DNA of 64,000 nt, taken from Reichenbachiella sp. 5M10 (GTDB lineage Bacteria > Bacteroidota > Bacteroidia > Cytophagales > Cyclobacteriaceae). Every line of letters begins with the position of its first letter. Positions within the stretch are counted from its first letter, which is position 1. A model generated the notes under the pieces. It saw only the letters and a list, made by a program, of their open reading frames with translations. It did not search any database and had not been told where the DNA came from. Shown one piece after another: positions 1 through 64,000 of this stretch. A program made the translations under genes and the position numbers. The stretch spans positions 4,220,501 through 4,284,500 of the forward strand of contig NZ_MDGR01000007.1 in NCBI RefSeq assembly GCF_002742335.1. Reading direction: 5' to 3'.

Positions 1-1
1 A

Positions 2-988
2 GTCCCTGATGCAAGGGTGGGTGTGGCTCACGGCCAAATGGACGGACCAAAATTGGAAAGGGTCATGCTCAAATTCATAGAAGGCGAATATGATGTCCTG
101 GTCTCGACCAATATCATCGAATCAGGTCTCGATATTCCCAATGCCAATACGATCATCATCAACAGTGCGCAAAATTTCGGGTTGTCAGACCTACACCAAA
201 TGAGAGGCCGAGTAGGACGCTCCAACAAAAAAGCCTTTTGTTACATGTTTACGCCCCCAACTTCCAAACTGTCGACCGACGCGCGTAAGCGCCTCAGCGC
301 TCTGGAGGAATTTTCAGACCTTGGAGATGGAATCAAAGTCGCCATGCGAGACTTGGACATTCGAGGTGCAGGCAACCTCCTCGGTGGAGAACAAAGTGGT
401 TTCATCACAGACATAGGATTCGATATGTATCACAAAATCCTCGATGAAGCAGTACAAGACCTGAAAGAGAATGAGTTCAAAGAACTTTTTGCTGATCAAG
501 AAAAAGACCTCTCCAAAACACTCATCAATGACTGTATCATAGAGACAGATTTGGAAATTTTGATCCCAGAAGATTATGTCAAGAATATCACCGAACGACT
601 CAGCCTCTATACCCAAATTGATAACATAAAAACCAATAGTGAATTAGCGATCTTCTCTCAATCAATACAAGATCGATTCGGAAAAATCCCAACATCCGTA
701 TTGGCACTATTCGAAACAGTCAAGTTGAGATGGCTCTCAATCGATCTCGGTTTCGAAAAACTGATCATCAAAAACGGGCGCATGAGGTGCTATTTTCCGC
801 CACAAGGAAACGACCGCTATTATACATCGCCTGTATTTGGCAAAGTCATGTCCTACATTCAGCAACACCCCAAGGACTACCAGATCAAAGAGATGAAAGG
901 GAAACTCATGCTCATCATCACTGGTGTAGAAGAAATCGAGGTAGCTATCCGCCAACTCGACCATATCAAAAACTCATTTATAGATTAA
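2..988 (+). CDS. mfd: Transcription-repair coupling factor Mfd, C-terminal part
   Basis: The gene runs in from the left edge; the frame is open from base 2 and about 328 residues are visible. Mfd is a DNA translocase that removes stalled RNA polymerase at lesions and recruits the UvrA repair machinery. The first residues (PDARVGVAHGQM) and the next 70 carry superfamily 2 helicase motifs V and VI, with STNIIESGLDIPNA and HQMRGRVGR as clear landmarks. The rest matches the C-terminal TRCF domain, including the RDLDIRGAGNLLGGEQSG stretch. It ends at a TAA. The gene is C-rich on its coding strand, as are the other genes left of the proposed origin. uvrA lies in the same window at 55.7 kb. Confidence 0.95.
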   Translation, partial: VPDARVGVAHGQMDGPKLERVMLKFIEGEYDVLVSTNIIESGLDIPNANTIIINSAQNFGLSDLHQMRGRVGRSNKKAFCYMFTPPTSKLSTDARKRLSALEEFSDLGDGIKVAMRDLDIRGAGNLLGGEQSGFITDIGFDMYHKILDEAVQDLKENEFKELFADQEKDLSKTLINDCIIETDLEILIPEDYVKNITERLSLYTQIDNIKTNSELAIFSQSIQDRFGKIPTSVLALFETVKLRWLSIDLGFEKLIIKNGRMRCYFPPQGNDRYYTSPVFGKVMSYIQQHPKDYQIKEMKGKLMLIITGVEEIEVAIRQLDHIKNSFID

Positions 989-1003
989 GTCAAAGACTAC
1001 TGA

Positions 1004-1894
1004 CTACTTATTGATGAGCTTGAGGTTTGCAATCCGGCTAAGATCCAGTTTGTCAAACCATGCGCCCCATGGGAAACCAATGATGATAAGCTCCATCATA
1101 AATTTTCCAAACCAAATATTCATCGTCATGAATATACCGACATGCATACCCATGACGAGTATGGCCATGAAAGGTCGCGTTTTTCTAAACCAAAGAAGAA
1201 AACCGAAAAACTCCGTCCCAATACCCACAATCAAACTCAGCATTGCTACTGGGATACTGATGAAAGCCCATTTTTGCAAAAAGTTGTACTCGTGTACACC
1301 GTACTTGGACAGGTTGTCCACACTCTTCTCTGTCATCCACATCCACAAATGACGACCATCAACCCAATTGAAGCCAGTGGCAATCAACTTAGAAAATGCT
1401 GCCGTCGTATACCCAAAACCCACAAAGAACAGCACCAAGCCCATCACAATAGGAATGCGGTTGTCAGGATCCTTGTATACCACAAAGCCTACACCAGTTG
1501 CCAATATGCTTAAGCCCACAAAGTTAGAGCTATGTGGAATCTCGCCAATCGAAAAACGGCCCGCATACAATAAGTGCAGCAACAATGCAGAGAGCAAATA
1601 CAACCAACTTGGACCGATTCTAAAAAATGCCAATACACAAGTCAACGACATGACACCTGCGACATACAGCGGCAACATATTGCCATGCATGAAAGAGATA
1701 TCAATATGCTCAGCAATACCCAATGGCAGAACCACATCCTGTATCTTGAGCGTATAGTTGGCCCAAAACCAAGCCAAATCTATCGAGGCATACACCACGA
1801 AAAGTTCAAATAATTTGAAAAACAGTTTTTGACCAGTAGTCACTGGACTACCGTCTCCAAACAAATTGGTTAAAGTGAAATTAATTGCTTTCAT
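1004..1894 (-). CDS. Polytopic membrane protein, HTTM-like
   Basis: A 296-residue protein with about seven or eight hydrophobic segments. The stretch FSKLIATGFNWVDGRHLW, followed later by an FRKTRPF loop and a GMHVGIFMTMNIWFG helix, resembles the HTTM/vitamin-K-gamma-carboxylase-like membrane family; this is recognition by eye, and carboxylase activity should not be assumed. It overlaps the end of the preceding gene on the same strand by 14 bases, so the two are probably translated together and may form one membrane complex. ATG start. Function unknown. Confidence 0.7.
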   Translation of the reverse strand: MKAINFTLTNLFGDGSPVTTGQKLFFKLFELFVVYASIDLAWFWANYTLKIQDVVLPLGIAEHIDISFMHGNMLPLYVAGVMSLTCVLAFFRIGPSWLYLLSALLLHLLYAGRFSIGEIPHSSNFVGLSILATGVGFVVYKDPDNRIPIVMGLVLFFVGFGYTTAAFSKLIATGFNWVDGRHLWMWMTEKSVDNLSKYGVHEYNFLQKWAFISIPVAMLSLIVGIGTEFFGFLLWFRKTRPFMAILVMGMHVGIFMTMNIWFGKFMMELIIIGFPWGAWFDKLDLSRIANLKLINK

Positions 1895-2378
1895 CCGAGT
1901 AATAGGCAGATTTGTCGAGAGATTGATTCAATAAAAATTTGTTTTGGTCCATCAAGATAAAGGGTAAAGCCTTGGCTTCTACACTATCGTCTCCAACCAA
2001 TCGACCAGAAACTTTGATCGCTAGAAATTTGCGGTCACCAAGCACATCCTCTCCGATCATATAGCGAAGCGCTTCGAGGCGTTTTTCGTCCCAATTTTTG
2101 GTCTTGCAGACGAAATTGGAATAATCGATCTGATCCACCCCTATCTCTATCGTAGAGATGGGTAGGCCTGGCAAATCCGGGTAGTCATGTGTCTGCCATA
2201 TCAACGAGTCCGGTACTTCCGTCACATCGCGAAGAATCGCTCGAGTCCATGGCTTTCCTGCCATAGAAAACATAGGATATATACTGAAGGGCCAAAACTC
2301 CCCTTTGTGAGTAGATACCAACACTGCGTTGATCAAAAACAAAATCAACAAGATCCTACCTGCCTTTTTTATATACAT
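1881..2378 (-). CDS. Membrane-anchored protein paired with the HTTM-like protein
   Basis: A 165-residue protein with one N-terminal hydrophobic segment (about residues 7-23) followed by a soluble, probably periplasmic part with a WPFSIYPMFS motif. This motif occurs in small partner proteins of HTTM-like membrane proteins, as far as I recall. I chose the ATG at 2378; an in-frame GTG at 2435 would add 19 residues with a second hydrophobic stretch. The 3' end overlaps the HTTM-like gene by 14 bases, which argues for coupled translation. Function unknown. Confidence 0.65.
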   Translation of the reverse strand: MYIKKAGRILLILFLINAVLVSTHKGEFWPFSIYPMFSMAGKPWTRAILRDVTEVPDSLIWQTHDYPDLPGLPISTIEIGVDQIDYSNFVCKTKNWDEKRLEALRYMIGEDVLGDRKFLAIKVSGRLVGDDSVEAKALPFILMDQNKFLLNQSLDKSAYYSDESN

Positions 2379-2474
2379 GTTCGTATAGTTTGTAAAACGG
2401 TCAAAGATAAAAAAGATAATGCTAGCGAGGGACACTTCCCTCTGCTTCTAAAACATGATTTTGGTCATCCCCCT

Positions 2475-3080
2475 TCATTGAGAGAGTTTATGGATTGCCT
2501 CTACTTCTCGAATCAGGGAGTCGTACCTCTCTTGAATGGCTTTGAGCGTCGCTAAATCTGGCAATTCATTCTGCTGATAACGCTGCATCATGGACTGTGT
2601 TACCCAGACTTTGAGTAGTACGACCTGGTCAGCAAGTCTCTTTTGGTTTTCTTGGATATGCTCCTCAGCGCTCGTATGCTGAGCCATTCGTTGGCGCTGA
2701 ATTTCTTGGAGCGAATCAAGGAGCAAGTGCATGGGTCTCTCCCAAGTACTATCGTTGAACTGAGACACATACTCCTTGAAGCTGCTCCAGTATTGCTCAT
2801 TAGTCTGCGTATAAGACCGGTAAGCGTCCAAACTATCCCACGAAACTTTATCCATAGATCCCAAAGCACCCACCAAGCTTTCCAACTTAGGGTCCTCGTT
2901 CACCGCTTCGTCAAACAGACGATCGATGATATCCTCTCGGTACGTATAACTTAGATCTGTGAGGCTTCGTTTTGTACTTGACTCTTGAAGCACTGCCGGT
3001 GTATCCTCTGGATCGGTGGGGCGAGGAGTACATGCGTACATTCCAGTTGCTACAAGTACTAAATATATCGACTTATTCAT
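2475..3080 (-). CDS. Hypothetical lipoprotein, helical
   Basis: A 201-residue protein with a short hydrophobic N-terminus ending in a lipobox-like GMYAC, so it is probably lipidated at Cys16 and envelope-anchored. The mature part is highly polar and predicted helical, with long Glu/Gln/Arg-rich stretches in the second half (about residues 100-200) that could form coiled coils. I recognise no family. It is on the same strand as the MaoC gene (30 bases upstream), but nothing links the two functionally. Confidence 0.7.
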   Translation of the reverse strand: MNKSIYLVLVATGMYACTPRPTDPEDTPAVLQESSTKRSLTDLSYTYREDIIDRLFDEAVNEDPKLESLVGALGSMDKVSWDSLDAYRSYTQTNEQYWSSFKEYVSQFNDSTWERPMHLLLDSLQEIQRQRMAQHTSAEEHIQENQKRLADQVVLLKVWVTQSMMQRYQQNELPDLATLKAIQERYDSLIREVEAIHKLSQ

Positions 3081-3110
3081 CCTGTTGGTTTATTCGTTGG
3101 AGAACAGAGC

Positions 3111-3518
3111 CTAGGGCAATTGATCCAGATGACGGACCTGTGCCTCACCATCCACGACGAGTTTGTTTTTCTCTTTGTCAAAAACTTGGGTTTTGATCGT
3201 ACCTGTGTGTTTACCTTCTACAGTCTCTATTATTTCCATTCGAACCTCATAGGCTTGGTCTGGATATACCGGGCGCTTGAACGACAAATTTTGTGACAGA
3301 TACAATGTCCCCTCACCGGGAAAATCCATACCCAGTACTTTAGAAATAAATGAGGCCGAGAATATCCCGTGTGCGATGGGCTTTTTGAAAGGCGTCTCTG
3401 CAGCATATGCCGCATCAAGATGAAGGGGGTTTTTGTCACCAGACAATTCCGCAAATGCCTCAATCTGCTTTTGGGTAATGATAAATTCGGTGGTGTATTG
3501 GTCTCCTACTTTCAACAT
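3111..3518 (-). CDS. MaoC-like (R)-specific enoyl-CoA hydratase
   Basis: A 135-residue single hot-dog-fold protein. The hydratase-2 motif is complete: SGDKNPLHLD (residues about 27-36) supplies the catalytic Asp and His, and PIAHGIFSASF follows. Enzymes of this size hydrate trans-2-enoyl-CoA to (R)-3-hydroxyacyl-CoA, or act as dehydratases in fatty acid metabolism. There are no polyhydroxyalkanoate genes nearby; a beta-oxidation operon lies 5 kb away on the same strand. ATG start at 3518. Substrate is inference. Confidence 0.85.
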   Translation of the reverse strand: MLKVGDQYTTEFIITQKQIEAFAELSGDKNPLHLDAAYAAETPFKKPIAHGIFSASFISKVLGMDFPGEGTLYLSQNLSFKRPVYPDQAYEVRMEIIETVEGKHTGTIKTQVFDKEKNKLVVDGEAQVRHLDQLP

Positions 3519-3542
3519 AGTTTAAGAAATTTTGGGGCAATA

Positions 3543-4016
3543 TTAATCCATTCTCACCTGAACACCATCATAGTAATCATCCGCTAGACCATCACCATCC
3601 CAATCCAGTGTGGCACGAAACCGAACACGGTTTCCCGTCAGCTCGAAATCATAGCGAGTTTCTCCCGACTCAGTGAGCATGACCAGAGAGTCCTTCTCCA
3701 CCCACCACTTGCCATATGTCGTGTTCATTTTCTGACCTTCGAGAGTATAATACTCAGAAGCAAACGTACTATCCTTCAAAAATGTCGTCTCTATTGGTTT
3801 TATTTTGAGCACTCGCTCCCACTCTCCTTCCTTGGCCTGCAGTACCGAATCGCTCTCTTCCAACCGCTTCATCGTCACCAATAGCGACAGGTTCGTCCAT
3901 TTTCCTACAAGATCTTGTTCGGCTTTTCGATCTGTGGCTTGCGTCTTCTCTTTTTGATCTGTCGTACAGGCCGTTAGGGCCATCAGTACGAAGAGGATTG
4001 GGGATAGATTTTTCAT
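3543..4016 (-). CDS. Hypothetical lipoprotein
   Basis: A 157-residue protein starting MKNLSPILFVLMALTACTTD, a signal peptide with lipobox LTAC, so lipidation is expected at Cys17. I use the ATG at 4016, which fits the signal peptide; another ATG lies two codons upstream. The C-terminal half has the look of a small lipocalin-like beta domain (the pattern YYTLEGQKMNTTYGKWWVEKDSLVM with alternating strands), and ends with a DWDGDGLADDYYDG segment that resembles a calcium-binding Asp loop. No function assigned. Confidence 0.7.
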   Translation of the reverse strand: MKNLSPILFVLMALTACTTDQKEKTQATDRKAEQDLVGKWTNLSLLVTMKRLEESDSVLQAKEGEWERVLKIKPIETTFLKDSTFASEYYTLEGQKMNTTYGKWWVEKDSLVMLTESGETRYDFELTGNRVRFRATLDWDGDGLADDYYDGVQVRMD

Positions 4017-4213
4017 ATGCATAAAGGTATCACCCCTCTATTCGGTATCAAAATTTGAGGATGTTCTAGCACAACAAATTGGATAGCGAGAGGCAAATAC
4101 CACCTCTCAAACACCTACGACTGTATTTTATTTTTTGATTAGCTCTTGTATTGACATTTGTATATCCTTCGTAGAATTACTTTATTGCGGATTACATATA
4201 ACGCTACTTTACT

Positions 4214-6235
4214 ATGACCAACTTCAAACCTACCCTACTACTGGTTTCGATTTTATTTTTATTTTCGACCGCTTTCGCTCAAAAAACACCCGTCAAATTC
4301 GGAAAAATATCGGAGGAAGAACTCAGCATGACCCACTACGCCTTGGATTCATCGGCCAGTGCAGTGGTGCTCTGCGACTATGGCGAGTCTTTCATGGACT
4401 ATGGTACGGACCAGTTTCAAGTGATCCACGAGCGAACTACCCGCATCAAGATTTTGACCAAGGACGGGTATGATTATGCCAACCACTCGTTTCAGTTGTA
4501 CAAGCAATCCAGTGCAAAAGAAACGTACAGCCAGCTCAAAGGCTATACCTACAACCTAGAAGATGGCAGCATCGTCAAAACCAAACTGGAGAAGGAGTCT
4601 ATTTTCGAAGAAGAAATCGACGAAAACCATGACAAAATCAAGATAACCATGCCTGCCGTCAAGGTCGGTTCGGTCATTGAATTTACCTACCGCATCACTT
4701 CCGACTTCCTGTTCAACTTCCAAGGGTGGCAATTCCAATACTACATCCCTGTAGTATGGAGTGAGTACAAAGCCAAATTCATCGACTATTACAAATACCA
4801 AAAGGATTTTCAAGGTTATCTGGCCCCCACTATCAGTGAGCACGAAATGGGCAATCAATCCTTTCAGGTGCGAATCGCAGCGAGCTCCGACTTTAATAGC
4901 CGAACCCCCGCTTCTCTACAAACCTACAATGTGCGCTTCGACGAAGAGCGCATCGTAATGCAAGATGTTCCAGCATTTGTCAAAGAACCAAACCTTACGA
5001 CCCCCAGTGATTTCATTTCGATGATCAACTATGAGTTGGAGCTTATTGATTTCCCTGGATCAATACCCAAAAGATATCGTGGGACTTGGGAATCCGTCAA
5101 CTCCGAAATGTTAGAACACGATTATTTCGGAGATAGAACCCGAGGTGCCGGATCGCTGAGCAAATCCATCCTAGATGCACACCTTGAGGAGTCAGACACC
5201 GAGCAACAAAAAATTGAAAAGATATTTGCAGTCGTATCCAAACATATGACCTGGGATGGAGTATCCTCGAAGTATGCCCGCGAGAATGAGCAGAAACTCT
5301 ACGAAGCAGGAAAAGGCTCATCAGCCGACATCAATTTCCTATTGATAAACTTCCTCAACAAAGCAGACATTAAAGCAGAACCTGTACTAGTAAGTACGAG
5401 ATCACATGGCATGGTCAAGGAGTTCAACGCAAGCACAAGCCAATTCAACTATGTGATCTGCAAAGCCTGGGTCGGCGAGGAATACATGCTGCTCGATGCT
5501 ACCGAAAAATATCTACCAATAGGCGTACTACCCACTCGCTGTCTCAACGGACGCGGGTACACCATATCCAAAGATAAGCCGGGATGGGTGGAACTCAACA
5601 GCAAGGAAAGCGACGAATCGAAAATAACTGGTAACATCACCCTCCGTGAGGACGGTTCGATCGAAGGCCTACTCAACAAGTCCTATGGTGGATACAACGC
5701 ACTAACTAAACGCAAAGCATACTTCTATGATGGAGAAGAAAAATTCAAAAACGACCTCATTGAAAAATCACCTTGGGAAATAGACAGTCTAAGCCTCTCC
5801 AATCCAAAAGACATCGGCAAGCATTTCGTCGAATCGATACAGTTCAAAAATAGCAATGGGGCAGAAGCAATGGGCAACTTCATTTATTTCAACCCTATCA
5901 TCACCGAGCACTTAGAAAAAAACATCTACCATGTGCAAGAGCGCACCTATCCTGTCAGCTATCCAAGCCCAATCAAGGAAGACTACTACGTGTCCTTCGA
6001 AATACCTGAGGGCTATGTACTCGATGAAATTCCTCAGGCCTTTTCCCTCGCCATGCCCAACCGTACTGCATCCTTCACATATAAAATCATACCGCAAGGA
6101 AACAAATTCACGGTTTTCACTCGGTTCAAAATACACAAAACACTCTATCTACAAGATGAATACCCTTATCTCAAAGAGTTTTACGCACAAATGATTGCCA
6201 AACTCAACGAACAAATCGTATTGAAAAAAGCCTAA
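4214..6235 (+). CDS. DUF3857 protein with inactive transglutaminase-like domain
   Basis: A 673-residue exported protein with a signal peptide ending ..STAFAQ. Residues about 55-220 match DUF3857 and residues about 310-430 match a transglutaminase-like core. Where active members have a Gly-x-Cys motif this protein has GSSADIN (about residue 367), and where the catalytic His is expected it has FNYVI (about residue 410); only the last acidic position (LLDAT) remains. It is therefore probably not a transglutaminase or protease but a structural or binding version. It is followed after three bases by a paralogue that keeps Cys and His. Location is periplasm or outer membrane. Confidence 0.85.
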   Translation: MTNFKPTLLLVSILFLFSTAFAQKTPVKFGKISEEELSMTHYALDSSASAVVLCDYGESFMDYGTDQFQVIHERTTRIKILTKDGYDYANHSFQLYKQSSAKETYSQLKGYTYNLEDGSIVKTKLEKESIFEEEIDENHDKIKITMPAVKVGSVIEFTYRITSDFLFNFQGWQFQYYIPVVWSEYKAKFIDYYKYQKDFQGYLAPTISEHEMGNQSFQVRIAASSDFNSRTPASLQTYNVRFDEERIVMQDVPAFVKEPNLTTPSDFISMINYELELIDFPGSIPKRYRGTWESVNSEMLEHDYFGDRTRGAGSLSKSILDAHLEESDTEQQKIEKIFAVVSKHMTWDGVSSKYARENEQKLYEAGKGSSADINFLLINFLNKADIKAEPVLVSTRSHGMVKEFNASTSQFNYVICKAWVGEEYMLLDATEKYLPIGVLPTRCLNGRGYTISKDKPGWVELNSKESDESKITGNITLREDGSIEGLLNKSYGGYNALTKRKAYFYDGEEKFKNDLIEKSPWEIDSLSLSNPKDIGKHFVESIQFKNSNGAEAMGNFIYFNPIITEHLEKNIYHVQERTYPVSYPSPIKEDYYVSFEIPEGYVLDEIPQAFSLAMPNRTASFTYKIIPQGNKFTVFTRFKIHKTLYLQDEYPYLKEFYAQMIAKLNEQIVLKKA

Positions 6236-6238
6236 ACG

Positions 6239-8164
6239 ATGAATTGGAAATATAAAAAATGGATGAGCTGGTGCTGTGTAGCACTCAGCTCATTTTCTTT
6301 GGCACAGGCCCAAACCTATCGAATCGATCAAATCCCAGATAGCCTCAAAGAAAATGCAAATGCGGTATATCTCATTGACGAAGTAACCTTCGAAATCATC
6401 GACGAGAAGAAAGCTATCTACCACAGCCATCAGGTGATAGCAATCCTAAATGCCAAAGCCAAAAGACTGGCGTCTGAAACCATAGGCTATGACAAACTCA
6501 CCAAAATCAACTCGTTTACAGGCAAGCGCTACGACCAATTTGGCAAATTGGTCGCCAAATCCAAAAAATCCGATATCTACGACAGAAGTGCTACATCGGG
6601 GGGCACGATCTTCGACGACAGCCGCTATCAACATTTGGATCTGACTCAAAATCAATACCCATACATTGTAGAGTTCGAATATGAAGAAGAACGTGCATAC
6701 ACCTATTCGATACCGGATTGGTACATTAGCCCCACTTCAAATCTAGCAGTTGTAGAGTCAAACTATACAGTCATCGCACCAGATGAACTACAACCAAATT
6801 TCAAACTCGTGAATACAAACAAAACACTCAACATAGTCAGTCAGGACGGAATCACCACGTCGAGCATTTCTTTTGCTCATGTCAAAGCTGTGGAACACGA
6901 ACCCTATGGGCCACCTGTCTCGGATTTTACCCCCGTGATTTACGCTTCTCCTTCGGCGTTCCACTATGATGGATACAGCGGCGATTTCAATTCGTGGCAC
7001 AACATGGGACTGTGGCAACTTAGCCTCAATCAAGGAAGAGGAGACCTAAGCCAAGCGACGGTTCAAGAGGTCAAAGCACTCACCACCAATCTCAGTACTG
7101 ACGAAGAAAAAATCAAAGCAGTCTACCAATACGTCCAAAACAAAACACGCTACGTCAGCATCCAACTCGGTATAGGTGGTATGCAGCCCTTCCCTGCCAG
7201 CACGGTAGATGAATTGGGCTATGGTGATTGCAAAGCACTTTCCAATTATACGCACGCACTATTGCAAAGCATCGGGATAGAATCCTACTATACGCTGGTC
7301 TATGGTGGGGATCGTCCTCCTGTTAGACAATTAGATTTTGATTTCCCCGTAGATGTTTTCAACCACATCATTCTATGTGTCCCCAATCAACAAGACACGA
7401 TCTGGCTCGAATGCACGAGTCAAACCAACCCCTTTGGCTACCAAGGCGAATTCACCGGAGACCGTGATGTACTACTGATCACGCCCGAAGGGGGAAAAAT
7501 TGCACATACCACCATCTATGACAAAACTGTCAATCGCCAAGAGAGCTATGCCACAGTCCAGATACTAGAAGACGGAAATGCAACGGCAAAACTTCAAATC
7601 AAATATTCGGGTTTGCAATACGAAAACGGCAACCTAAACTGGATCATCAACGATGGTGATGAAAAACTTGAAAAGTGGATATATAAAAACACGGACATTT
7701 CTGAATTTCAAATCGTTGATTTTGATTTTGTCGAAACCAAAGACAAAATCCCTACGATCACAGAGACTGCACAACTCAACATTCGTGCTCTTGCGGCGGA
7801 CCAAGGCAAACGCCTCTTCATCACACCCAACCTCATGAATCAATGGAAGACCAAACCCAAGCGTGTCAAAGACAGAAAAACAGACATGGTTTTGACATTC
7901 GAATATACAGACATGGACAGCATCGTCTATCAGCTACCCGAAAAATACCACATCGAGTATCTACCCGAAAGCACGAGCATAGAAACACAGTTTGGCACCT
8001 ATCAGAATAGCTATCAGTTCGAAAACCACCAACTGATCTACACACGGAGACTTGAGAAGAACAAAGGTCGATTCTCCAAAGAAGCATACGAGGAGTACCG
8101 CCAATTCTGCGAAGACATCATCCAAGCCGACAAAGGCAAGGTGGTATTTGTGGATAAGACCTGA
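6239..8164 (+). CDS. DUF3857 and transglutaminase-like domain protein
   Basis: A 641-residue paralogue of the preceding gene, starting three bases after its stop, so the two form an operon. A signal peptide ends near ..FSLAQAQ. DUF3857 spans roughly residues 55-230, then a transglutaminase core with the nucleophile motif YGDCKALS (Cys about residue 329) and FNHIIL (His about residue 375). The third catalytic position, usually Asp, looks like Glu (IWLECTSQ). Unlike its neighbour it may be catalytically active, as peptidase or transamidase. The substrate is unknown. A symmetrical hairpin follows the stop. Confidence 0.87.
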   Translation: MNWKYKKWMSWCCVALSSFSLAQAQTYRIDQIPDSLKENANAVYLIDEVTFEIIDEKKAIYHSHQVIAILNAKAKRLASETIGYDKLTKINSFTGKRYDQFGKLVAKSKKSDIYDRSATSGGTIFDDSRYQHLDLTQNQYPYIVEFEYEEERAYTYSIPDWYISPTSNLAVVESNYTVIAPDELQPNFKLVNTNKTLNIVSQDGITTSSISFAHVKAVEHEPYGPPVSDFTPVIYASPSAFHYDGYSGDFNSWHNMGLWQLSLNQGRGDLSQATVQEVKALTTNLSTDEEKIKAVYQYVQNKTRYVSIQLGIGGMQPFPASTVDELGYGDCKALSNYTHALLQSIGIESYYTLVYGGDRPPVRQLDFDFPVDVFNHIILCVPNQQDTIWLECTSQTNPFGYQGEFTGDRDVLLITPEGGKIAHTTIYDKTVNRQESYATVQILEDGNATAKLQIKYSGLQYENGNLNWIINDGDEKLEKWIYKNTDISEFQIVDFDFVETKDKIPTITETAQLNIRALAADQGKRLFITPNLMNQWKTKPKRVKDRKTDMVLTFEYTDMDSIVYQLPEKYHIEYLPESTSIETQFGTYQNSYQFENHQLIYTRRLEKNKGRFSKEAYEEYRQFCEDIIQADKGKVVFVDKT

Positions 8165-8192
8165 GTTTTCCACTGGAGTGATTTTGTAAAGA

Positions 8193-8222
8193 CAAAGGCT
8201 TCCCAATATTGGAAAGCCTTTG
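8193..8222. terminator. Bidirectional hairpin terminator
   Basis: The arms CAAAGGCTT (8193-8201) and AAGCCTTTG (8214-8222) pair perfectly and a T-rich run (TTGTTTTT) follows on the + strand. The loop contains the small palindrome CCAATATTGG. It lies between the convergent DUF3857 operon and the fadA gene and can serve both. Confidence 0.8.
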
Positions 8223-8245
8223 TTGTTTTTCGCTGAAATCTTCGT

Positions 8246-9421
8246 TTAGCTCAAAAACTCGTAGATGCCAGCGACACCTTGTCCACCGCCGACGCAGGCG
8301 GAGACCATTCCGTATTTTTGTTTTCTACGGCGCATTTCGTTGAGCAGTTGGATCGAGAGCTTCGCTCCTGTACACCCGAGCGGGTGACCGAGTGCCACTG
8401 CTCCTCCATTTGGATTCACGATGTCTGGGTTCAGTCCTGCCTCTTGGATCACGGCGAGTGATTGCGCAGCGAATGCTTCGTTGAGTTCGATTTGCTCAAT
8501 ATCGTTAAGTTTCAAACCTGCCTGTCTCAATGCCTTCGGAATTGCCTCGACTGGTCCGATACCCATGATGCGTGGGTTCACCCCTGCCGCGGCATAGGTC
8601 ACCAATCTCGCAACCGGCTCGAGTTTGAGTTCCTTCACCATTTTCTCAGACATCACCATGACGAAAGCTGCTCCATCAGAGGTCTGCGACGAATTACCTG
8701 CTGTGACTTGACCACCCATTTTGAAAGCAGGGCGGAGTTTGGCCAGACCGTCCATAGAAGTGCCGGCTCTTGGACCTTCATCAGTATCCACCACATATTC
8801 ACGTTCGGCTTTTTTGCCCTCATCATTGATGTAGGTTTCTTTGACGGTGATCGGTACGATCTCGTCTTTGAATTTTCCGTCCTTGATCGCAGCAAGAGCT
8901 TTGTCGTGCGAATTGACTGCAAACTGATCAGCTGCTTCACGTGTGATCCCGAAATCCTTGGCAATTTCTTCGGCTGTCATACCCATGGACAAATAGTACT
9001 CCGGGTTATTCTTGGCAATTTCCCAATTGAGGGCAGTTTTGTATCCCATCATCGGGACGAGTGACATGGACTCGGTACCACCCGCGATGATACACTCGGC
9101 CATTCCCGCTTTGATTTTGGCGGTAGCCATCGCGATAGTTTCCAATCCCGAACCACAGTATCTGTTGACAATCAGGCCAGGCACTTCGACTGGCAGAGCC
9201 AGCAGCGAAATCATCCTACCCATTTGCATGCCTTGCTCCGCTTCGGGAATGGCATTGCCGACGATGAGATCGTCGATTCTTTTCGGATCGAGCTCGGGCA
9301 CTTGTGCCGTGAGGTGCTTGATCACATCTGCAGCGAGATCATCAGGTCTGGTGAATCTGAATCCACCTTTTTTTGATTTCCCAACTGCTGTTCTATATCC
9401 TTTGACTATGTATGCTTCCAT
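8246..9421 (-). CDS. fadA: Acetyl-CoA acyltransferase (3-ketoacyl-CoA thiolase)
   Basis: A 391-residue thiolase that cleaves 3-ketoacyl-CoA to acetyl-CoA and a shortened acyl-CoA in beta-oxidation. The active-site Cys is in NRYCGSGLE (about residue 88), the His in GGAVALGHPLGCTG, and the second Cys in SACVGGGQG near the C-terminus. I place the start at the ATG at 9421 (MEAYIVKGYRTAVGK), the normal thiolase start; an in-frame upstream ATG would add ten residues that overlap the four-helix-bundle gene. It is the last gene of the marR-fadN-fadA set, separated from fadN by the inserted four-helix-bundle gene. Confidence 0.95.
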   Translation of the reverse strand: MEAYIVKGYRTAVGKSKKGGFRFTRPDDLAADVIKHLTAQVPELDPKRIDDLIVGNAIPEAEQGMQMGRMISLLALPVEVPGLIVNRYCGSGLETIAMATAKIKAGMAECIIAGGTESMSLVPMMGYKTALNWEIAKNNPEYYLSMGMTAEEIAKDFGITREAADQFAVNSHDKALAAIKDGKFKDEIVPITVKETYINDEGKKAEREYVVDTDEGPRAGTSMDGLAKLRPAFKMGGQVTAGNSSQTSDGAAFVMVMSEKMVKELKLEPVARLVTYAAAGVNPRIMGIGPVEAIPKALRQAGLKLNDIEQIELNEAFAAQSLAVIQEAGLNPDIVNPNGGAVALGHPLGCTGAKLSIQLLNEMRRRKQKYGMVSACVGGGQGVAGIYEFLS

Positions 9422-9435
9422 TTGTTTAGATTTTG

Positions 9436-9453
9436 AGATCTCAAGAATCAAGA
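9436..9453 (+). repeat. Inverted repeat half flanking the four-helix-bundle gene
   Basis: AGATCTCAAGAATCAAGA here matches the reverse complement of 9820-9836 (AGATCCAAGAGCCAAGA) at 15 of 17 positions with one gap. Next to it CAAGA-type units continue (AGTCAAGA), so on the - strand it reads as serial CTTGA-type units. It overlaps the last codons of the four-helix-bundle gene. Confidence 0.55.
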
Positions 9454-9801
9454 GTCAAGACTCTTAGAAAACCCGTAGATCATTTTTTGCAATTCATTAA
9501 TTCTCGTTTCAAACAACTTAAAATCCTGACTAGCCATAAAACCTAGTTCACAAGACAAGTATAACTGCGTTTCCATCTCAAAAAGTGACCCCAAACTGAT
9601 TTGTAAAAAGCGTTTGAAATCTACATTCGATTTGCGTGAGGTTCCTTCCGCGATATTGGAAGGTACCGATACGGAGGATCTTTTTATCTGCGAAATCAAA
9701 TTGTACTTTTCGTCTTCTGGAAAAGAATTGAGTACAGGATACAAGTCTTTCACCAATTGGATCGACTCTTTCCATATCTTCAATTCTTTGTAGTTATGCA
9801 T
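9448..9801 (-). CDS. Four-helix bundle protein (S23/23S intervening-sequence type)
   Basis: A 117-residue all-helical protein starting MHNYKELKIWKESIQLV, with the conserved core SVSVPSNIAEGTSRKS (about residues 48-63) of the four-helix bundle/S23 family. Family members were first seen inside 23S rRNA intervening sequences and are related to Avd of diversity-generating retroelements; their cellular role is unclear. Here there is no rRNA or retroelement nearby. The gene sits between fadN and fadA, and imperfect inverted repeats flank it (9436-9453 and 9820-9836), which suggests it entered as a cassette. Confidence 0.9.
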   Translation of the reverse strand: MHNYKELKIWKESIQLVKDLYPVLNSFPEDEKYNLISQIKRSSVSVPSNIAEGTSRKSNVDFKRFLQISLGSLFEMETQLYLSCELGFMASQDFKLFETRINELQKMIYGFSKSLDS

Positions 9802-9819
9802 GTTGTCTTAATTCTATAA

Positions 9820-9836
9820 TCTTGGCTCTTGGATCT
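9820..9836 (-). repeat. Inverted repeat half flanking the four-helix-bundle gene
   Basis: TCTTGGCTCTTGGATCT on the + strand; its reverse complement matches 9436-9453 at 15 of 17 positions with one gap. It lies just upstream of the four-helix-bundle start codon, in the 40-base gap after fadN. Confidence 0.55.
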
Positions 9837-9841
9837 AAATA

Positions 9842-12244
9842 CTAGTTTCTAAGCGGTTTTCCTTTGAACAAGATGCTGTGGATACGTTCCAGAGTTTTGG
9901 GTTCTCCCGTCAAACTGAGGAATGCTTCTCTTTCTAAATCCAGCAAGTATTGCTCTGACACCAAAGTGCTGGAAGTCAAATCTCCACCGCTCATGACGTA
10001 GGCCAATTTTTTGGCTATTTTCGCGTCATGTTCTGAGATATAATTGCCATAGAGCATGCCTGTCACACCTGCCTCGAACATCGCCATCGAACTGCGTCCG
10101 TGTACCTTAATATCTTGGCGCTCAATCGGGCGAGTATAGCCTGCTTCGGCCATCTCGATGGCTCGTGCTTTGGCATCCGCCAAAAGTCGAGAACGATTGA
10201 GGGTGATTCGATCCGAATCCTTGAGGATATGCATGCCAGCTGCTTCAGCTGCCGACGTGGCAACTTTCGCTGTAGCGATATTCATGAAATACTCTTGTAG
10301 GACGTTGAGCTCTGGATCTCCCGTAGCGTACTGGTCTGAGGCACGGAGTGTAAACTCTTTGGTACCTCCCCCACCTGGGATGAGGCCCACACCTACTTCC
10401 ACCAATCCGATGTAAGTCTCAGCATGTGCCTGGATCCCGTCACAATGCAGCGACAACTCACAACCCCCACCCAAGGCCAAGCCAGATGGCGCAGAGATCA
10501 CCGGTATGTCCGAGAATCGTGCACGTGTCATCGTCTGCTGGAACTGACGGATCATCAAATCGATCTCGTCATACTCCTGATCCGAAGCAAACATGAACAG
10601 CATCGCGAGATTGGCTCCTGCCGAAAACTGCTGTGCTTCGTTACCGATCACCACGCCGCGGAAATTTTCTTCGGCCATAGAGATGGCCGTGTTGATACCC
10701 TCGATCACTTCGCCACCGATGGCGTTCATTTTCGTATGGAACTCGACATTTAGGATACCATCCCCGATATCGTAGACTGTCGCACCTGGGTTTTGGAAGA
10801 CAATGTTGTTCTCCTTGTAGGCTTCCAGAATTACAAATCCCTCAGTACCAGGTACTACCTTGTAGGATTGGGTCGGTATATCGTAGTAGAGTTTTTTGCT
10901 GTTTTCGAATTTGTAGAATCGATCATGCCCTGCAGCGATCATCTCTCCTACCCAGTCGGCGGGTTTCATTCCAGCGGCCTCCATTTTTTGAGCCGTTTCC
11001 TTGACGCCTAAGACATCCCAGGTCTCGAATGGACCAATCTCCCAAGCAAAGCCTGCGGCGACCGCCTGATCGATCCTATATAGCTCATCGGCGATCTCAG
11101 GGATTCGGTAGGAACAGTACTTGAACATATCGTAGAACGTCGCTCTGTAAAACTCTCCTGCTTTGTCCTCAGCGTTAACGAGGATCGGGAGACGTTCTTT
11201 GACGTTTTCGATGTCTTTGACCTTAGAGAGGCTCTCATAGTGTGCTTTGGTTCGCTCACCATATTCCATGGTCTTGAGATTCAGTTCTAAGATCTCCTTT
11301 TTTCCATTTTCATCCACGGTTTTCTTGAAGTAACCCTGTTTGGTTTTGTCTCCCCACCATTTTTTGTCGTAGAGTTCTTGGACGATGCGCGGCAGCTGAA
11401 ATGTGTCACGCGATTCGTCTTTTGGCAAACCTTGGTAGAGATTAGTCGCTACCTTGACCGTAGTATCTAGGCCGACCACATCCATCGTACGAAAGGTCGC
11501 CGATTTGGCACGACCGATGATCGGTCCTGTCATGCGATCCACTTCGCCGACGGTAAGTCCCATTTTTTCGACCGTGTGCATCCCAGACATGATGGCGTAG
11601 ATCCCAATCCGATTGGCGATGAAGGCCGGAGTGTCTTTGCAAAGCACAGTTTCTTTTCCCAAAAACAAGTCGCCATAGTTCATCAAAAATTTTACGATTT
11701 CTGGATCTGTATCTTTGGTCGGGATGATCTCAAGCAATCTCAGGTAACGTGGCGGGTTGAAAAAGTGCGTGCCACAAAAATGCTTTTTAAAATCATCACT
11801 ACGTCCATCGGTCATCAGGTGTATCGGAATCCCTGAGGTATTGGAGGTGATGAGTGTTCCTGGCTTTCTAAATTTCTCTACCGTCTCGAAGACTTGTTTT
11901 TTGATATCCAGATTTTCGACGACTACTTCGATGATCCAATCGTAGTTGGCGATCTTGGACATATCATCGTCAAAATTTCCCAACTGGACCAGTGATGCTT
12001 TGGTGCTATCATACAGCGCGGCAGGTTTGGCTTTAAGGGTGGATTCAAACGCTTGGTTTACAATTCGGTTTCTGACAGTCGTGTCGGCGAGTGTCAGTCC
12101 TTTGGCTTTTTCTGCATCGTCTAGTTCACGTGGAACTATATCGAGCAGCAGCACTTCCACTCCGATGTTGGCGAAGTGACATGCTATTCTTGATCCCATG
12201 ATACCGGAACCCAGCACAGCAACTTTTTTGATGGCTCTATTCAT
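9842..12244 (-). CDS. fadN: 3-hydroxyacyl-CoA dehydrogenase / enoyl-CoA hydratase
   Basis: An 800-residue bifunctional beta-oxidation enzyme. The NAD-binding dehydrogenase is at the N-terminus (VAVLGSGIMGSRIACHFA, residues about 8-25) with two C-terminal dehydrogenase domains, and the enoyl-CoA hydratase fold is at the C-terminus (GNEAQQFSAGANLAML, about residue 560). This order is that of Bacillus FadN rather than Escherichia coli FadB/FadJ. It converts enoyl-CoA to 3-ketoacyl-CoA for the thiolase encoded 0.4 kb downstream. Its start overlaps the end of marR by eight bases, so the regulator and enzyme are translated from one message. Confidence 0.93.
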   Translation of the reverse strand: MNRAIKKVAVLGSGIMGSRIACHFANIGVEVLLLDIVPRELDDAEKAKGLTLADTTVRNRIVNQAFESTLKAKPAALYDSTKASLVQLGNFDDDMSKIANYDWIIEVVVENLDIKKQVFETVEKFRKPGTLITSNTSGIPIHLMTDGRSDDFKKHFCGTHFFNPPRYLRLLEIIPTKDTDPEIVKFLMNYGDLFLGKETVLCKDTPAFIANRIGIYAIMSGMHTVEKMGLTVGEVDRMTGPIIGRAKSATFRTMDVVGLDTTVKVATNLYQGLPKDESRDTFQLPRIVQELYDKKWWGDKTKQGYFKKTVDENGKKEILELNLKTMEYGERTKAHYESLSKVKDIENVKERLPILVNAEDKAGEFYRATFYDMFKYCSYRIPEIADELYRIDQAVAAGFAWEIGPFETWDVLGVKETAQKMEAAGMKPADWVGEMIAAGHDRFYKFENSKKLYYDIPTQSYKVVPGTEGFVILEAYKENNIVFQNPGATVYDIGDGILNVEFHTKMNAIGGEVIEGINTAISMAEENFRGVVIGNEAQQFSAGANLAMLFMFASDQEYDEIDLMIRQFQQTMTRARFSDIPVISAPSGLALGGGCELSLHCDGIQAHAETYIGLVEVGVGLIPGGGGTKEFTLRASDQYATGDPELNVLQEYFMNIATAKVATSAAEAAGMHILKDSDRITLNRSRLLADAKARAIEMAEAGYTRPIERQDIKVHGRSSMAMFEAGVTGMLYGNYISEHDAKIAKKLAYVMSGGDLTSSTLVSEQYLLDLEREAFLSLTGEPKTLERIHSILFKGKPLRN

Positions 12245-12701
12245 TTTCGATCAAAATTATTTGTTGTTCTATGTTTCTGTTTTCTTCTATGACTTCTTCT
12301 ATAGATGACATCACGTCAAAAAATGCAGAGAGTTTTTCCTCCGAGACTTTTTTGCGGACACTTTCGTTGAAATACAAAACAGCTTTTTTTGAAAACTCTC
12401 TCTTCTTTTTGCCTTCTTCCGTCAACATGATTTTCACTGACCGTTTGTCTTTTGGGTCTTTTTCCCTGTAGATCAAACCTGTTTGTTCCATGTTTTTCAG
12501 CATTCGCGTCAAGCTGCGGGCTTCCATGCCAAGCATGGGCGCGATTTTAGTCGCGGGCGTACCCTTTTCAATATCTATGTTGAGTAATACAAATCCTGAT
12601 GAAGCGGTGATTCCTCTCTCCAGACCCCCTTGATTGTACATTCTTGAAATCGCATGCCACACAACTTTGATGTGATAATCAACCGTTTGTTCTTTTTTCA
12701 T
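12237..12701 (-). CDS. MarR-family transcriptional regulator of the fad operon
   Basis: A 154-residue winged-helix regulator. The recognition region KIAPMLGMEARSLTRMLKNMEQTGLIYREKDPKDKRSVKIMLTEEG is cut short here: residues about 57-76 hold the helix-turn-helix and DPKDKR the wing. It overlaps fadN by eight bases and heads the fad operon. A perfect 20-bp palindrome lies 42-61 bases upstream of its start, at the expected -33 region of a TAnnTTTG promoter, so autorepression relieved by an acyl-CoA-type ligand is likely. The ligand is inference from the neighbouring genes. Confidence 0.9.
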   Translation of the reverse strand: MKKEQTVDYHIKVVWHAISRMYNQGGLERGITASSGFVLLNIDIEKGTPATKIAPMLGMEARSLTRMLKNMEQTGLIYREKDPKDKRSVKIMLTEEGKKKREFSKKAVLYFNESVRKKVSEEKLSAFFDVMSSIEEVIEENRNIEQQIILIENE

Positions 12702-12720
12702 ATCTTACACTTCTTCCCTT

Positions 12721-12762
12721 CAAAGCTAAAGATATACAAATTTTGGTATGCATGCATACCAA
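12721..12762 (-). promoter_or_regulatory. marR-fad promoter with palindromic operator
   Basis: On the - strand TAGCTTTG (12728 to 12721) is an exact Bacteroidota -7 element (TAnnTTTG), 19 bases before the marR ATG. The perfect palindrome TTGGTATGCATGCATACCAA (12743-12762) covers the place of the -33 element. A MarR dimer bound there would block RNA polymerase. Confidence 0.7.
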
Positions 12763-12794
12763 GTTAATGATTAGTTGTCAACACACCAAACGGT

Positions 12795-14606
12795 TTATTG
12801 ATAGTTGCTGTCTCCTCTCAAACGTCTGAATCGCTTGCGGGCTTCTGATACATAGATGCTCCCTGGATAAGTCAATAGAAAATCTTTGTACACATCCATT
12901 GCCTGTTCTTTGTTTAGCAGATTTTCTTCCAACACTTTGGCTTTAAGAAACATCGCATCATCGCCATAGATGTCATTCCCATATTTGGTTTCAATAACCT
13001 CGAGATTCAACAGCGCATTCTCAAATTCTCCCAATGTCATATTCACTTGTGCAAGCTGCCAATAGATCTCATCTGTGAGTGAGTGACCTGGATAATCCAC
13101 GAGCATTTGTTGGTATTTGGTTTTAGCCTCGGTGAGTTTGTTTTGAAACACGACTCGCTCAATATCAGCGTACTTTTTTAGCACAAAATCAGAGGTATCC
13201 AATGCCGTGTTATTCTGTATGAGTAGACTCAGAGACATGGCATCATTGGCAATCTCCTTAGTCGTTGCATTCTTCAAAATATCCAAGTGACTTTTTGCCA
13301 GTTCAAAATTGCCCATAAAGTAATTGAGCTGTGCATTTTTAAACTTGGCTTCATAGCCAATCTTGCTAGACTTGTTGGTTTTTTCTACTTGTGAATAAAG
13401 CAGAGTCGCTTCCCAGGGCTCATCTATGAGAATATAGATGTCACCAAGATCCAATTTGCTCATGGATTTGATACGTAGATCGGCACGAGGTATTGAGATG
13501 ATTTCGTTGAGAATAGTAATCGCCGAATCCTTCTCGTCAAGATAGAATGCATGAAGAAGGGCCTTTTGACGATAAGCTTCAAGTGTTTCTTGGTTCAAAC
13601 CCATTTCGCGAATCAACTGTTGATAATCAGTTGTCAATTTTCGGATAGCTGGATAATCAATAGGAAAGGTACTCTTAACTTTCTCTTGACGCACTTTGAT
13701 CAATTGCTGTCGTGCCGAAATATAAAAACGACTCTCTGGCATGTTTTCTACTATGTACTCAAAAATCTCTTCCGCCTCGACAAAATTTCCATTGGTCAAT
13801 GCAATCGCTCCTATATCCATGAGTCGGTAACCATTTTCTTTCATACGCTTGGTGATGGCCCGTGCTTGAATGAAAGCACCATGAAAATCCTTCTGCTGCA
13901 AAAAGGCCCAAATGAGTAAATCAGAATACATGTTATCATTGGGGTATTTTTGAATATTGACCAAAAGCGTTTTTTGAAAATTGGTCATGTCTTCTTCATC
14001 CTGTAGGATATTCTGCAATAGATTTTTGACATAACGCAAATTTTGTGGCCTGAGCGAAGCGAAGGCGAGATATTCGTTGACCATTTTTTCTTTCTCGCCT
14101 AATATACGATAAGCATTCGCTAGCTCTAAAGCATAATCTTCTGGATTGCCACTATGCTTTCTCCCTTCAAGATATGTTTGCTTAGCAAACTCGGTGAGTT
14201 GTTTACTGATAAAATACTGCGCAGCAGTGCGGATCAAAAATCCGTTGCTCCTGATATCAACAATAAGTTGTTCATATATTTTATTCGCTTGATCCTCATG
14301 ATTGGTCGCTTTGAGATAGATTCCTTCATCTATTCTATAATAGACATTCGAAGGGTATTGTTTCAATGTTTTTTTGAGATATTTTTCCAACGTACTGTAC
14401 TCGTTGAGAGTCATCAGCACATTAAAATAGTTGTTGTGGATATCTGGTATGTTCACAGAGTTTTTCGCCAGCTCGTCGTAGACATCCTTGGCCTTTGCGA
14501 AATCTCCGTTGACGTAGTATTCATTGGCCAACTGGATCTGTTGATTATTTTGTGCCGCGGCAAGCCCCGGAATTAATATTGCTATGACAATTAAGATTTT
14601 CTTCAT
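12795..14606 (-). CDS. Exported tetratricopeptide repeat protein
   Basis: A 603-residue protein with a signal peptide (MKKILIVIAILIPGLAAAQ) and a body of helical TPR-like repeats; recognisable units include NEYYVNGDFAKAKDVYDELA near the start and YLAKV/YPGHSLTDEIYWQLAQVNMTLGEFENALLN-type units near residues 510-580 (quoted in parts). TPR proteins are scaffolds; no enzyme domain is visible. Its start codon lies at the left edge of the proposed origin, so its promoter must lie within or next to the DnaA-box region and could be affected by DnaA binding. The partner is unknown. Confidence 0.85.
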   Translation of the reverse strand: MKKILIVIAILIPGLAAAQNNQQIQLANEYYVNGDFAKAKDVYDELAKNSVNIPDIHNNYFNVLMTLNEYSTLEKYLKKTLKQYPSNVYYRIDEGIYLKATNHEDQANKIYEQLIVDIRSNGFLIRTAAQYFISKQLTEFAKQTYLEGRKHSGNPEDYALELANAYRILGEKEKMVNEYLAFASLRPQNLRYVKNLLQNILQDEEDMTNFQKTLLVNIQKYPNDNMYSDLLIWAFLQQKDFHGAFIQARAITKRMKENGYRLMDIGAIALTNGNFVEAEEIFEYIVENMPESRFYISARQQLIKVRQEKVKSTFPIDYPAIRKLTTDYQQLIREMGLNQETLEAYRQKALLHAFYLDEKDSAITILNEIISIPRADLRIKSMSKLDLGDIYILIDEPWEATLLYSQVEKTNKSSKIGYEAKFKNAQLNYFMGNFELAKSHLDILKNATTKEIANDAMSLSLLIQNNTALDTSDFVLKKYADIERVVFQNKLTEAKTKYQQMLVDYPGHSLTDEIYWQLAQVNMTLGEFENALLNLEVIETKYGNDIYGDDAMFLKAKVLEENLLNKEQAMDVYKDFLLTYPGSIYVSEARKRFRRLRGDSNYQ

Positions 14607-14988
14607 GAATGCTTTTCCACACTTTTCTTCTTCTCTTTAATATTATATAAGATTATAAATAAACTATTATTATTTACTATCTGTGTAGATATGTTGATAA
14701 GTCAGTGGTTGGATAGAGAGTGTGAAGGACTCGTTTATTAGTCCACGGTTAAGTACAACTTATCTACATTCTAACTTATTGATATTTAAGGATTAATATA
14801 GTTTTCCACACTTATTTTTCTTTTGTTGATTACTCAATTGTTCATTTGGGTCATGCATATTATTTGTGGATATGTTCGACTTTTGGAAAGTTATCCTTGG
14901 GGTCAGTGAGTGATCTGAAGTTGGTTGGTATTTGTTGTGATTTAGTCCACACATTGTTACGGCTGTTTTCACGAGTTATCCACAGAGT
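14607..14988. other. Probable chromosomal replication origin (oriC)
   Basis: A gene-free 382-base stretch with DnaA-box-like 9-mers: TTATCCACA at 14976-14984 (exact), ATATCCACA at 14865-14873 (- strand), TTATCTACA at 14760-14768, TTATCAACA at 14692-14700 (- strand), and TTTTCCACA at 14613-14621 and 14802-14810; each of the last five differs from the consensus by one base. An AT-rich unwinding-type stretch lies at 14636-14680. In sampled lines G/C counts on the + strand favour C on the left (21 C, 4 G in 3541-3600) and G on the right (19 G, 9 C in 15181-15240; 22 G, 9 C in 16081-16140); 12.8-14.6 kb is mixed. mnmG, an origin neighbour in many bacteria, is 2.6 kb away. I see no gene in it. Confidence 0.8.
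14636..14680. other. AT-rich DNA unwinding element candidate
   Basis: Forty-five bases with only three G or C, between the DnaA-like boxes at 14613-14621 and 14692-14700. Such stretches are where the duplex opens at bacterial origins. The assignment follows from its place within the proposed oriC. Confidence 0.6.
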
Positions 14989-16749
14989 TTAGAACATGAC
15001 CTGGATGTTTTCAATTTCCCAGTTGGCACGTATATCGAATCGATCGGTATAGAAGTAAATAGGTTCTGGTGCCACCTGTAGAGACAAATTGCCATGAGAC
15101 CAGATACCATCTTTGTTGATATCAATGAGTACTCGAAGACTGTAGTTACCTGGTTTGACATAGGTAAAGGTAAACTTCTTGGGGTTGTGCAACTGTGCAA
15201 ACACTTTGTGATCCTTGTTGACGAGCTGTAGAATGTAGTGTGTATGATCTGTGATAACTTCACCTGAGACTTTGCCATAGTTCTCCGGATTTTTGAACGA
15301 ATACGTTCGATCCAATTGATCTACAGTGTCGCTTTCTAAACTTATAAACGTGCCTTTAGGAAAGATATAGGTCAAGTGATCAGTATTCAGGCGTTCGAGG
15401 TATTTTCGTTGCTGCATTTTGAGAGTGTCCATTGAGAGGCTGTCCATTGAGAGGCTGTCCGTGGCGTCAAGCGTGGAATCGATGATGGTCAATAACAAAC
15501 TATCCACATGGGTTTGAAAGTATCGTTTGTCTAGAGTTTCATGGATGGTGAGTTGCGTATGATTGGTGTTCCATGTGAAAAGACTATCAGGCATGTGTTG
15601 TGCGATCAGTGTATCGTAACGCCTTGTGATACTGTCTTTATAAAATGCTGTGATGGGCTTGGTGAAGTATAGACTGATGTCAAATGTTTGATCTACTGAA
15701 GCCTTATCCTTAGGATTTACACTGTAGTTTAGTTTTTCGGGTTTGCGTTTGCTTTCGGTAAACTTGACATATACAGTATCTCGAATCTGGTTGTAGACCG
15801 TATCCTTGGCGGTGAGTATAATTCCAAGGCTGTCCTGATCATATCTGTAACTGGAGTCATGATACATTCTGATGATTGTGTTTTCTTTGATTTTGTTGTT
15901 TTGTGGTATGGGCAAGTTTTGAGTAGTATCGAGTTTGGTCAAGGTGTATTCTTTGATGAATTTGTTGTAAAGAATATCGAAGTAGGAACCAGTTTGTTTG
16001 GATCGAATCTTTTTGAATGTATTCACATTGAGTAGCTGTATGAGTATGTCTTGCTCACTTAAATGACTATACAGGTTGATGGAATCTTTGATGAAGCCGT
16101 GGGGCTCTGTGTCTGGTTCGCATTTGAGGTTGTTGTTGGCGTCTTCGAATGCATAGATGAAGTAGTATCCTGTTTTGATGTTTTCAATGCGATAATATCC
16201 TGAAGTATCTGTTTTGGTGAAGTACCTTGGTTTTCCTGTTAGGATGTTGAGCGTATCTTTGACTGCATATAAGGCTACAGTGGCTTTTTCTATTTTCTTG
16301 TTGGTGTATTGATTGTATATATGACCTTCGACGCTTATCGAATCTATGTAGGGTCCAGTAGAAAAAGCTAAGGTAAAATTCTCAACGGGGTTTTTTTCGG
16401 TTAGATCTACTACTCCATCGGAGAAATTGAAGGTGTAGGTTGTACTGTCTTCAAAGTCTTCTTCAAATTCAATGAAGAGTTCGTCTTTCTTGCTTCTAAA
16501 TTTGTAATTGTTTTCGATAAAAGGAGTAATGATGAGTTTTTGTTTGAGTTTGCTGGCATCTATCCTTTCGCTAAATGAGAAATGAAATTCTTTTCCTTTG
16601 AAGTTGATGGACTTGTGTTCTGGATTGCTTTCGAGCAGTATAGGTGGAATGGTGTCTTTAGGCCCTCCAGTAGGCGAACCTTGGGTAGCGCATGAGTATA
16701 TGTATAGGGAGATTATACTGAGCAGAATGGGTAGAAGTGCTTTTCTCAT
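14989..16749 (-). CDS. Lipoprotein with SbsA/Big_5 Ig-like domain
   Basis: A 586-residue envelope protein. The signal sequence ends in the lipobox IYSCATQ (Cys about residue 19), followed by GSPTGGPKDTIPPILLES and an Ig-like Big_5/SbsA domain (about residues 35-135). A carboxypeptidase-regulatory-like segment follows (about 140-220) and the rest is beta-rich. This architecture is common in Bacteroidota and has no assigned function. A short in-frame tandem duplication (DSLSM units) lies near residues 430-440. It overlaps the methyltransferase gene by four bases and its stop lies five bases right of the exact DnaA box at the origin. Confidence 0.85.
   Translation of the reverse strand: MRKALLPILLSIISLYIYSCATQGSPTGGPKDTIPPILLESNPEHKSINFKGKEFHFSFSERIDASKLKQKLIITPFIENNYKFRSKKDELFIEFEEDFEDSTTYTFNFSDGVVDLTEKNPVENFTLAFSTGPYIDSISVEGHIYNQYTNKKIEKATVALYAVKDTLNILTGKPRYFTKTDTSGYYRIENIKTGYYFIYAFEDANNNLKCEPDTEPHGFIKDSINLYSHLSEQDILIQLLNVNTFKKIRSKQTGSYFDILYNKFIKEYTLTKLDTTQNLPIPQNNKIKENTIIRMYHDSSYRYDQDSLGIILTAKDTVYNQIRDTVYVKFTESKRKPEKLNYSVNPKDKASVDQTFDISLYFTKPITAFYKDSITRRYDTLIAQHMPDSLFTWNTNHTQLTIHETLDKRYFQTHVDSLLLTIIDSTLDATDSLSMDSLSMDTLKMQQRKYLERLNTDHLTYIFPKGTFISLESDTVDQLDRTYSFKNPENYGKVSGEVITDHTHYILQLVNKDHKVFAQLHNPKKFTFTYVKPGNYSLRVLIDINKDGIWSHGNLSLQVAPEPIYFYTDRFDIRANWEIENIQVMF
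15431..15460. repeat. 15-bp tandem duplication inside the Ig-like lipoprotein gene
   Basis: ATTGAGAGGCTGTCC occurs twice in a row (15431-15445 and 15446-15460), with a degenerate third copy just before it. It keeps frame and encodes repeated Asp-Ser-Leu-Ser-Met. The exact identity suggests a recent slippage event. Confidence 0.85.
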
Positions 16750-17627
16750 ACTTTCTTGAATATGTAAATGATGCTAGAATAGTTGTTGTTGTTTTTGCTT
16801 GCCCATCTGTTGGACAATAATCCTATCACGAACGACTTGAGATAATTGCTCTTACCGCGTTTGTATTTTTCACTGAGCAAACTGACATAGAACGAATCGA
16901 ATTTCATGGGTATAGTTTCTACCAATTCGAAGGCATTGTATTTCATCAACTCAGTGATGGTTTGTTGATTGAAGTGATAGAGGTGTCGGGGTACATCGTA
17001 AGCTGCCCAATGATTTTTGTAGAATCTTTGATCATAGGAGTCGCAGTTGGGCAAAGCGATGACCAACCTACTTTTTTTGGATAGATGTGTTCTTATTTTT
17101 TGTAGAGTTCCATTGATATCATGTACATGTTCTAGTACATGCCAAAGGCTGATAATACCATATTTCTTATTGGGTAACTCCTGGTAGTCTTGGTATATAT
17201 TTTCTTTGAGATGCTGTATGGCTATCGCTCGTGCTGAGGGATCAGGTTCTATGCCAGTTACTGTCCAATTTTTTTCTTTGAGGTGTTGTAGGAGTTGTCC
17301 TGTACCGCAGCCTATGTCGAGTATGGTTTTGTTTTCACTGAGACGGTCCAGGAGTTTGTATTTGGTTTTGATCGTATAGTTTCTGACAAGTTTATAGATC
17401 CTATTGGTAAGGTTGTTGGCTTTGTCGGTATGAGATATATAATCGTCAAAAGCATAGTATCGACCTATGGATTTTTGATTTGGTCTGGGACTGGTGAAGA
17501 GCAAATTGCAATTGTTGCACTTCATGATGGCAAAGCTTTCTTTGGTCAGGGAATGATCGTCACAAATCAAGTGATTGGTGAATTCTTTGGAATTGCACGA
17601 CGGGCAGGTTTCTATTTTTTCGTACAT
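16746..17627 (-). CDS. SAM-dependent methyltransferase with N-terminal zinc-ribbon-like part
   Basis: A 293-residue protein. Residues about 8-47 contain CPSCNSKEF and CNNCNLLF, two CxxC pairs that look like a zinc ribbon. The class I methyltransferase domain follows, with the SAM motif ILDIGCGTGQLLQHL (about residues 103-117) and a later LWHVLEHVHD. This layout is common in enzymes that modify sugars or small metabolites. It lies two bases after mnmG and overlaps the Ig-like lipoprotein by four, so the three are one transcription unit. The substrate cannot be told from the sequence. Confidence 0.85.
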   Translation of the reverse strand: MYEKIETCPSCNSKEFTNHLICDDHSLTKESFAIMKCNNCNLLFTSPRPNQKSIGRYYAFDDYISHTDKANNLTNRIYKLVRNYTIKTKYKLLDRLSENKTILDIGCGTGQLLQHLKEKNWTVTGIEPDPSARAIAIQHLKENIYQDYQELPNKKYGIISLWHVLEHVHDINGTLQKIRTHLSKKSRLVIALPNCDSYDQRFYKNHWAAYDVPRHLYHFNQQTITELMKYNAFELVETIPMKFDSFYVSLLSEKYKRGKSNYLKSFVIGLLSNRWASKNNNNYSSIIYIFKKV

Positions 17628-17629
17628 AT

Positions 17630-19492
17630 TTATCTTGCCATATAGACCATGAGAACTGAAATATCTGCAGGATTGACGCCACTGATTCTTGAGGCTTGTC
17701 CGAGATTCGTTGGTTGAATCTTAGATAGTTTTTCTTTGGCCTCTGATGAGAGTGCTGGTATTTCTTTGTAGTTGAAATTGGACGGTATTTTTTTGTTGTC
17801 TAAATCACCCATTCTGTCTGCTAGGCTTTTTTCTTTTTCTATGTATGTTTCGTATTTGACTAATATAGCAGCTTGTTGTATGACCTCTGGTGTCAGTTCA
17901 TTTGCTTTGTTCTGTGCATCTGGATGTAGCTTGAGTATGTCATCTATTTCGAATTCTGGTCTTCTCAAGAAATTGATGATTGGTGCTTTTTCTTTGATGA
18001 TAGCTGATCCATGTTTTTCTAGTATGGGATTGACTTCTTCTGGTTTAACTTTGATTTTTTTGAGATCAGCGATGAACTGATCTGTTTCTTTTATCTTTTG
18101 ATTTACTCTTTCTAATCTTTCTTCAGAAGCTAAACCTAGTTGATGTCCAAGTGGAGTTAATCGTACATCCGCATTGTCTTGTCTGAGTAGTATCCGGAAC
18201 TCTGCCCTTGAAGTGAACATACGGTAGGGTTCGTTTGTTCCTTTATTGATAAGATCATCGATGAGTACCCCGATGTAGGCGTCGGATCTGTTGAGTACAA
18301 AATCTCCTTTGTCGTGTATTTTGTTGTGTGCATTGATACCTGCCATGAGTCCTTGACTGGCTGCCTCTTCATATCCGGTAGTTCCGTTGATTTGTCCTGC
18401 GAAGTATAGACCACTGATTAGACGTGTCTCTAAGGTTGCGTTGAGTTGTGTCGGTGGGAAGTAGTCGTATTCTATAGCATATCCTGGTCTGAACATTTTG
18501 ACATTCTCAAACCCAGGTATTTTTGTAATGGCTTTGTACTGAACATCTTCTGGTAGGCTGGTGGAGAATCCATTGACATATATTTCTACAGTATTCCATC
18601 CTTCTGGTTCGACGAATATTTGGTGTCGATCGCGTTCAGCGAATCGGTTGATTTTGTCTTCGATTGATGGGCAATATCTTGGACCTAATCCTTTTATCCT
18701 TCCAGTGAACATTGGGGATTGCTCGAATCCTGTTTTGAGTATTTCGTGTACTTCAGGATTGGTATATGTGATATGACACGGTCGTTGATTCACAAGAGAT
18801 TTGGTATCAGTGAATGAAAATTTTCCAGGATCAGTATCTCCGGGTTGTTCTTCCATCACATCCCAATTGAGGGATCTACCATCTACTCTAGGAGGTGTAC
18901 CGGTTTTCATTCTGCCTGATTCAAATCCAAGTTCGATGAGTTGTTCAGTTATACCTGTTGCTGCCTTTTCTCCTGTGCGTCCACCTCCGAAGCGTTTTTC
19001 TCCAATGTGTATGATTCCGTTGAGAAATGTTCCATTGGTGAGAACAACTGATTTTCCTTTTATTTCTATACCCATAGAGGTTCTAACGCCTTTGATATGA
19101 TTGTCTTTGACAATCAATCCAGTGACCATTTCTTGCCAGAAGTCTACATTGGGTGTTCGTTCTAGTGCGAGTCTCCATTCTTCTGCAAAGCGCATGCGAT
19201 CGTTTTGTGTACGTGGACTCCACATGGCAGGTCCTTTGGATTTGTTGAGCATCCTAAATTGTATCATGGATTTGTCAGATATGATACCGGAGTATCCTCC
19301 TAACGCGTCTATCTCACGTACGATCTGTCCTTTTGCAACGCCACCCATTGCGGGATTGCAAGACATCTGTGCTATGGTGTTCATGTTCATGGTGATGAGC
19401 ATGACTTTTGAACCCATGTTGGCAGCTGCAGCGGCGGCTTCACAACCTGCATGTCCTGCCCCTACTACTATTACGTCGTATTCTGGAAACAT
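17630..19492 (-). CDS. mnmG: tRNA uridine-5-carboxymethylaminomethyl modification enzyme MnmG (GidA)
   Basis: A 620-residue FAD protein that works with MnmE (TrmE) to modify U34 of certain tRNAs. The FAD-binding motif is VIVVGAGHAGCEAAAAAANMG (residues about 6-26, given in part), and family landmarks are SCNPAMGGVAKG, RTQNDRMRFAEEW and GRTGEKAATG. The length is normal. mnmG was named gidA for its place beside oriC in Escherichia coli, and here too it lies within 3 kb of the proposed origin and directly beside two parS-like sites. It is transcribed toward the origin. Confidence 0.97.
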   Translation of the reverse strand: MFPEYDVIVVGAGHAGCEAAAAAANMGSKVMLITMNMNTIAQMSCNPAMGGVAKGQIVREIDALGGYSGIISDKSMIQFRMLNKSKGPAMWSPRTQNDRMRFAEEWRLALERTPNVDFWQEMVTGLIVKDNHIKGVRTSMGIEIKGKSVVLTNGTFLNGIIHIGEKRFGGGRTGEKAATGITEQLIELGFESGRMKTGTPPRVDGRSLNWDVMEEQPGDTDPGKFSFTDTKSLVNQRPCHITYTNPEVHEILKTGFEQSPMFTGRIKGLGPRYCPSIEDKINRFAERDRHQIFVEPEGWNTVEIYVNGFSTSLPEDVQYKAITKIPGFENVKMFRPGYAIEYDYFPPTQLNATLETRLISGLYFAGQINGTTGYEEAASQGLMAGINAHNKIHDKGDFVLNRSDAYIGVLIDDLINKGTNEPYRMFTSRAEFRILLRQDNADVRLTPLGHQLGLASEERLERVNQKIKETDQFIADLKKIKVKPEEVNPILEKHGSAIIKEKAPIINFLRRPEFEIDDILKLHPDAQNKANELTPEVIQQAAILVKYETYIEKEKSLADRMGDLDNKKIPSNFNYKEIPALSSEAKEKLSKIQPTNLGQASRISGVNPADISVLMVYMAR

Positions 19493-19509
19493 ATTATTCT
19501 CCTTAGAAG

Positions 19510-19525
19510 TGTTCCACGTGAAACC
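19510..19525. promoter_or_regulatory. parS-like ParB-binding site
   Basis: TGTTCCACGTGAAACC matches the widely conserved parS sequence TGTTTCACGTGAAACA at 14 of 16 positions, with the CACGTG core intact. It lies in the 78-base gap between ybeY and mnmG, 21 bases from a second site. Confidence 0.75.
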
Positions 19526-19545
19526 TTTTTCGACGATCGATGAGG

Positions 19546-19561
19546 TGTTCCACGTGGAGCA
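19546..19561. promoter_or_regulatory. parS-like ParB-binding site
   Basis: TGTTCCACGTGGAGCA is a near-perfect palindrome with the parS core CACGTG; it matches the degenerate form TGTTnCACGTGnAACA at all but one fixed position. Paired with the site at 19510-19525, its placement near oriC is that expected for a centromere. Confidence 0.75.
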
Positions 19562-19570
19562 CTTGTTGTG

Positions 19571-20002
19571 TTATATTTGAAATTGCGGCAAAGATAAATA
19601 AGCATTCTCTTTTTCTCTCATCTCCATTTTTTGACTCTCTGTCTTGTCGTTGTATCCGACAAGGTGAAGTACTCCATGGATGAGGACTCGTTTGAGTTCC
19701 GTTTCGAATGCAGTGTCTTGTTGTTGAGCGTTTTCTCTTACCCGATCTATACTAATGAATATGTCAGACTCTACATGCTTTTCCTCCTCTGAATTGTCAA
19801 AGGTGATGATGTCTGTATAGTAGTCATGGTCGAGGTAGTCTATGTTGACTTGTCTTAGGTACTCATCCGAACAAAAGATGTAGTTGATACTGGTGAGTTC
19901 GTATCCTTCATTTTGAATACAGTGATGTATCCAATCTTGTAGGGTTGCTTCTTTGCTAATAGTGAAGTCAGTATCCTCGTAGAAGAAATGAATTTCGTGC
20001 AT
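19571..20002 (-). CDS. ybeY: Endoribonuclease YbeY (rRNA maturation factor)
   Basis: A 143-residue metalloprotein that acts in rRNA 3'-end maturation and ribosome quality control. The metal motif is HGVLHLVGYND (about residues 108-118): the first two His are present, while the third ligand, His in Escherichia coli, is Asp. I believe this change is usual in Bacteroidota, so it does not suggest loss of activity. The start codon shares bases with the stop of the anti-sigma-like gene upstream (ATGA). The two parS-like sites follow its stop. Confidence 0.93.
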   Translation of the reverse strand: MHEIHFFYEDTDFTISKEATLQDWIHHCIQNEGYELTSINYIFCSDEYLRQVNIDYLDHDYYTDIITFDNSEEEKHVESDIFISIDRVRENAQQQDTAFETELKRVLIHGVLHLVGYNDKTESQKMEMREKENAYLSLPQFQI

Positions 20003-20403
20003 CAGTGGATGTAAAAACTAAGTTGGACTCTCTTTCCATCATCCTCAAATTTGACTTCATCACATAGATTCTTCATTAGGAAGATGCCTCGACCGCCTGG
20101 TTTTTCTAGATTTTCAGGTGCTGTAGGATCAGGTAATGTGTCATAGTCAAAGCCCTCACCTTCATCCTGAATAGTGAACAGGATGAGACTGTCTTCTAGC
20201 TTGAGAGACAAATCGACGTTTTTATCCTTGTCTGACTTGTTGCCATGTACGATAGCATTGTTGACGGACTCTGTCACAGCGATCATGATGTTGCCATAGA
20301 TGTCATCGTCAAATTGGAATTTCTCTTTGGCATTGTCAATGAAGCTTTCGATGATTCGAATGTTTTCTGACAGTGACGGGATCTGAATTTTAATGGCGTC
20401 CAT
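20002..20403 (-). CDS. Anti-sigma-factor-like ATP-binding protein (RsbW/SpoIIAB type)
   Basis: A 133-residue stand-alone GHKL ATPase. The N box is AVTESVNNAIVHGN (about residues 42-55), the G1 box DEGEGFDYDTLPDP, and the G2 box GGRGIFLM. This is the fold of serine kinases that phosphorylate anti-sigma-antagonist proteins. No STAS partner or sigma factor lies beside it; it sits between DUF4175 and ybeY in a tight cluster. Its role here is inference: switch kinase, or ATP-dependent regulator of an envelope process. Confidence 0.88.
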   Translation of the reverse strand: MDAIKIQIPSLSENIRIIESFIDNAKEKFQFDDDIYGNIMIAVTESVNNAIVHGNKSDKDKNVDLSLKLEDSLILFTIQDEGEGFDYDTLPDPTAPENLEKPGGRGIFLMKNLCDEVKFEDDGKRVQLSFYIH

Positions 20404-20432
20404 TGTTAATTGTTTTAGCGGTCACAAATATA

Positions 20433-23400
20433 TTATTGTTCATTTAACCTTTGGAAGTATTTATTTACTTCTTCCTTGTAGTAAGGGTTCATTTTAGGGG
20501 GTAATGTCTGCAACAACTCCAGTTCGGATTGTTTGGTTTTGATGTATTCCTCATATTTCTTGGCTGTGTTGTGGATTTCTTCTTGTGCTGTTTGTGCTTC
20601 TCTTTGTTGATCGAGTTCTCGTTCTCTTAGTGCATCTTCGGATTGTAGCATCTTAGTCAAGATGTCTTGTTGGCGTTGTATGGTTTGTTGCGTGATGTTC
20701 TTATTGACGAGATCTGTTTCGGTTTGTTCCATCTTTTTGATGATGTCTTTTAGATTGTTTGAGAGTCCTTGGTCCCCATTATTGAGCTCATTTTCTATTT
20801 GTTGGAGCTGTTGACGTATCATTTCTTGTTCTGCAGCGAGTTCTGCTAATTCTTGAGAGAGTGGTTTTCCTGTTTTGCCACTTTTCTTTAGGTCTTGAAT
20901 TTTCTTACTGAGTTCTTGTTGGAGCTGTGACATGCTTGGCATGGGCTTTTTCTTGCCTTTTTGTCCGGGCTGTGGCATGCCCATGGATTCTGCCATTTGC
21001 TGCTGCAATTGTTGTAGTACGTCGTTGAGAAGCAAGGCGAGATTGTTGATGGAGGTCATTGTGTATTGTTGATTGACTACCGCATCATTCTTTTTGCGAT
21101 CTTTCATGCCTTGCAGACTGGCTTCAATATGGTTGTTCATGGCATCTAGTTCACGAGTGACGAAACTTTGTATCTGAAATACCCTACTAGCCAATGAGAG
21201 TAAACTGTCCTCAATAATGACTGCATCATCTCGGAGTTTGAGTTGTAGCTGAGATAAGGAGACAAAACGGGGGTCGCTTTGATTGACTGCTTTGAATTCT
21301 TCCATGAGATCTTCTTGATCAAAGGATAGCTTGAGTAGGTTGTCGAGTATATCTCGTAGATGATCAAGATTTTCTTGTAACATTTCCATTTCCATTGAAG
21401 TCTGCATGGACTTCATCTGATTGCTGAGACTTTCTATTTGTTCAGCTGCTTTTTGTTGTTGTTCTTGTGACTTTTTGCGTTTGCCTTGTTCTAGGCTTTG
21501 GTTGATTTCTTCTTGAGTTTGGTTGATTTCTTCTTGTTCCGTACTGAGGTCATCTAGTTTTTCGGGTTGGCTGAGCTTTTCATTGAGTTCTTCTAGTTTG
21601 TCTATCTCTTCTTGAAGTTGATCAAACTTTTGGTTGAGCTCCTCTTGATTTTCTTGAGTTGTTTCGAGGTTCGTATCTTTTTCACCTGTTTCTTGTGCGA
21701 GATCAGATTGCTGTTGTTTAAGTTGATCAAGATCTTGGATGATTTCATCCATTTTGTAATCGAATTGCATGCGTTTGAACATTTCCAGAGCGCGTTCTAT
21801 TTCCTTTTCAAGATTCTTTTCCTTTTGTTGAATGTCTTGCATCAATTCGTCCAAATTCGTTTTGCTTTGATCGTCTTGCAATAATTTTTGTAGCTCTTCA
21901 TAAAGTTTTTTTGTTTCTTCATCCAAGATATCTTCCATCAATTTTTGTAACTGTGCGGATTTTTTTTGTAGTTCTGGGTTGGGTTTATGAAATTTATTTT
22001 GCTTTTCTGTCAATTCTTTGTGCTTTTTAGCTAATTGCTGGATGTCTTTTTCGAGCCCTTTTTTGTCTTGTAGTAGGGTGTTTATTTTTTTCTTTTCTTG
22101 CCAGTTGTTGTTATTGTTCTTTTTGAGATCTCGTTGTATCTCTTCTATTTGTTCACGAATGTCTTCTGCTTTGTCAAGTGTCCTATGGATATCTGATTTC
22201 GCTTGAGCAGCAGTTTTTTCTATTTCTGCGTCGATTTCTGTATTATCAGGTAGTTTGAAACTATGTTTTTGAGAGCGTGCTGGTTTGTATCCATTGATTG
22301 CGTCATTGTCGTATACGCGAACATAATAGTGGAGTATTTCTCCAGGGTGTAGATCGATCGAATCTAAGGATAATTGATAAAAGAAGTTTTGAGCGTTGTG
22401 CGATGAGACCAATTGCATAGGTAGTCTTTTGGTTTCCTCATGGACCTCATAGATGAATTCTAAGCTACTAAACCCGTAATCATCCATGATACTTCCAGTG
22501 ACTATTACATATTGGTACAAGGTAGTATCTGATATCGTTTGTAGGTTTATGATTGGAAATTGATCCTTGATTACATCTATTTGATATGAAATGGGCTGTT
22601 TGTTCTTACCGTGCTGATTACGGAGTTGTATTTGATAATCTTGGGTATGGAGGAGCTGTTTATATGCGGTAAATTGATTTTGATGTGGAGATTGCATTTC
22701 GATGGTGTCTTCTGTCATTTGTAAACTGATGCCATTCGATTCTATAGATTCAATTGTCCAGTGCGCTGTGGTTCCTTCGGGTACTGTAAGATTGCCATTG
22801 TTTGAAATCTTAGTGTTTTCTAGACCCGTATACGGGGGATATTGTAATTGTATATTGAGGTTTTTGATGTCTGGTCTTGATCTGACTTCTATCGTATAGG
22901 TTTTGGACTTGTAGTTTCCAGCCAAGATTTGGAAGGAAAAATCATTTTGTACTCTCGGATATTGGTAGTTGATGTGTGTTGCATCACTGAATTTCATTTT
23001 GTTCGTTTTGCCGTGAGCTTTCAAATAGAACTGATCGGGTACGGCCTCTCCTTCTACAACCATCTCAATGGTAAAGGGTTCGTTTTTGAAAGCAACAAAT
23101 GTTTCAAAAGCAGGTTTCACATGAAACAATGCATCATTGTATTCTTTATCGTAGTGGATAATTCGATGGGTACTCTCCGTCAAGAAATGAGGAATAATCA
23201 TGAGTAGCAGTAGTATCAATGCTGCAGGGAAGAGTAAATAGCGTAAATACTTGTAGTTAGTTTTGAGATTTATGCTTGTGTTAAAATCAAAAACCGATAG
23301 TTCGTTTGTACGCTGTTCAATACTTGCTTTAAGTAAAGAGGTTTCTTGGTGGTTTATCTGTAACTGTATAGTATTCAGTAATTTATCATCGAGATTTGGA

Positions 23401-23717
23401 AAATATTTGCCAATTTCTCGCGCAGCATCTTTGTCGCTGATCTGTTTGCTACTGTTTAGATAGTGATAGAGTGGTAGTATGAGATAGCGAATGAGCGTGA
23501 ACAAAAAGGTGGCGAATAATAGGAGCAATAGAGAAAATCTGCCTGACTCAGAAAAGCGAAAGGAAAATTCTAAGCTGTTGACTATAAGATACGAGCTGAG
23601 CAAAACGATGAAGAAGAGAATTCCGTTTTTGATGAGTTTGTTCAAAAACAGTTTCTTTTTATACGCCTGTATCTTTTGTGTTAGTTTGATTGCTCTATGT
23701 TGTGTTTCTTTTTTCAA
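20433..23717 (-). CDS. Large DUF4175-family protein with coiled coils
   Basis: A 1094-residue protein: two hydrophobic segments near residues 30-50 and 60-80 and a third near 158-175, then a beta-rich periplasmic-type part (about 180-490), then a long highly charged coiled-coil region (about 490-1060) very rich in Gln, Glu, Lys and Leu. This matches the DUF4175 family of Bacteroidota, which has no known function. The start codon is TTG at 23717, overlapping the stop of the preceding lipoprotein (TTGA); no in-frame ATG gives a better start. The tight cluster suggests a complex with the lipoprotein and the anti-sigma-like ATPase. Confidence 0.87.
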   Translation of the reverse strand: MKKETQHRAIKLTQKIQAYKKKLFLNKLIKNGILFFIVLLSSYLIVNSLEFSFRFSESGRFSLLLLLFATFLFTLIRYLILPLYHYLNSSKQISDKDAAREIGKYFPNLDDKLLNTIQLQINHQETSLLKASIEQRTNELSVFDFNTSINLKTNYKYLRYLLFPAALILLLLMIIPHFLTESTHRIIHYDKEYNDALFHVKPAFETFVAFKNEPFTIEMVVEGEAVPDQFYLKAHGKTNKMKFSDATHINYQYPRVQNDFSFQILAGNYKSKTYTIEVRSRPDIKNLNIQLQYPPYTGLENTKISNNGNLTVPEGTTAHWTIESIESNGISLQMTEDTIEMQSPHQNQFTAYKQLLHTQDYQIQLRNQHGKNKQPISYQIDVIKDQFPIINLQTISDTTLYQYVIVTGSIMDDYGFSSLEFIYEVHEETKRLPMQLVSSHNAQNFFYQLSLDSIDLHPGEILHYYVRVYDNDAINGYKPARSQKHSFKLPDNTEIDAEIEKTAAQAKSDIHRTLDKAEDIREQIEEIQRDLKKNNNNNWQEKKKINTLLQDKKGLEKDIQQLAKKHKELTEKQNKFHKPNPELQKKSAQLQKLMEDILDEETKKLYEELQKLLQDDQSKTNLDELMQDIQQKEKNLEKEIERALEMFKRMQFDYKMDEIIQDLDQLKQQQSDLAQETGEKDTNLETTQENQEELNQKFDQLQEEIDKLEELNEKLSQPEKLDDLSTEQEEINQTQEEINQSLEQGKRKKSQEQQQKAAEQIESLSNQMKSMQTSMEMEMLQENLDHLRDILDNLLKLSFDQEDLMEEFKAVNQSDPRFVSLSQLQLKLRDDAVIIEDSLLSLASRVFQIQSFVTRELDAMNNHIEASLQGMKDRKKNDAVVNQQYTMTSINNLALLLNDVLQQLQQQMAESMGMPQPGQKGKKKPMPSMSQLQQELSKKIQDLKKSGKTGKPLSQELAELAAEQEMIRQQLQQIENELNNGDQGLSNNLKDIIKKMEQTETDLVNKNITQQTIQRQQDILTKMLQSEDALRERELDQQREAQTAQEEIHNTAKKYEEYIKTKQSELELLQTLPPKMNPYYKEEVNKYFQRLNEQ
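23113..23128. promoter_or_regulatory. Weak parS-like site
   Basis: GGTTTCACATGAAACA matches parS TGTTTCACGTGAAACA at 14 of 16, but the core is CACATG rather than CACGTG. It lies inside the DUF4175 gene, 3.6 kb from the pair near mnmG. Coincidence is possible. Confidence 0.3.
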
Positions 23718-24661
23718 TAGCTCGTTATCTTTTCGAAATAGATGTGTTCGATCTGCTTCGATAGCTTTTCATAGTCTTTTAACCCTTGAAGTGTCCGTGG
23801 AGTTATGAAATACTCTGGATATATGTTGAAAACACCAATTGCGTTCGTTTTTGACGATGAATTGAAAGATTGTTTGATTGATCTTATAATGTATTGATTA
23901 TCAGAACTTAATGAGTCAATTTTTATCAATTTTTTAGAAATGAAAGGCTTATACGGCGTGTTCTCAGATTCATTCCGTACCTCTACCCTGATTTTTGCCA
24001 AAAAACGTGGGTCTAAAACGGCATTTTTTAACTCGGGCAATTTTTGAATTCCTATGGTGATAGTGTCTTCTAAACTATTATGTAGAAGTGTGGTTGTATC
24101 AATTTGTATATCAAGAGAGTCCAAGCCTAACCAGTCTCTACATAGAATGATATCTTCTAGATTGTGGAAGTTTTCAAAAGTATAAAACTCTACAAAGGCA
24201 GTGTTACTTCTAATCGCTTTGAACTCGCTGTATTTATTGGATAGTATTTGGTTTAAAAAATGAACGGACTTTATCTTGGAAGAGTCTCGGGATGACACTT
24301 GAATGATATCAATATTTCTCTCCCGAAACTCATGAAGTATGGCTTCTTCATTTTTAAGGAACCTGAGATTGATAGTTTGGATATTGCTGCTAGAGTCTAG
24401 TGCGTGGAGACGGTAGAGAATATCCGTATCTGCAAGTGTGATTTCGTATGGTGCGGCTTCTTGTTTTTCAATGGGTTGGGAGAGCTCTACGACGAATTGC
24501 TCAGCTATATTTTTGTTTTGTGTAGAATCTAACGTGAGTATACTGCTGGTGAAATTGATGTTGAGTGTTTCACGTGAATCAGATTCAATACTATGCTGGT
24601 CTATATCTTTACACGATATTAGAGCACATAATATGATAAGAGAATGGAGTGTATTGCGCAT
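23714..24661 (-). CDS. Hypothetical lipoprotein
   Basis: A 315-residue protein whose signal sequence ends in the lipobox LISCKD, so Cys17 is probably lipidated. I chose the ATG at 24661; a TTG two codons upstream would overlap the previous gene. The mature part is mixed alpha/beta and I recognise no family. It overlaps DUF4175 by four bases and starts two bases after the preceding gene ends, so it belongs to the same message. It contains a parS-like 16-mer at 24566-24581. Confidence 0.75.
   Translation of the reverse strand: MRNTLHSLIILCALISCKDIDQHSIESDSRETLNINFTSSILTLDSTQNKNIAEQFVVELSQPIEKQEAAPYEITLADTDILYRLHALDSSSNIQTINLRFLKNEEAILHEFRERNIDIIQVSSRDSSKIKSVHFLNQILSNKYSEFKAIRSNTAFVEFYTFENFHNLEDIILCRDWLGLDSLDIQIDTTTLLHNSLEDTITIGIQKLPELKNAVLDPRFLAKIRVEVRNESENTPYKPFISKKLIKIDSLSSDNQYIIRSIKQSFNSSSKTNAIGVFNIYPEYFITPRTLQGLKDYEKLSKQIEHIYFEKITSY
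24566..24581. promoter_or_regulatory. parS-like site within a coding region
   Basis: TGTTTCACGTGAATCA differs from the parS sequence TGTTTCACGTGAAACA at one position only and keeps the CACGTG core. It lies inside the lipoprotein gene, where parS sites are often found in other bacteria. It is 9.6 kb right of the proposed origin. Confidence 0.65.
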
Positions 24662-24663
24662 GG

Positions 24664-25020
24664 TCAAAATACTAAACCTATTTCTTTCTCAAAATATTCC
24701 ATAGTATGAATTTTCAGTAATTTTTCTTGTTCCATCAAATTCAGGTTCGGTACTTTCTTGTCTTCAATCCAATGAGGCCAGCCTTCTTCATCGAGTCCCT
24801 CTAGTGTATAGTATCCTGATAGACTGAGTACTTTGCATATACCGATATGAATCAGGTCTTGTTTTTCTTCTTTGGAAAATGGAACATGTCCCCTACCCAA
24901 TTCTTGTACGCCGATCAAGAATAGAATGCTATTTAAATCACTGGGTTTTTTTCCAATGACAATTTTTAATGACTCGCGTAGTTTGAGCCATTTCCGGTCC
25001 AAATCAAGATCTCTTTTCAT
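24664..25020 (-). CDS. Conserved hypothetical protein
   Basis: A 118-residue soluble protein with no signal peptide, beginning MKRDLDLDRKWLKLRESL and containing a LGRGHVPFSKEEKQDLIHIG segment (given in full at twenty residues). I recognise no family. I chose the ATG at 25020: an upstream ATG at 25041 would lie within a good -7 promoter element (25039-25046), which could not then be upstream of the start. It is the first gene of the cluster that runs toward mnmG and the origin. Confidence 0.7.
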   Translation of the reverse strand: MKRDLDLDRKWLKLRESLKIVIGKKPSDLNSILFLIGVQELGRGHVPFSKEEKQDLIHIGICKVLSLSGYYTLEGLDEEGWPHWIEDKKVPNLNLMEQEKLLKIHTMEYFEKEIGLVF

Positions 25021-25038
25021 TCTATCTACTTCTATTTT

Positions 25039-25046
25039 CAAAGATA
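25039..25046 (-). promoter_or_regulatory. -7 promoter element of the DUF4175 cluster
   Basis: TATCTTTG on the - strand fits TAnnTTTG exactly and lies 19 bases before the chosen start. No clear TTG -33 element is visible at the usual spacing. Confidence 0.45.
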
Positions 25047-25098
25047 ATTGACCTCTATACAGGAATCTATAATTATCTTGAAGAAAGCCCGATAAGAT

Positions 25099-25788
25099 AT
25101 GAATTTAACCAAATATTGGAAGGGATTTGTCTCTTTGGTTTATCCCATGACCTGTACAAATTGTGCTCGACCACTTGTTGATGGTGAAGAGTTGCTGTGT
25201 TTGCATTGCCGAATGGATCTACCTCTCATAGATTATTATAAAGTACGTGACAATCCATTGTATGAGTATTTATGTGGTGTGATAGAAATTGAAGCGGCTT
25301 ACGCTTATATGCGCTATCAGAAGAATGGGATGGCTCAGACGCTGCTGCGTCAGTTAAAGTACCAGGGATCGTCTCAAACGGGCTTTGTTTTGGGCAAATG
25401 GTTGGGACATGCAATGGTGTCCGATAAGCTTCAATTTGATTGTATTGTTCCTGTCCCTTTGCACCTCTCTCGCATGCGAAAAAGGGGATATAATCAGTCT
25501 TTAGAGATTGCTAAGGGGATGAGTAAAGTGTTGGGAACTCCAATCATGCAACACGCTATTGTACGTGTTTCTATGTCAACGTCTCAGGCGAAAAAAAGCC
25601 GTTTGGACAGGTTCAAGAGCAATCAATCTGAATATCAAGTGGTGAATCAATCAATATTGGAAAAGAAGCGTGTCTTGCTGGTTGATGATGTGATTACAAC
25701 AGGGGCTACTATCACGTCGATCTCTAAACTACTTCTAGATCATGGTGTGAAAGCTCTGTCTGTGGCATGCTTGGCGACTGGAAAATAA
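25099..25788 (+). CDS. comF: ComF-family phosphoribosyltransferase-like protein
   Basis: A 229-residue protein. The N-terminus carries a zinc-ribbon-like CTNCARPLVDGEELLCLHC (residues about 14-32), and the C-terminal phosphoribosyltransferase fold has the PRPP motif RVLLVDDVITTGATI (about 195-209). ComF proteins are needed for DNA uptake in naturally competent bacteria, but many bacteria keep them without competence. It is transcribed away from the DUF4175 cluster and is followed by a hairpin. comM, also linked to transformation, lies at 46.7 kb. Confidence 0.92.
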   Translation: MNLTKYWKGFVSLVYPMTCTNCARPLVDGEELLCLHCRMDLPLIDYYKVRDNPLYEYLCGVIEIEAAYAYMRYQKNGMAQTLLRQLKYQGSSQTGFVLGKWLGHAMVSDKLQFDCIVPVPLHLSRMRKRGYNQSLEIAKGMSKVLGTPIMQHAIVRVSMSTSQAKKSRLDRFKSNQSEYQVVNQSILEKKRVLLVDDVITTGATITSISKLLLDHGVKALSVACLATGK

Positions 25789-25789
25789 A

Positions 25790-25816
25790 AAGGCTTGCTG
25801 CAGTGCAACAAGCCTT
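25790..25816. terminator. Hairpin terminator between comF and gldJ
   Basis: AAGGCTTG (25790-25797) and CAAGCCTT (25809-25816) pair perfectly. On the - strand the stem is followed by TTTATTTT, a good terminator for gldJ; on the + strand the T-run is weaker. Confidence 0.75.
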
Positions 25817-25842
25817 AAATGCTTTCCTTAATTTAAGGATTA

Positions 25843-27066
25843 TTAGTAGTTGGTTCCAGCTCTAATCATCGCACATCTAAATCCAATGGTAGATGTGGCA
25901 GAATCCTCGGCCAAGAATCTCCTCGTACCAGGTGACATCCAATAAGCTACATCTGCCCATGATCCACCTTTATATACTCTTACTCTGTCACTGATGAGTG
26001 ATTGGAAATTTTCAAAATCATAACCATCTTCTTCATCCAAGAAACCATCGTTTCTGACTGGGTTTAGATCATCAAAATCTTGGTAAGATAATGGACGGTA
26101 TACATCTTGTACCCACTCATTTACGTTTCCTGCCATGTTGTATAGACCGAAATCATTTGGAGGATAATCATAAATGTATGTGGTGATCATTGCTCCGTCA
26201 TTCAACTTACCAGCGATACCGGCATAGTCTCCACGACCTCTTTTGAAGTTGGCCATGAATGTACCAATCTTTTTGCCGTATGGATTTCTGAGTGCGTGAC
26301 CATCCCATGGATAGAGACGTCTGTGCGTTTGGTTCTCATCCAACCATTGTGTACCGATAAGAGCTTGTGCAGCATACTCCCATTCTGCTTCAGTAGGGAG
26401 TCGATAGTTCGGCAATACAAAACCAGTTTCCAAAGGAATTCTTTGGTTTGGTTTGGTTTCGGCCTCTGCCCCACCCTCATAGTCTTCGTAGTAGCCTGCT
26501 TCTTCAGCGAGCTTCTGGTTGACAACAATTGATCTCCAGCTGCAGTAATCTTGTGCTTGTTTCCATGTCACACCCACTACTGGGAAAAAACGGAAACCAG
26601 GGTACCTCAAGTAATGATCAACATAAGGGTCATTGTATGCCAACTCTCTAGACCATACAGTCGTGTCTGGCAATGCTGACTTGAAAAATGCTGCAGATGA
26701 ATCCATGCGCACATAGTGTAGGTACTCTAACCAGTGCACATTGGCTACTTCTGTTTCATCCATGTAAAACGATGCTACCGTCACAGTCCTTTCCAGGTTG
26801 TTGTTGGTATGCATGATGTCCTCCTCGAAAGTTCCGAGTATGGTACGTCCACCTTCAATGAATCGCAAGTTCGGCCCATCAGGCTGACCTCTAAATTCAC
26901 TGACTTCAAATGCACCTTCTTCGTTGTATTCTAGTCCCGTTACGGAACTATAATTCCCAGGATTTTGACTAGTTGCATGTCCGCCACCTCCACCACAAGA
27001 GCTTAATGCAAAACCTAGTCCTAGGATAAACGCTGATGCGTTTAAGAAAGGAATAAATTTCTTCAT
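25843..27066 (-). CDS. gldJ: Gliding-motility/type IX secretion lipoprotein GldJ-like
   Basis: A 407-residue protein of the formylglycine-generating-enzyme (SUMF1) fold. A signal peptide leads to the lipobox LSSC, followed by a Gly-rich stretch. The conserved end is RVYKGGSWADVAYWMSPGTR..IGFRCAMIR, and the region VASFYMDETEVANVHWLEYL (about residues 100-119) matches my memory of GldJ. In flavobacteria GldJ is needed for gliding and type IX secretion, and acts as a structural protein. The related GldK is the main alternative; no other gld genes are in the window. I use the ATG at 27066 because it fits the signal peptide. Confidence 0.75.
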   Translation of the reverse strand: MKKFIPFLNASAFILGLGFALSSCGGGGGHATSQNPGNYSSVTGLEYNEEGAFEVSEFRGQPDGPNLRFIEGGRTILGTFEEDIMHTNNNLERTVTVASFYMDETEVANVHWLEYLHYVRMDSSAAFFKSALPDTTVWSRELAYNDPYVDHYLRYPGFRFFPVVGVTWKQAQDYCSWRSIVVNQKLAEEAGYYEDYEGGAEAETKPNQRIPLETGFVLPNYRLPTEAEWEYAAQALIGTQWLDENQTHRRLYPWDGHALRNPYGKKIGTFMANFKRGRGDYAGIAGKLNDGAMITTYIYDYPPNDFGLYNMAGNVNEWVQDVYRPLSYQDFDDLNPVRNDGFLDEEDGYDFENFQSLISDRVRVYKGGSWADVAYWMSPGTRRFLAEDSATSTIGFRCAMIRAGTNY

Positions 27067-27354
27067 AACAATTATCAAATTTTATTCGAACTCCTAAAAT
27101 AGCTACAAAATTCAACAAAACAAATTGCAAACCGTTTCGCTACTGATTTTCAGCAGGAATTAGTCTTAAGAATTTCAAATGCAACTGCTTTGAAGCCTGT
27201 AAACTCATTTCTATTAATAAAATCCAAAAGTATTCAAAATATTGTCTATTTGGTCAAATTATTTGATAAATGATATAGAATAAATGTCGCGAAATCTTAA
27301 TGGTTTATTCATATAGACACAAATGCAAGAATTTTCTGTAAATTTGCCCTTAGA

Positions 27355-27948
27355 ATGTCACAGACAGAGGTTTTATCATATCGCCCCCTTTTGATGTCAG
27401 TCGCTTACAACCTCGTAGGCTGTCGGTCGACTGCCGAAGATTTGGTACAAGACACTTTTTTTAGTTGGCTTAGGTTGGATACACATACTATACAGGATGC
27501 GAAATCGTATCTGACAAAAACCGTTACAAACAAGTGCTTGAATTATTTGAAATCTATCAAGATCAAGCGAGAGGAACTGATTGATAATGTAAGCCCTGCA
27601 GCAGTATCTGTAAGTTTCACTCCTGATTTCTCAAATTTGGATTTGAAATGTGAAGTAACTCACGCTATGTCTTTGATCTTTAAAAAACTTGCTCCGACAG
27701 AGCGCGCAGTATTTGTACTAAAGGAACTGTTCAATTTTGATTATTCTGATTTGACTACCATTCTTGGTAAGAAGGCGGACAATTGTCGGAAGATTTTTAG
27801 TCGTGCACAGCTGAAACTAGGCGATGAAACCGAGCGGTTTAGTGTCGATGTGGACAAGCTACGCAAAACGGTAGTAGACTTCAAAAACGCTACGCTAGGT
27901 GAATTTTCGGATTTGATCGAAAATTTGAAAACCGATATCAATAAGTAG
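27355..27948 (+). CDS. ECF-type RNA polymerase sigma factor
   Basis: A 197-residue sigma-70-family protein. Region 2 contains AEDLVQDTFFSWLRL (about residues 26-40) and region 4 is LAPTERAVFVLKELFNFDYSDLTTILGKKADNC in outline (about 114-146), giving a SigJ-like impression. It lacks the C-terminal SnoaL-like domain of ECF41 factors. No anti-sigma gene is adjacent. A TAAATTTG at 27339-27346 fits the -7 element but is only nine bases before the ATG, implying a near-leaderless message if it is used. The 288-base gap before it (from gldJ) holds nothing else I recognise. Confidence 0.88.
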   Translation: MSQTEVLSYRPLLMSVAYNLVGCRSTAEDLVQDTFFSWLRLDTHTIQDAKSYLTKTVTNKCLNYLKSIKIKREELIDNVSPAAVSVSFTPDFSNLDLKCEVTHAMSLIFKKLAPTERAVFVLKELFNFDYSDLTTILGKKADNCRKIFSRAQLKLGDETERFSVDVDKLRKTVVDFKNATLGEFSDLIENLKTDINK

Positions 27949-28025
27949 TTCTTAGAATTCTTCTTATAGGTTGATTTTGTGCATAGGCCAATTTTTATGC
28001 GGAGAATTTTACTCCGTCTGAAGTT

Positions 28026-28961
28026 TTAGAACTTGATGACTGTAGTGTTTTTTTGACTTGTCAAAGTGGCAGGAAGGCATGTGTTGATTTCTTCACGAAG
28101 TGCCTTGACCATTTTATGCTTCACAAAACTTTTCTTAATCACCAGTCCTACTTCTCTAGTGGGAATAGGTTCTGTAAATTTTCTGACTTTGGATTTGTCG
28201 TCTTTGCTTAGATCATATGTGAAAAGCTCCGGAATCAAAGTATAGCCTCCCCGTTTGTCAACAAGTTTTTTGAGAGCTTCTAGCGACCCACTTTCGTAGT
28301 GTACACGATTGTTGTAGCGTTCTGAGCGACTGACATTGCAGATGTTGAGTGTTTGTTGACGAAAGCAGTGTCCTTCGTTCAATATCCATAAACCTTCAGG
28401 GTTGAGTTCACTGGCTTCTACTTTTGAACTGTTGTATAATGGGTGACGGTGTGAGACATAGAGCGAAAACTCTTCGTAGAAAAGCGGAATTTCCTTAAAA
28501 TCCGTTTCTTTGAGAGGGGTCACAAGTATACCAATATCAATTTGATCCTTTTTTAGTAGGTCAACCAAACTATCCGTCATGTGCTCGGAGATTTGTAGGT
28601 TGATAAAAGGATACTTTTCGATGAAACTAGAAATGAAAAGAGGGACAAGATAGGGAGCCAATGTAGGAATTACCCCGATTCTGATGTCGCCTTTGATATC
28701 ATGTTTTTCTTCGTCAATGATTTCGCTGATGCGCTGCGATTCGTTGAGAATCACTCGTGCTTGTTCCAAAATTTTCTTGCCGATTTCGGTGGGTTGTACG
28801 GGGTGTTTGGATCGGTCAAAGAGGCTCACACCAAGTGAATCTTCCAGCTTTTGAATTTGCATACTTAGCGTGGGTTGAGTCACAAAGCATTTTTCTGCCG
28901 CAAGGGCAAAATGACGGTAATTGTCGAGAGCGACGATATATTCTAGCTGGACGAGTGTCAA
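28026..28961 (-). CDS. oxyR: LysR-family hydrogen peroxide regulator OxyR
   Basis: A 311-residue LysR-type regulator: helix-turn-helix at residues about 1-60, then the sensor domain. The peroxide-sensing pair is visible in GHCFRQQTLNIC, with two Cys eight residues apart exactly as Cys199/Cys208 of Escherichia coli OxyR. The start codon is TTG at 28961 (MTLVQLEYIVALDNYRHF, the usual OxyR beginning); no in-frame ATG exists between it and the hairpin upstream. No catalase or peroxiredoxin gene is next to it, so it must act on distant targets. Confidence 0.93.
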   Translation of the reverse strand: MTLVQLEYIVALDNYRHFALAAEKCFVTQPTLSMQIQKLEDSLGVSLFDRSKHPVQPTEIGKKILEQARVILNESQRISEIIDEEKHDIKGDIRIGVIPTLAPYLVPLFISSFIEKYPFINLQISEHMTDSLVDLLKKDQIDIGILVTPLKETDFKEIPLFYEEFSLYVSHRHPLYNSSKVEASELNPEGLWILNEGHCFRQQTLNICNVSRSERYNNRVHYESGSLEALKKLVDKRGGYTLIPELFTYDLSKDDKSKVRKFTEPIPTREVGLVIKKSFVKHKMVKALREEINTCLPATLTSQKNTTVIKF

Positions 28962-28981
28962 GGCAATGAGTTTAAAGATGA

Positions 28982-29007
28982 TTGAAGGCTCAAACTTGAG
29001 CCTTCAA
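28982..29007. other. Perfect 12-bp hairpin between oxyR and an OmpA gene
   Basis: TTGAAGGCTCAA (28982-28993) and TTGAGCCTTCAA (28996-29007) are exact inverted repeats with a two-base centre. On the - strand it follows the OmpA stop, but no T-run follows the stem. It could be a terminator of low T content or an operator near oxyR. Confidence 0.6.
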
Positions 29008-29018
29008 TTCTAATGCTT

Positions 29019-31127
29019 TTATTCGAGAATTTTGAATTCAACTCGTCGATTCTGCTTACGGTCTGCTACAGTATCATTGGATGCTACTGGTTGAGATTCT
29101 CCATAGCCGACGGTGACCATTCTACTGGTGTTTATACCGTGTGATTTGAAATAATTGTAAACCGAATTTGCTCTACGTTTGGATAGTTGTTGGTTGTAGT
29201 CTTTGTCACCTATCGAATCACTATGGCCTGAGATTTCTATTTTCTCAATTTCTCCTGATTGCAGCATTTCCAAAATACGGTGTAGCTCAGGGTAAGATGC
29301 TGTTTTGAGTTCGTCTTGATCAAAATCAAAGAAGATATTGTTGAGTACAACAGCCGCTCCTGTATGGATTGGGTTGAGTGTGAGGTCTTGAACTATTGTT
29401 CTAGATTCTGTTTCTTCGTTTAGATCGATGTGTTCATTCTGAGCAAGATATCCTCGTTTTTCAGCCAAGAAACCATAGCGTGCTCCTGATCTTACTTTGA
29501 ATTCGTAGATGCCATTTTCGTCAGTTTGTGTTTCACCTACTTTAAGGCCGTCGGGTAGTCTTTCTACGATGATTTTTCCGACGATAGGTTGATTGGTCTC
29601 TTCGTCTATCACTTGGCCTTTGACGGTTACGAATATTTCGGTGATTGGGACAACCGGAGCAGCGGCAACCACAGGCTCTTCTTCTACAGGTTCGTCTGTA
29701 CTTGCAATGACTCCTTCTTCAGGCATTTCTTTCTCTGGGTCGATGAATAGTTCGTCTATGCGGAACTGGAAGACATCAGTATTCTCGTCAGAAGACCCTC
29801 GTGTGAAATAGGCATGGCTACCTGTAGCAGGTAAGTTAAAATATGTGTCATCCTCTGGTCCATTGACTCCTCTTCCCATGTTTTCTGGAGAAGACCAGTT
29901 GGTCCATGTATCATCCAATCTCTTGGATACATAGATATCTGCCCCACCGTATCCTCGGAACCCCTTGGATGTGAAGTAGAGGGTTTCATTGTCTGAATCT
30001 AGAAAAGGGGCATATTCTGCATCAGCAGAGTTGATGGTTACGCCCATATTGAGCGGTTCGGACCACATTTCCGAATTGGGCTTTTTGAATGAGGCATAGA
30101 GATCTCTATCTCCATTGGTATCATCTCTCTCCAATGACATGATGATGATTTCGGTATCAGCACTCATATAAAAATCTGCCTGATCTGAATAGTTGTAGGA
30201 GTTTTCGATATCGATGTTTTCTGGTTTATCCCATTTGTCTCCGTCACTTGATCTTGACATGGATATGCCTTCTCCCATTCTGCCTCTCTTTTCGTAGCGG
30301 TTGCCTAAGAGCAAAATCGTTTCGTCACCTACTTGGGTAATCGAGCAAATATAGTTGGGTCCAGGAGTGTTGAGAGGTGCACCGATATTTTTGGCGGGTA
30401 GCCATTCGTGAGTCTCTTCGTCAAGTTCAGAATACCAAATATCTGAATAGTCGTCCATTCCTCCGACATTGTCTGGGTGGCTCCTTCTACTGAAATACAG
30501 CCGCTTGCCATCTGGCGAAAGCAAAGGGCCGAGTTCGACATATTCACTGTTTACATTAGTGCTTAGTCTTTCTGTACTCAAGTTGTTGTTGACATTATCT
30601 GCGAGTTCGATCAACACACTAATTGGTATGTTTGAAGAAGATAACCCGATGGCATCAATACTATTGTATCCTGGTACGGTTGTACAGTCGAGATCTACTC
30701 GAATGTAGGCAATGCGGTAAGGTGTTTTTTCAAAGAATAAATTGAGTAGTCTACTTTGAAGAGGAATGGGTCTTGCATTCAGGTCGAAAAGTAGATACTC
30801 ATTGTCTAATGAATCATAGGCGAAGACTTTGCTGACAGCACCTGGGTTTTCGGTTTCTGCTATTGCAATTTGTTGTGCTCGAATAGGCTCGTCAAACTTG
30901 ACAACTATATATTCTTGGCCATTTGTTTTAGCGGGTCGCCAGGCATTTGGGCTTTCTCCGCCCGATGGATATACATTTGGAGAATGAAGAGCTTGGCTTG
31001 CGGCATACTGCAAAGCTGTCAATTCTGAGGTGACAAACATGACTTCAGATGCCCATTGTACAGTCTCTTGAGCCGATGCTCTAGTGCCTAGTAATACTAT
31101 AATGAGGAGAATGGTAAATTTCTTCAT
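29019..31127 (-). CDS. OmpA-family protein with discoidin-like, PD40 and CRD domains
   Basis: A 702-residue outer-membrane-associated protein with a signal peptide (..TRASAQ). A discoidin-like region lies at about 20-175, PD40/WD40-like propeller repeats at about 190-460 (SPDGKRLYFSRRS, SDNETLYFTSKGF), a carboxypeptidase-regulatory domain at about 500-590, and an OmpA peptidoglycan-binding domain at about 600-702 (NNIFFDFDQDEL; GHSDSIGDKDYNQQLSKRR). It differs from the type IX protein PorE in having no N-terminal TPR region. It probably links the outer membrane to peptidoglycan. It is 68 bases after a second OmpA gene. Confidence 0.87.
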   Translation of the reverse strand: MKKFTILLIIVLLGTRASAQETVQWASEVMFVTSELTALQYAASQALHSPNVYPSGGESPNAWRPAKTNGQEYIVVKFDEPIRAQQIAIAETENPGAVSKVFAYDSLDNEYLLFDLNARPIPLQSRLLNLFFEKTPYRIAYIRVDLDCTTVPGYNSIDAIGLSSSNIPISVLIELADNVNNNLSTERLSTNVNSEYVELGPLLSPDGKRLYFSRRSHPDNVGGMDDYSDIWYSELDEETHEWLPAKNIGAPLNTPGPNYICSITQVGDETILLLGNRYEKRGRMGEGISMSRSSDGDKWDKPENIDIENSYNYSDQADFYMSADTEIIIMSLERDDTNGDRDLYASFKKPNSEMWSEPLNMGVTINSADAEYAPFLDSDNETLYFTSKGFRGYGGADIYVSKRLDDTWTNWSSPENMGRGVNGPEDDTYFNLPATGSHAYFTRGSSDENTDVFQFRIDELFIDPEKEMPEEGVIASTDEPVEEEPVVAAAPVVPITEIFVTVKGQVIDEETNQPIVGKIIVERLPDGLKVGETQTDENGIYEFKVRSGARYGFLAEKRGYLAQNEHIDLNEETESRTIVQDLTLNPIHTGAAVVLNNIFFDFDQDELKTASYPELHRILEMLQSGEIEKIEISGHSDSIGDKDYNQQLSKRRANSVYNYFKSHGINTSRMVTVGYGESQPVASNDTVADRKQNRRVEFKILE

Positions 31128-31176
31128 TCAGGTTAGATACGATTGATGTAAATTTGAATCATAGACTGGCAGGAAT

Positions 31177-31184
31177 CAAAGATA
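31177..31184 (-). promoter_or_regulatory. -7 promoter element for the PD40/OmpA gene
   Basis: TATCTTTG on the - strand fits TAnnTTTG exactly, 50 bases before the ATG at 31127. I see no TTG at the usual distance, so confidence is low. Confidence 0.4.
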
Positions 31185-31195
31185 TTCAAATTATT

Positions 31196-31888
31196 TTATT
31201 GTTGAATTATTCTTACTTCTACTCGTCTGTTTTTTGTACGAGCTTCGGGTGTTCTTTCTCGTGTCAAAGGTTCGGTCCCTCCGAAGGCTTTTGTACGAAT
31301 TCTGCTTTTCTTAATTCCTTTTTTGATTAAATATTCTTTGACGGCTAAAACTCTCTCTTCGGAAAGCTCTAAGTTGGCTTGAGCATTTCCCTGAAAATCA
31401 GTATGTCCTTCAAGTTGAATGATGGTGTTAGGTCGTTGGTCGAGCCAATCTGCTAAGGCATCTAACTCTTCGTATGATTCTGGAGTGATGACGGATTTTC
31501 CTCTTGCAAAAATTAGATTGTCGAGTGATATTTTTTCATGCATGGCATCTGGCTCCATTTTGAAATTCTTTTCGATGAGTCCAATCCCTTTGTCTGTTAC
31601 GACAAACTCTTCACTTATTGTTTTGTATCCATCTGCCTTGACATTGAGAATGTATTTTTGGTTTTCGATCATATAGAGTTCGTAGACCCCATTGGACTGA
31701 TTTGTTTTGGAGACCCCCATGTCGTCATAGTAGGGTAGCTTTTCGTAAAAAACACTGGCAAGAATCGCCTTGTTGTCGTTGGGGTCTGTCACAGTACCTG
31801 TGACACGTATCATTTTGTCTTGATCTTGGGCTATCACTTGTGTACATAAACTCACAAGGAGTAAAGCTAGAATGGGTCTTAGAAACAT
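31196..31888 (-). CDS. OmpA-family protein with CRD domain
   Basis: A 230-residue protein: signal peptide (MFLRPILALLLVSLCTQVIAQ), a carboxypeptidase-regulatory beta-sandwich (about residues 26-105), and a C-terminal OmpA domain (about 115-230) with the peptidoglycan-binding pattern LEGHTDFQGNAQANLELSEER. I chose the ATG at 31888 because the signal peptide begins there; the frame stays open upstream but those residues do not look like a protein start. It is probably a small periplasmic linker related to the larger OmpA protein next to it. Confidence 0.85.
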   Translation of the reverse strand: MFLRPILALLLVSLCTQVIAQDQDKMIRVTGTVTDPNDNKAILASVFYEKLPYYDDMGVSKTNQSNGVYELYMIENQKYILNVKADGYKTISEEFVVTDKGIGLIEKNFKMEPDAMHEKISLDNLIFARGKSVITPESYEELDALADWLDQRPNTIIQLEGHTDFQGNAQANLELSEERVLAVKEYLIKKGIKKSRIRTKAFGGTEPLTRERTPEARTKNRRVEVRIIQQ

Positions 31889-32106
31889 GGTGTTAGGTTC
31901 AGTATTCAATTCAAGCTCAAAGATGACAAAAAAAATTAATTTTTTTGGATTATTCCAATCAATAGATTTCGATAGGAATCTAATTTCTAAATATGAAATA
32001 GAATGATTCTTAGAATAGCCACTCTTGTTTCTTGGAATGTCTTGCCATTCGTTAGGTGGTCTCGTTGTGCTTCTTATATTTGTTGGCATTATTACGAGTA
32101 GTTCAG

Positions 32107-34933
<2,827 letters not shown>

Positions 34934-34937
34934 GACT

Positions 34938-35195
34938 ATGTTTTTAGAGATCATTACGCCAGACGAAAAGATATACGAAGGAGAAGTGGATCATGCGACT
35001 TTTCCTGGTAGCAAGGGGTCCTTTCAAGTTTTGAATGATCACGCTGCATTGGTCAGTTCGCTGGGCAAAGGTGACTTAAAGATCGTAAGTACGCACAATA
35101 AGAAAAGAGAAGAGCTACACATGGCCATTGACGGAGGTGTGGTGCAAGTGCTCAACAATAAGGTGTTGGTACTTGCAGAGCATGTAGAACGATAG
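34938..35195 (+). CDS. atpC: ATP synthase F1 subunit epsilon, short form
   Basis: An 85-residue epsilon subunit starting MFLEIITPDEKIYEGEVD at 34938, four bases after the atpD stop; a longer reading that starts inside atpD is not supported by any homology. Only the N-terminal beta-sandwich is present; the C-terminal two-helix domain that can inhibit ATP hydrolysis in other bacteria is missing. This short form is usual in Bacteroidota, I believe. A strong terminator follows. Confidence 0.93.
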   Translation: MFLEIITPDEKIYEGEVDHATFPGSKGSFQVLNDHAALVSSLGKGDLKIVSTHNKKREELHMAIDGGVVQVLNNKVLVLAEHVER

Positions 35196-35218
35196 TTTTC
35201 TTAACAAAGAATATGAAA

Positions 35219-35250
35219 AGCCCGCGGATAGCTATCCGCGGGCTTTTTTC
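35219..35250 (+). terminator. Strong rho-independent terminator after atpDC
   Basis: AGCCCGCGGATAG (35219-35231) pairs with CTATCCGCGGGCT (35232-35244), a perfect 13-bp GC-rich stem followed by a run of T (TTTTTC). Confidence 0.93.
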
Positions 35251-35352
35251 TTTATAGGAGAGGCCCTTCTTATTTTTCAATTACTTGAATATTTATTTGT
35301 TTGTTGGTGGCTAAGTGCCTAATTTTTTAGTCCAATTCTAATAAAGGTATAC

Positions 35353-36060
35353 ATGGGAAGTAAAACAGCATTGATTGCAGGTGCCACAGGCCTAGTTGGC
35401 AGAGAGCTTCTGAATACTTTACTCAGTAAGGATTACTATACAAAAATACTCGTCATAGGCCGAAACCCGATAGATATTAAGGATAACCGCATAGAGGAGT
35501 ACATTTTGAGTTTTGATGAATTGGACACGTATGCAGACCGCCTGTCTGCCAATGATTACTTTTGCTGCTTAGGTACAACCATGGATCAAGCCAAGAGCAA
35601 AGAGGCTTTTTATCGCGTGGATTTTGATTATCCAGTCAAGTTAGCCAAGATTGCCAAGGCGGATAATCAATTTGAGACGTTCAATGTGGTATCTTCCTAT
35701 GGAGCCAACAGTCAGTCAGGTTTGTTTTACAATTCCGTCAAGGGCCAGTTAGAGGATACACTCAAAGAAATGGATTTGAAAGCACTTCATATCTATCAAC
35801 CTTCTTTGTTGTTGGGTTATCGTCCACACTTCAGAATTTGGGAAGAAATGGCCAAACTGGCTTCTACCTTATTGTCTTTTTTCATTATTGGTTCTCGTCT
35901 TCGTTTTTGGGCCATCAAGGGTAGTCAAGTGGCTGATGCGATGTTTTATGTGGCGAGTAGTCATGAAGAAGGGGTACATGTGCACAAGCCTCTGGAGATG
36001 AAAAGAATCGCACGAAAAAAAGAATACAAATTTGATAACAGTAATACAGAAGTCGCTTGA
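35353..36060 (+). CDS. NAD(P)-binding oxidoreductase-like protein (HTATIP2-like)
   Basis: A 235-residue Rossmann-fold protein with the dinucleotide-binding motif LIAGATGLVGRELL (residues about 6-19) and the later YGANSQSGLFYNSVKGQLE region containing a Tyr/Lys-type pattern. It resembles small atypical short-chain reductases; no substrate is clear. Its last 29 bases overlap the dtd gene in another frame, which suggests translational coupling. Confidence 0.8.
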   Translation: MGSKTALIAGATGLVGRELLNTLLSKDYYTKILVIGRNPIDIKDNRIEEYILSFDELDTYADRLSANDYFCCLGTTMDQAKSKEAFYRVDFDYPVKLAKIAKADNQFETFNVVSSYGANSQSGLFYNSVKGQLEDTLKEMDLKALHIYQPSLLLGYRPHFRIWEEMAKLASTLLSFFIIGSRLRFWAIKGSQVADAMFYVASSHEEGVHVHKPLEMKRIARKKEYKFDNSNTEVA

Positions 36061-36484
36061 GGCGTCTGTGCGCATAGATGGCGTGACCAAGGCGAGTATT
36101 GGACGGGGCTTGATGATATTGGTCGGGATCGAAGATCAGGATGGGCAGGAAGACATAGAGTGGTTGAGTCGCAAAATTGTGAATATGCGTATATTTGAGG
36201 ACGAGACAGGCGTCATGAACAAAAGCATATTGGATATAGCTGGAGAGATACTGTTGATCAGTCAGTTTACTTTACTTGCCAGTACTAAAAAAGGCAATCG
36301 CCCTTCGTATATCAAAGCAGCCAAACCAGAAGTGGCTATCCCACTGTATGAGCGTATGGTTGCTCAGTTGCAAAATGATCTTGGGCAAATGATACAAACG
36401 GGAGAGTTTGGCGCAGACATGAAAATCTCGCTGATTAATGATGGCCCAGTGACAATTCTAATGGATTCTAAAAACAAACAATAA
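36032..36484 (+). CDS. dtd: D-aminoacyl-tRNA deacylase
   Basis: A 150-residue enzyme that removes D-amino acids from mischarged tRNA. The catalytic SQFTLLAST (about residues 79-87) and the Gly-cis-Pro motif NDGPVTILMDS at the C-terminus are intact. The start is TTG at 36032 (MITVIQKSLEASV, the normal Dtd beginning), which places it inside the end of the previous gene. Its stop shares one base with the next ATG (TAATG). Confidence 0.95.
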   Translation: MITVIQKSLEASVRIDGVTKASIGRGLMILVGIEDQDGQEDIEWLSRKIVNMRIFEDETGVMNKSILDIAGEILLISQFTLLASTKKGNRPSYIKAAKPEVAIPLYERMVAQLQNDLGQMIQTGEFGADMKISLINDGPVTILMDSKNKQ

Positions 36485-36810
36485 TGACGATTGAAGAGGC
36501 TCAATCTCAGGTAGATTTATGGATCAAAGAGTATGGTGTGCGCTACTTTAGTGAATTGACCAATATGACGATATTGACTGAAGAGGTTGGTGAATTGGCT
36601 CGTATCATGGCGAGAACATATGGTGATCAATCCTTCAAACAATCCGATTTGGACAAAGATTTGGGAGATGAAATGGCAGACGTGCTCTGGGTGCTGATAT
36701 GTCTAGCCAATCAAACGGGTATAGATCTCACGGAGGCCTTTCAGAAGAATCTGAGAAAGAAAACACAACGAGACTCGACGCGTCATAAGGACAATGAGAA
36801 GTTGAAGTGA
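36484..36810 (+). CDS. MazG-like nucleotide pyrophosphohydrolase
   Basis: A 108-residue all-helical protein. The metal-binding pattern is LTEEVGELARIMAR (about residues 30-43) plus DEMADVLWVL further on, i.e. the ExxE...ExxD signature of MazG-type pyrophosphohydrolases that clear non-canonical or alarmone nucleotides. It overlaps the dtd stop by one base (TAATG), so the two are cotranslated. Confidence 0.9.
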   Translation: MTIEEAQSQVDLWIKEYGVRYFSELTNMTILTEEVGELARIMARTYGDQSFKQSDLDKDLGDEMADVLWVLICLANQTGIDLTEAFQKNLRKKTQRDSTRHKDNEKLK

Positions 36811-36848
36811 CCATACACCATTGGTGAATGACTATTCCATCACCGAAC

Positions 36849-37685
36849 TTAGTTTAGTCTGTTTTCCATCCAGTCCCATACAGTGTTTAATACTTCCTCT
36901 TTCTTGAGGTCATTGTGAGGCTCATGCTTGGTCTCGCTATGTGTAGTATAGACGATGAGGTCAGGGCGCTGTTCTGCTAGTGATTTGGAACCAATGGGAG
37001 AAGTGATGGGGTCGTCTTCTCCGTGATAAACCAAAAGGGGTAATTTGAGACGCGCTGTGTTGGTTAGAGCCCATATACCTTGGGTATATGCCTCACTAAA
37101 TAACTTTACTGAGATTTTTCCAAATACTTTTGGGTCTTGGTTGTATGCGCCATTGACCACAGGGTCATTGGTGAGCATGTGCTGATCCAATCCATTGGAC
37201 TGAGTGAAAGAAGGCCAAAATTTAGCTATTCTTTTGGCCAGATTTATTTTCCATGAGGGAGGGGTGTCTACCAGGCTCAACCATGGAGAGGATAAAATTG
37301 CGCCGCTGAGTTCGTTGGTATTGCGGAGCATACAATAATTGGCGACTAGGCCTCCTCCCATACTATGTCCGTAGAGAAACATCGGTGTTTCGTTGAATTC
37401 TGATCGAGCATACATCATGAGTTCTTCTACATCATCGAGTAGTACGTCATAACTAGACGCATGTCCTCTTTTGCCTTCAGAAGCCCCGTGTCCCCTTAGG
37501 TCAATTACATAAAAGGCAATTTGGTGCTGACCAAAGAATTGTGCGACGTGTTCGTACCTGCCGGAGTGTTCTCCTAGACCGTGGATCATGCAGACTAGCG
37601 CTTGTGGTTCATCTACTATGTATTCATATCCGGCTAGTTGTGTGCCGTCTTTGCTTATTATGGAAAACTCTTCTTTTTCTACCAT
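36849..37685 (-). CDS. Alpha/beta hydrolase, monoacylglycerol-lipase-like
   Basis: A 278-residue serine hydrolase. The nucleophile elbow is GHSMGG (about residue 109), the acid is in YHGEDDPITS and the His in ETKHEPHND, so the triad is complete. The fold and the start (GYEYIVDEPQALVCMIHGLGEHSGR, in outline) match serine aminopeptidase S33/monoacylglycerol lipases. I use the ATG at 37685, five bases after the stop of the transporter upstream; the earlier ATG would overlap that gene by 26 bases. The substrate is not known. Confidence 0.85.
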   Translation of the reverse strand: MVEKEEFSIISKDGTQLAGYEYIVDEPQALVCMIHGLGEHSGRYEHVAQFFGQHQIAFYVIDLRGHGASEGKRGHASSYDVLLDDVEELMMYARSEFNETPMFLYGHSMGGGLVANYCMLRNTNELSGAILSSPWLSLVDTPPSWKINLAKRIAKFWPSFTQSNGLDQHMLTNDPVVNGAYNQDPKVFGKISVKLFSEAYTQGIWALTNTARLKLPLLVYHGEDDPITSPIGSKSLAEQRPDLIVYTTHSETKHEPHNDLKKEEVLNTVWDWMENRLN

Positions 37686-37689
37686 GCGA

Positions 37690-38565
37690 TTACTTACGAT
37701 TGGCAAGATAGACACCCATCAAAACAATCACAATGCCGAGGTACTGGTAAATGTTCAATGTTTCACCATCAAGTAAGCCCCAGCCTATTGCTACGAGAGG
37801 GATGATGTAGGTACACGATGTAGCAAATACCGGGGAAGCGATTTTGACGAGTTTGTTGAAAATGAACATGGCGAGTGCTGTACCGATTACTCCCAGCACA
37901 GCGATGTACCCAAAAGCCCAAAGAAAGTTTGGGTTAGTACTGATTTTGGCTGTAAAACCCGTACCAAAAAATAAAACACTAGCACAGATCGGAAAAATGA
38001 GGAAAAACGATAGAGCTGTGATATCGAGGGCCTTGATCTCTGGCAAAAAGCTTTTGATGATGTTGGCATTGATGCCATACATAACAGTCGCAGCGAGTAT
38101 TAGAAATCCATAATAATTGATTCCTCTCATGTCGAAATGGGCACCACCTAGCAAGATGAATAAGCAACCGATCAGTCCGATAACTATCCCGAAGCTGGCT
38201 GTTCGTGTCATTTTCAACTGGAAGAAGAGTATTCCAAAGAGAGTGACAAAAATGGGAGTAAATGAATTGATGACTCCTGTGATGGCACTATCGACTCTGG
38301 TTTGCGCCAAGGCAAATAACATGGCGGGGATATAACTACCGACCAAACCAACAATGAAAATATACGTGCGTTTTCGTCGTGGAACACGTCGAATGGCTTG
38401 TATTCCAAAAGGAAGTAAGGCAAGGGAAGCCATGAAGATGCGCAGCGTGCCGACTTCAGAGGGGGTGAAGAACAGCAATCCTTTTTTGATGAGGATGAAC
38501 GAGCTGCCCCAAATCAATGAAATCAATCCCAGCAATATCCAAGAGAGGGTCTTATTGTTTGGCAT
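37690..38565 (-). CDS. DMT-superfamily EamA-type transporter
   Basis: A 291-residue protein with ten hydrophobic helices in two EamA halves (about residues 7-140 and 150-290). The family exports metabolites such as amino acids, but the substrate cannot be read from the sequence. It precedes the hydrolase gene and follows dusB on the same strand, 17 bases away, so the three may be cotranscribed. Confidence 0.9.
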   Translation of the reverse strand: MPNNKTLSWILLGLISLIWGSSFILIKKGLLFFTPSEVGTLRIFMASLALLPFGIQAIRRVPRRKRTYIFIVGLVGSYIPAMLFALAQTRVDSAITGVINSFTPIFVTLFGILFFQLKMTRTASFGIVIGLIGCLFILLGGAHFDMRGINYYGFLILAATVMYGINANIIKSFLPEIKALDITALSFFLIFPICASVLFFGTGFTAKISTNPNFLWAFGYIAVLGVIGTALAMFIFNKLVKIASPVFATSCTYIIPLVAIGWGLLDGETLNIYQYLGIVIVLMGVYLANRK

Positions 38566-38582
38566 GAAGTGTCGAGGCAGGG

Positions 38583-39581
38583 TTATGAATTCACAACATC
38601 CACTTCCCCAAACACCTCTCCTATTTCGTCCAGTACGGACAACGTCTCTTCAAAAGTGGGTGTTTCGACAAGGCGGGCACGGTAGGGTTTGACCCCTGGT
38701 ATCCCACGAAAATAATTGGTGTAGTGTCTACGCATCTCGAAGATCCCTTTCTTGTCTCCTTTCCACTCTACGGAAAACTTCAAGTGAGATTTGACTGTCT
38801 CGATGCGTTGTTCGAGTGTAGGTGGTGGGAGAATTTCGCCAGTTGTGAAGTAGTGCTTGATTTCGTTGAATATCCAAGGGTAACCGATGGCAGCTCTTCC
38901 GATCATGATGCCATCTACGCCATAAGTATTTTTGTAGAGCTGGGCTTTTTGAGGTGAATCAATGTCTCCATTGCCGAAAATCGGTATATGGATGTCCGGA
39001 TGGTTTTTGACTTCTTCGATAAACGACCAATCTGCTTCTCCCTTGTACATCTGGGCCCGAGTACGTCCATGAATGGTGAGCGCCTGAATGCCTACACCTT
39101 GGAGTCGTTTGGCTACTTCGAGGATTTTGATGGTATCATGATCCCACCCGAGACGGGTTTTGACTGTGACAGGTTTGTCGACACGCTTGACGATCTCTGC
39201 TGTCATTTCTTCCATCTTGGGGATGTCCAGGAGGATTCCTGCGCCAGCGCCTTTACAGGCTACCTTTTTGACTGGACAACCGTAATTGATGTCGATGAGC
39301 TCCGGGTTGGCCTCTTCGGCGATCGCTGCAGCTTCGCGCATGGATTCGATTTTGTCACCAAAGATCTGAATTCCAATCGGGCGCTCATAGTCGTAAATGT
39401 CTAGTTTTTGTAGGCTTTTGGCGGCATCTCGAATGAGGCCCTCTGAGGAGATAAACTCCGTATACATCAAGTCTGCACCGTTTTCCTTGCATACCGCTCG
39501 AAATGGCGGGTCACTTACATCTTCCATGGGAGCCAATAGCAAAGGAAAATCACCTAATTCTATATCACCTATTTTGACCAT
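38583..39581 (-). CDS. dusB: tRNA-dihydrouridine synthase, DusB type
   Basis: A 332-residue FMN protein that reduces uridines in tRNA. Motifs are APMEDVSDPPFRAV near the start, DINYGCPVKKVACKGAGAGI with the catalytic Cys (about residue 107), KTRLGWD, IHGRTRAQ, and IGRAAIGYPW. The order and length are typical. It is the first gene of the dusB-DMT-hydrolase set. Confidence 0.95.
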   Translation of the reverse strand: MVKIGDIELGDFPLLLAPMEDVSDPPFRAVCKENGADLMYTEFISSEGLIRDAAKSLQKLDIYDYERPIGIQIFGDKIESMREAAAIAEEANPELIDINYGCPVKKVACKGAGAGILLDIPKMEEMTAEIVKRVDKPVTVKTRLGWDHDTIKILEVAKRLQGVGIQALTIHGRTRAQMYKGEADWSFIEEVKNHPDIHIPIFGNGDIDSPQKAQLYKNTYGVDGIMIGRAAIGYPWIFNEIKHYFTTGEILPPPTLEQRIETVKSHLKFSVEWKGDKKGIFEMRRHYTNYFRGIPGVKPYRARLVETPTFEETLSVLDEIGEVFGEVDVVNS

Positions 39582-39754
39582 TTCTTCACGATTTGATTTG
39601 CAAAAAGATCACTCGAATAATACTTTTTGATTATTCGAATTATCAGAACATTTTTGCCACAAAGTTACGTGTATTCTGTGAGATTCAAATGGATTAGAAA
39701 ATAGTCCACTCGAATTTGTCGTCTGAGTATACCTGTTCCATGACCCCCAGTATT

Positions 39755-40669
39755 ATGACCGATTCGTCTTTCGTCAAAAAAATGCCTTTGCTACAGATAC
39801 CAATTCTGATTGGTTACGCTGTGGGAGGATTATTTATTGGTCAGTTTCTTAGTTTGGTTTTGTTGGTTCCTTTGTCAGGAATGGGTGTGAAGGAGTTGTT
39901 GATGGCCATGCAGGAGTTGCCCAATCACCCAGAGTTAAAGGGGGGCATGTTGATGATGCAATTTGTGAGCGCTTTTATGGGCTTTGTTGTCGGGCCATTT
40001 TTGTATATCCATCAATTTGAGAAGCAGAAGTTGTTTGCGATCTTTCGAATGAGCAGTTTTAGTGGAGTACATGGGCTTTTGGTTGTGGGGACCGTATTGT
40101 CCTTTATTGTGGTGGATAGTGTGGTGATTGAGTGGAATGCCGATTTTGTTTTTCCAGAGCCATTTCAGTCTTGGGCCAAAGGAAAAGAAGAAGTCGCGGC
40201 AGCTCTGACCAAGTATTTGACGACCATGGATAGTGTACCTTATTTTGTAGCGGTATTTGTGATCGTGGCGATATTACCGGCCATTGGCGAAGAGCTCCTC
40301 TTTAGAGGCTTGATTCAAAAATATTTTGTCAAAGCGATCAAAAATCCCCATTTGGCCATTTGGCTCACTGCAGTGATGTTTAGTGCTTTTCATATGCAGT
40401 TTTTCGGGTTTTTCCCAAGGATGCTTTTGGGAGCCTTATTTGGTTATTTTTATTACTATTCAGGCAACTTACTTTATGCGATTTTGGCGCACTTTGTCAA
40501 CAATGGCTTGACCATTGTGATGCTGTATCTGTACCAACAGCAAATTGTAGATTATGATATTGAAAATACCGAATCCATTCCTTTGGAAAGCGTGGGCATA
40601 TTCGCTATTATAGGGATTGTACTTTTTGTACTATTTACAAAACAATTTAAAGAGAGCGCAACGCGATGA
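39755..40669 (+). CDS. CPBP-family intramembrane protease
   Basis: A 304-residue membrane protein with about seven helices. The CPBP catalytic motif EELLFRG (Glu-Glu...Arg) is at about residue 182, and the later AFHMQFFGFFPRMLLGALFG and AHFVNNG carry the His and Asn motifs. CPBP proteases cleave proteins or prenyl-type substrates in the membrane; the target here is unknown. I chose the ATG at 39755; two upstream codons in the same frame are possible starts. It overlaps the next gene by four bases (ATGA). Confidence 0.88.
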   Translation: MTDSSFVKKMPLLQIPILIGYAVGGLFIGQFLSLVLLVPLSGMGVKELLMAMQELPNHPELKGGMLMMQFVSAFMGFVVGPFLYIHQFEKQKLFAIFRMSSFSGVHGLLVVGTVLSFIVVDSVVIEWNADFVFPEPFQSWAKGKEEVAAALTKYLTTMDSVPYFVAVFVIVAILPAIGEELLFRGLIQKYFVKAIKNPHLAIWLTAVMFSAFHMQFFGFFPRMLLGALFGYFYYYSGNLLYAILAHFVNNGLTIVMLYLYQQQIVDYDIENTESIPLESVGIFAIIGIVLFVLFTKQFKESATR

Positions 40670-40872
40670 CCGATTGGCAAAAGGTATATTCTGATAGGAC
40701 CGAATACCGCGCCAATATCGTTGTCTCTGTGCTGGAGGACAAGGGGATTCAACCCGTGCTCATCAATAAAAAAGATGCAGCATATCAATTGGGTCAATTT
40801 GAAGTCCATGTAGTGGCCGATGATGTGATTCGGGCGATTAAGATTATAAAAGATGACATCAAATTCGAATAA
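40666..40872 (+). CDS. DUF2007-family small protein
   Basis: A 68-residue protein with a beta-alpha-beta (PII-like signal transducer) outline and the family pattern VLEDKGIQPVLINKKDAAY near residues 24-42. Its role is unknown in any organism, as far as I know. It overlaps the protease gene by four bases and cdsA by twenty, so all three are one operon. Confidence 0.85.
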   Translation: MTDWQKVYSDRTEYRANIVVSVLEDKGIQPVLINKKDAAYQLGQFEVHVVADDVIRAIKIIKDDIKFE

Positions 40873-41698
40873 TAAGTTTGGCGATCTAGTCAAGCGATTG
40901 ATTACGGGTATACTAGGAGCGGCATTTACGATATTTGTGGTGGCCTATGATCAATGGGGGTTTTTTGGTGCATTCTTGTTTTTGGCTGTCATGACTCAGC
41001 TTGAGTTTTATAAATTGATTCAAGCCAGTGGGATTATTCCTCTCAAAACCTACGGGACACTGATGGGTATACTCATTTTTACTTTGTTTTTTCTTGGGTC
41101 GTCAGGCCATGTACACGATACGGACTGGTTTTACATCATATTGCCATTGACCTCTGGTGTGTATTTTATCAAACTTTATAAGAAAGATGAGAAGAAGCCC
41201 TTTACCAATATCGCATTTACTTTTCTAGGGATATTTTATGTGGCTTTGCCTATTTCTTTGCTGAGCGTGGCGGCATTTTCGATGGGTCATTATAGTTATC
41301 AGATCATTATTGGCCTATTTTTAATCTTGTGGGCTAGCGATACGGGAGCTTATTTTGCCGGGATCCAGTTTGGTAAACGAAAACTATTTGAGCGTGTATC
41401 GCCAAAAAAATCCTGGGAAGGGAGTGTAGGTGGAGCTATTCTGTCATTGGTGTTTGCTGTAGGTGTGTCGTATTATTTTCATGATTTGGCTCGCTGGCAG
41501 TGGATCGTGATCTCGCTGATCATTATTGTCTGTGGCACGTATGGTGATTTGGTAGAGTCGTTGTTCAAACGCAGTATGCAGATCAAAGACTCTGGACGCA
41601 AACTGCCAGGGCACGGTGGGTTTTTGGACCGTTTCGATGGCTTGTTGCTGTCGGTTCCATTCATCGTGATCTTTCTCAAATTCTGCATGAAATACTGA
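40853..41698 (+). CDS. cdsA: Phosphatidate cytidylyltransferase
   Basis: A 281-residue membrane enzyme that makes CDP-diacylglycerol, the precursor of phospholipids. The signature SLFKRSMQIKDSGRKLP..HGGFLDRFD (about residues 237-262, given in two parts) is complete. About seven membrane helices are visible. The start lies 20 bases inside DUF2007. Phosphatidylserine decarboxylase lies 1.4 kb downstream on the same strand. Confidence 0.96.
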   Translation: MTSNSNNKFGDLVKRLITGILGAAFTIFVVAYDQWGFFGAFLFLAVMTQLEFYKLIQASGIIPLKTYGTLMGILIFTLFFLGSSGHVHDTDWFYIILPLTSGVYFIKLYKKDEKKPFTNIAFTFLGIFYVALPISLLSVAAFSMGHYSYQIIIGLFLILWASDTGAYFAGIQFGKRKLFERVSPKKSWEGSVGGAILSLVFAVGVSYYFHDLARWQWIVISLIIIVCGTYGDLVESLFKRSMQIKDSGRKLPGHGGFLDRFDGLLLSVPFIVIFLKFCMKY

Positions 41699-41722
41699 TA
41701 GGATTATTAGAATATAAAGCGT

Positions 41723-41751
41723 TTGTTTCTTTTTTTGAATGATTACATTTG
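41723..41751 (+). promoter_or_regulatory. gdhA promoter, Bacteroidota type
   Basis: TTG (41723-41725), an 18-base spacer and the exact -7 element TACATTTG (41744-41751) precede the ATG at 41778 by a short leader. Confidence 0.65.
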
Positions 41752-41777
41752 TTTCATAACAAACAACAAACACAAAA

Positions 41778-43052
41778 ATGGGATACATAGAACCTGCTCC
41801 GATCAAGGATAAAGAGAATCCTTTTGAGTCTATGATGTCTAGGTTTAATGTGGCCGCTGAAGCCCTCGGCCTAGACCAAGAAATCTACAATGTACTAAAG
41901 TCTCCGTACAAGCAAGCCATCGTATCATTGCCTGTGACCATGGATGACGGTTCGATTCGCGTATTCGAAGGTTACCGTGTCATTCACTCCAACATCCTTG
42001 GTCCATCCAAAGGAGGTGTGCGTTTTGATTTGGGGGTCAATCTCGATGAGGTCAAGGCCTTGGCGGCATGGATGACTTGGAAATGCGCCGTGGTGGACAT
42101 ACCCTATGGAGGTGCCAAAGGAGGTATAAAGTGTAACCCACGAGAAATGTCGGCAGGAGAAATCGAACGACTGACTCGGACGTATACTCAAACACTGATT
42201 GAAATATTCGGACCTGACCGGGATATTCCTGCTCCGGATATGGGGACTGGGCCGAGAGAGATGGCTTGGATGATGGATGAATATTCCAAATCACAAGGAA
42301 TGACGGTCAATGCCGTGGTGACAGGTAAGCCGCTCGTACTAGGAGGGTCACTCGGTCGTACCGAAGCAACAGGACGTGGGGTGATGATTTCGGCTCTTGC
42401 TGCTATGGAGCGCAAGCATATCAACCCATTCAATGCCAAATGTGCGATCCAAGGATTTGGTAACGTCGGCTCATGGGCAGCACAGCTACTGGCTGAGCGT
42501 GGCGTCAAGGTAGTCGCGATCAGTGACATCTCTGGAGCGTACCACAACGACAATGGAATCAATATAGAAGAGGCGATAGCATACCGTGATGCTAATAACA
42601 GAAGCCTAGAAGGCTATGGAGGTGCAGAAAAAATCGATGGTGATGAGTTATTATTTTTGGACGTGGATGTGTTGATTCCTGCTGCTATGGAGGATGTAAT
42701 TACCAAAAATAATGCTGCCAAGATAAAGGCGAAATTGATTGTCGAGGGAGCTAATGGCCCTACCTCTGCCAAAGCAGACGCTATCTTGATGGAGAATGAT
42801 GTGATGGCTGTGCCTGACATTTTGGCTAATGCGGGTGGAGTCACGGTTTCATACTTCGAGTGGGTACAAAATAGACTGGGGTATAAGTGGACGCGTGAGC
42901 GTGTCAATCGTCGTTCGGACCGTATCATGAAAACTTCGTTCAACAAAGTATATGAGGTGTCTCAAGAATACAATGTATCTTTGAGAATTGCCGCATACAT
43001 CGTAGCAATAGATAAAGTTTCAAACACTTATAAATACAGAGGAGGGTTCTAA
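41778..43052 (+). CDS. gdhA: Glutamate dehydrogenase (Glu/Leu/Phe/Val family)
   Basis: A 424-residue NAD(P) enzyme interconverting glutamate and 2-oxoglutarate plus ammonium. Landmarks are GPSKGGVRFDLGVNLDEVKA, IPYGGAKGGI with the catalytic Lys (about residue 116), PAPDMGTGPREMAWMMDEY and the nucleotide-binding motif GFGNVGSWAAQ (about residue 223). The length fits the hexameric class. The terminator hairpin begins within its last codons. Confidence 0.93.
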   Translation: MGYIEPAPIKDKENPFESMMSRFNVAAEALGLDQEIYNVLKSPYKQAIVSLPVTMDDGSIRVFEGYRVIHSNILGPSKGGVRFDLGVNLDEVKALAAWMTWKCAVVDIPYGGAKGGIKCNPREMSAGEIERLTRTYTQTLIEIFGPDRDIPAPDMGTGPREMAWMMDEYSKSQGMTVNAVVTGKPLVLGGSLGRTEATGRGVMISALAAMERKHINPFNAKCAIQGFGNVGSWAAQLLAERGVKVVAISDISGAYHNDNGINIEEAIAYRDANNRSLEGYGGAEKIDGDELLFLDVDVLIPAAMEDVITKNNAAKIKAKLIVEGANGPTSAKADAILMENDVMAVPDILANAGGVTVSYFEWVQNRLGYKWTRERVNRRSDRIMKTSFNKVYEVSQEYNVSLRIAAYIVAIDKVSNTYKYRGGF

Positions 43053-43067
43053 AAAGAACCCTTTTTT
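43044..43067 (+). terminator. Terminator overlapping the gdhA stop
   Basis: GGGTTCT (43044-43050) and AGAACCC (43055-43061) with an AAAA loop, followed by six T. The TAA stop (43050-43052) lies in the stem and loop. The next gene starts at 43082, so it needs its own promoter. Confidence 0.85.
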
Positions 43068-43081
43068 ACCTTTTTACTGAC

Positions 43082-43741
43082 ATGACTATACACAAGGAAG
43101 GCCGAAAAATACTCTTTATACTTCTTGCAGTACTATTTATCATCAACTATGTTGTGAGCACCTATTTGCCAGCTCAAACCTTAGTTCAGCAGATGACGCT
43201 TATCTCGAGCTTGCTTGTGTATTTGCTTGTATTGCAGTTTTTTAGAAACCCCAAATTTACGATTGAAATTCAAGACAACATGGTTTTGGCACCTGCTGAT
43301 GGTAAAGTAGTCGTGATTGAAAATACAGTGGAGGGAGAGTATTTTAAGGATGAGCGCAAGCAGTTGTCTATCTTTATGTCTCCACTCAATGTCCATGTGT
43401 GTCGTACTCCAGTCGGAGGAGTGGTCAAGTACTTCAAATACCATGCAGGCAAATATCTCGTCGCGTGGCACCCAAAATCGAGCACCGAAAACGAGCGAAC
43501 TACGATGGTAGTACAAAACCCTACTGGGACTGAAGTCTTAGTGAGGCAAATAGCGGGAGCTGTAGCCCGCCGTATCAAGTGGTACGCCAAAGAAAATGAC
43601 CAGTTGGTACAAGGTCAGGAGTATGGCTTTATCAAGTTCGGCTCTCGGTTGGATGTGTTTTTGCCATTGGACGCAGAGATCAAAGTCTCGCTAGAGCAAA
43701 AGACCAAAGGAGGAAGGACAGTTCTTGCAGAGCTAAAATGA
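43082..43741 (+). CDS. psd: Phosphatidylserine decarboxylase-family protein
   Basis: A 219-residue protein with a membrane N-terminus (two hydrophobic stretches, residues about 8-50) and the decarboxylase fold. It is of the small, type II size. The self-cleavage Gly-Ser is in IKFGSRLDVFLP (about residue 184); cleavage there makes the pyruvoyl group that converts phosphatidylserine to phosphatidylethanolamine. Its stop is directly abutted by the convergent rluB-type gene, with no base between. Confidence 0.92.
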   Translation: MTIHKEGRKILFILLAVLFIINYVVSTYLPAQTLVQQMTLISSLLVYLLVLQFFRNPKFTIEIQDNMVLAPADGKVVVIENTVEGEYFKDERKQLSIFMSPLNVHVCRTPVGGVVKYFKYHAGKYLVAWHPKSSTENERTTMVVQNPTGTEVLVRQIAGAVARRIKWYAKENDQLVQGQEYGFIKFGSRLDVFLPLDAEIKVSLEQKTKGGRTVLAELK

Positions 43742-44512
43742 TTAGGTTAGGTTTTTGAGGAGGATAATTTCTTTGTCCGTCAAAAATCTCCATTTTCCTC
43801 TTGGGAGATCTTTTTTGGTGAGGGAACCGTACATGGTACGGTCGAGCTTTTCTACCTCATAGCCGAAATTTTCGAAGATACGTCTTACGATACGGTTTCG
43901 ACCGATGTGAATTTGCAAACCGATGTTCTTTTTGGTGGTATCCAAAATAGCAATATCACTGACGGTTACGGGACCATCGTCCAAGGTAAAGCCGTTGGCA
44001 ATTTCCTCAAAATGGTTGGAGGTGAGTGGCTTGTCCAGTTCTGCTTGATAAATTTTCTTGATTTTGTAAGAGGGGTGCGTCATCTTTTGAGATAGTTCAC
44101 CGTCGTTAGTGAGGAGTAGCAATCCTGTGGTATTTCTATCCAATCGTCCGACAGGGTAAATGCGTTCGTCACATGCTGTTTTGACCAAGTCCATTACCGT
44201 TTTTCGGTTTTCGGGATCTTCCATGGTACTGATGTAGTCTTTGGGCTTGTTGAGCAAGACGTATACGAAGTTTTGCGGACTGATCACTTTGCCGTTGAAT
44301 TTGACCTCATCTTTTTGCTCGACTTTCATGCCAAGTTCCGTGACGACAGTCCCATTGATTTGGATGCGACCCTCCTGGATCAGCTTGTCGGCATCTCTTC
44401 GCGAACAGATTCCTGAGTTGGAGATGTACTTATTGATTCTCACCGGGTATTCGATGGATGTCTTTTTTGGAGTAGTGGTTTTGGGTTTTGAAAGCCTGTT
44501 TTTTCGTTGCAT
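43742..44512 (-). CDS. rRNA pseudouridine synthase, RsuA/RluB family
   Basis: A 256-residue enzyme. A basic tail is followed by an S4 RNA-binding domain (about residues 22-70) and the catalytic domain with the conserved GRLDRNTTGLLLLTNDGEL (Asp about residue 122). It converts uridine to pseudouridine in rRNA. The sequence alone does not separate RluB, RluE, RluF and RsuA; RluB is the likeliest in this size class. It is convergent with psd and lies 53 bases after scpB on the same strand. Confidence 0.88.
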   Translation of the reverse strand: MQRKNRLSKPKTTTPKKTSIEYPVRINKYISNSGICSRRDADKLIQEGRIQINGTVVTELGMKVEQKDEVKFNGKVISPQNFVYVLLNKPKDYISTMEDPENRKTVMDLVKTACDERIYPVGRLDRNTTGLLLLTNDGELSQKMTHPSYKIKKIYQAELDKPLTSNHFEEIANGFTLDDGPVTVSDIAILDTTKKNIGLQIHIGRNRIVRRIFENFGYEVEKLDRTMYGSLTKKDLPRGKWRFLTDKEIILLKNLT

Positions 44513-44565
44513 GATCAGATATTATCTGGCAAAGCTAGACAATAAGAAGCAGCTACTACGAGAAA

Positions 44566-45126
44566 TTATTCTTGAGATTCACCGATCTCATTGTCTTTCT
44601 GCTCAAAGTCTTTGAGTGTGGGTAATTCACTGAGGCTATTGATGCCAAAGTAATCGATGAAATTTTGGCTGGTGCCGTAGAGGAGGGGGCGTCCCACTGT
44701 TTCGGATTTTCCTTTGATTTCGATGAGCTCTTTTTCGAGTAGCTTTTGGACAGAATAGTCACAATTTACGCCACGGATTTGCTCCATGTCTCCTTTGGTG
44801 ACTGGTTGCTTGTAGGCAATAATCGAGAGAGTTTCGAGTGCAGAATTGGATAGTCTTTTTTTGGACTGTTGTTTGAGCAGTATGCCGATACTGGCCTGAT
44901 AAGCAGGTTTGGTTAGAAACTGATACCCTCCCCCGCTTTGGATTGGCTCAAACGAATAGGAATCAGAGGCGTATTTGTCCTGTAGTGCCAAGATTGCCTC
45001 TTCTATATCTTTGAGGGGCACCTCCGCTTCGAACATCTCCGACAAACAGTCTTTTAATTCTTTGTCACTGATGGGTTTGGGCGAACAAAAAATGAGCGCC
45101 TCAATATGGTTGGACAAAAAATCCAC
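44566..45126 (-). CDS. scpB: SMC-Scp complex subunit ScpB
   Basis: A 186-residue kleisin-associated winged-helix protein of the SMC condensin. Two winged-helix domains lie at about 1-85 and 90-160; ALETLSIIAYKQPVTKGDMEQIRG is the family core (in outline) and a charged tail follows. The start codon is GTG (45124-45126), directly after the stop of the TraR/DksA-like gene, so the two are coupled. Condensin loads at ParB/parS sites, as found 25 kb away. Confidence 0.93.
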   Translation of the reverse strand: MDFLSNHIEALIFCSPKPISDKELKDCLSEMFEAEVPLKDIEEAILALQDKYASDSYSFEPIQSGGGYQFLTKPAYQASIGILLKQQSKKRLSNSALETLSIIAYKQPVTKGDMEQIRGVNCDYSVQKLLEKELIEIKGKSETVGRPLLYGTSQNFIDYFGINSLSELPTLKDFEQKDNEIGESQE

Positions 45127-45513
45127 TTAACTGTTTTGCTTCAATTTGGAGTCAATAGATAATGTCGTGTGTGGAACAGCCTTCAGCCTCTCTTTGCTGA
45201 TGAGTTTTCCACTTTCTTTGCAGATACCATAGGTTCCGTTTTTGATTCTGATCAAGGCATTCTCCAAGTTTGTGATAAACTTTTGTTGTCTTGCAGCGAG
45301 CTGATTCAAGCTTTCTTTTTCTGCAGTATCCGCGCCATCTTCCAGTGTTTTTACGTTTCCGAAAGTACTGTCAGTACCAGAATCTTTACTCTTGGTCAAT
45401 GACTGCTTGATGTAGTTAAGCTCGTTCCAAGCTTTTTCTAGTTTGTCGTTGATCAAGGTTTCAAATTCTTTCAGCTCATCCGCGGAATACCTGGTTTTCT
45501 CTCCGTTGCTCAT
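45127..45513 (-). CDS. TraR/DksA-like protein with degenerate zinc finger
   Basis: A 128-residue protein of the DksA/TraR kind: a long coiled coil (about residues 10-90) and a C-terminal finger with TYGICKESGKLISKERLKAVPH (quoted in outline). A classical finger has four Cys; here only one Cys is seen, so zinc binding is doubtful. I believe this is the usual form in Bacteroidota. DksA-type proteins act in the secondary channel of RNA polymerase. It precedes scpB with no gap. A DnaA-box match lies 89 bases upstream of the start. Confidence 0.85.
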   Translation of the reverse strand: MSNGEKTRYSADELKEFETLINDKLEKAWNELNYIKQSLTKSKDSGTDSTFGNVKTLEDGADTAEKESLNQLAARQQKFITNLENALIRIKNGTYGICKESGKLISKERLKAVPHTTLSIDSKLKQNS

Positions 45514-45601
45514 AATTGTCGTTCTTAGTTTTTGAACCTTTGCGCTAATCTAATTCAACACATTTGAAAAGTAAAATGAAAATCAACCCCTAATTGATTA
45601 A

Positions 45602-45610
45602 TTATCCACA
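45602..45610 (+). promoter_or_regulatory. Isolated DnaA-box match upstream of the TraR-like/scpB pair
   Basis: An exact TTATCCACA in the 299-base gap upstream of the TraR/DksA-like gene. A nine-base match on either strand is expected about once per 130 kb by chance, so a single box has little weight alone. The rest of that gap holds the terminator below and no gene I can support. Confidence 0.35.
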
Positions 45611-45747
45611 ACTTATTCTCTTAGATACAGTGACTTAACGCTATGATTATTGTCTTTAACGTATCCACGGAGGATTAAGTATAGCTTGTTCTCGAACTTT
45701 TGGACGAGCGGGCGGTAAATGTGTTATGATTAGGTATATAAGTAAAA

Positions 45748-45791
45748 AAACCTGATGAGCGCTCATGTATGGTAAACGGCACATCAGGTTT
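45748..45791 (-). terminator. Terminator of the outer-membrane protein gene
   Basis: AAACCTGATG (45748-45757) and CATCAGGTTT (45782-45791) pair perfectly; on the - strand the stem runs into seven T. The loop contains a 12-bp palindrome ATGAGCGCTCAT (45755-45766) that could form a competing hairpin. Confidence 0.85.
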
Positions 45792-45812
45792 ATGGGGAGA
45801 ATCTATGTCATG

Positions 45813-46439
45813 TCAATCGGTGAGACGAAAGGCCACATAGAGTTGTGCGACGGAGTTTCTTGAATTTTCGAGGGTGAAGTCAGCCAGGTCGCTTTCCGCG
45901 ATTTCTGCGAGACCGTAGTTGTAGCGTGCACCAACCATGAAGGATTCGAGCTGATAGCTGAGTCCTCCAGCTAGGCCGTAATCGAAACTCTTGAAATTGT
46001 CTCTATCTAAGTCATCTTGGTCGTTGAGATCATCGCCGGAGGCTTTGTACCCAGCGTCTACCAGATAGGACCCATAGGGGCCAACTTCGAGGGCCAGGTG
46101 TTCAGTGAGATGAAAACCAAACATGACGGGTACGTCGATGTAGTACAGGTTGAGTTTGAGGTCTCCAGAAGAACCCAATACGTCATAGTCGTACTTGACG
46201 CCTTTGGTAGAAAACAAGATTTCTGGCATGACAAAGAATCGTTCTCCAGTTCGGATCTTGGAGTAGAAACCTGCTTGCCAGCCGAGACGCATGTCCTGGT
46301 CGTCTATTTCATTTTGAATGAGGGTACTGAAGTTCATGCCTCCTTTTACCCCTGCGTCTACATCTTGTGCTCGGGCCATAGGTCCCGCAGAGACTATCAA
46401 TATCAGTGTGGCTACATAAGCCATGATTTGCTTATTCAT
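45813..46439 (-). CDS. Outer-membrane beta-barrel protein
   Basis: A 208-residue protein with a signal peptide (..MARAQ) and a PorT-like/small porin outline: amphipathic strands, repeated Gly and aromatic residues, DVDAGVKGGMNFSTL near the start, and the C-terminal LYVAFRLTD typical of barrel ends. Its function is unknown. It ends in a strong terminator. The 259-base gap upstream (46440-46698) holds no gene I can support; a TTTTCCACA at 46653 resembles two of the oriC boxes and may be chance. Confidence 0.87.
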   Translation of the reverse strand: MNKQIMAYVATLILIVSAGPMARAQDVDAGVKGGMNFSTLIQNEIDDQDMRLGWQAGFYSKIRTGERFFVMPEILFSTKGVKYDYDVLGSSGDLKLNLYYIDVPVMFGFHLTEHLALEVGPYGSYLVDAGYKASGDDLNDQDDLDRDNFKSFDYGLAGGLSYQLESFMVGARYNYGLAEIAESDLADFTLENSRNSVAQLYVAFRLTD

Positions 46440-46698
46440 ATGTGTGGGTTTTGGTGAAAAAATGCGGATGTAGCGCTACTCTCTACCCGTAGATCACAAA
46501 TTATGCGAAAGGGTTAAAATGCAATGCGCTTACTTCCATTGTCGTGAGAAGTAGTGAAAAAAGCATACCAATTCGTTTTTGTTGGCTTATTGGTGTTTTG
46601 TGGGATTAAATTGAAGGTTAGAATGTATCTAGTTTTCCCGATATGGGAAAGCTTTTCCACAGGTTGTAATGCGTAGTTGTTTTTGTGCTGGAATAAGC

Positions 46699-48237
46699 CT
46701 AATTAGCCCAGCCTTCTCGGTCCAAGCTGCGGTATTGGATCGCTTCGGCGAGGTGTTCGATTTGGATGTCTTGTTTGCCAGCCAGATCTGCAATTGTTCG
46801 CGAGACTTTAAGTATCCGGTCGTAGGCTCTGGCGGAAAGTCCGAGCTTTTCCATGGCTGTTTTGAGCAGTGCTTTGCCTGGTTGATTGATTTGACAGATG
46901 GCTTTGACCATCTGGGAGTTCATCATGGCGTTGTTGAATATCTCTGGGTGATCTTTGAAGCGCTCGGCTTGGATGAGCCGTGCTTCGATGACACGTTCGC
47001 GTATCTCATCGCTGCTTTCGGATTTTCGATCTTCGGTCAGTTGGTCAAAGGAGACAGGAGTCACTTCTACATGGAGGTCTATCCGGTCGAGCAGAGGCCC
47101 GCTGACTTTGTTGAGGTACTTTTGTACTACGCCTGGTGCACAGGCGCATTCTTTTTCGGGGTGGTTGTAGTAGCCACAGGGACAGGGATTCATGCTGGCA
47201 ATCAGCATAAAGTTGGCTGGGAATTCGATGGAAATTTTTGCGCGTGATATGGTGACTTTTCGTTCTTCTAACGGTTGTCTCATTACCTCAAGTACGGTGC
47301 GTTTGAACTCCGGCAACTCGTCCAAAAATAGCACACCATTGTTGGCAAGTGAGATTTCGCCGGGTTGTGGGATGCCTCCCCCTCCTACCAAGGCCACATC
47401 ACTGATGGTGTGGTGGGGGGCACGAAAAGGGCGCGTGGTGATGAGTGATGAGTTTTCTTTGAGGTGGCCTGAGACCGAATGTATCTTGGTGGTCTCTAGG
47501 GACTCTTGTAGAGACAAAGGAGGGAGTATGGATGGGAGGCGTTTGGCCAACATGGTCTTGCCAGCTCCTGGGGGGCCAATCATGATGACGTTGTGCCCTC
47601 CCGCTGCTGCGATTTCTAGGGAGCGTTTGATGTTTTCTTGTCCTTGTACGTTGGCAAAGTCGGCACTGTACTCGTTGATATGAGACTGAAACATGTCCCG
47701 CGTGTCATAGACGAGAGGTTGTATTAGAGCTTTGCCAGTCAAGTGTCCGATGGCTTCTGGGAGTGTTTCTACTCCAATGATATCAACTTTGTCCACAATG
47801 GCCGCTTCGGAGGCATTTTCTTTGGGCAGGATAAGTCCTTTGAATCCTTTTTTCCTTGCTTCGATGGCTATGGGTAGGGCGCCTTTGATAGGCCTGATTT
47901 TCCCATCAAGGGCTAGTTCTCCCATGATGATGTAATCCTCTATGGCAGGGATGATGATTTGGTCTGAGGCACGGAGTATACCCAGAGCGATGGGTAAGTC
48001 GTAGGCAGAACCTTCTTTTTTGATATCCGCTGGGGCGAGGTTGACGATGACCTTTTGACGAGGCATGGTGTAACCATTTTGCTTGAGGGCTGATTCGACT
48101 CGGTGTTCACTTTCTTTGACAGCTGAATCAGGCAGTCCGACCATGAAAAAGTGGAGGCCAGAGATGATGTTGACTTCAATGGTTATTAGGTGAGCATCTA
48201 CGCCGTAGACGGCACTGCCATATGTTTTTGCGAGCAT
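46699..48237 (-). CDS. comM: ComM/YifB-family Mg-chelatase-like AAA ATPase
   Basis: A 512-residue protein. The N-terminal ChlI-type domain (about residues 20-150) precedes an AAA core with Walker A GPPGAGKTML (about residue 219) and Walker B VLFLDELPEF. A four-Cys region (CPCGYYNHPEKECACAPG) follows. ComM helicases extend strand exchange during natural transformation in some bacteria; many non-competent bacteria also carry it. Family and length are clear. Confidence 0.95.
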   Translation of the reverse strand: MLAKTYGSAVYGVDAHLITIEVNIISGLHFFMVGLPDSAVKESEHRVESALKQNGYTMPRQKVIVNLAPADIKKEGSAYDLPIALGILRASDQIIIPAIEDYIIMGELALDGKIRPIKGALPIAIEARKKGFKGLILPKENASEAAIVDKVDIIGVETLPEAIGHLTGKALIQPLVYDTRDMFQSHINEYSADFANVQGQENIKRSLEIAAAGGHNVIMIGPPGAGKTMLAKRLPSILPPLSLQESLETTKIHSVSGHLKENSSLITTRPFRAPHHTISDVALVGGGGIPQPGEISLANNGVLFLDELPEFKRTVLEVMRQPLEERKVTISRAKISIEFPANFMLIASMNPCPCGYYNHPEKECACAPGVVQKYLNKVSGPLLDRIDLHVEVTPVSFDQLTEDRKSESSDEIRERVIEARLIQAERFKDHPEIFNNAMMNSQMVKAICQINQPGKALLKTAMEKLGLSARAYDRILKVSRTIADLAGKQDIQIEHLAEAIQYRSLDREGWAN

Positions 48238-48314
48238 AGTAGGTTCTTCAGGGTTGGTGGTTAGCTGCTGAAGCAGTTTTTACGCTTTTCTAAATATAGA
48301 TTATTTCCTGTGGT

Positions 48315-48590
48315 TTATTGGATGTTGGCTTTTGGATTTTTTTTCTTTTCCAATTCTGAAATTCGCTTCTTCAATTGACGAATGTGAAGGTTTTCGATGA
48401 TCAAAACACTGAGAAAGAGTACCAGACCAATGCCGCCTAGTTTGAGTACGAGTTTCATCAGGCCTACCCAGGTATCTACAAAGTCCCATTTCCAATGGAG
48501 GACGAGATTTTCATGAGTCACTGCGACAAACGTACAAATTAGAAAGTAGGTGATGTAAATCCCGTAAAGTAAAGGCTTAATTTGTTTCAT
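48315..48590 (-). CDS. Small hypothetical membrane protein
   Basis: A 91-residue protein with two hydrophobic helices (about residues 5-25 and 45-65) and a short, highly basic coiled-coil tail (QLKKRISELEKKK). I recognise no family. It lies between comM and nth on the same strand, 75 bases from nth. Confidence 0.6.
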   Translation of the reverse strand: MKQIKPLLYGIYITYFLICTFVAVTHENLVLHWKWDFVDTWVGLMKLVLKLGGIGLVLFLSVLIIENLHIRQLKKRISELEKKKNPKANIQ

Positions 48591-48665
48591 TTGATGTCGA
48601 ATATTGCTTGGAGTAATCTAGGCTATTACGGGTTTTCTCGTCTTTTCAATATAGTGAATATTCTG

Positions 48666-49316
48666 TTAATTCTTGTCGACTTGTTTTTCATAATAGCGAC
48701 ACATAAGTGTCAAACTGCATTCATTGCACTTGGGTTTTCTAGCCAAGCAAATGTAGCGACCATGTAGAATCAGCCAGTGGTGTGCTTTGGGGACATGCTC
48801 TTCGGGAATATGGCGGACGAGCTGTTTTTCTACTTCGAGTGGGGTCTTGGCAGTTTGGGTAACTAGACCAAGACGTTTGGATACACGAAACACATGAGTA
48901 TCTACGGCCATGGTTGGTTGGTTGAATACCACTGACGCGATGACATTGGCAGTTTTGCGGCCTACACCGGGTAGTTTTTGGAGGTCTTTGATGTCGGAGG
49001 GTACTTCAGAATGAAAGTCTTCGACGAGCATTTTGGCCATACCGAGCAGGTGTTTAGTCTTGTTGTTGGGATAGGAAATCGATCGTATATAGGGAAACAA
49101 TTCGTCGAAATTCGATTGGGCGAGTGCCTCGGGAGTGGGGAAGGTTTCGAAAATGGCTGGAGTCACCATGTTGACACGCTTGTCGGTGCATTGGGCACTG
49201 AGAGCTACAGCTACTATGAGTTGGTAGGGGTTTTCGTAGTGTAGTTCTGTTTCTGCTTCAGGGCTGTGTTGACTGAAGTGCTCTATGAAAAATTGATACC
49301 GCTCCTTTTTGTTCAT
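48666..49316 (-). CDS. nth: Endonuclease III (DNA glycosylase/AP lyase)
   Basis: A 216-residue base-excision repair enzyme acting on oxidised pyrimidines. The helix-hairpin-helix LPGVGRKTANVIA contains the catalytic Lys (about residue 122), and VDTHVFRVSKRLG supplies the Asp. The iron-sulphur cluster ligands CLARKPKCNECSLTLMC show the exact C-x6-C-x2-C-x5-C spacing at the C-terminus. Confidence 0.97.
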   Translation of the reverse strand: MNKKERYQFFIEHFSQHSPEAETELHYENPYQLIVAVALSAQCTDKRVNMVTPAIFETFPTPEALAQSNFDELFPYIRSISYPNNKTKHLLGMAKMLVEDFHSEVPSDIKDLQKLPGVGRKTANVIASVVFNQPTMAVDTHVFRVSKRLGLVTQTAKTPLEVEKQLVRHIPEEHVPKAHHWLILHGRYICLARKPKCNECSLTLMCRYYEKQVDKN

Positions 49317-49434
49317 GTTTCGAAATTAACTCTGATTTGTGCCATTGCAAAATCAGAATTAGCCTAGTGTACGGATGGGAACAAGGGCTCCCTATGTGTT
49401 GGAATTAGGAGGAGTGCTCATGATAGCACAAGAG

Positions 49435-49662
49435 TCAGTCTGGGGAATAATTGAGGGAATATTGAAGAATCGAATTGGCACTTTGGTCTGAGGGGTTGAG
49501 TAGTAGTCGGTCTAGAATACGTGTATCAATCTGCAATAGAGAGAGGGCTTCTTCTAGTTCTGGGTTGCAAAGGATTGCTTGTTGTATTTGTTGGTCTTCG
49601 TCAGCGGAGGTTTCTCCATATATGAATCGTATAAGGTCAGTTTCGGTAGACAGATTGATCAT
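49435..49662 (-). CDS. Small protein paired with an ECF sigma factor
   Basis: A 75-residue soluble protein overlapping the 3' end of the sigma factor by 26 bases. It starts MINLSTETDLIRFIYGETSA, a pattern close to the N-terminal sigma-binding part of membrane anti-sigma factors, but it has no zinc-binding Cys/His set and no membrane segment. I chose the ATG at 49662; a TTG two codons upstream is also open. Possible roles are a trimmed anti-sigma or an accessory; it is not recognised. Confidence 0.6.
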   Translation of the reverse strand: MINLSTETDLIRFIYGETSADEDQQIQQAILCNPELEEALSLLQIDTRILDRLLLNPSDQSANSILQYSLNYSPD

Positions 49663-50332
49663 AGTCAATATTCAATTTTTGCATTTTCTTGCGCAAATTA
49701 ATCAAAGCATATCGCATGCGTCCGAGTGCAGTGTTGATACTGACCTGGGTAGTTTCAGCGATATCCTGAAAACTCATTTGCATGTAGTGCCTCATGATGA
49801 GCACCTCCTTTTGAGTTTCTGGCAATTCTTGTACCAGTGTTTTCAAAAGGGCATTGGTATCTTGTTTGATGTGTTCTGATTCTACCGAACTTTCGGCAAA
49901 ATCGAGTGTATTGAACACACCACTTCCATCTTCCATTACAATTTTTGGGTAGCGCTTTTCTTTTCTGAAAAAGTCAATCGCTAGATTGTGTGCGATTCTT
50001 AGTACCCATGGTAGAAACTTCCCTTCTTCATTGTATTTACCTGTTTTGATCGTACGTATTACTTTGATAAATGTGTCTTGAAGCAAGTCTTCAGCGACAT
50101 ATTTGTCTTTGACGATCAGATATATGGTAGTAAATACACGCGATTTGTGCCGTGACACTAATTCTTCAAATGCTGTTTCGTTTCCGTTTTTGTAATGTGA
50201 CACCAATAGGCTATCACTGACACCTACATTATTCATTTTACCTGCGCTTTTAACGTAACCTTCTGAATCATATTGTTTGGTCAGGTTCAGATTGTTTGAA
50301 TTACAGGTGTTATTCTTATTAAATCTACTCAT
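49637..50332 (-). CDS. ECF RNA polymerase sigma factor
   Basis: A 231-residue protein with a long N-terminal tail (about 40 residues), region 2 with AEDLLQDTFIKVIRTIKTG (about residues 80-98) and region 4 LPETQKEVLIMRHYMQMSFQ (about 168-187). ECF factors direct polymerase to stress or envelope genes. A second Met at residue 33 (MNNVGVSD) is also a possible start. A small gene overlapping its end may be its regulator. Confidence 0.92.
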   Translation of the reverse strand: MSRFNKNNTCNSNNLNLTKQYDSEGYVKSAGKMNNVGVSDSLLVSHYKNGNETAFEELVSRHKSRVFTTIYLIVKDKYVAEDLLQDTFIKVIRTIKTGKYNEEGKFLPWVLRIAHNLAIDFFRKEKRYPKIVMEDGSGVFNTLDFAESSVESEHIKQDTNALLKTLVQELPETQKEVLIMRHYMQMSFQDIAETTQVSINTALGRMRYALINLRKKMQKLNIDYDQSVYRN

Positions 50333-50493
50333 AACTGTCTAGGTCTCCAATGGTTTATGAATGTTAAATTAGATTCTAGGCTAGAAGGCTGCCAAAAGAT
50401 TCGATCAGTGAATGGCCTCATTCGATCAATAGGCTTATTTGGAACTTTATCTGCTTTGAGGTGTTTTTGAAAGAGAAACAAACACGAATAACG

Positions 50494-50775
50494 ATGAAAG
50501 CAATCTGGAACGAACAAGTTTTGGCACAAAGTGATGACACTCTGGTGGTGGAGAACAACCACTATTTTCCTATTGAATCTATTCACTCGGAGTTTTTCAC
50601 GAAAAGTGATACACATACTACCTGTCCATGGAAGGGTCAGGCGAGCTATTATACAATAGAGGTGAAGGGTGAGATCAATGTGGATGCAGCCTGGTACTAC
50701 CCTGATGCGTCTAAACTTGCCAAGCCCATCGAAGGGTATGTGGCGTTTTGGAATGGGGTGAATGTAGTGGATTAG
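50494..50775 (+). CDS. DUF427-family protein
   Basis: A 93-residue beta-rich protein, MKAIWNEQVLAQSDDTLVVE, with the family pattern TTCPWKGQASYYTIEV and the end GYVAFWNGVNVVD. The family is widespread and has no firm function. The ATG at 50494 is preceded by an in-frame GTG (50461) that would add eleven unlikely residues. It converges with the aminotransferase gene, four bases away. Confidence 0.9.
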   Translation: MKAIWNEQVLAQSDDTLVVENNHYFPIESIHSEFFTKSDTHTTCPWKGQASYYTIEVKGEINVDAAWYYPDASKLAKPIEGYVAFWNGVNVVD

Positions 50776-50779
50776 TTTG

Positions 50780-51928
50780 CTATTGGATTGTTTTCAGTGC
50801 TTGCAGGAGTTTGTTGATATCTCGGGCGTCGTTGTATAGGTGTGGCGATACTCTCAAGAAGGAGCCTCTCATGGAAGCACTGACACGATGTGTTTTGAGG
50901 GATTGGTTGAGGGTAGTGATTTTGTGCTCGGGAATTTGGATACCAAATAGGTGACTAGCTCGGTGGCCGGGGTCTTCGAGATATAGGCCCATCTCTTTGA
51001 TTTCGGTGATGGCGGGTGCTATGAGTTGCTGACAATAGCTTTGTATTTGGACGGGTTGCCATCGTAGGACTTGTTTGAGTGCGGCGATGATCATGGGGTT
51101 GAGGATGAAGTTGCTTTTTTCTCCCACGCCGTAGCGTACTGCTCCGGCTTGATAGTCTTCTTGGTAGTTGACTAGCTCGGCGAAATTCTGACTATCGATT
51201 CGGTTGATCCAGTTTTGTTCGATAGGTGTGCCTTGATCGAATATTTCTCCATAATAGGCGATTCCTGAGCTGTAGGGACCAAGAAGCCATTTGTACCCAG
51301 CGACAATGAGCGCATCGGGGCGAATCTCTTGTACATCGAAGGGGAGAGCGCCGATGGATTGTGTCCCATCGATGATAAGGGCCGCTCCTACTTCGTCACA
51401 GCGTTTACGAAATGCCAACAAATCAAATAGGGAGCCGTCTGCCCAGTGTACGTGCCCTAAGGCTACTACACGTGTGTTGGTATCTATGGCTTCCAATAAT
51501 CTTTCGTTCCAAAGTTTGCCCCGGTGAACGGTAGTGTCTGGCGCTTCGATGATGCGTAGTTCTGCTTGATGGGCTTGACAAGATTGGACCCACGGGTATA
51601 CATTGCTGGGAAACTGGCCGCCAGCGAGGATGACATTGTCGGCTTTGTGGATGGGGAGGTTGTGTACTACATTGGCGATTCCGTAGGAGGCTGAGGGGAT
51701 TAGGGTGATGCGGTTTTTGTCAGGGGAATGTATGAGTTGTGCATAGAGGGTTTGAATTGTCTCTACGTCGTGAAAGAAGTCGTCCGGTGTGATGCGGTTG
51801 GGTTGTCGTTTTTTGGATAGGCCTATGCGCCCTGCTTTTTCTACTGTTTTTGACAGAGGAGCCATGTATGCGCAATTGAGGTAGGCATACTTTTTATTGA
51901 GTTGAAACTTCTTCTTTTGACACTTCAT
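50780..51928 (-). CDS. Class V aminotransferase (cysteine desulfurase-like)
   Basis: A 382-residue PLP-dependent enzyme. A SASYGIANVVHNLP stretch near residue 80 and the pocket LIIDGTQSIGALPF (Asp about residue 188), then AGYKWLLGPYSSG containing the PLP Lys (about residue 213), are all of the class V fold. It resembles the SufS/CsdA and isopenicillin epimerase-like group without the obvious catalytic Cys segment I would expect for SufS. The substrate is not known. It diverges from the Rieske protein gene. Confidence 0.85.
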   Translation of the reverse strand: MKCQKKKFQLNKKYAYLNCAYMAPLSKTVEKAGRIGLSKKRQPNRITPDDFFHDVETIQTLYAQLIHSPDKNRITLIPSASYGIANVVHNLPIHKADNVILAGGQFPSNVYPWVQSCQAHQAELRIIEAPDTTVHRGKLWNERLLEAIDTNTRVVALGHVHWADGSLFDLLAFRKRCDEVGAALIIDGTQSIGALPFDVQEIRPDALIVAGYKWLLGPYSSGIAYYGEIFDQGTPIEQNWINRIDSQNFAELVNYQEDYQAGAVRYGVGEKSNFILNPMIIAALKQVLRWQPVQIQSYCQQLIAPAITEIKEMGLYLEDPGHRASHLFGIQIPEHKITTLNQSLKTHRVSASMRGSFLRVSPHLYNDARDINKLLQALKTIQ

Positions 51929-51959
51929 TTTTGAGCGATGCTGGTTAAATTGAGACTAC

Positions 51960-52280
51960 ATGACGAAAATACTCTTATTCGATAGCAAAGGCAAAGCAGA
52001 GAAGATCGTGGGGCTTCACAAAATTGTCAAGTTGCAAATTGATGATGTGCGGTTTTGTTTGACAAGGAATGGCGAGAACTATTTTGCCTTTGAAGAGAAA
52101 TGTCCACACATGAGTGAGGATTTGAGCAAGGGGAGAATCAACCCCTACGGGGAGGTCGTCTGTCCTTGGCATGACTACCGTTTTAGTTTGGCCACCGGAG
52201 AAGAAACTAAGAATAGATGTGTAGACTTGAAAAGGTACGCTGTGTTTTGGGAGGAAGGAGGGCTTTATGTTGAAATTTGA
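51960..52280 (+). CDS. Stand-alone Rieske [2Fe-2S] protein
   Basis: A 106-residue protein. The cluster ligands are CPHMSEDL (Cys-x-His) and CPWHDYRF (Cys-x2-His), about 19 residues apart. Such small Rieske proteins serve as ferredoxins for oxygenases or nitrite reductases. The 31-base gap to the divergent aminotransferase suggests a shared control region, but no oxygenase gene is adjacent. Confidence 0.9.
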   Translation: MTKILLFDSKGKAEKIVGLHKIVKLQIDDVRFCLTRNGENYFAFEEKCPHMSEDLSKGRINPYGEVVCPWHDYRFSLATGEETKNRCVDLKRYAVFWEEGGLYVEI

Positions 52281-52286
52281 TGAGAG

Positions 52287-53120
52287 TCAGTCTAGTACAT
52301 CCGCTTTTCGGGTTGAGACGACCAAGTCATCAAACCAGATGTAGCAATCTGCATCAGGCGCCCAATCCTGTCCTGCTCCTCCATGAAATGTTGAGAAATA
52401 GAAGTTGTCAATGAGGCTGCCGTCGTTCACAAAGCGTAGGCCCGTCTTGCTTAACACTTGCTGTCCATTGACCCATATTTCTATCTCGCCGTTTTTCTTA
52501 TTTCCAGAGTTGATTTTTACACGTTCTGTGATGTGGTACCATTTTTCTTTTTCAAATACCACTTGTTTGTCCTCTATCATGAGGGGGATGTCTTCGCCAT
52601 ATTTGCCAGGTTTGTCCATATGGTAGAGATAGAGTACTGCCTTTCCATTTGTTCGCCACATGAGGCGAGCGGTGAAGCCATTGGTACCATCGCAGTGTTG
52701 TCCGCCGCTGCAGTTTTTGTTTCCGGCTAGGCCGGGCAGTTTCCCTCCTTCGTGCTTTCCTCCCCAATCAAAGTTGTCGCTGAAGTAGAGCCAGTAGGAA
52801 GCATAGACGTTTTTCTTTCCGTCAAAATGCAAGGCTGCTTGCGCTCCTGTTTGAGAAGGGCCTACTCCACCTTTAGGGTATTGGACACGAATCGAATTGT
52901 GCCCCGAGTGAGATATGCTACTATCTATGATCACTCTTGCTTGATCAAAGCCATCGGTCCAGTTCAGTTTGAATCCGTCTGCTTTTAGACAGGCCTTGGT
53001 GTATTCTTTGTGGTTTGGCCACCCTTCGAAGCTTGTGGAATAGATCCGCTGGGAATATACATTGAGAGACAGGAGGTAAAGTACGCTGAGCGAAACCCCG
53101 TGTTTGAGCAGCCAAACCAT
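52287..53120 (-). CDS. Polysaccharide lyase, PL14-like
   Basis: A 277-residue secreted protein with a signal peptide (..LSLNVYSQ). The jelly-roll pattern GGKHEGGKLPGLAGN, NGFTARLMWR and AVLYLYHMDKPGKYGED matches PL14 enzymes, which cleave uronic-acid polymers such as alginate or glucuronan by beta-elimination; this is by memory of the family. It ends with DCYIWFDDLVVSTRKAD. No SusC/D pair or other sugar-degradation gene is nearby. It starts two bases after the Xaa-Pro aminopeptidase ends. Confidence 0.75.
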   Translation of the reverse strand: MVWLLKHGVSLSVLYLLSLNVYSQRIYSTSFEGWPNHKEYTKACLKADGFKLNWTDGFDQARVIIDSSISHSGHNSIRVQYPKGGVGPSQTGAQAALHFDGKKNVYASYWLYFSDNFDWGGKHEGGKLPGLAGNKNCSGGQHCDGTNGFTARLMWRTNGKAVLYLYHMDKPGKYGEDIPLMIEDKQVVFEKEKWYHITERVKINSGNKKNGEIEIWVNGQQVLSKTGLRFVNDGSLIDNFYFSTFHGGAGQDWAPDADCYIWFDDLVVSTRKADVLD

Positions 53121-53122
53121 GG

Positions 53123-54577
53123 TTAGTCTATATCTGGAAGGACGTAGTCCGTAAAGACACTGGGCTCAGCCATGGTTTTTTCGATTTCTTCGGCTTTTCG
53201 TGGGGCACGAATGGATAGGTTTTCACAACCGTCTTCGGTGACGAGGTAGTCATCCTCTATGCGAACAGGTATGTTCCACCATTTTGGATCGGTAGGACTG
53301 CCTTCTGGGATATAGATGCCGGGTTCGATTGTGATGACCATGTTGGGCTGGAGGAGGTCATAAATCCCTTTGTCATGGACATCTAATCCGATGTGATGGC
53401 AGCAGCCGTGAGGATAGTAGCGGTTGCGCCCAGTTTCTGGGTTTACGATGTCTTTTTCACTGGTGCTTTTGTAAAGGCCGAGCTCGACAAGTCTATTGTT
53501 GACAATCTCAGCGGTGATGTCATAGAGTTTGTAGAAAGGTAAGCCAGCTTTGCAGGAATCGGCCGCTGCTTGTTGTGCATCGTATACGATATCGTAGATT
53601 AGTTTTTGTTCAGGACTAAAAGTACCGTTGACAGGGATGGTACGTGTGACGTCAGCCGTATAGCCATGGTATTCAGCCCCCAGATCCATGAGTATGAGTT
53701 CGCCATCCTCGATGGCTGGTTTGTAGTTGTCGATGTAGTGAAGGACGCATCCGTTGTGTCCAGCACCGACGATACTAGGGTAGCCTTCGTATTCAGCGCG
53801 GTACTTTTTGTAGATGAATTCATGCATGCCCTGTACTTCGGTCTCTGACATACCCGGCTGCATGGCTTTCATGACTTCTACTTGGCCGATGGCAGATATA
53901 TTGATGGCTTTGCGGAGGAGGTCGAGTTCATCTTCGGTTTTGATTTCTCTCAATTCGGTCATGAAAAAATCCAAGAGAGCAACGTCCAGATTGTTGGGTT
54001 GTGCTTCGACCATTAGTTCGCCCTGATTGTAGCCTATCTTTTCTTTGAACTGCGCGATGAGGTCGTAGAGATCTCCTTCTTCGTTGGTGTCTCTTACATC
54101 GTTTTCAAAATCATAGAATAAGACCTTGTCAAATTTCGAGAAGTCTAGGTTGAATTTGCCGAACTGGGTTCCTTCGAATGCCGCATCGATGGCTAGGACT
54201 TCTTTGGCTCCTTCTTGTCCTAGCCTTCCCCCTTCGTAGAGCTCCATGAGTGCGTTGTGTTCTCTGACGAAGATGATTTCATCAAACTTTTTGCCCTTGA
54301 CTTTTTGTTCGTCTTTGAAAACCAACAAGACGGCATGGGGCTCGCGATGACCTGTGAGGTAGTAGAAGTTGGGGTCTTGATGGTAGACATAGTTGACGTC
54401 ATTGGCTCGGTTGCGGACGGGTCCAGAGAATACCACAGCGACGGAGTTTTCAGGCATTTTTTTTCTTAGTGCGGCGCGGCGTTCTGCGTGAAACTCACTG
54501 GACAAGTAGTCTGTAGGCTTCTGAGCAAGGGAGACAAAATTTAGGAGGATAAGTGAAGCGAGAGCGAGATGTTTCAT
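53123..54577 (-). CDS. pepP: Exported Xaa-Pro aminopeptidase (M24)
   Basis: A 484-residue metallopeptidase with a signal peptide (MKHLALASLILLNFVSLAQ). An AMP_N domain spans about residues 25-160 and the creatinase fold follows, with the metal ligands in MDLGAEYHGYTADVTRTIP, HHIGLDVHD, TIEPGIYIPE and VRIEDDYLVTEDG. It removes the N-terminal residue before proline. An ATG ten codons upstream is possible, but the signal peptide begins at 54577. The lyase gene follows at once. Confidence 0.92.
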   Translation of the reverse strand: MKHLALASLILLNFVSLAQKPTDYLSSEFHAERRAALRKKMPENSVAVVFSGPVRNRANDVNYVYHQDPNFYYLTGHREPHAVLLVFKDEQKVKGKKFDEIIFVREHNALMELYEGGRLGQEGAKEVLAIDAAFEGTQFGKFNLDFSKFDKVLFYDFENDVRDTNEEGDLYDLIAQFKEKIGYNQGELMVEAQPNNLDVALLDFFMTELREIKTEDELDLLRKAINISAIGQVEVMKAMQPGMSETEVQGMHEFIYKKYRAEYEGYPSIVGAGHNGCVLHYIDNYKPAIEDGELILMDLGAEYHGYTADVTRTIPVNGTFSPEQKLIYDIVYDAQQAAADSCKAGLPFYKLYDITAEIVNNRLVELGLYKSTSEKDIVNPETGRNRYYPHGCCHHIGLDVHDKGIYDLLQPNMVITIEPGIYIPEGSPTDPKWWNIPVRIEDDYLVTEDGCENLSIRAPRKAEEIEKTMAEPSVFTDYVLPDID

Positions 54578-54648
54578 AGAGCTAATATAAACAGGCGATA
54601 GGATCATGTCAATCTAAAATACGTAAGCGGTCAAAATACCAAGGTCAT

Positions 54649-54686
54649 AAAAAAACCCTGACTCGTCACCGAGTTAGGGTTTTTTC
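54649..54686. terminator. Bidirectional terminator next to the desaturase
   Basis: AACCCTGACTCG (54654-54665) and CGAGTTAGGGTT (54670-54681) form a stem with one G-U pair and a TCAC loop. Runs of A before and T after it let it act on both strands; it follows the desaturase on the - strand. Confidence 0.85.
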
Positions 54687-54706
54687 ATTATTCATAATAC
54701 AGTTGC

Positions 54707-55477
54707 TTAAGCTGCAGTTTTGATGTTTTCTTTTTTGACCGATACTTCGAGTCGTTTGATATGGATCAAGCCTAGTTTGTCCAACACCCACATTACGACA
54801 TAGGTAGGGTCTATTTCGTGCCATCTGACGCCACCAAAATTGGCTCTGTTGCCATGTTTGTGGTGGTTGTTGTGGTAGCTCTCTCCCATCATCAAGAAGT
54901 CCACGGGCAACATGTTTTTGCTAGTGTCACCGACTTTGAAGTTGACATATCCATACACGTGAGCAAACCAGTTGATGATGGCACCGTGGATAGGAGCCAT
55001 CAAGAAGGCTACCGGTAGTGCCAACCACTGCCACCATGCGGTAGCAAAAGTATAGAAATACCCTATATAAAATGCGGACCATGCAAGTCTAGAAAACCAA
55101 GATCTAGCAAACTTGTCAAATGCAGGCCATTCGGGTACACCTTCTGTGAATCTGCTTTCGACCTCTATTTCTTTATTGGTGATGGCAGAGTAGGTTGTCT
55201 TCGTTCTCCACATCATGGCAAATAGGTTTGCATCATATTTGGGAGAGTGTACGTCTTTTTCTGTGTCGGCATACGCGTGGTGCATTCTGTGCATGACGCC
55301 ATAGCCATATGCACTTAGGTAATTTGACCCTTGGAATGCCCAAGTCAAGATGAAACAAATCTTTTCGCCAAGCTTAGACATGGTGAACGATTGGTGTGCT
55401 GAATATCTGTGAAGAAAGAAGGTCTGGAAGAAAAGTCCTCCGTACCATAGCACGAGCATAAGTATTAAAATTTCCAT
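54707..55477 (-). CDS. Fatty acid desaturase (acyl-CoA/acyl-lipid type)
   Basis: A 256-residue membrane di-iron enzyme. Three His boxes are present: HRYSAH (residues 23-28), HRMHHAYAD (63-71) and HNNHHKHG (about 205-212), and about four membrane helices. It introduces a double bond in fatty acyl chains, probably delta-9, and would raise membrane fluidity in the cold; the position is inference. A terminator follows it. It diverges from uvrA. Confidence 0.92.
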   Translation of the reverse strand: MEILILMLVLWYGGLFFQTFFLHRYSAHQSFTMSKLGEKICFILTWAFQGSNYLSAYGYGVMHRMHHAYADTEKDVHSPKYDANLFAMMWRTKTTYSAITNKEIEVESRFTEGVPEWPAFDKFARSWFSRLAWSAFYIGYFYTFATAWWQWLALPVAFLMAPIHGAIINWFAHVYGYVNFKVGDTSKNMLPVDFLMMGESYHNNHHKHGNRANFGGVRWHEIDPTYVVMWVLDKLGLIHIKRLEVSVKKENIKTAA

Positions 55478-55667
55478 TTTTTTCTTGTTCGATTCTATTG
55501 TAAGACAAGCTCGATCCGGATTTGTGACAAAAAGCAGAAAATATTTTTCATTATTTCACATTCAGCTAAAATTCGTCCTCGTATGTCTATTTTTGCTTGC
55601 CCATCAGCTGACGGGCGTTTTGCAAAATTACCTCATCCTAGATGAACTGCCAAAAAACATATTGCCC

Positions 55668-58463
55668 ATGGTGAAGTACAATATTGACGAGTTAGATCCT
55701 AAAAATTTCATCCTTGTCAAAGGCGCTAGAGTCAATAATTTGAAGAACTTAAGTGTCGCTATCCCGAGAAACAAACTTGTGGTGGTCACTGGGTTGTCAG
55801 GTTCGGGCAAGTCCTCCTTCGCTTTCGATACACTTTTTGCAGAAGGGCAGAGAAAATACGTCGAGAGTCTGAGCTCGTATGCGAGGCAGTTTCTTGGGAG
55901 GATGGAAAAACCCGAGGTGGATTACATCAAGGGGATCTCACCAGCGGTAGCCATTGAGCAAAAAGTAAACACACGAAACCCCCGATCTACGGTAGGGACA
56001 AGTACCGAAATATACGATTATCTCAAGTTGCTCTTTGCGAGAATTGGAGAAACGATCTCCCCGATCAGTGGACAGGTAGTCAAGAGAGATACAGTCACGA
56101 CAGTAGTCAATGCCATTCATGCTCATCTTGAAGGGGAAAAGTTCATGATTGCGGCTCCCCTGGCTATACATGAGGGGCGCACATTGGAGGAGGAGCTCAA
56201 CATCCTGCTCAGCAAGGGCTTTACTCGTGTACTGATCAAAGGAGAAATGCAGCAGATCGAAGAATTAGATCCGCAAAAATTGAAAGCAGGAGATGTAGAG
56301 ATATTGATAGATAGACTCAGTGTCAATTCAAGTGATGAGGATGCGACGTTTAGACTCTCAGATTCTGTACAGACGGCTTTTTTTGAGAGTAATGGTTCGT
56401 GCCACGTCCACTTTCGTGGAAAGGACGTCTTACGCTACTCGGACAAGTTTGAACTGGATGGGTTGTCATTCGAAGAGCCTTCTGTCAACCTCTTTAGTTT
56501 CAACAATCCATATGGGGCTTGTCGCAAATGTGAGGGTTTTGGAAAAGTGCTAGGGATTGACCCAGACTTGGTGATCGCTGACAAGAACCTGTCGGTATTT
56601 GAAAATGCTATTGTGCCTTGGAGAAGTGAGACAATGAAAAAGTGGCTCAAGCCGCTAATAGATCTGGCACATGAATTGGATTTTCCGATCCATAGGCCAG
56701 TCAAAGAGCTTACCGAAGAGCAAATGGAATTGCTTTGGGAAGGCCACGGTGCATTTGAGGGGATACATGCTTTCTTTGCGTTCATCGAATCTCAGTTGCA
56801 CAAGATTCAGTATAGGGTACTTCTGTCACGCTACCGTGGCAAGACCACGTGTCCAGATTGCAAAGGTACTCGTTTGCGCAAAGACGCCAACTTTGTAAAA
56901 ATTGGTGGCAAGTCCATTTCCCAATTGGTATTGATGCCACTGAGTGAGGCGAACCGTTTTTTTTGCGAACTCGAACTGAGCGACTATCAGCAAGAGGTAG
57001 CCAAGCGAATCCTAAAGGAAATCCAAAACCGTCTTGCGTATATGGAGGAGGTTGGTTTGGGTTATTTGACACTCAACCGGTTGACAGCTACCCTATCAGG
57101 TGGCGAATACCAACGCATCAAGTTGGCCACATCTCTAGGTAGCGCATTGGTGGGGTCTATGTACATTCTTGATGAACCAAGTATCGGGCTGCACCCGAGA
57201 GATACGGAGCGCTTGGGGAATGTGCTCATGACACTTCGCAACCTTGGCAATACCGTGGTGGTGGTGGAGCATGAGGAAGAGGTCATGCGTCGTGCGGATC
57301 AAATCATCGATATTGGGCCTGCGGCTGGTGTGCATGGAGGAGAGCTGGTCTTTCAAGGAGGATGGGACGAGATACTCAAAGAGGAGAAGTCGATTACGGC
57401 TCGATTCCTAAACGGGAAAGAAGAAATACCCGTGCCTAAATACCGGAGAAAATGGAATCATAGTATCGATCTATACGGTGCACGAGAAAATAACCTCAAG
57501 GAACTGGACGTGAAGATTCCTCTGGAGGTATTGACTGTCGTGACGGGTGTCAGTGGCTCAGGGAAGTCTACGCTGATTCGAAAAATCTTGTATCCAGCGC
57601 TGGGCAAGATGTTTGGGGTGACGGGTGAAGAAACGGGGAAATTTTCTGGATTGGATGGAGACTACAAGATGATCCAAAAACTGGAGATGATTGACCAAAA
57701 CCCTTTGGGTAGAAGTTCGCGCTCCAACCCAGTGACCTATGTCAAAGCGTACGACGGTATACGTACTTTGTTTGCAGAGTTGCCTCTGGCAAAGCAGCGT
57801 GGTTTGAAACCATCGCATTTCTCCTTTAATGTCGAGGGGGGGCGATGTGAGACATGTCAAGGAGAAGGTGAAGTGAAGATCGAGATGCAGTTCATGGCGG
57901 ATCTGCACTTGACCTGTGACGAATGCAAAGGCAAGCGTTTCAAAGAAGAGGTTTTGGCTATAGAGTATAAGGACAAGAATATCTCTGATATATTGGAATT
58001 GAGCATAGAAGAGAGTTTGGACTTCTTTGCCGACCAGAAAGCAATAGTTTCCAAACTCCAACCTCTTTATGATGTAGGTTTGGGTTATGTCAAATTGGGA
58101 CAAAGTTCCAACTCCTTGAGTGGTGGGGAAGCACAGCGGGTCAAGTTGGCCTTTTTTCTCGGTAGAGGACAGGCTGCCCAAAAGGAAAAAATCTTGTTCA
58201 TATTTGATGAGCCTACGACGGGTTTGCATTTCAAAGACATCGAAAAACTCCTGGCTTCCATCAATGCGCTTGTGGATCAAGGCAATACGGCGATCATTAT
58301 TGAGCACAATATGGAGATCATCAAATCGTCGGACTGGATCATTGATCTCGGTCCTGATGGAGGAGACCAAGGAGGCAACATATGCTTCGAAGGGACACCC
58401 GAAGAGATGGTCAAAATCAAGGGTAATCATACGGCAAAGTATCTCCGAGAGAAGTTGGAGTAG
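55668..58463 (+). CDS. uvrA: Excinuclease ABC subunit A
   Basis: A 931-residue ATPase of nucleotide excision repair. Walker A motifs are GLSGSGKSS (about residue 43) and GVSGSGKST (about 630). Zinc ligands appear as CRKC/CPDC in the first half and [16 protein letters not shown] in the second; two ABC signature/Walker B parts are [12 protein letters not shown] and [13 protein letters not shown] place the start at the ATG at 55668 ([14 protein letters not shown]). The frame is open 61 codons further upstream with a hydrophobic stretch, but those residues do not belong to UvrA. The 190-base gap to the divergent desaturase should hold both promoters. Confidence 0.96.
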
Positions 58464-58533
58464 AACTGTGGTCCAGACCAATATTGCTTCATTCTGAAAG
58501 AGAACTTCGCCGACTCACTATATATTTGGGAGT

Positions 58534-59709
58534 ATGAAAACACAAACGGGTCTTCAGCTCCTCCACAATCATCTGGATCACATCCAAGGCAATGTGGCTT
58601 ACCTCTGTCACGCTGCATCGGTTGACGAAAATTACACACACGGCATAGAGACGATCAAAGATCTGTTTGGGTCTCGTCTCAAGAAACTTTTCTCCCCACA
58701 GCATGGGATTTTTGCTGATGTTCAGGACAACATGGTGGAGACGGATCATTTTGTACACGGGTACTATCAGTTGCCAGTCTATAGCCTCTACTCTGATACA
58801 CGCAAACCAACGGCAGATATGCTGGCTGGGATTGATCATGTGATTGTCGATTTGCAAGATGTAGGTACCCGAGTGTATACCTATATCTATACGTTGATTT
58901 ACATGATGGAGGCTTGCGGTGAACAAGACATAGAGGTTATCGTACTCGATCGCCCTAATCCAATCGGAGGTGCGGCGGTCGAAGGAAATGTGCTCGATAT
59001 GAATTTTCGCTCTTTTGTGGGGAGGTATCCGATTCCTATGCGGCATGGCCTGACGATGGGTGAAGTTGCCATGATGGCACGTCAGCACTGGGGGGTGATC
59101 TGTGACTTGCGTGTGATCAAGATGTCTGGCTGGGAGCGTCAGATGCATTATTGGCATACGGGATTGCCATGGGTGCTGCCTTCTCCGAACCTGCCAAATG
59201 TCGAGACCGCATTTACTTTTACAGCGACAGTGATTTTCGAAGGGACCAATGTCTCGGAGGGTCGTGGGACGACCAAGAGCCTTGAGACAATTGGCCATCC
59301 AGCTATCCAAAATTATGATTTACTTCCTATTTTGGAGGCAGCCTTTGCAAAGTCAAATTTAGCAGGGTTTGTTCTGCGTCCGTTATCATTTTTGCCTACC
59401 TTTCAAAAGCATGCGGGAAAGCTGTGTCATGGGTATCAAATCCATGTGACAGATTATCATGCGTTTCAGCCATGGCGTGTAGGTCAGCTGATTAATCAAG
59501 TGCTTTACCATCAGATGGGAGGAGAGTTTCTTTGGAAGCAGCCCCCCTATGAGTACGAAGAACAGCTCTTGCCTATAGATATCTTGAATGGCACAGACCA
59601 AGTGAGAAAATGGATCGAATCCAAGGGGGAATTTGACGAATTGGTCGATCTAGAGACACAAGGTATGGACACGTATCAAAACATGCGAAAAGACATATTA
59701 ATGTATTGA
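58534..59709 (+). CDS. namZ: DUF1343/NamZ exo-beta-N-acetylmuramidase-like protein
   Basis: A 391-residue protein of the DUF1343 family, in which NamZ cleaves N-acetylmuramic acid from peptidoglycan fragments. Landmarks are SPQHGIFADVQDNM (about residue 52), DHVIVDLQDVGTRVYTY and DRPNPIGG, with GRYPIPMRHGLTMGE. It lacks the usual signal peptide, so it looks cytoplasmic. TATATTTG lies six bases before the ATG and fits a -7 element, implying a leaderless message if used. It is placed between uvrA and the trehalose gene. Confidence 0.9.
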   Translation: MKTQTGLQLLHNHLDHIQGNVAYLCHAASVDENYTHGIETIKDLFGSRLKKLFSPQHGIFADVQDNMVETDHFVHGYYQLPVYSLYSDTRKPTADMLAGIDHVIVDLQDVGTRVYTYIYTLIYMMEACGEQDIEVIVLDRPNPIGGAAVEGNVLDMNFRSFVGRYPIPMRHGLTMGEVAMMARQHWGVICDLRVIKMSGWERQMHYWHTGLPWVLPSPNLPNVETAFTFTATVIFEGTNVSEGRGTTKSLETIGHPAIQNYDLLPILEAAFAKSNLAGFVLRPLSFLPTFQKHAGKLCHGYQIHVTDYHAFQPWRVGQLINQVLYHQMGGEFLWKQPPYEYEEQLLPIDILNGTDQVRKWIESKGEFDELVDLETQGMDTYQNMRKDILMY

Positions 59710-59739
59710 TCTGATTTCGAGTGTGTTCTTTATTATCAC

Positions 59740-59747
59740 TAATTTTG
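59740..59747 (+). promoter_or_regulatory. -7 promoter element of the trehalose gene
   Basis: TAATTTTG fits TAnnTTTG exactly, 43 bases before the ATG. No clear TTG -33 element was found. Confidence 0.45.
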
Positions 59748-59790
59748 GCCTAGCTTGACAACAGCCCATAGTTCTTAGAAAATATCCGAT

Positions 59791-61983
59791 ATGACATCAA
59801 AAACCAATTCCAAAACCATCATAGTGTCCAACCGTCTGCCCGTGAAAGTGGTCAGAAAAGAAGGGGAGGATTTAGATTTTCAACCGACAGAAGGAGGTCT
59901 CGCTACGGGTTTGGGCTCGATTTACAAAAGTGGAAACAACGTATGGATCGGTTGGCCTGGAGCTACCCTTGTGTCAGAGCAAGAAGAGAAAAGTACGACA
60001 GAAATACTCGAATCTCAGAGTATGTATCCAGTCTTTTTGACTGATGAGGACTTGGAGCTTTATTATGAGGGTTTTTCCAATGAAACTTTGTGGCCCAACT
60101 TTCATTATTTCAATCAGTATTCCATTTTTGATGAGCGTACCTGGGAGTCTTATAAAGCAGTCAATCAGAAGTTTGCAGATGCAGTACTGTCACAAGCCAG
60201 TGAGGAAGATACCATCTGGGTCCATGATTACCAACTGCTACTTGTGCCTGCTCTCTTGCGCAAAGAAAAGCCAGACTTGAAGATTGGCTTTTTTCTACAC
60301 ATACCTTTTCCATCTTATGAGTCGTTTCGTCTCTTGCCGTTTCGCCGAGAGTTACTTTTGGGGATGTTGGGTGCTGACTTTTTGGGATTTCATACCTACG
60401 ACGATACGAGACATTTTTTGTCGTCTGCCAATCGCTTGGCAGGTATAGGCAATAATCACGGAATCATCAATTACAACAACCGTCAGATCATGGCGGATGC
60501 TCTTCCTATGGGGATTGATTATGAGAAGTACAGCTCGACGGCTTCTGAACCAGAAACGATAGAAAAGGAGGTCCAATACCGTACTGCAATTGGCACACCC
60601 CAGATGATGCTGTCGATAGATCGTTTGGATTATTCCAAAGGGATCCCGCAGCGCGTCAAGGCCTTTGAGCAGTTTTTGGTTGAGTATCCACAGTATAGAA
60701 CGAAAGTTTCGCTCGTGATGATCGTGGTACCTTCGAGATATCAAGTAGGCAAATACAAAGAACTCAAGGAAGAAATTGACCTACTAGTGGGTAGAATCAA
60801 TGGCCAGTTTGGGCGACTGAGCTGGACTCCCGTACACTATTTTTTTAGGTCTTATCCGCTCAATGCTTTGTCGGCATTTTACCGTATGGCGCATGTAGGC
60901 TTTGTGAGCCCTCTCCGTGATGGAATGAACTTAGTAGCCAAAGAGTTCATCGCCAGTAAACTGGAGAAAAAGGGTGTTTTGATATTGAGTGAAATGGCTG
61001 GAGCATCCAAAGAGCTATCCGATGCGATTTTGGTCAACCCAAACAACCGCGCGCAGATGGTGAGAGCGATCAAGGATGCTCTAGAAATGAGCGAAGAAGA
61101 ACAAATCAGCCGTATGACGGTGATGCAAGAGACACTCAAGAGATACAATATATATCACTGGGTGGATTTGTTTATGAGTCGATTGGCTCATGTCAAAAAA
61201 CAACAACTCGCGCAGAAAACCAAAAACATCGATTCGAAAACTATCGAGGGTATTCGCAAGGACTATCTGCAAGCTAAGCAGAGGTTGTTGTTCTTAGATT
61301 ATGATGGGACATTGACGGGGTTTCACCCAGATCCGCAACTAGCCGTGCCTAATGAGGAACTCTATCAGATTCTTGACCAATTGATCGAAAAGGAAAATAC
61401 ACGAGTGGTTATCATCAGTGGTCGGGACAAAAACACATTGCAGAAGTGGTTTGACAATAGACCTATTGACTTGATTGCAGAGCATGGTGTATGGCTGAGA
61501 CAAGTTGGTGGAGATTGGGAGACGATCACTCATCTTACCGATGTGTGGAAGGGTGACATCAAGGACGTCCTTGAAGGCTATGTCAACCGTACGCCTGGTT
61601 CGTTTATCGAAGAAAAAGATTATTCTCTAGTTTGGCATTACCGAAAGGTAGAAACAGGACTTGGAGAGTTGAGAACCAGAGAATTGATGAGTCACCTCAA
61701 GTATCTCACATCTAACATGAATCTTCAGGTTTTGGAAGGAGATAAGGTCATGGAGATCAAAAGCACAGAGGTGAACAAAGGGAGAGCTGCGGCAAGCTGG
61801 CTCAAGCGCTACACTGCAGACTTTGTTTTGGCGATAGGAGATGATTGGACGGATGAGGATACGTTCAAGGCTATGCCAGACAGTGCTTTCACGATCAAGG
61901 TCGGAGGCAACCAATCTGCCGCAAAATATAGTATCTTAGGGCCCGAGAAAGTCCGAGGCCTTCTCAGAAAGTTGGGTGAATAA
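59791..61983 (+). CDS. Trehalose-6-phosphate synthase/phosphatase fusion
   Basis: A 730-residue bifunctional enzyme. The GT20 synthase (about residues 8-480) has [30 protein letters not shown] and the later [19 protein letters not shown]; the HAD phosphatase (about 500-730) has [19 protein letters not shown] and [10 protein letters not shown]. It makes trehalose-6-phosphate from UDP-glucose and glucose-6-phosphate and dephosphorylates it, giving the osmoprotectant trehalose. One gene thus does the work of OtsA and OtsB. Confidence 0.96.
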
Positions 61984-62131
61984 CCCAAAACAGCTATAGA
62001 AAGAAGGGGAAATAGACATCTGAGTTTGGGTTGGTTCAGCGAAAAAGCACGCCTAATTGTGTGTTATGATAGGTTTGGGCGCCCCCATACGAAGAAGCTA
62101 TATTGCTGAAGCACGCAGTTATTTTGGGAGA

Positions 62132-63472
62132 ATGTCAAAGTCATTTATCAACACATGGAACCTAGAGTTTCACGATGAGGAAATAGAAGAGCGTTTTAGA
62201 TCCTACAACATAGGTTTTGAAATTAGGTTTGTGAAGTTTTTTTTGGGCATGCTTTTGTTGTTCAATACAATATTCGCAGCGAAGGATTACTTCTTTTATG
62301 TGGAGGAGCGCCATGTCGTCTCTGTATATTGGCAAGCATTATTGATTGTACCGATTTACGTTTTATTGGTGTTGATGGTGATGCGATCGAGTCAGGCTTT
62401 TCTTGTGCGTCACTTTTATCAGTTGGCGTGGTTTCTTTTTGTATTTACGATTGGTTCACAGCTTTTGCTTTTGCATCTCAATGGTACCCAGGGTTTTGGG
62501 ATCAACAGTACGATGATTATTGTGGTTTTTGGTACCTATTTGTTTTCGGGTATTCTGTACCGGCACGCCTTGTTTTTGACACCTCTTTTGATGGTAGTAG
62601 TCGTGTTCTTCTTGATCTATGTATTGGATTTTGAAGTGTACGAGACAGGAAATTCGATTCTTTCGTATGTGATGGTACTCAGTGGATTGATTGTCATCAA
62701 ATATCAAATCGAGCGACAAAATAGATTGAGTTTCAACCAAGCCGAGATGCAGTCCCTGGAGGACACCAAGATCAAAGAAAATTATTTGCGAGTAAATGCT
62801 CTCAGTCAAATGAGAAAGGATTTGATTGCTATTTTGGCCCATGATGTACGTTCTCCTCTCGCCAGCTTGCATGGCGTGTTGCAATTGGCGAAAGAAGGTG
62901 ATCTGACCGAGGAAGAAACCATGGGGTACATCGAACGAATCGAAACGCAAGTGTCATCGGTCAATTTCCTCATCAATGATATACTCATTTGGATCAAGAG
63001 CCAAAGTGATGAGGCTGATTTTGAAAAAGGGCCTTTCAATCTGTCCAGTGTCATAGAGGATCTCAAGTTCTTGTTCGCAGAGCAGCTTGAAGATAAGGGG
63101 ATCTTGCTCCAAGTAAATTTAGAGGAAGATGACGTCTATGGTCAACCAGACATGATCAAAACGATCTTAAGAAATTTTGTAAGCAATGCCATCAAGTTTT
63201 CGTCAAGTAACGACACGATCTATCTTGAGAGCAAACGCGATGGGGACAAAGTATTGCTCAGTGTCCGTGACGAAGGAGTCGGGATGTCTAGTACAGAGCT
63301 CAAGAGGCTCAAAAACACGTTTGCTTCCAAGCTAGGTACGGGAAAGGAGAAAGGAATGGGATTGGGCCTAAAAATTTGTCGTGCATTGATTCGAGCGCAT
63401 AAGTCGACTCTGACGATTGAGAGCGAACCCGCCCAAGGTACAAAGATCAGTTTTGACCTAGAGAGAGCTTAG
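62132..63472 (+). CDS. Membrane sensor histidine kinase
   Basis: A 446-residue kinase with six hydrophobic helices (about residues 30-205), then the phospho-accepting HDVRSPLASLHG (about residue 238), the N box LRNFVSNAIKFSS, the G1 box VRDEGVGMS and the G2 box KGMGLGLKICRALIRAH. No extracytoplasmic domain is large enough to sense a ligand, so the helices may be the sensor. I chose the ATG at 62132 after a GGGAG; an earlier ATG at 62066 would sit upstream of the -7-like TAGGTTTG (62070-62077). No response regulator is adjacent. Confidence 0.9.
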   Translation: MSKSFINTWNLEFHDEEIEERFRSYNIGFEIRFVKFFLGMLLLFNTIFAAKDYFFYVEERHVVSVYWQALLIVPIYVLLVLMVMRSSQAFLVRHFYQLAWFLFVFTIGSQLLLLHLNGTQGFGINSTMIIVVFGTYLFSGILYRHALFLTPLLMVVVVFFLIYVLDFEVYETGNSILSYVMVLSGLIVIKYQIERQNRLSFNQAEMQSLEDTKIKENYLRVNALSQMRKDLIAILAHDVRSPLASLHGVLQLAKEGDLTEEETMGYIERIETQVSSVNFLINDILIWIKSQSDEADFEKGPFNLSSVIEDLKFLFAEQLEDKGILLQVNLEEDDVYGQPDMIKTILRNFVSNAIKFSSSNDTIYLESKRDGDKVLLSVRDEGVGMSSTELKRLKNTFASKLGTGKEKGMGLGLKICRALIRAHKSTLTIESEPAQGTKISFDLERA

Positions 63473-63473
63473 T

Positions 63474-64000
63474 TCAGTAGTTTTTGAGTGACCATTTGCC
63501 TTTCTTGAGCACTTCTACCGAGTGGATTTGGACGTTGCGTATGTCGTCATATTTGGGCTTGATCAGGGTTTGACCGTTGATCGTGGCTAGACCGACTTTG
63601 CCTCGATCATCTATTCGGATATATCTATCAGGAGTGAGTGTTAGTTTGTCATATTGAAAAGGTATTTTGACAAATTGATTTATAGTCATGAGTGAGCTTT
63701 TTCCATTTTTTTCTACAATCACAGATTGTCCTTCGTCGTAGACTTGGATGTTGTCATAGCGGATAGGGAGCAGTGGAGTTCCGTCTTCAGCTATGTAGCC
63801 CCACAAGTCACCTTGTTGCACGAGGTAGCCACTGCTGTAGAGGTTTTTGACCAACTGTTGGTATTCGACAGGTAGCAAAGGCGAACCAAACTGATCCAGC
63901 ATGCCGTATTTGTTTTCTTTCTTGATGATGAATTGATTGTTGGTCGTAGACTCTATGCTTTGATAGACGACACGAGTGATGAGTCTTCCGGAGTTGTTGA
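63474..64000 (-). CDS. WG-repeat protein, partial
   Basis: The gene runs off the right edge; about 175 residues are visible, and the frame is open to base 64000. It contains WG (beta) repeats: DLWGYIAEDGTPLLPIRYDN, GKSSLMTINQFVKIPFQYDK and GKVGLATINGQTLIKPKYDD, each about 45 residues. WG-repeat proteins are common in Bacteroidota and probably exported; no function is assigned. The stop abuts the histidine kinase's stop, with a one-base gap. Confidence 0.85.
   Translation of the reverse strand, partial: NNSGRLITRVVYQSIESTTNNQFIIKKENKYGMLDQFGSPLLPVEYQQLVKNLYSSGYLVQQGDLWGYIAEDGTPLLPIRYDNIQVYDEGQSVIVEKNGKSSLMTINQFVKIPFQYDKLTLTPDRYIRIDDRGKVGLATINGQTLIKPKYDDIRNVQIHSVEVLKKGKWSLKNY

Follow-up and report, generated by a model that had tools for sequence, protein, structure and literature searches.

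The window analysed here is a 64,000-nt stretch at positions 4220501-4284500 of a 4,630,784-bp contig (hereinafter C7), in an assembly of 4,636,242 bp and 12 contigs from a Reichenbachiella-like Cytophagales bacterium. Within it, a gene-free gap of 382 bp and 68% A+T separates two minus-strand genes; it lies directly upstream of the start codon of a TPR-repeat protein gene and probably also holds the promoter of that gene. No tRNAs and no Rfam families at gathering score were found in the 64-kb window. The features discussed below are as follows, with coordinates of the window.

12795-14606, minus strand: TPR-repeat protein gene, left flank (Pfam TPR families; match in 54 of 59 genomes)
14607-14988: gene-free gap and predicted oriC, with the TPR gene and the Ig-like-domain gene on its sides (six DnaA boxes, skew minimum, synteny)
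14613-14621, plus strand: DnaA box TTTTCCACA, one mismatch; a box is found here in most rows of the genus alignment
14636-14680: A/T-rich 45-mer, 93% A+T, proposed duplex-unwinding element
14664-14681, plus strand: conserved block CTATTATTATTTACTATC, a TAT/TTATT array, DnaA-trio-like (genus alignment; match test over 41 gaps)
14684-14692, minus strand: DnaA box ATATCTACA, two mismatches, adjoining the A/T block and overlapping the next box by 1 bp
14692-14700, minus strand: DnaA box TTATCAACA, one mismatch; exact TTATCCACA in genomes G001, G004 and G007
14760-14768, plus strand: DnaA box TTATCTACA, one mismatch
14772-14784, minus strand: exact match to the E. coli IHF consensus WATCAANNNNTTR
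14802-14810, plus strand: DnaA box TTTTCCACA, one mismatch
14865-14873, minus strand: DnaA box ATATCCACA, one mismatch
14976-14984, plus strand: DnaA box TTATCCACA, exact; TTATCCACA in 8 of 8 rows of the genus alignment
14989-16749, minus strand: gene for a protein with an Ig-like domain (Big_5), right flank (Pfam PF13205; match in 58 of 59 genomes)
17630-19492, minus strand: mnmG (gidA) (TIGR00136, E 1.9e-258, 858.9 bits)
19510-19525: parS-like TGTTCCACGTGAAACC, two mismatches
19546-19561: parS-like TGTTCCACGTGGAGCA, three mismatches, beside the first site
23113-23128: parS-like GGTTTCACATGAAACA, two mismatches
24566-24581: parS-like TGTTTCACGTGAATCA, one mismatch, the best of the genome

An earlier note on this DNA had counted six DnaA-box-like sites in the gap, one exact at 14976-14984 and five with one mismatch, and our scan returns the same six within one mismatch of TTATCCACA. 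This number was never reached in 3000 dinucleotide shuffles (mean 0.18, maximum 3). Other 400-bp stretches of the window have two such boxes at most, and the maximum in 720 kb sampled from the same genome is three per 400-bp stretch. The 45-base A/T-rich stretch that the note had also described is found at 14636-14680 and is the sole 45-bp stretch of the window with at least 93% A+T.

In an alignment of the gaps of eight congeners, one block changes little; it reads ATAAACTATTATTATTTACTATC here, and after it comes a pair of DnaA boxes sharing one base. Both of these boxes (14684-14692 and 14692-14700) lie on the minus strand and face the A/T block; in relatives the spacer that sets them off from the block is often GC-rich (CCTC, GCAC, GGGC). 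The boxes at 14692 and 14760, which both face outward, are about 60 bp apart, and the IHF-like site at 14772-14784 comes next.

Outside the gap, the TPR gene itself contains a further one-mismatch DnaA box (ATATCCACA, minus strand, 14435-14443), ~165 bp away from the gap.

Strand asymmetry, dnaA and parS-like sites

The cumulative GC-skew minimum of the window falls at 14681, within the gap, in agreement with the switch of the plus strand from C-rich to G-rich that had been placed near here by hand counts, and computed skew is likewise mixed over 12.8-14.6 kb, as had been stated. The keto-skew minimum of the window, at 8139, lies outside the gap and does not fit. The chromosome-wide skew check that had been proposed was run on samples rather than the whole contig (36 stretches of 20 kb plus the window, then five more over 1.86-1.96 Mb), and it places a sign change at the gap. 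Every stretch sampled between 1.955 and 4.235 Mb has negative skew, and every one sampled from 4.235 Mb via the contig ends to 1.84 Mb has positive skew. The five stretches over 1.86-1.96 Mb are mixed: cumulative skew peaks at 1,883,235, and from 1.92 Mb onwards skew stays negative. The reverse switch, at ~1.88-1.92 Mb, is thus nearly antipodal to the gap, with replichores of 2.35 and 2.28 Mb, or 2.32 and 2.32 Mb. In relatives, local skew marks the origin less well: over 15 kb on each side of the gap it runs from negative to positive in 13 of 31 genomes and otherwise in 18, and skew sampled along the chromosome is noisy for G045 and G019 and clearer for G035.

One dnaA gene was found, at C7:1274853, 1.67 Mb from the gap. 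The distance between dnaA and the gap is 0.76-2.79 Mb in all eight chromosome-size contigs for which it was computed (G000, G001, G002, G005, G019, G035, G040 and G045), and a remote dnaA is therefore no objection to an origin in this group. In G019, three short matches of equal score to the DnaA AAA+ family (C1:2591131, 3013256 and 4580529), each with an open frame of 243 aa, may be transposon ATPases.

The genome was searched with a parS consensus, and all parS-like calls rest on it. Three sites lie within two mismatches of this consensus in the whole genome, and all three are in the window (19510, 23113 and 24566), 4.5-9.6 kb from the gap edge. The pair of sites at 19510-19561, spaced 36 bp start to start, lies between mnmG and ybeY, just upstream of mnmG, the gene that had been noted as close by and that the TIGR00136 match locates at 17630-19492. 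A ParB gene is present in the genome. The number of parS-like sites is not above the reversed-pattern control, either in this genome (20 within three mismatches versus 37 per strand) or in 18 relatives (46 within two mismatches versus 59; above control in 5 of the 18), so that the placement of the sites, not their number, serves as evidence.

This placement recurs in relatives. A parS-like site within two mismatches is present in 17 of the 18 relatives searched. The syntenic gap was found in 15 of the 18, and in every one of these a site of this kind lies on the Ig-like side, with the nearest 3.5-9.5 kb away. In the three non-syntenic relatives the site lies a few kb from the Ig-like gene at a contig end (G018), is not found (G037) or lies elsewhere (G056). 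Among the best 80 of 383 relatives in a second scan (see below), parS-like sites lie upstream of the TPR gene in 56 of the 65 loci where the sequence reaches far enough, against 0 of 55 downstream, and in most of those 56 loci they lie ~4.8-5.3 kb from the TPR start.

Conservation of the gap in Cytophagales

The nearest relatives among the matches listed are Reichenbachiella agariperforans, R. faecimaris and R. versicolor (Cytophagales), in line with the order to which the earlier note had assigned this DNA. Across 59 genomes, which are related and not independent cases, as holds for all conservation counts given here, the order Ig-like gene, gap, TPR gene is found in 41, this one included, with 278-1422 bp between the matches. 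One or both matches are absent in the remaining 18, or the genes are apart or on different contigs. The 41 gaps hold 273 DnaA boxes versus 9.1 expected from shuffles; 39 of them are box-rich, in that no more than 2 of 200 shuffles equal or exceed their count. The densest 400-bp cluster of DnaA boxes overlaps the gap in 29 of 31 stretches (29-64 kb long), the exceptions being G039 and G058.

A second scan, of named genomes, used a TPR alignment and covered the best 80 of 383 relatives, 76 of which had at least 1.5 kb upstream; this set overlaps in part with the 59 genomes (L270 and G058, for example). Of the 76 loci (from the best 80 of 383 relatives), 72 carry three or more boxes within 800 bp upstream of the TPR gene; the densest box cluster is at the gap in 74, an Ig-like homologue comes directly upstream in 75, and mnmG lies upstream in 65.

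The A/T block was followed across the 41 gaps with a pattern written after the genus alignment had been seen (ATTATTATTTATTA, 1-6 bases, then TGTGGAT). With up to three mismatches it matches 17 of 41 gaps, versus none in each of 20 shuffled sets; eight of these matches fall within the genus and nine beyond it, of which all but one (G040, from another family) belong to other genera of the same family. With up to six mismatches it matches 34 of 41 gaps on the right strand (shuffle mean 6.7) and 12 of 41 on the opposite strand, which implies that the looser matches are partly due to chance. The exact IHF consensus occurs somewhere in 16 of the 41 gaps, against a shuffle mean of 3.7, and none of 60 shuffled sets reaches 16.

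In one group, comprising G039, G058, L267 (a Bernardetiaceae MAG) and L270, the gene order is kept and the gap, which in L267 and L270 lies just upstream of 9001, holds no box within one mismatch of TTATCCACA. parS-like sites are present in the three members searched (G039, L267 and L270). The motif T[GA]TTCA occurs 11 times in the gap of G039, 12 times in that of G058 and 9 times in that of L267, counts that none of 500 shuffles reaches (means about 1); the shuffle figures overstate the case, the motif having been picked post hoc. The gap is also the densest place for this motif in both 40-kb stretches tested (G039 and G058). The pattern suggests that the DnaA site itself has changed in this clade.

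A second DnaA-box element beside a CLC gene

Elsewhere on the chromosome, at C7:201935-202038 (L022:9935-10038), three exact copies of TTATCCACA lie within 104 bp, two of them pointing at the third. This cluster sits between two genes, 58 bp from the 3' end of one for a CLC-type chloride channel and upstream of one for a thioredoxin-like protein, and is 0.60 Mb from the gap; the corresponding distance is 0.62 Mb in G001, 0.88 Mb in G002, 0.76 Mb in G005 and 0.18 Mb in G045. Among 26 genomes with strong matches to the CLC gene (E 1e-140 or better), 15 have a convergent box pair (TTATCCACA, or TTTTCCACA on one side) that measures 83-87 bp end to end and lies at most 150 bp from the 3' end of the CLC gene, 10 have no pair by these patterns, and G042 has its pair elsewhere. 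A reversed control pattern of the pair gave no matches in 59 and in 35 genomes. Convergent pairs also occur in the oriC gap of G001, G004, G030 and G035, and at further places in G037 and, outside the 26-genome set, in G023, G025, G029, G030 and G033.

An IHF-like match with at most one mismatch is found inside 11 of 17 CLC-side elements (shuffle mean 5.85; 3 of 200 shuffles reach 11). The element of the present genome has no IHF-like match within one mismatch, its best having two. The CLC-side element looks like a site for the control or titration of DnaA, and to our knowledge its nearest known analogue is datA of E. coli, which acts on DnaA-ATP. As described in PMC10380432, datA lies away from oriC and has an IHF site with DnaA boxes on either side. 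The CLC-side element is alike in having boxes on both sides of a possible IHF site and in being remote from oriC; it differs in its neighbours, in having two or three boxes and in an IHF-like match that is moderately above chance. By this analogy, it may be a datA-like control site. Among the matches listed, no title or abstract start concerned a datA-like element in Cytophagales.

The gap as predicted replication origin

We put at roughly 95% the probability that the gap at 14607-14988 is the chromosomal replication origin (oriC) of this bacterium, as predicted from its sequence and surroundings. The sequence features by which an oriC is commonly recognized are found here: a dense intergenic cluster of DnaA boxes lies in 14607-14988, a proposed A/T-rich unwinding element lies beside the boxes at 14636-14680 (as a sequence feature), and the chromosome GC-skew minimum, as sampled, coincides with the gap (window minimum at 14681 plus 41 sampled 20-kb stretches). 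Palindromes resembling parS also lie nearby in a genome with a ParB gene. A dnaA gene next to oriC, which is common and not defining, is absent here, dnaA lying 1.67 Mb off. The earlier view of this locus as a probable chromosomal origin is thereby supported, with parS-like sites, order-wide synteny and the conserved A/T-plus-box block as added evidence. As an oriC it is of an ordinary kind; what it adds is a gene address valid across the order, a conserved block, a second DnaA site and, in one clade, an apparent switch of box.

Three other readings were weighed. The gap could be a DnaA-regulated promoter of the TPR gene, with the true origin elsewhere, as its position directly upstream of the TPR start codon would allow and as DnaA is a known regulator of transcription. 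A promoter alone would, however, not be expected to coincide with a skew minimum that has a nearly antipodal counterpart, to have parS-like sites as neighbours or to carry an A/T block with ordered, overlapping boxes; we regard this reading as very unlikely, and promoter and origin roles can coexist in one gap. The origin might instead be sought in the CLC-side cluster, given its three exact boxes within 104 bp and the similar pair beside matching CLC genes in relatives, but skew is positive in its stretch (L022) and in neighbouring sampled stretches, no site within two mismatches of parS lies near it, and 0.60 Mb separates it from the gap. The skew and the absence of a nearby parS-like site led us to rule it out as an origin, its odds being about one in a hundred by our reckoning. 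The A/T-richness of the gap (68%) might finally produce a box cluster by chance, an explanation that we find scarcely credible in view of the 3000 dinucleotide shuffles, none with six boxes, the box positions common to the genus and the box-rich gaps across the order.

For the gap as oriC, we infer the following course of initiation, from the binding of DnaA and the choice of the block that melts to the bending protein and the action of ParB. DnaA would bind the box cluster, and from the overlapping pair at 14684-14700 would load onto the T-rich strand TATTATTATTTACTATC of the A/T block, so that the duplex would open at about 14636-14681. At 14772-14784, an IHF/HU-type protein that bends DNA may draw the outward-facing boxes together. 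Helicase loading would then give rise to two forks, meeting at about 1.88-1.92 Mb of the contig, and ParB on the parS-like sites at 19510-24581 would separate the new origins.

This arrangement resembles that of E. coli oriC (features described in PMC8235120, PMC10380432 and PMC10225481) in its nearness to mnmG (gidA), in an A/T-rich unwinding element with TTATT on the T-rich strand followed by a spacer and a facing R1-like box, and in an IHF site among the boxes, which is here predicted from sequence. It differs in that the two boxes by the A/T block overlap by 1 bp, that the flanking genes are others save for mnmG nearby, that parS-like sites are close and that dnaA is 1.67 Mb off.

A second comparison is with the basal unwinding system (BUS), defined in PMC8287927 as a DnaA box, a spacer and at least three NAN triplets, mostly 3'-GAT-5'; in B. 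subtilis its polarity is set by a 5' tail with trios adjoining the boxes (PMC8287927). The rule of the same paper asks for three or more NAN triplets, correctly oriented, no further than 16 bp from a box that has two mismatches or fewer. The gap fits it (AAC TAT TAT TAT, spacer 10), and so do 154 of 300 shuffles on one strand or the other. With about half of the shuffles fitting, the rule was dropped as evidence and we make no claim of BUS membership; it is the conservation of the block that indicates that the block matters. Like the BUS of Bacillus subtilis and Helicobacter pylori, which is made up of DnaA boxes, a GC-rich spacer and DnaA-trios, the gap has tandem boxes, a short spacer, triplets with a middle A and boxes on the 3' side of the strand. 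The BUS of those species favours 5'-TAG-3', whereas the array here reads TAT TAT TAT T TAC TAT, with a one-base break; TAG adjoins the spacer in some relatives (e.g. G006, G012 and G026). The block in the window resembles the E. coli TTATT motif as much as it does DnaA-trios.

No literature joining DnaA-trio, Bacteroidetes and oriC was found, and among the matches listed no title or abstract start dealt with this origin architecture in Cytophagales, subscription papers and DoriC lying outside the scope of the search. A database origin prediction for some of these genomes may well exist already. Within the same order, plasmids labelled oriC are in use in Cytophaga hutchinsonii, according to PMC5288383.

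It is possible, if on balance doubtful, that Cytophagales share one ancestral initiation system, in which a fixed origin address (Ig-like gene, oriC, TPR gene, with parS near mnmG) would be combined with a distinct unwinding module (the TAT/TTATT array and two boxes overlapping by one base), a remote and conserved convergent box pair beside the CLC gene that would reset DnaA as datA does in E. coli, and a box switch to T[GA]TTCA in the clade that includes the Bernardetiaceae MAG.

For an order with little experimental origin work in the literature searched, the gap offers a short, exact and testable origin. The gene address (TPR start, Ig-like end, parS near mnmG) can place the origin in draft genomes, including those with weak skew, and would aid the construction of oriC plasmids and estimates of growth from read depth. 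With the CLC-side element there is a candidate for a DnaA-control site outside Proteobacteria, and the apparent box switch in one clade provides a natural experiment on the co-evolution of DnaA and its site. The gap, with similar boxes and a likely partition site close by, recurs in many relatives across the order, which makes their origins directly testable.
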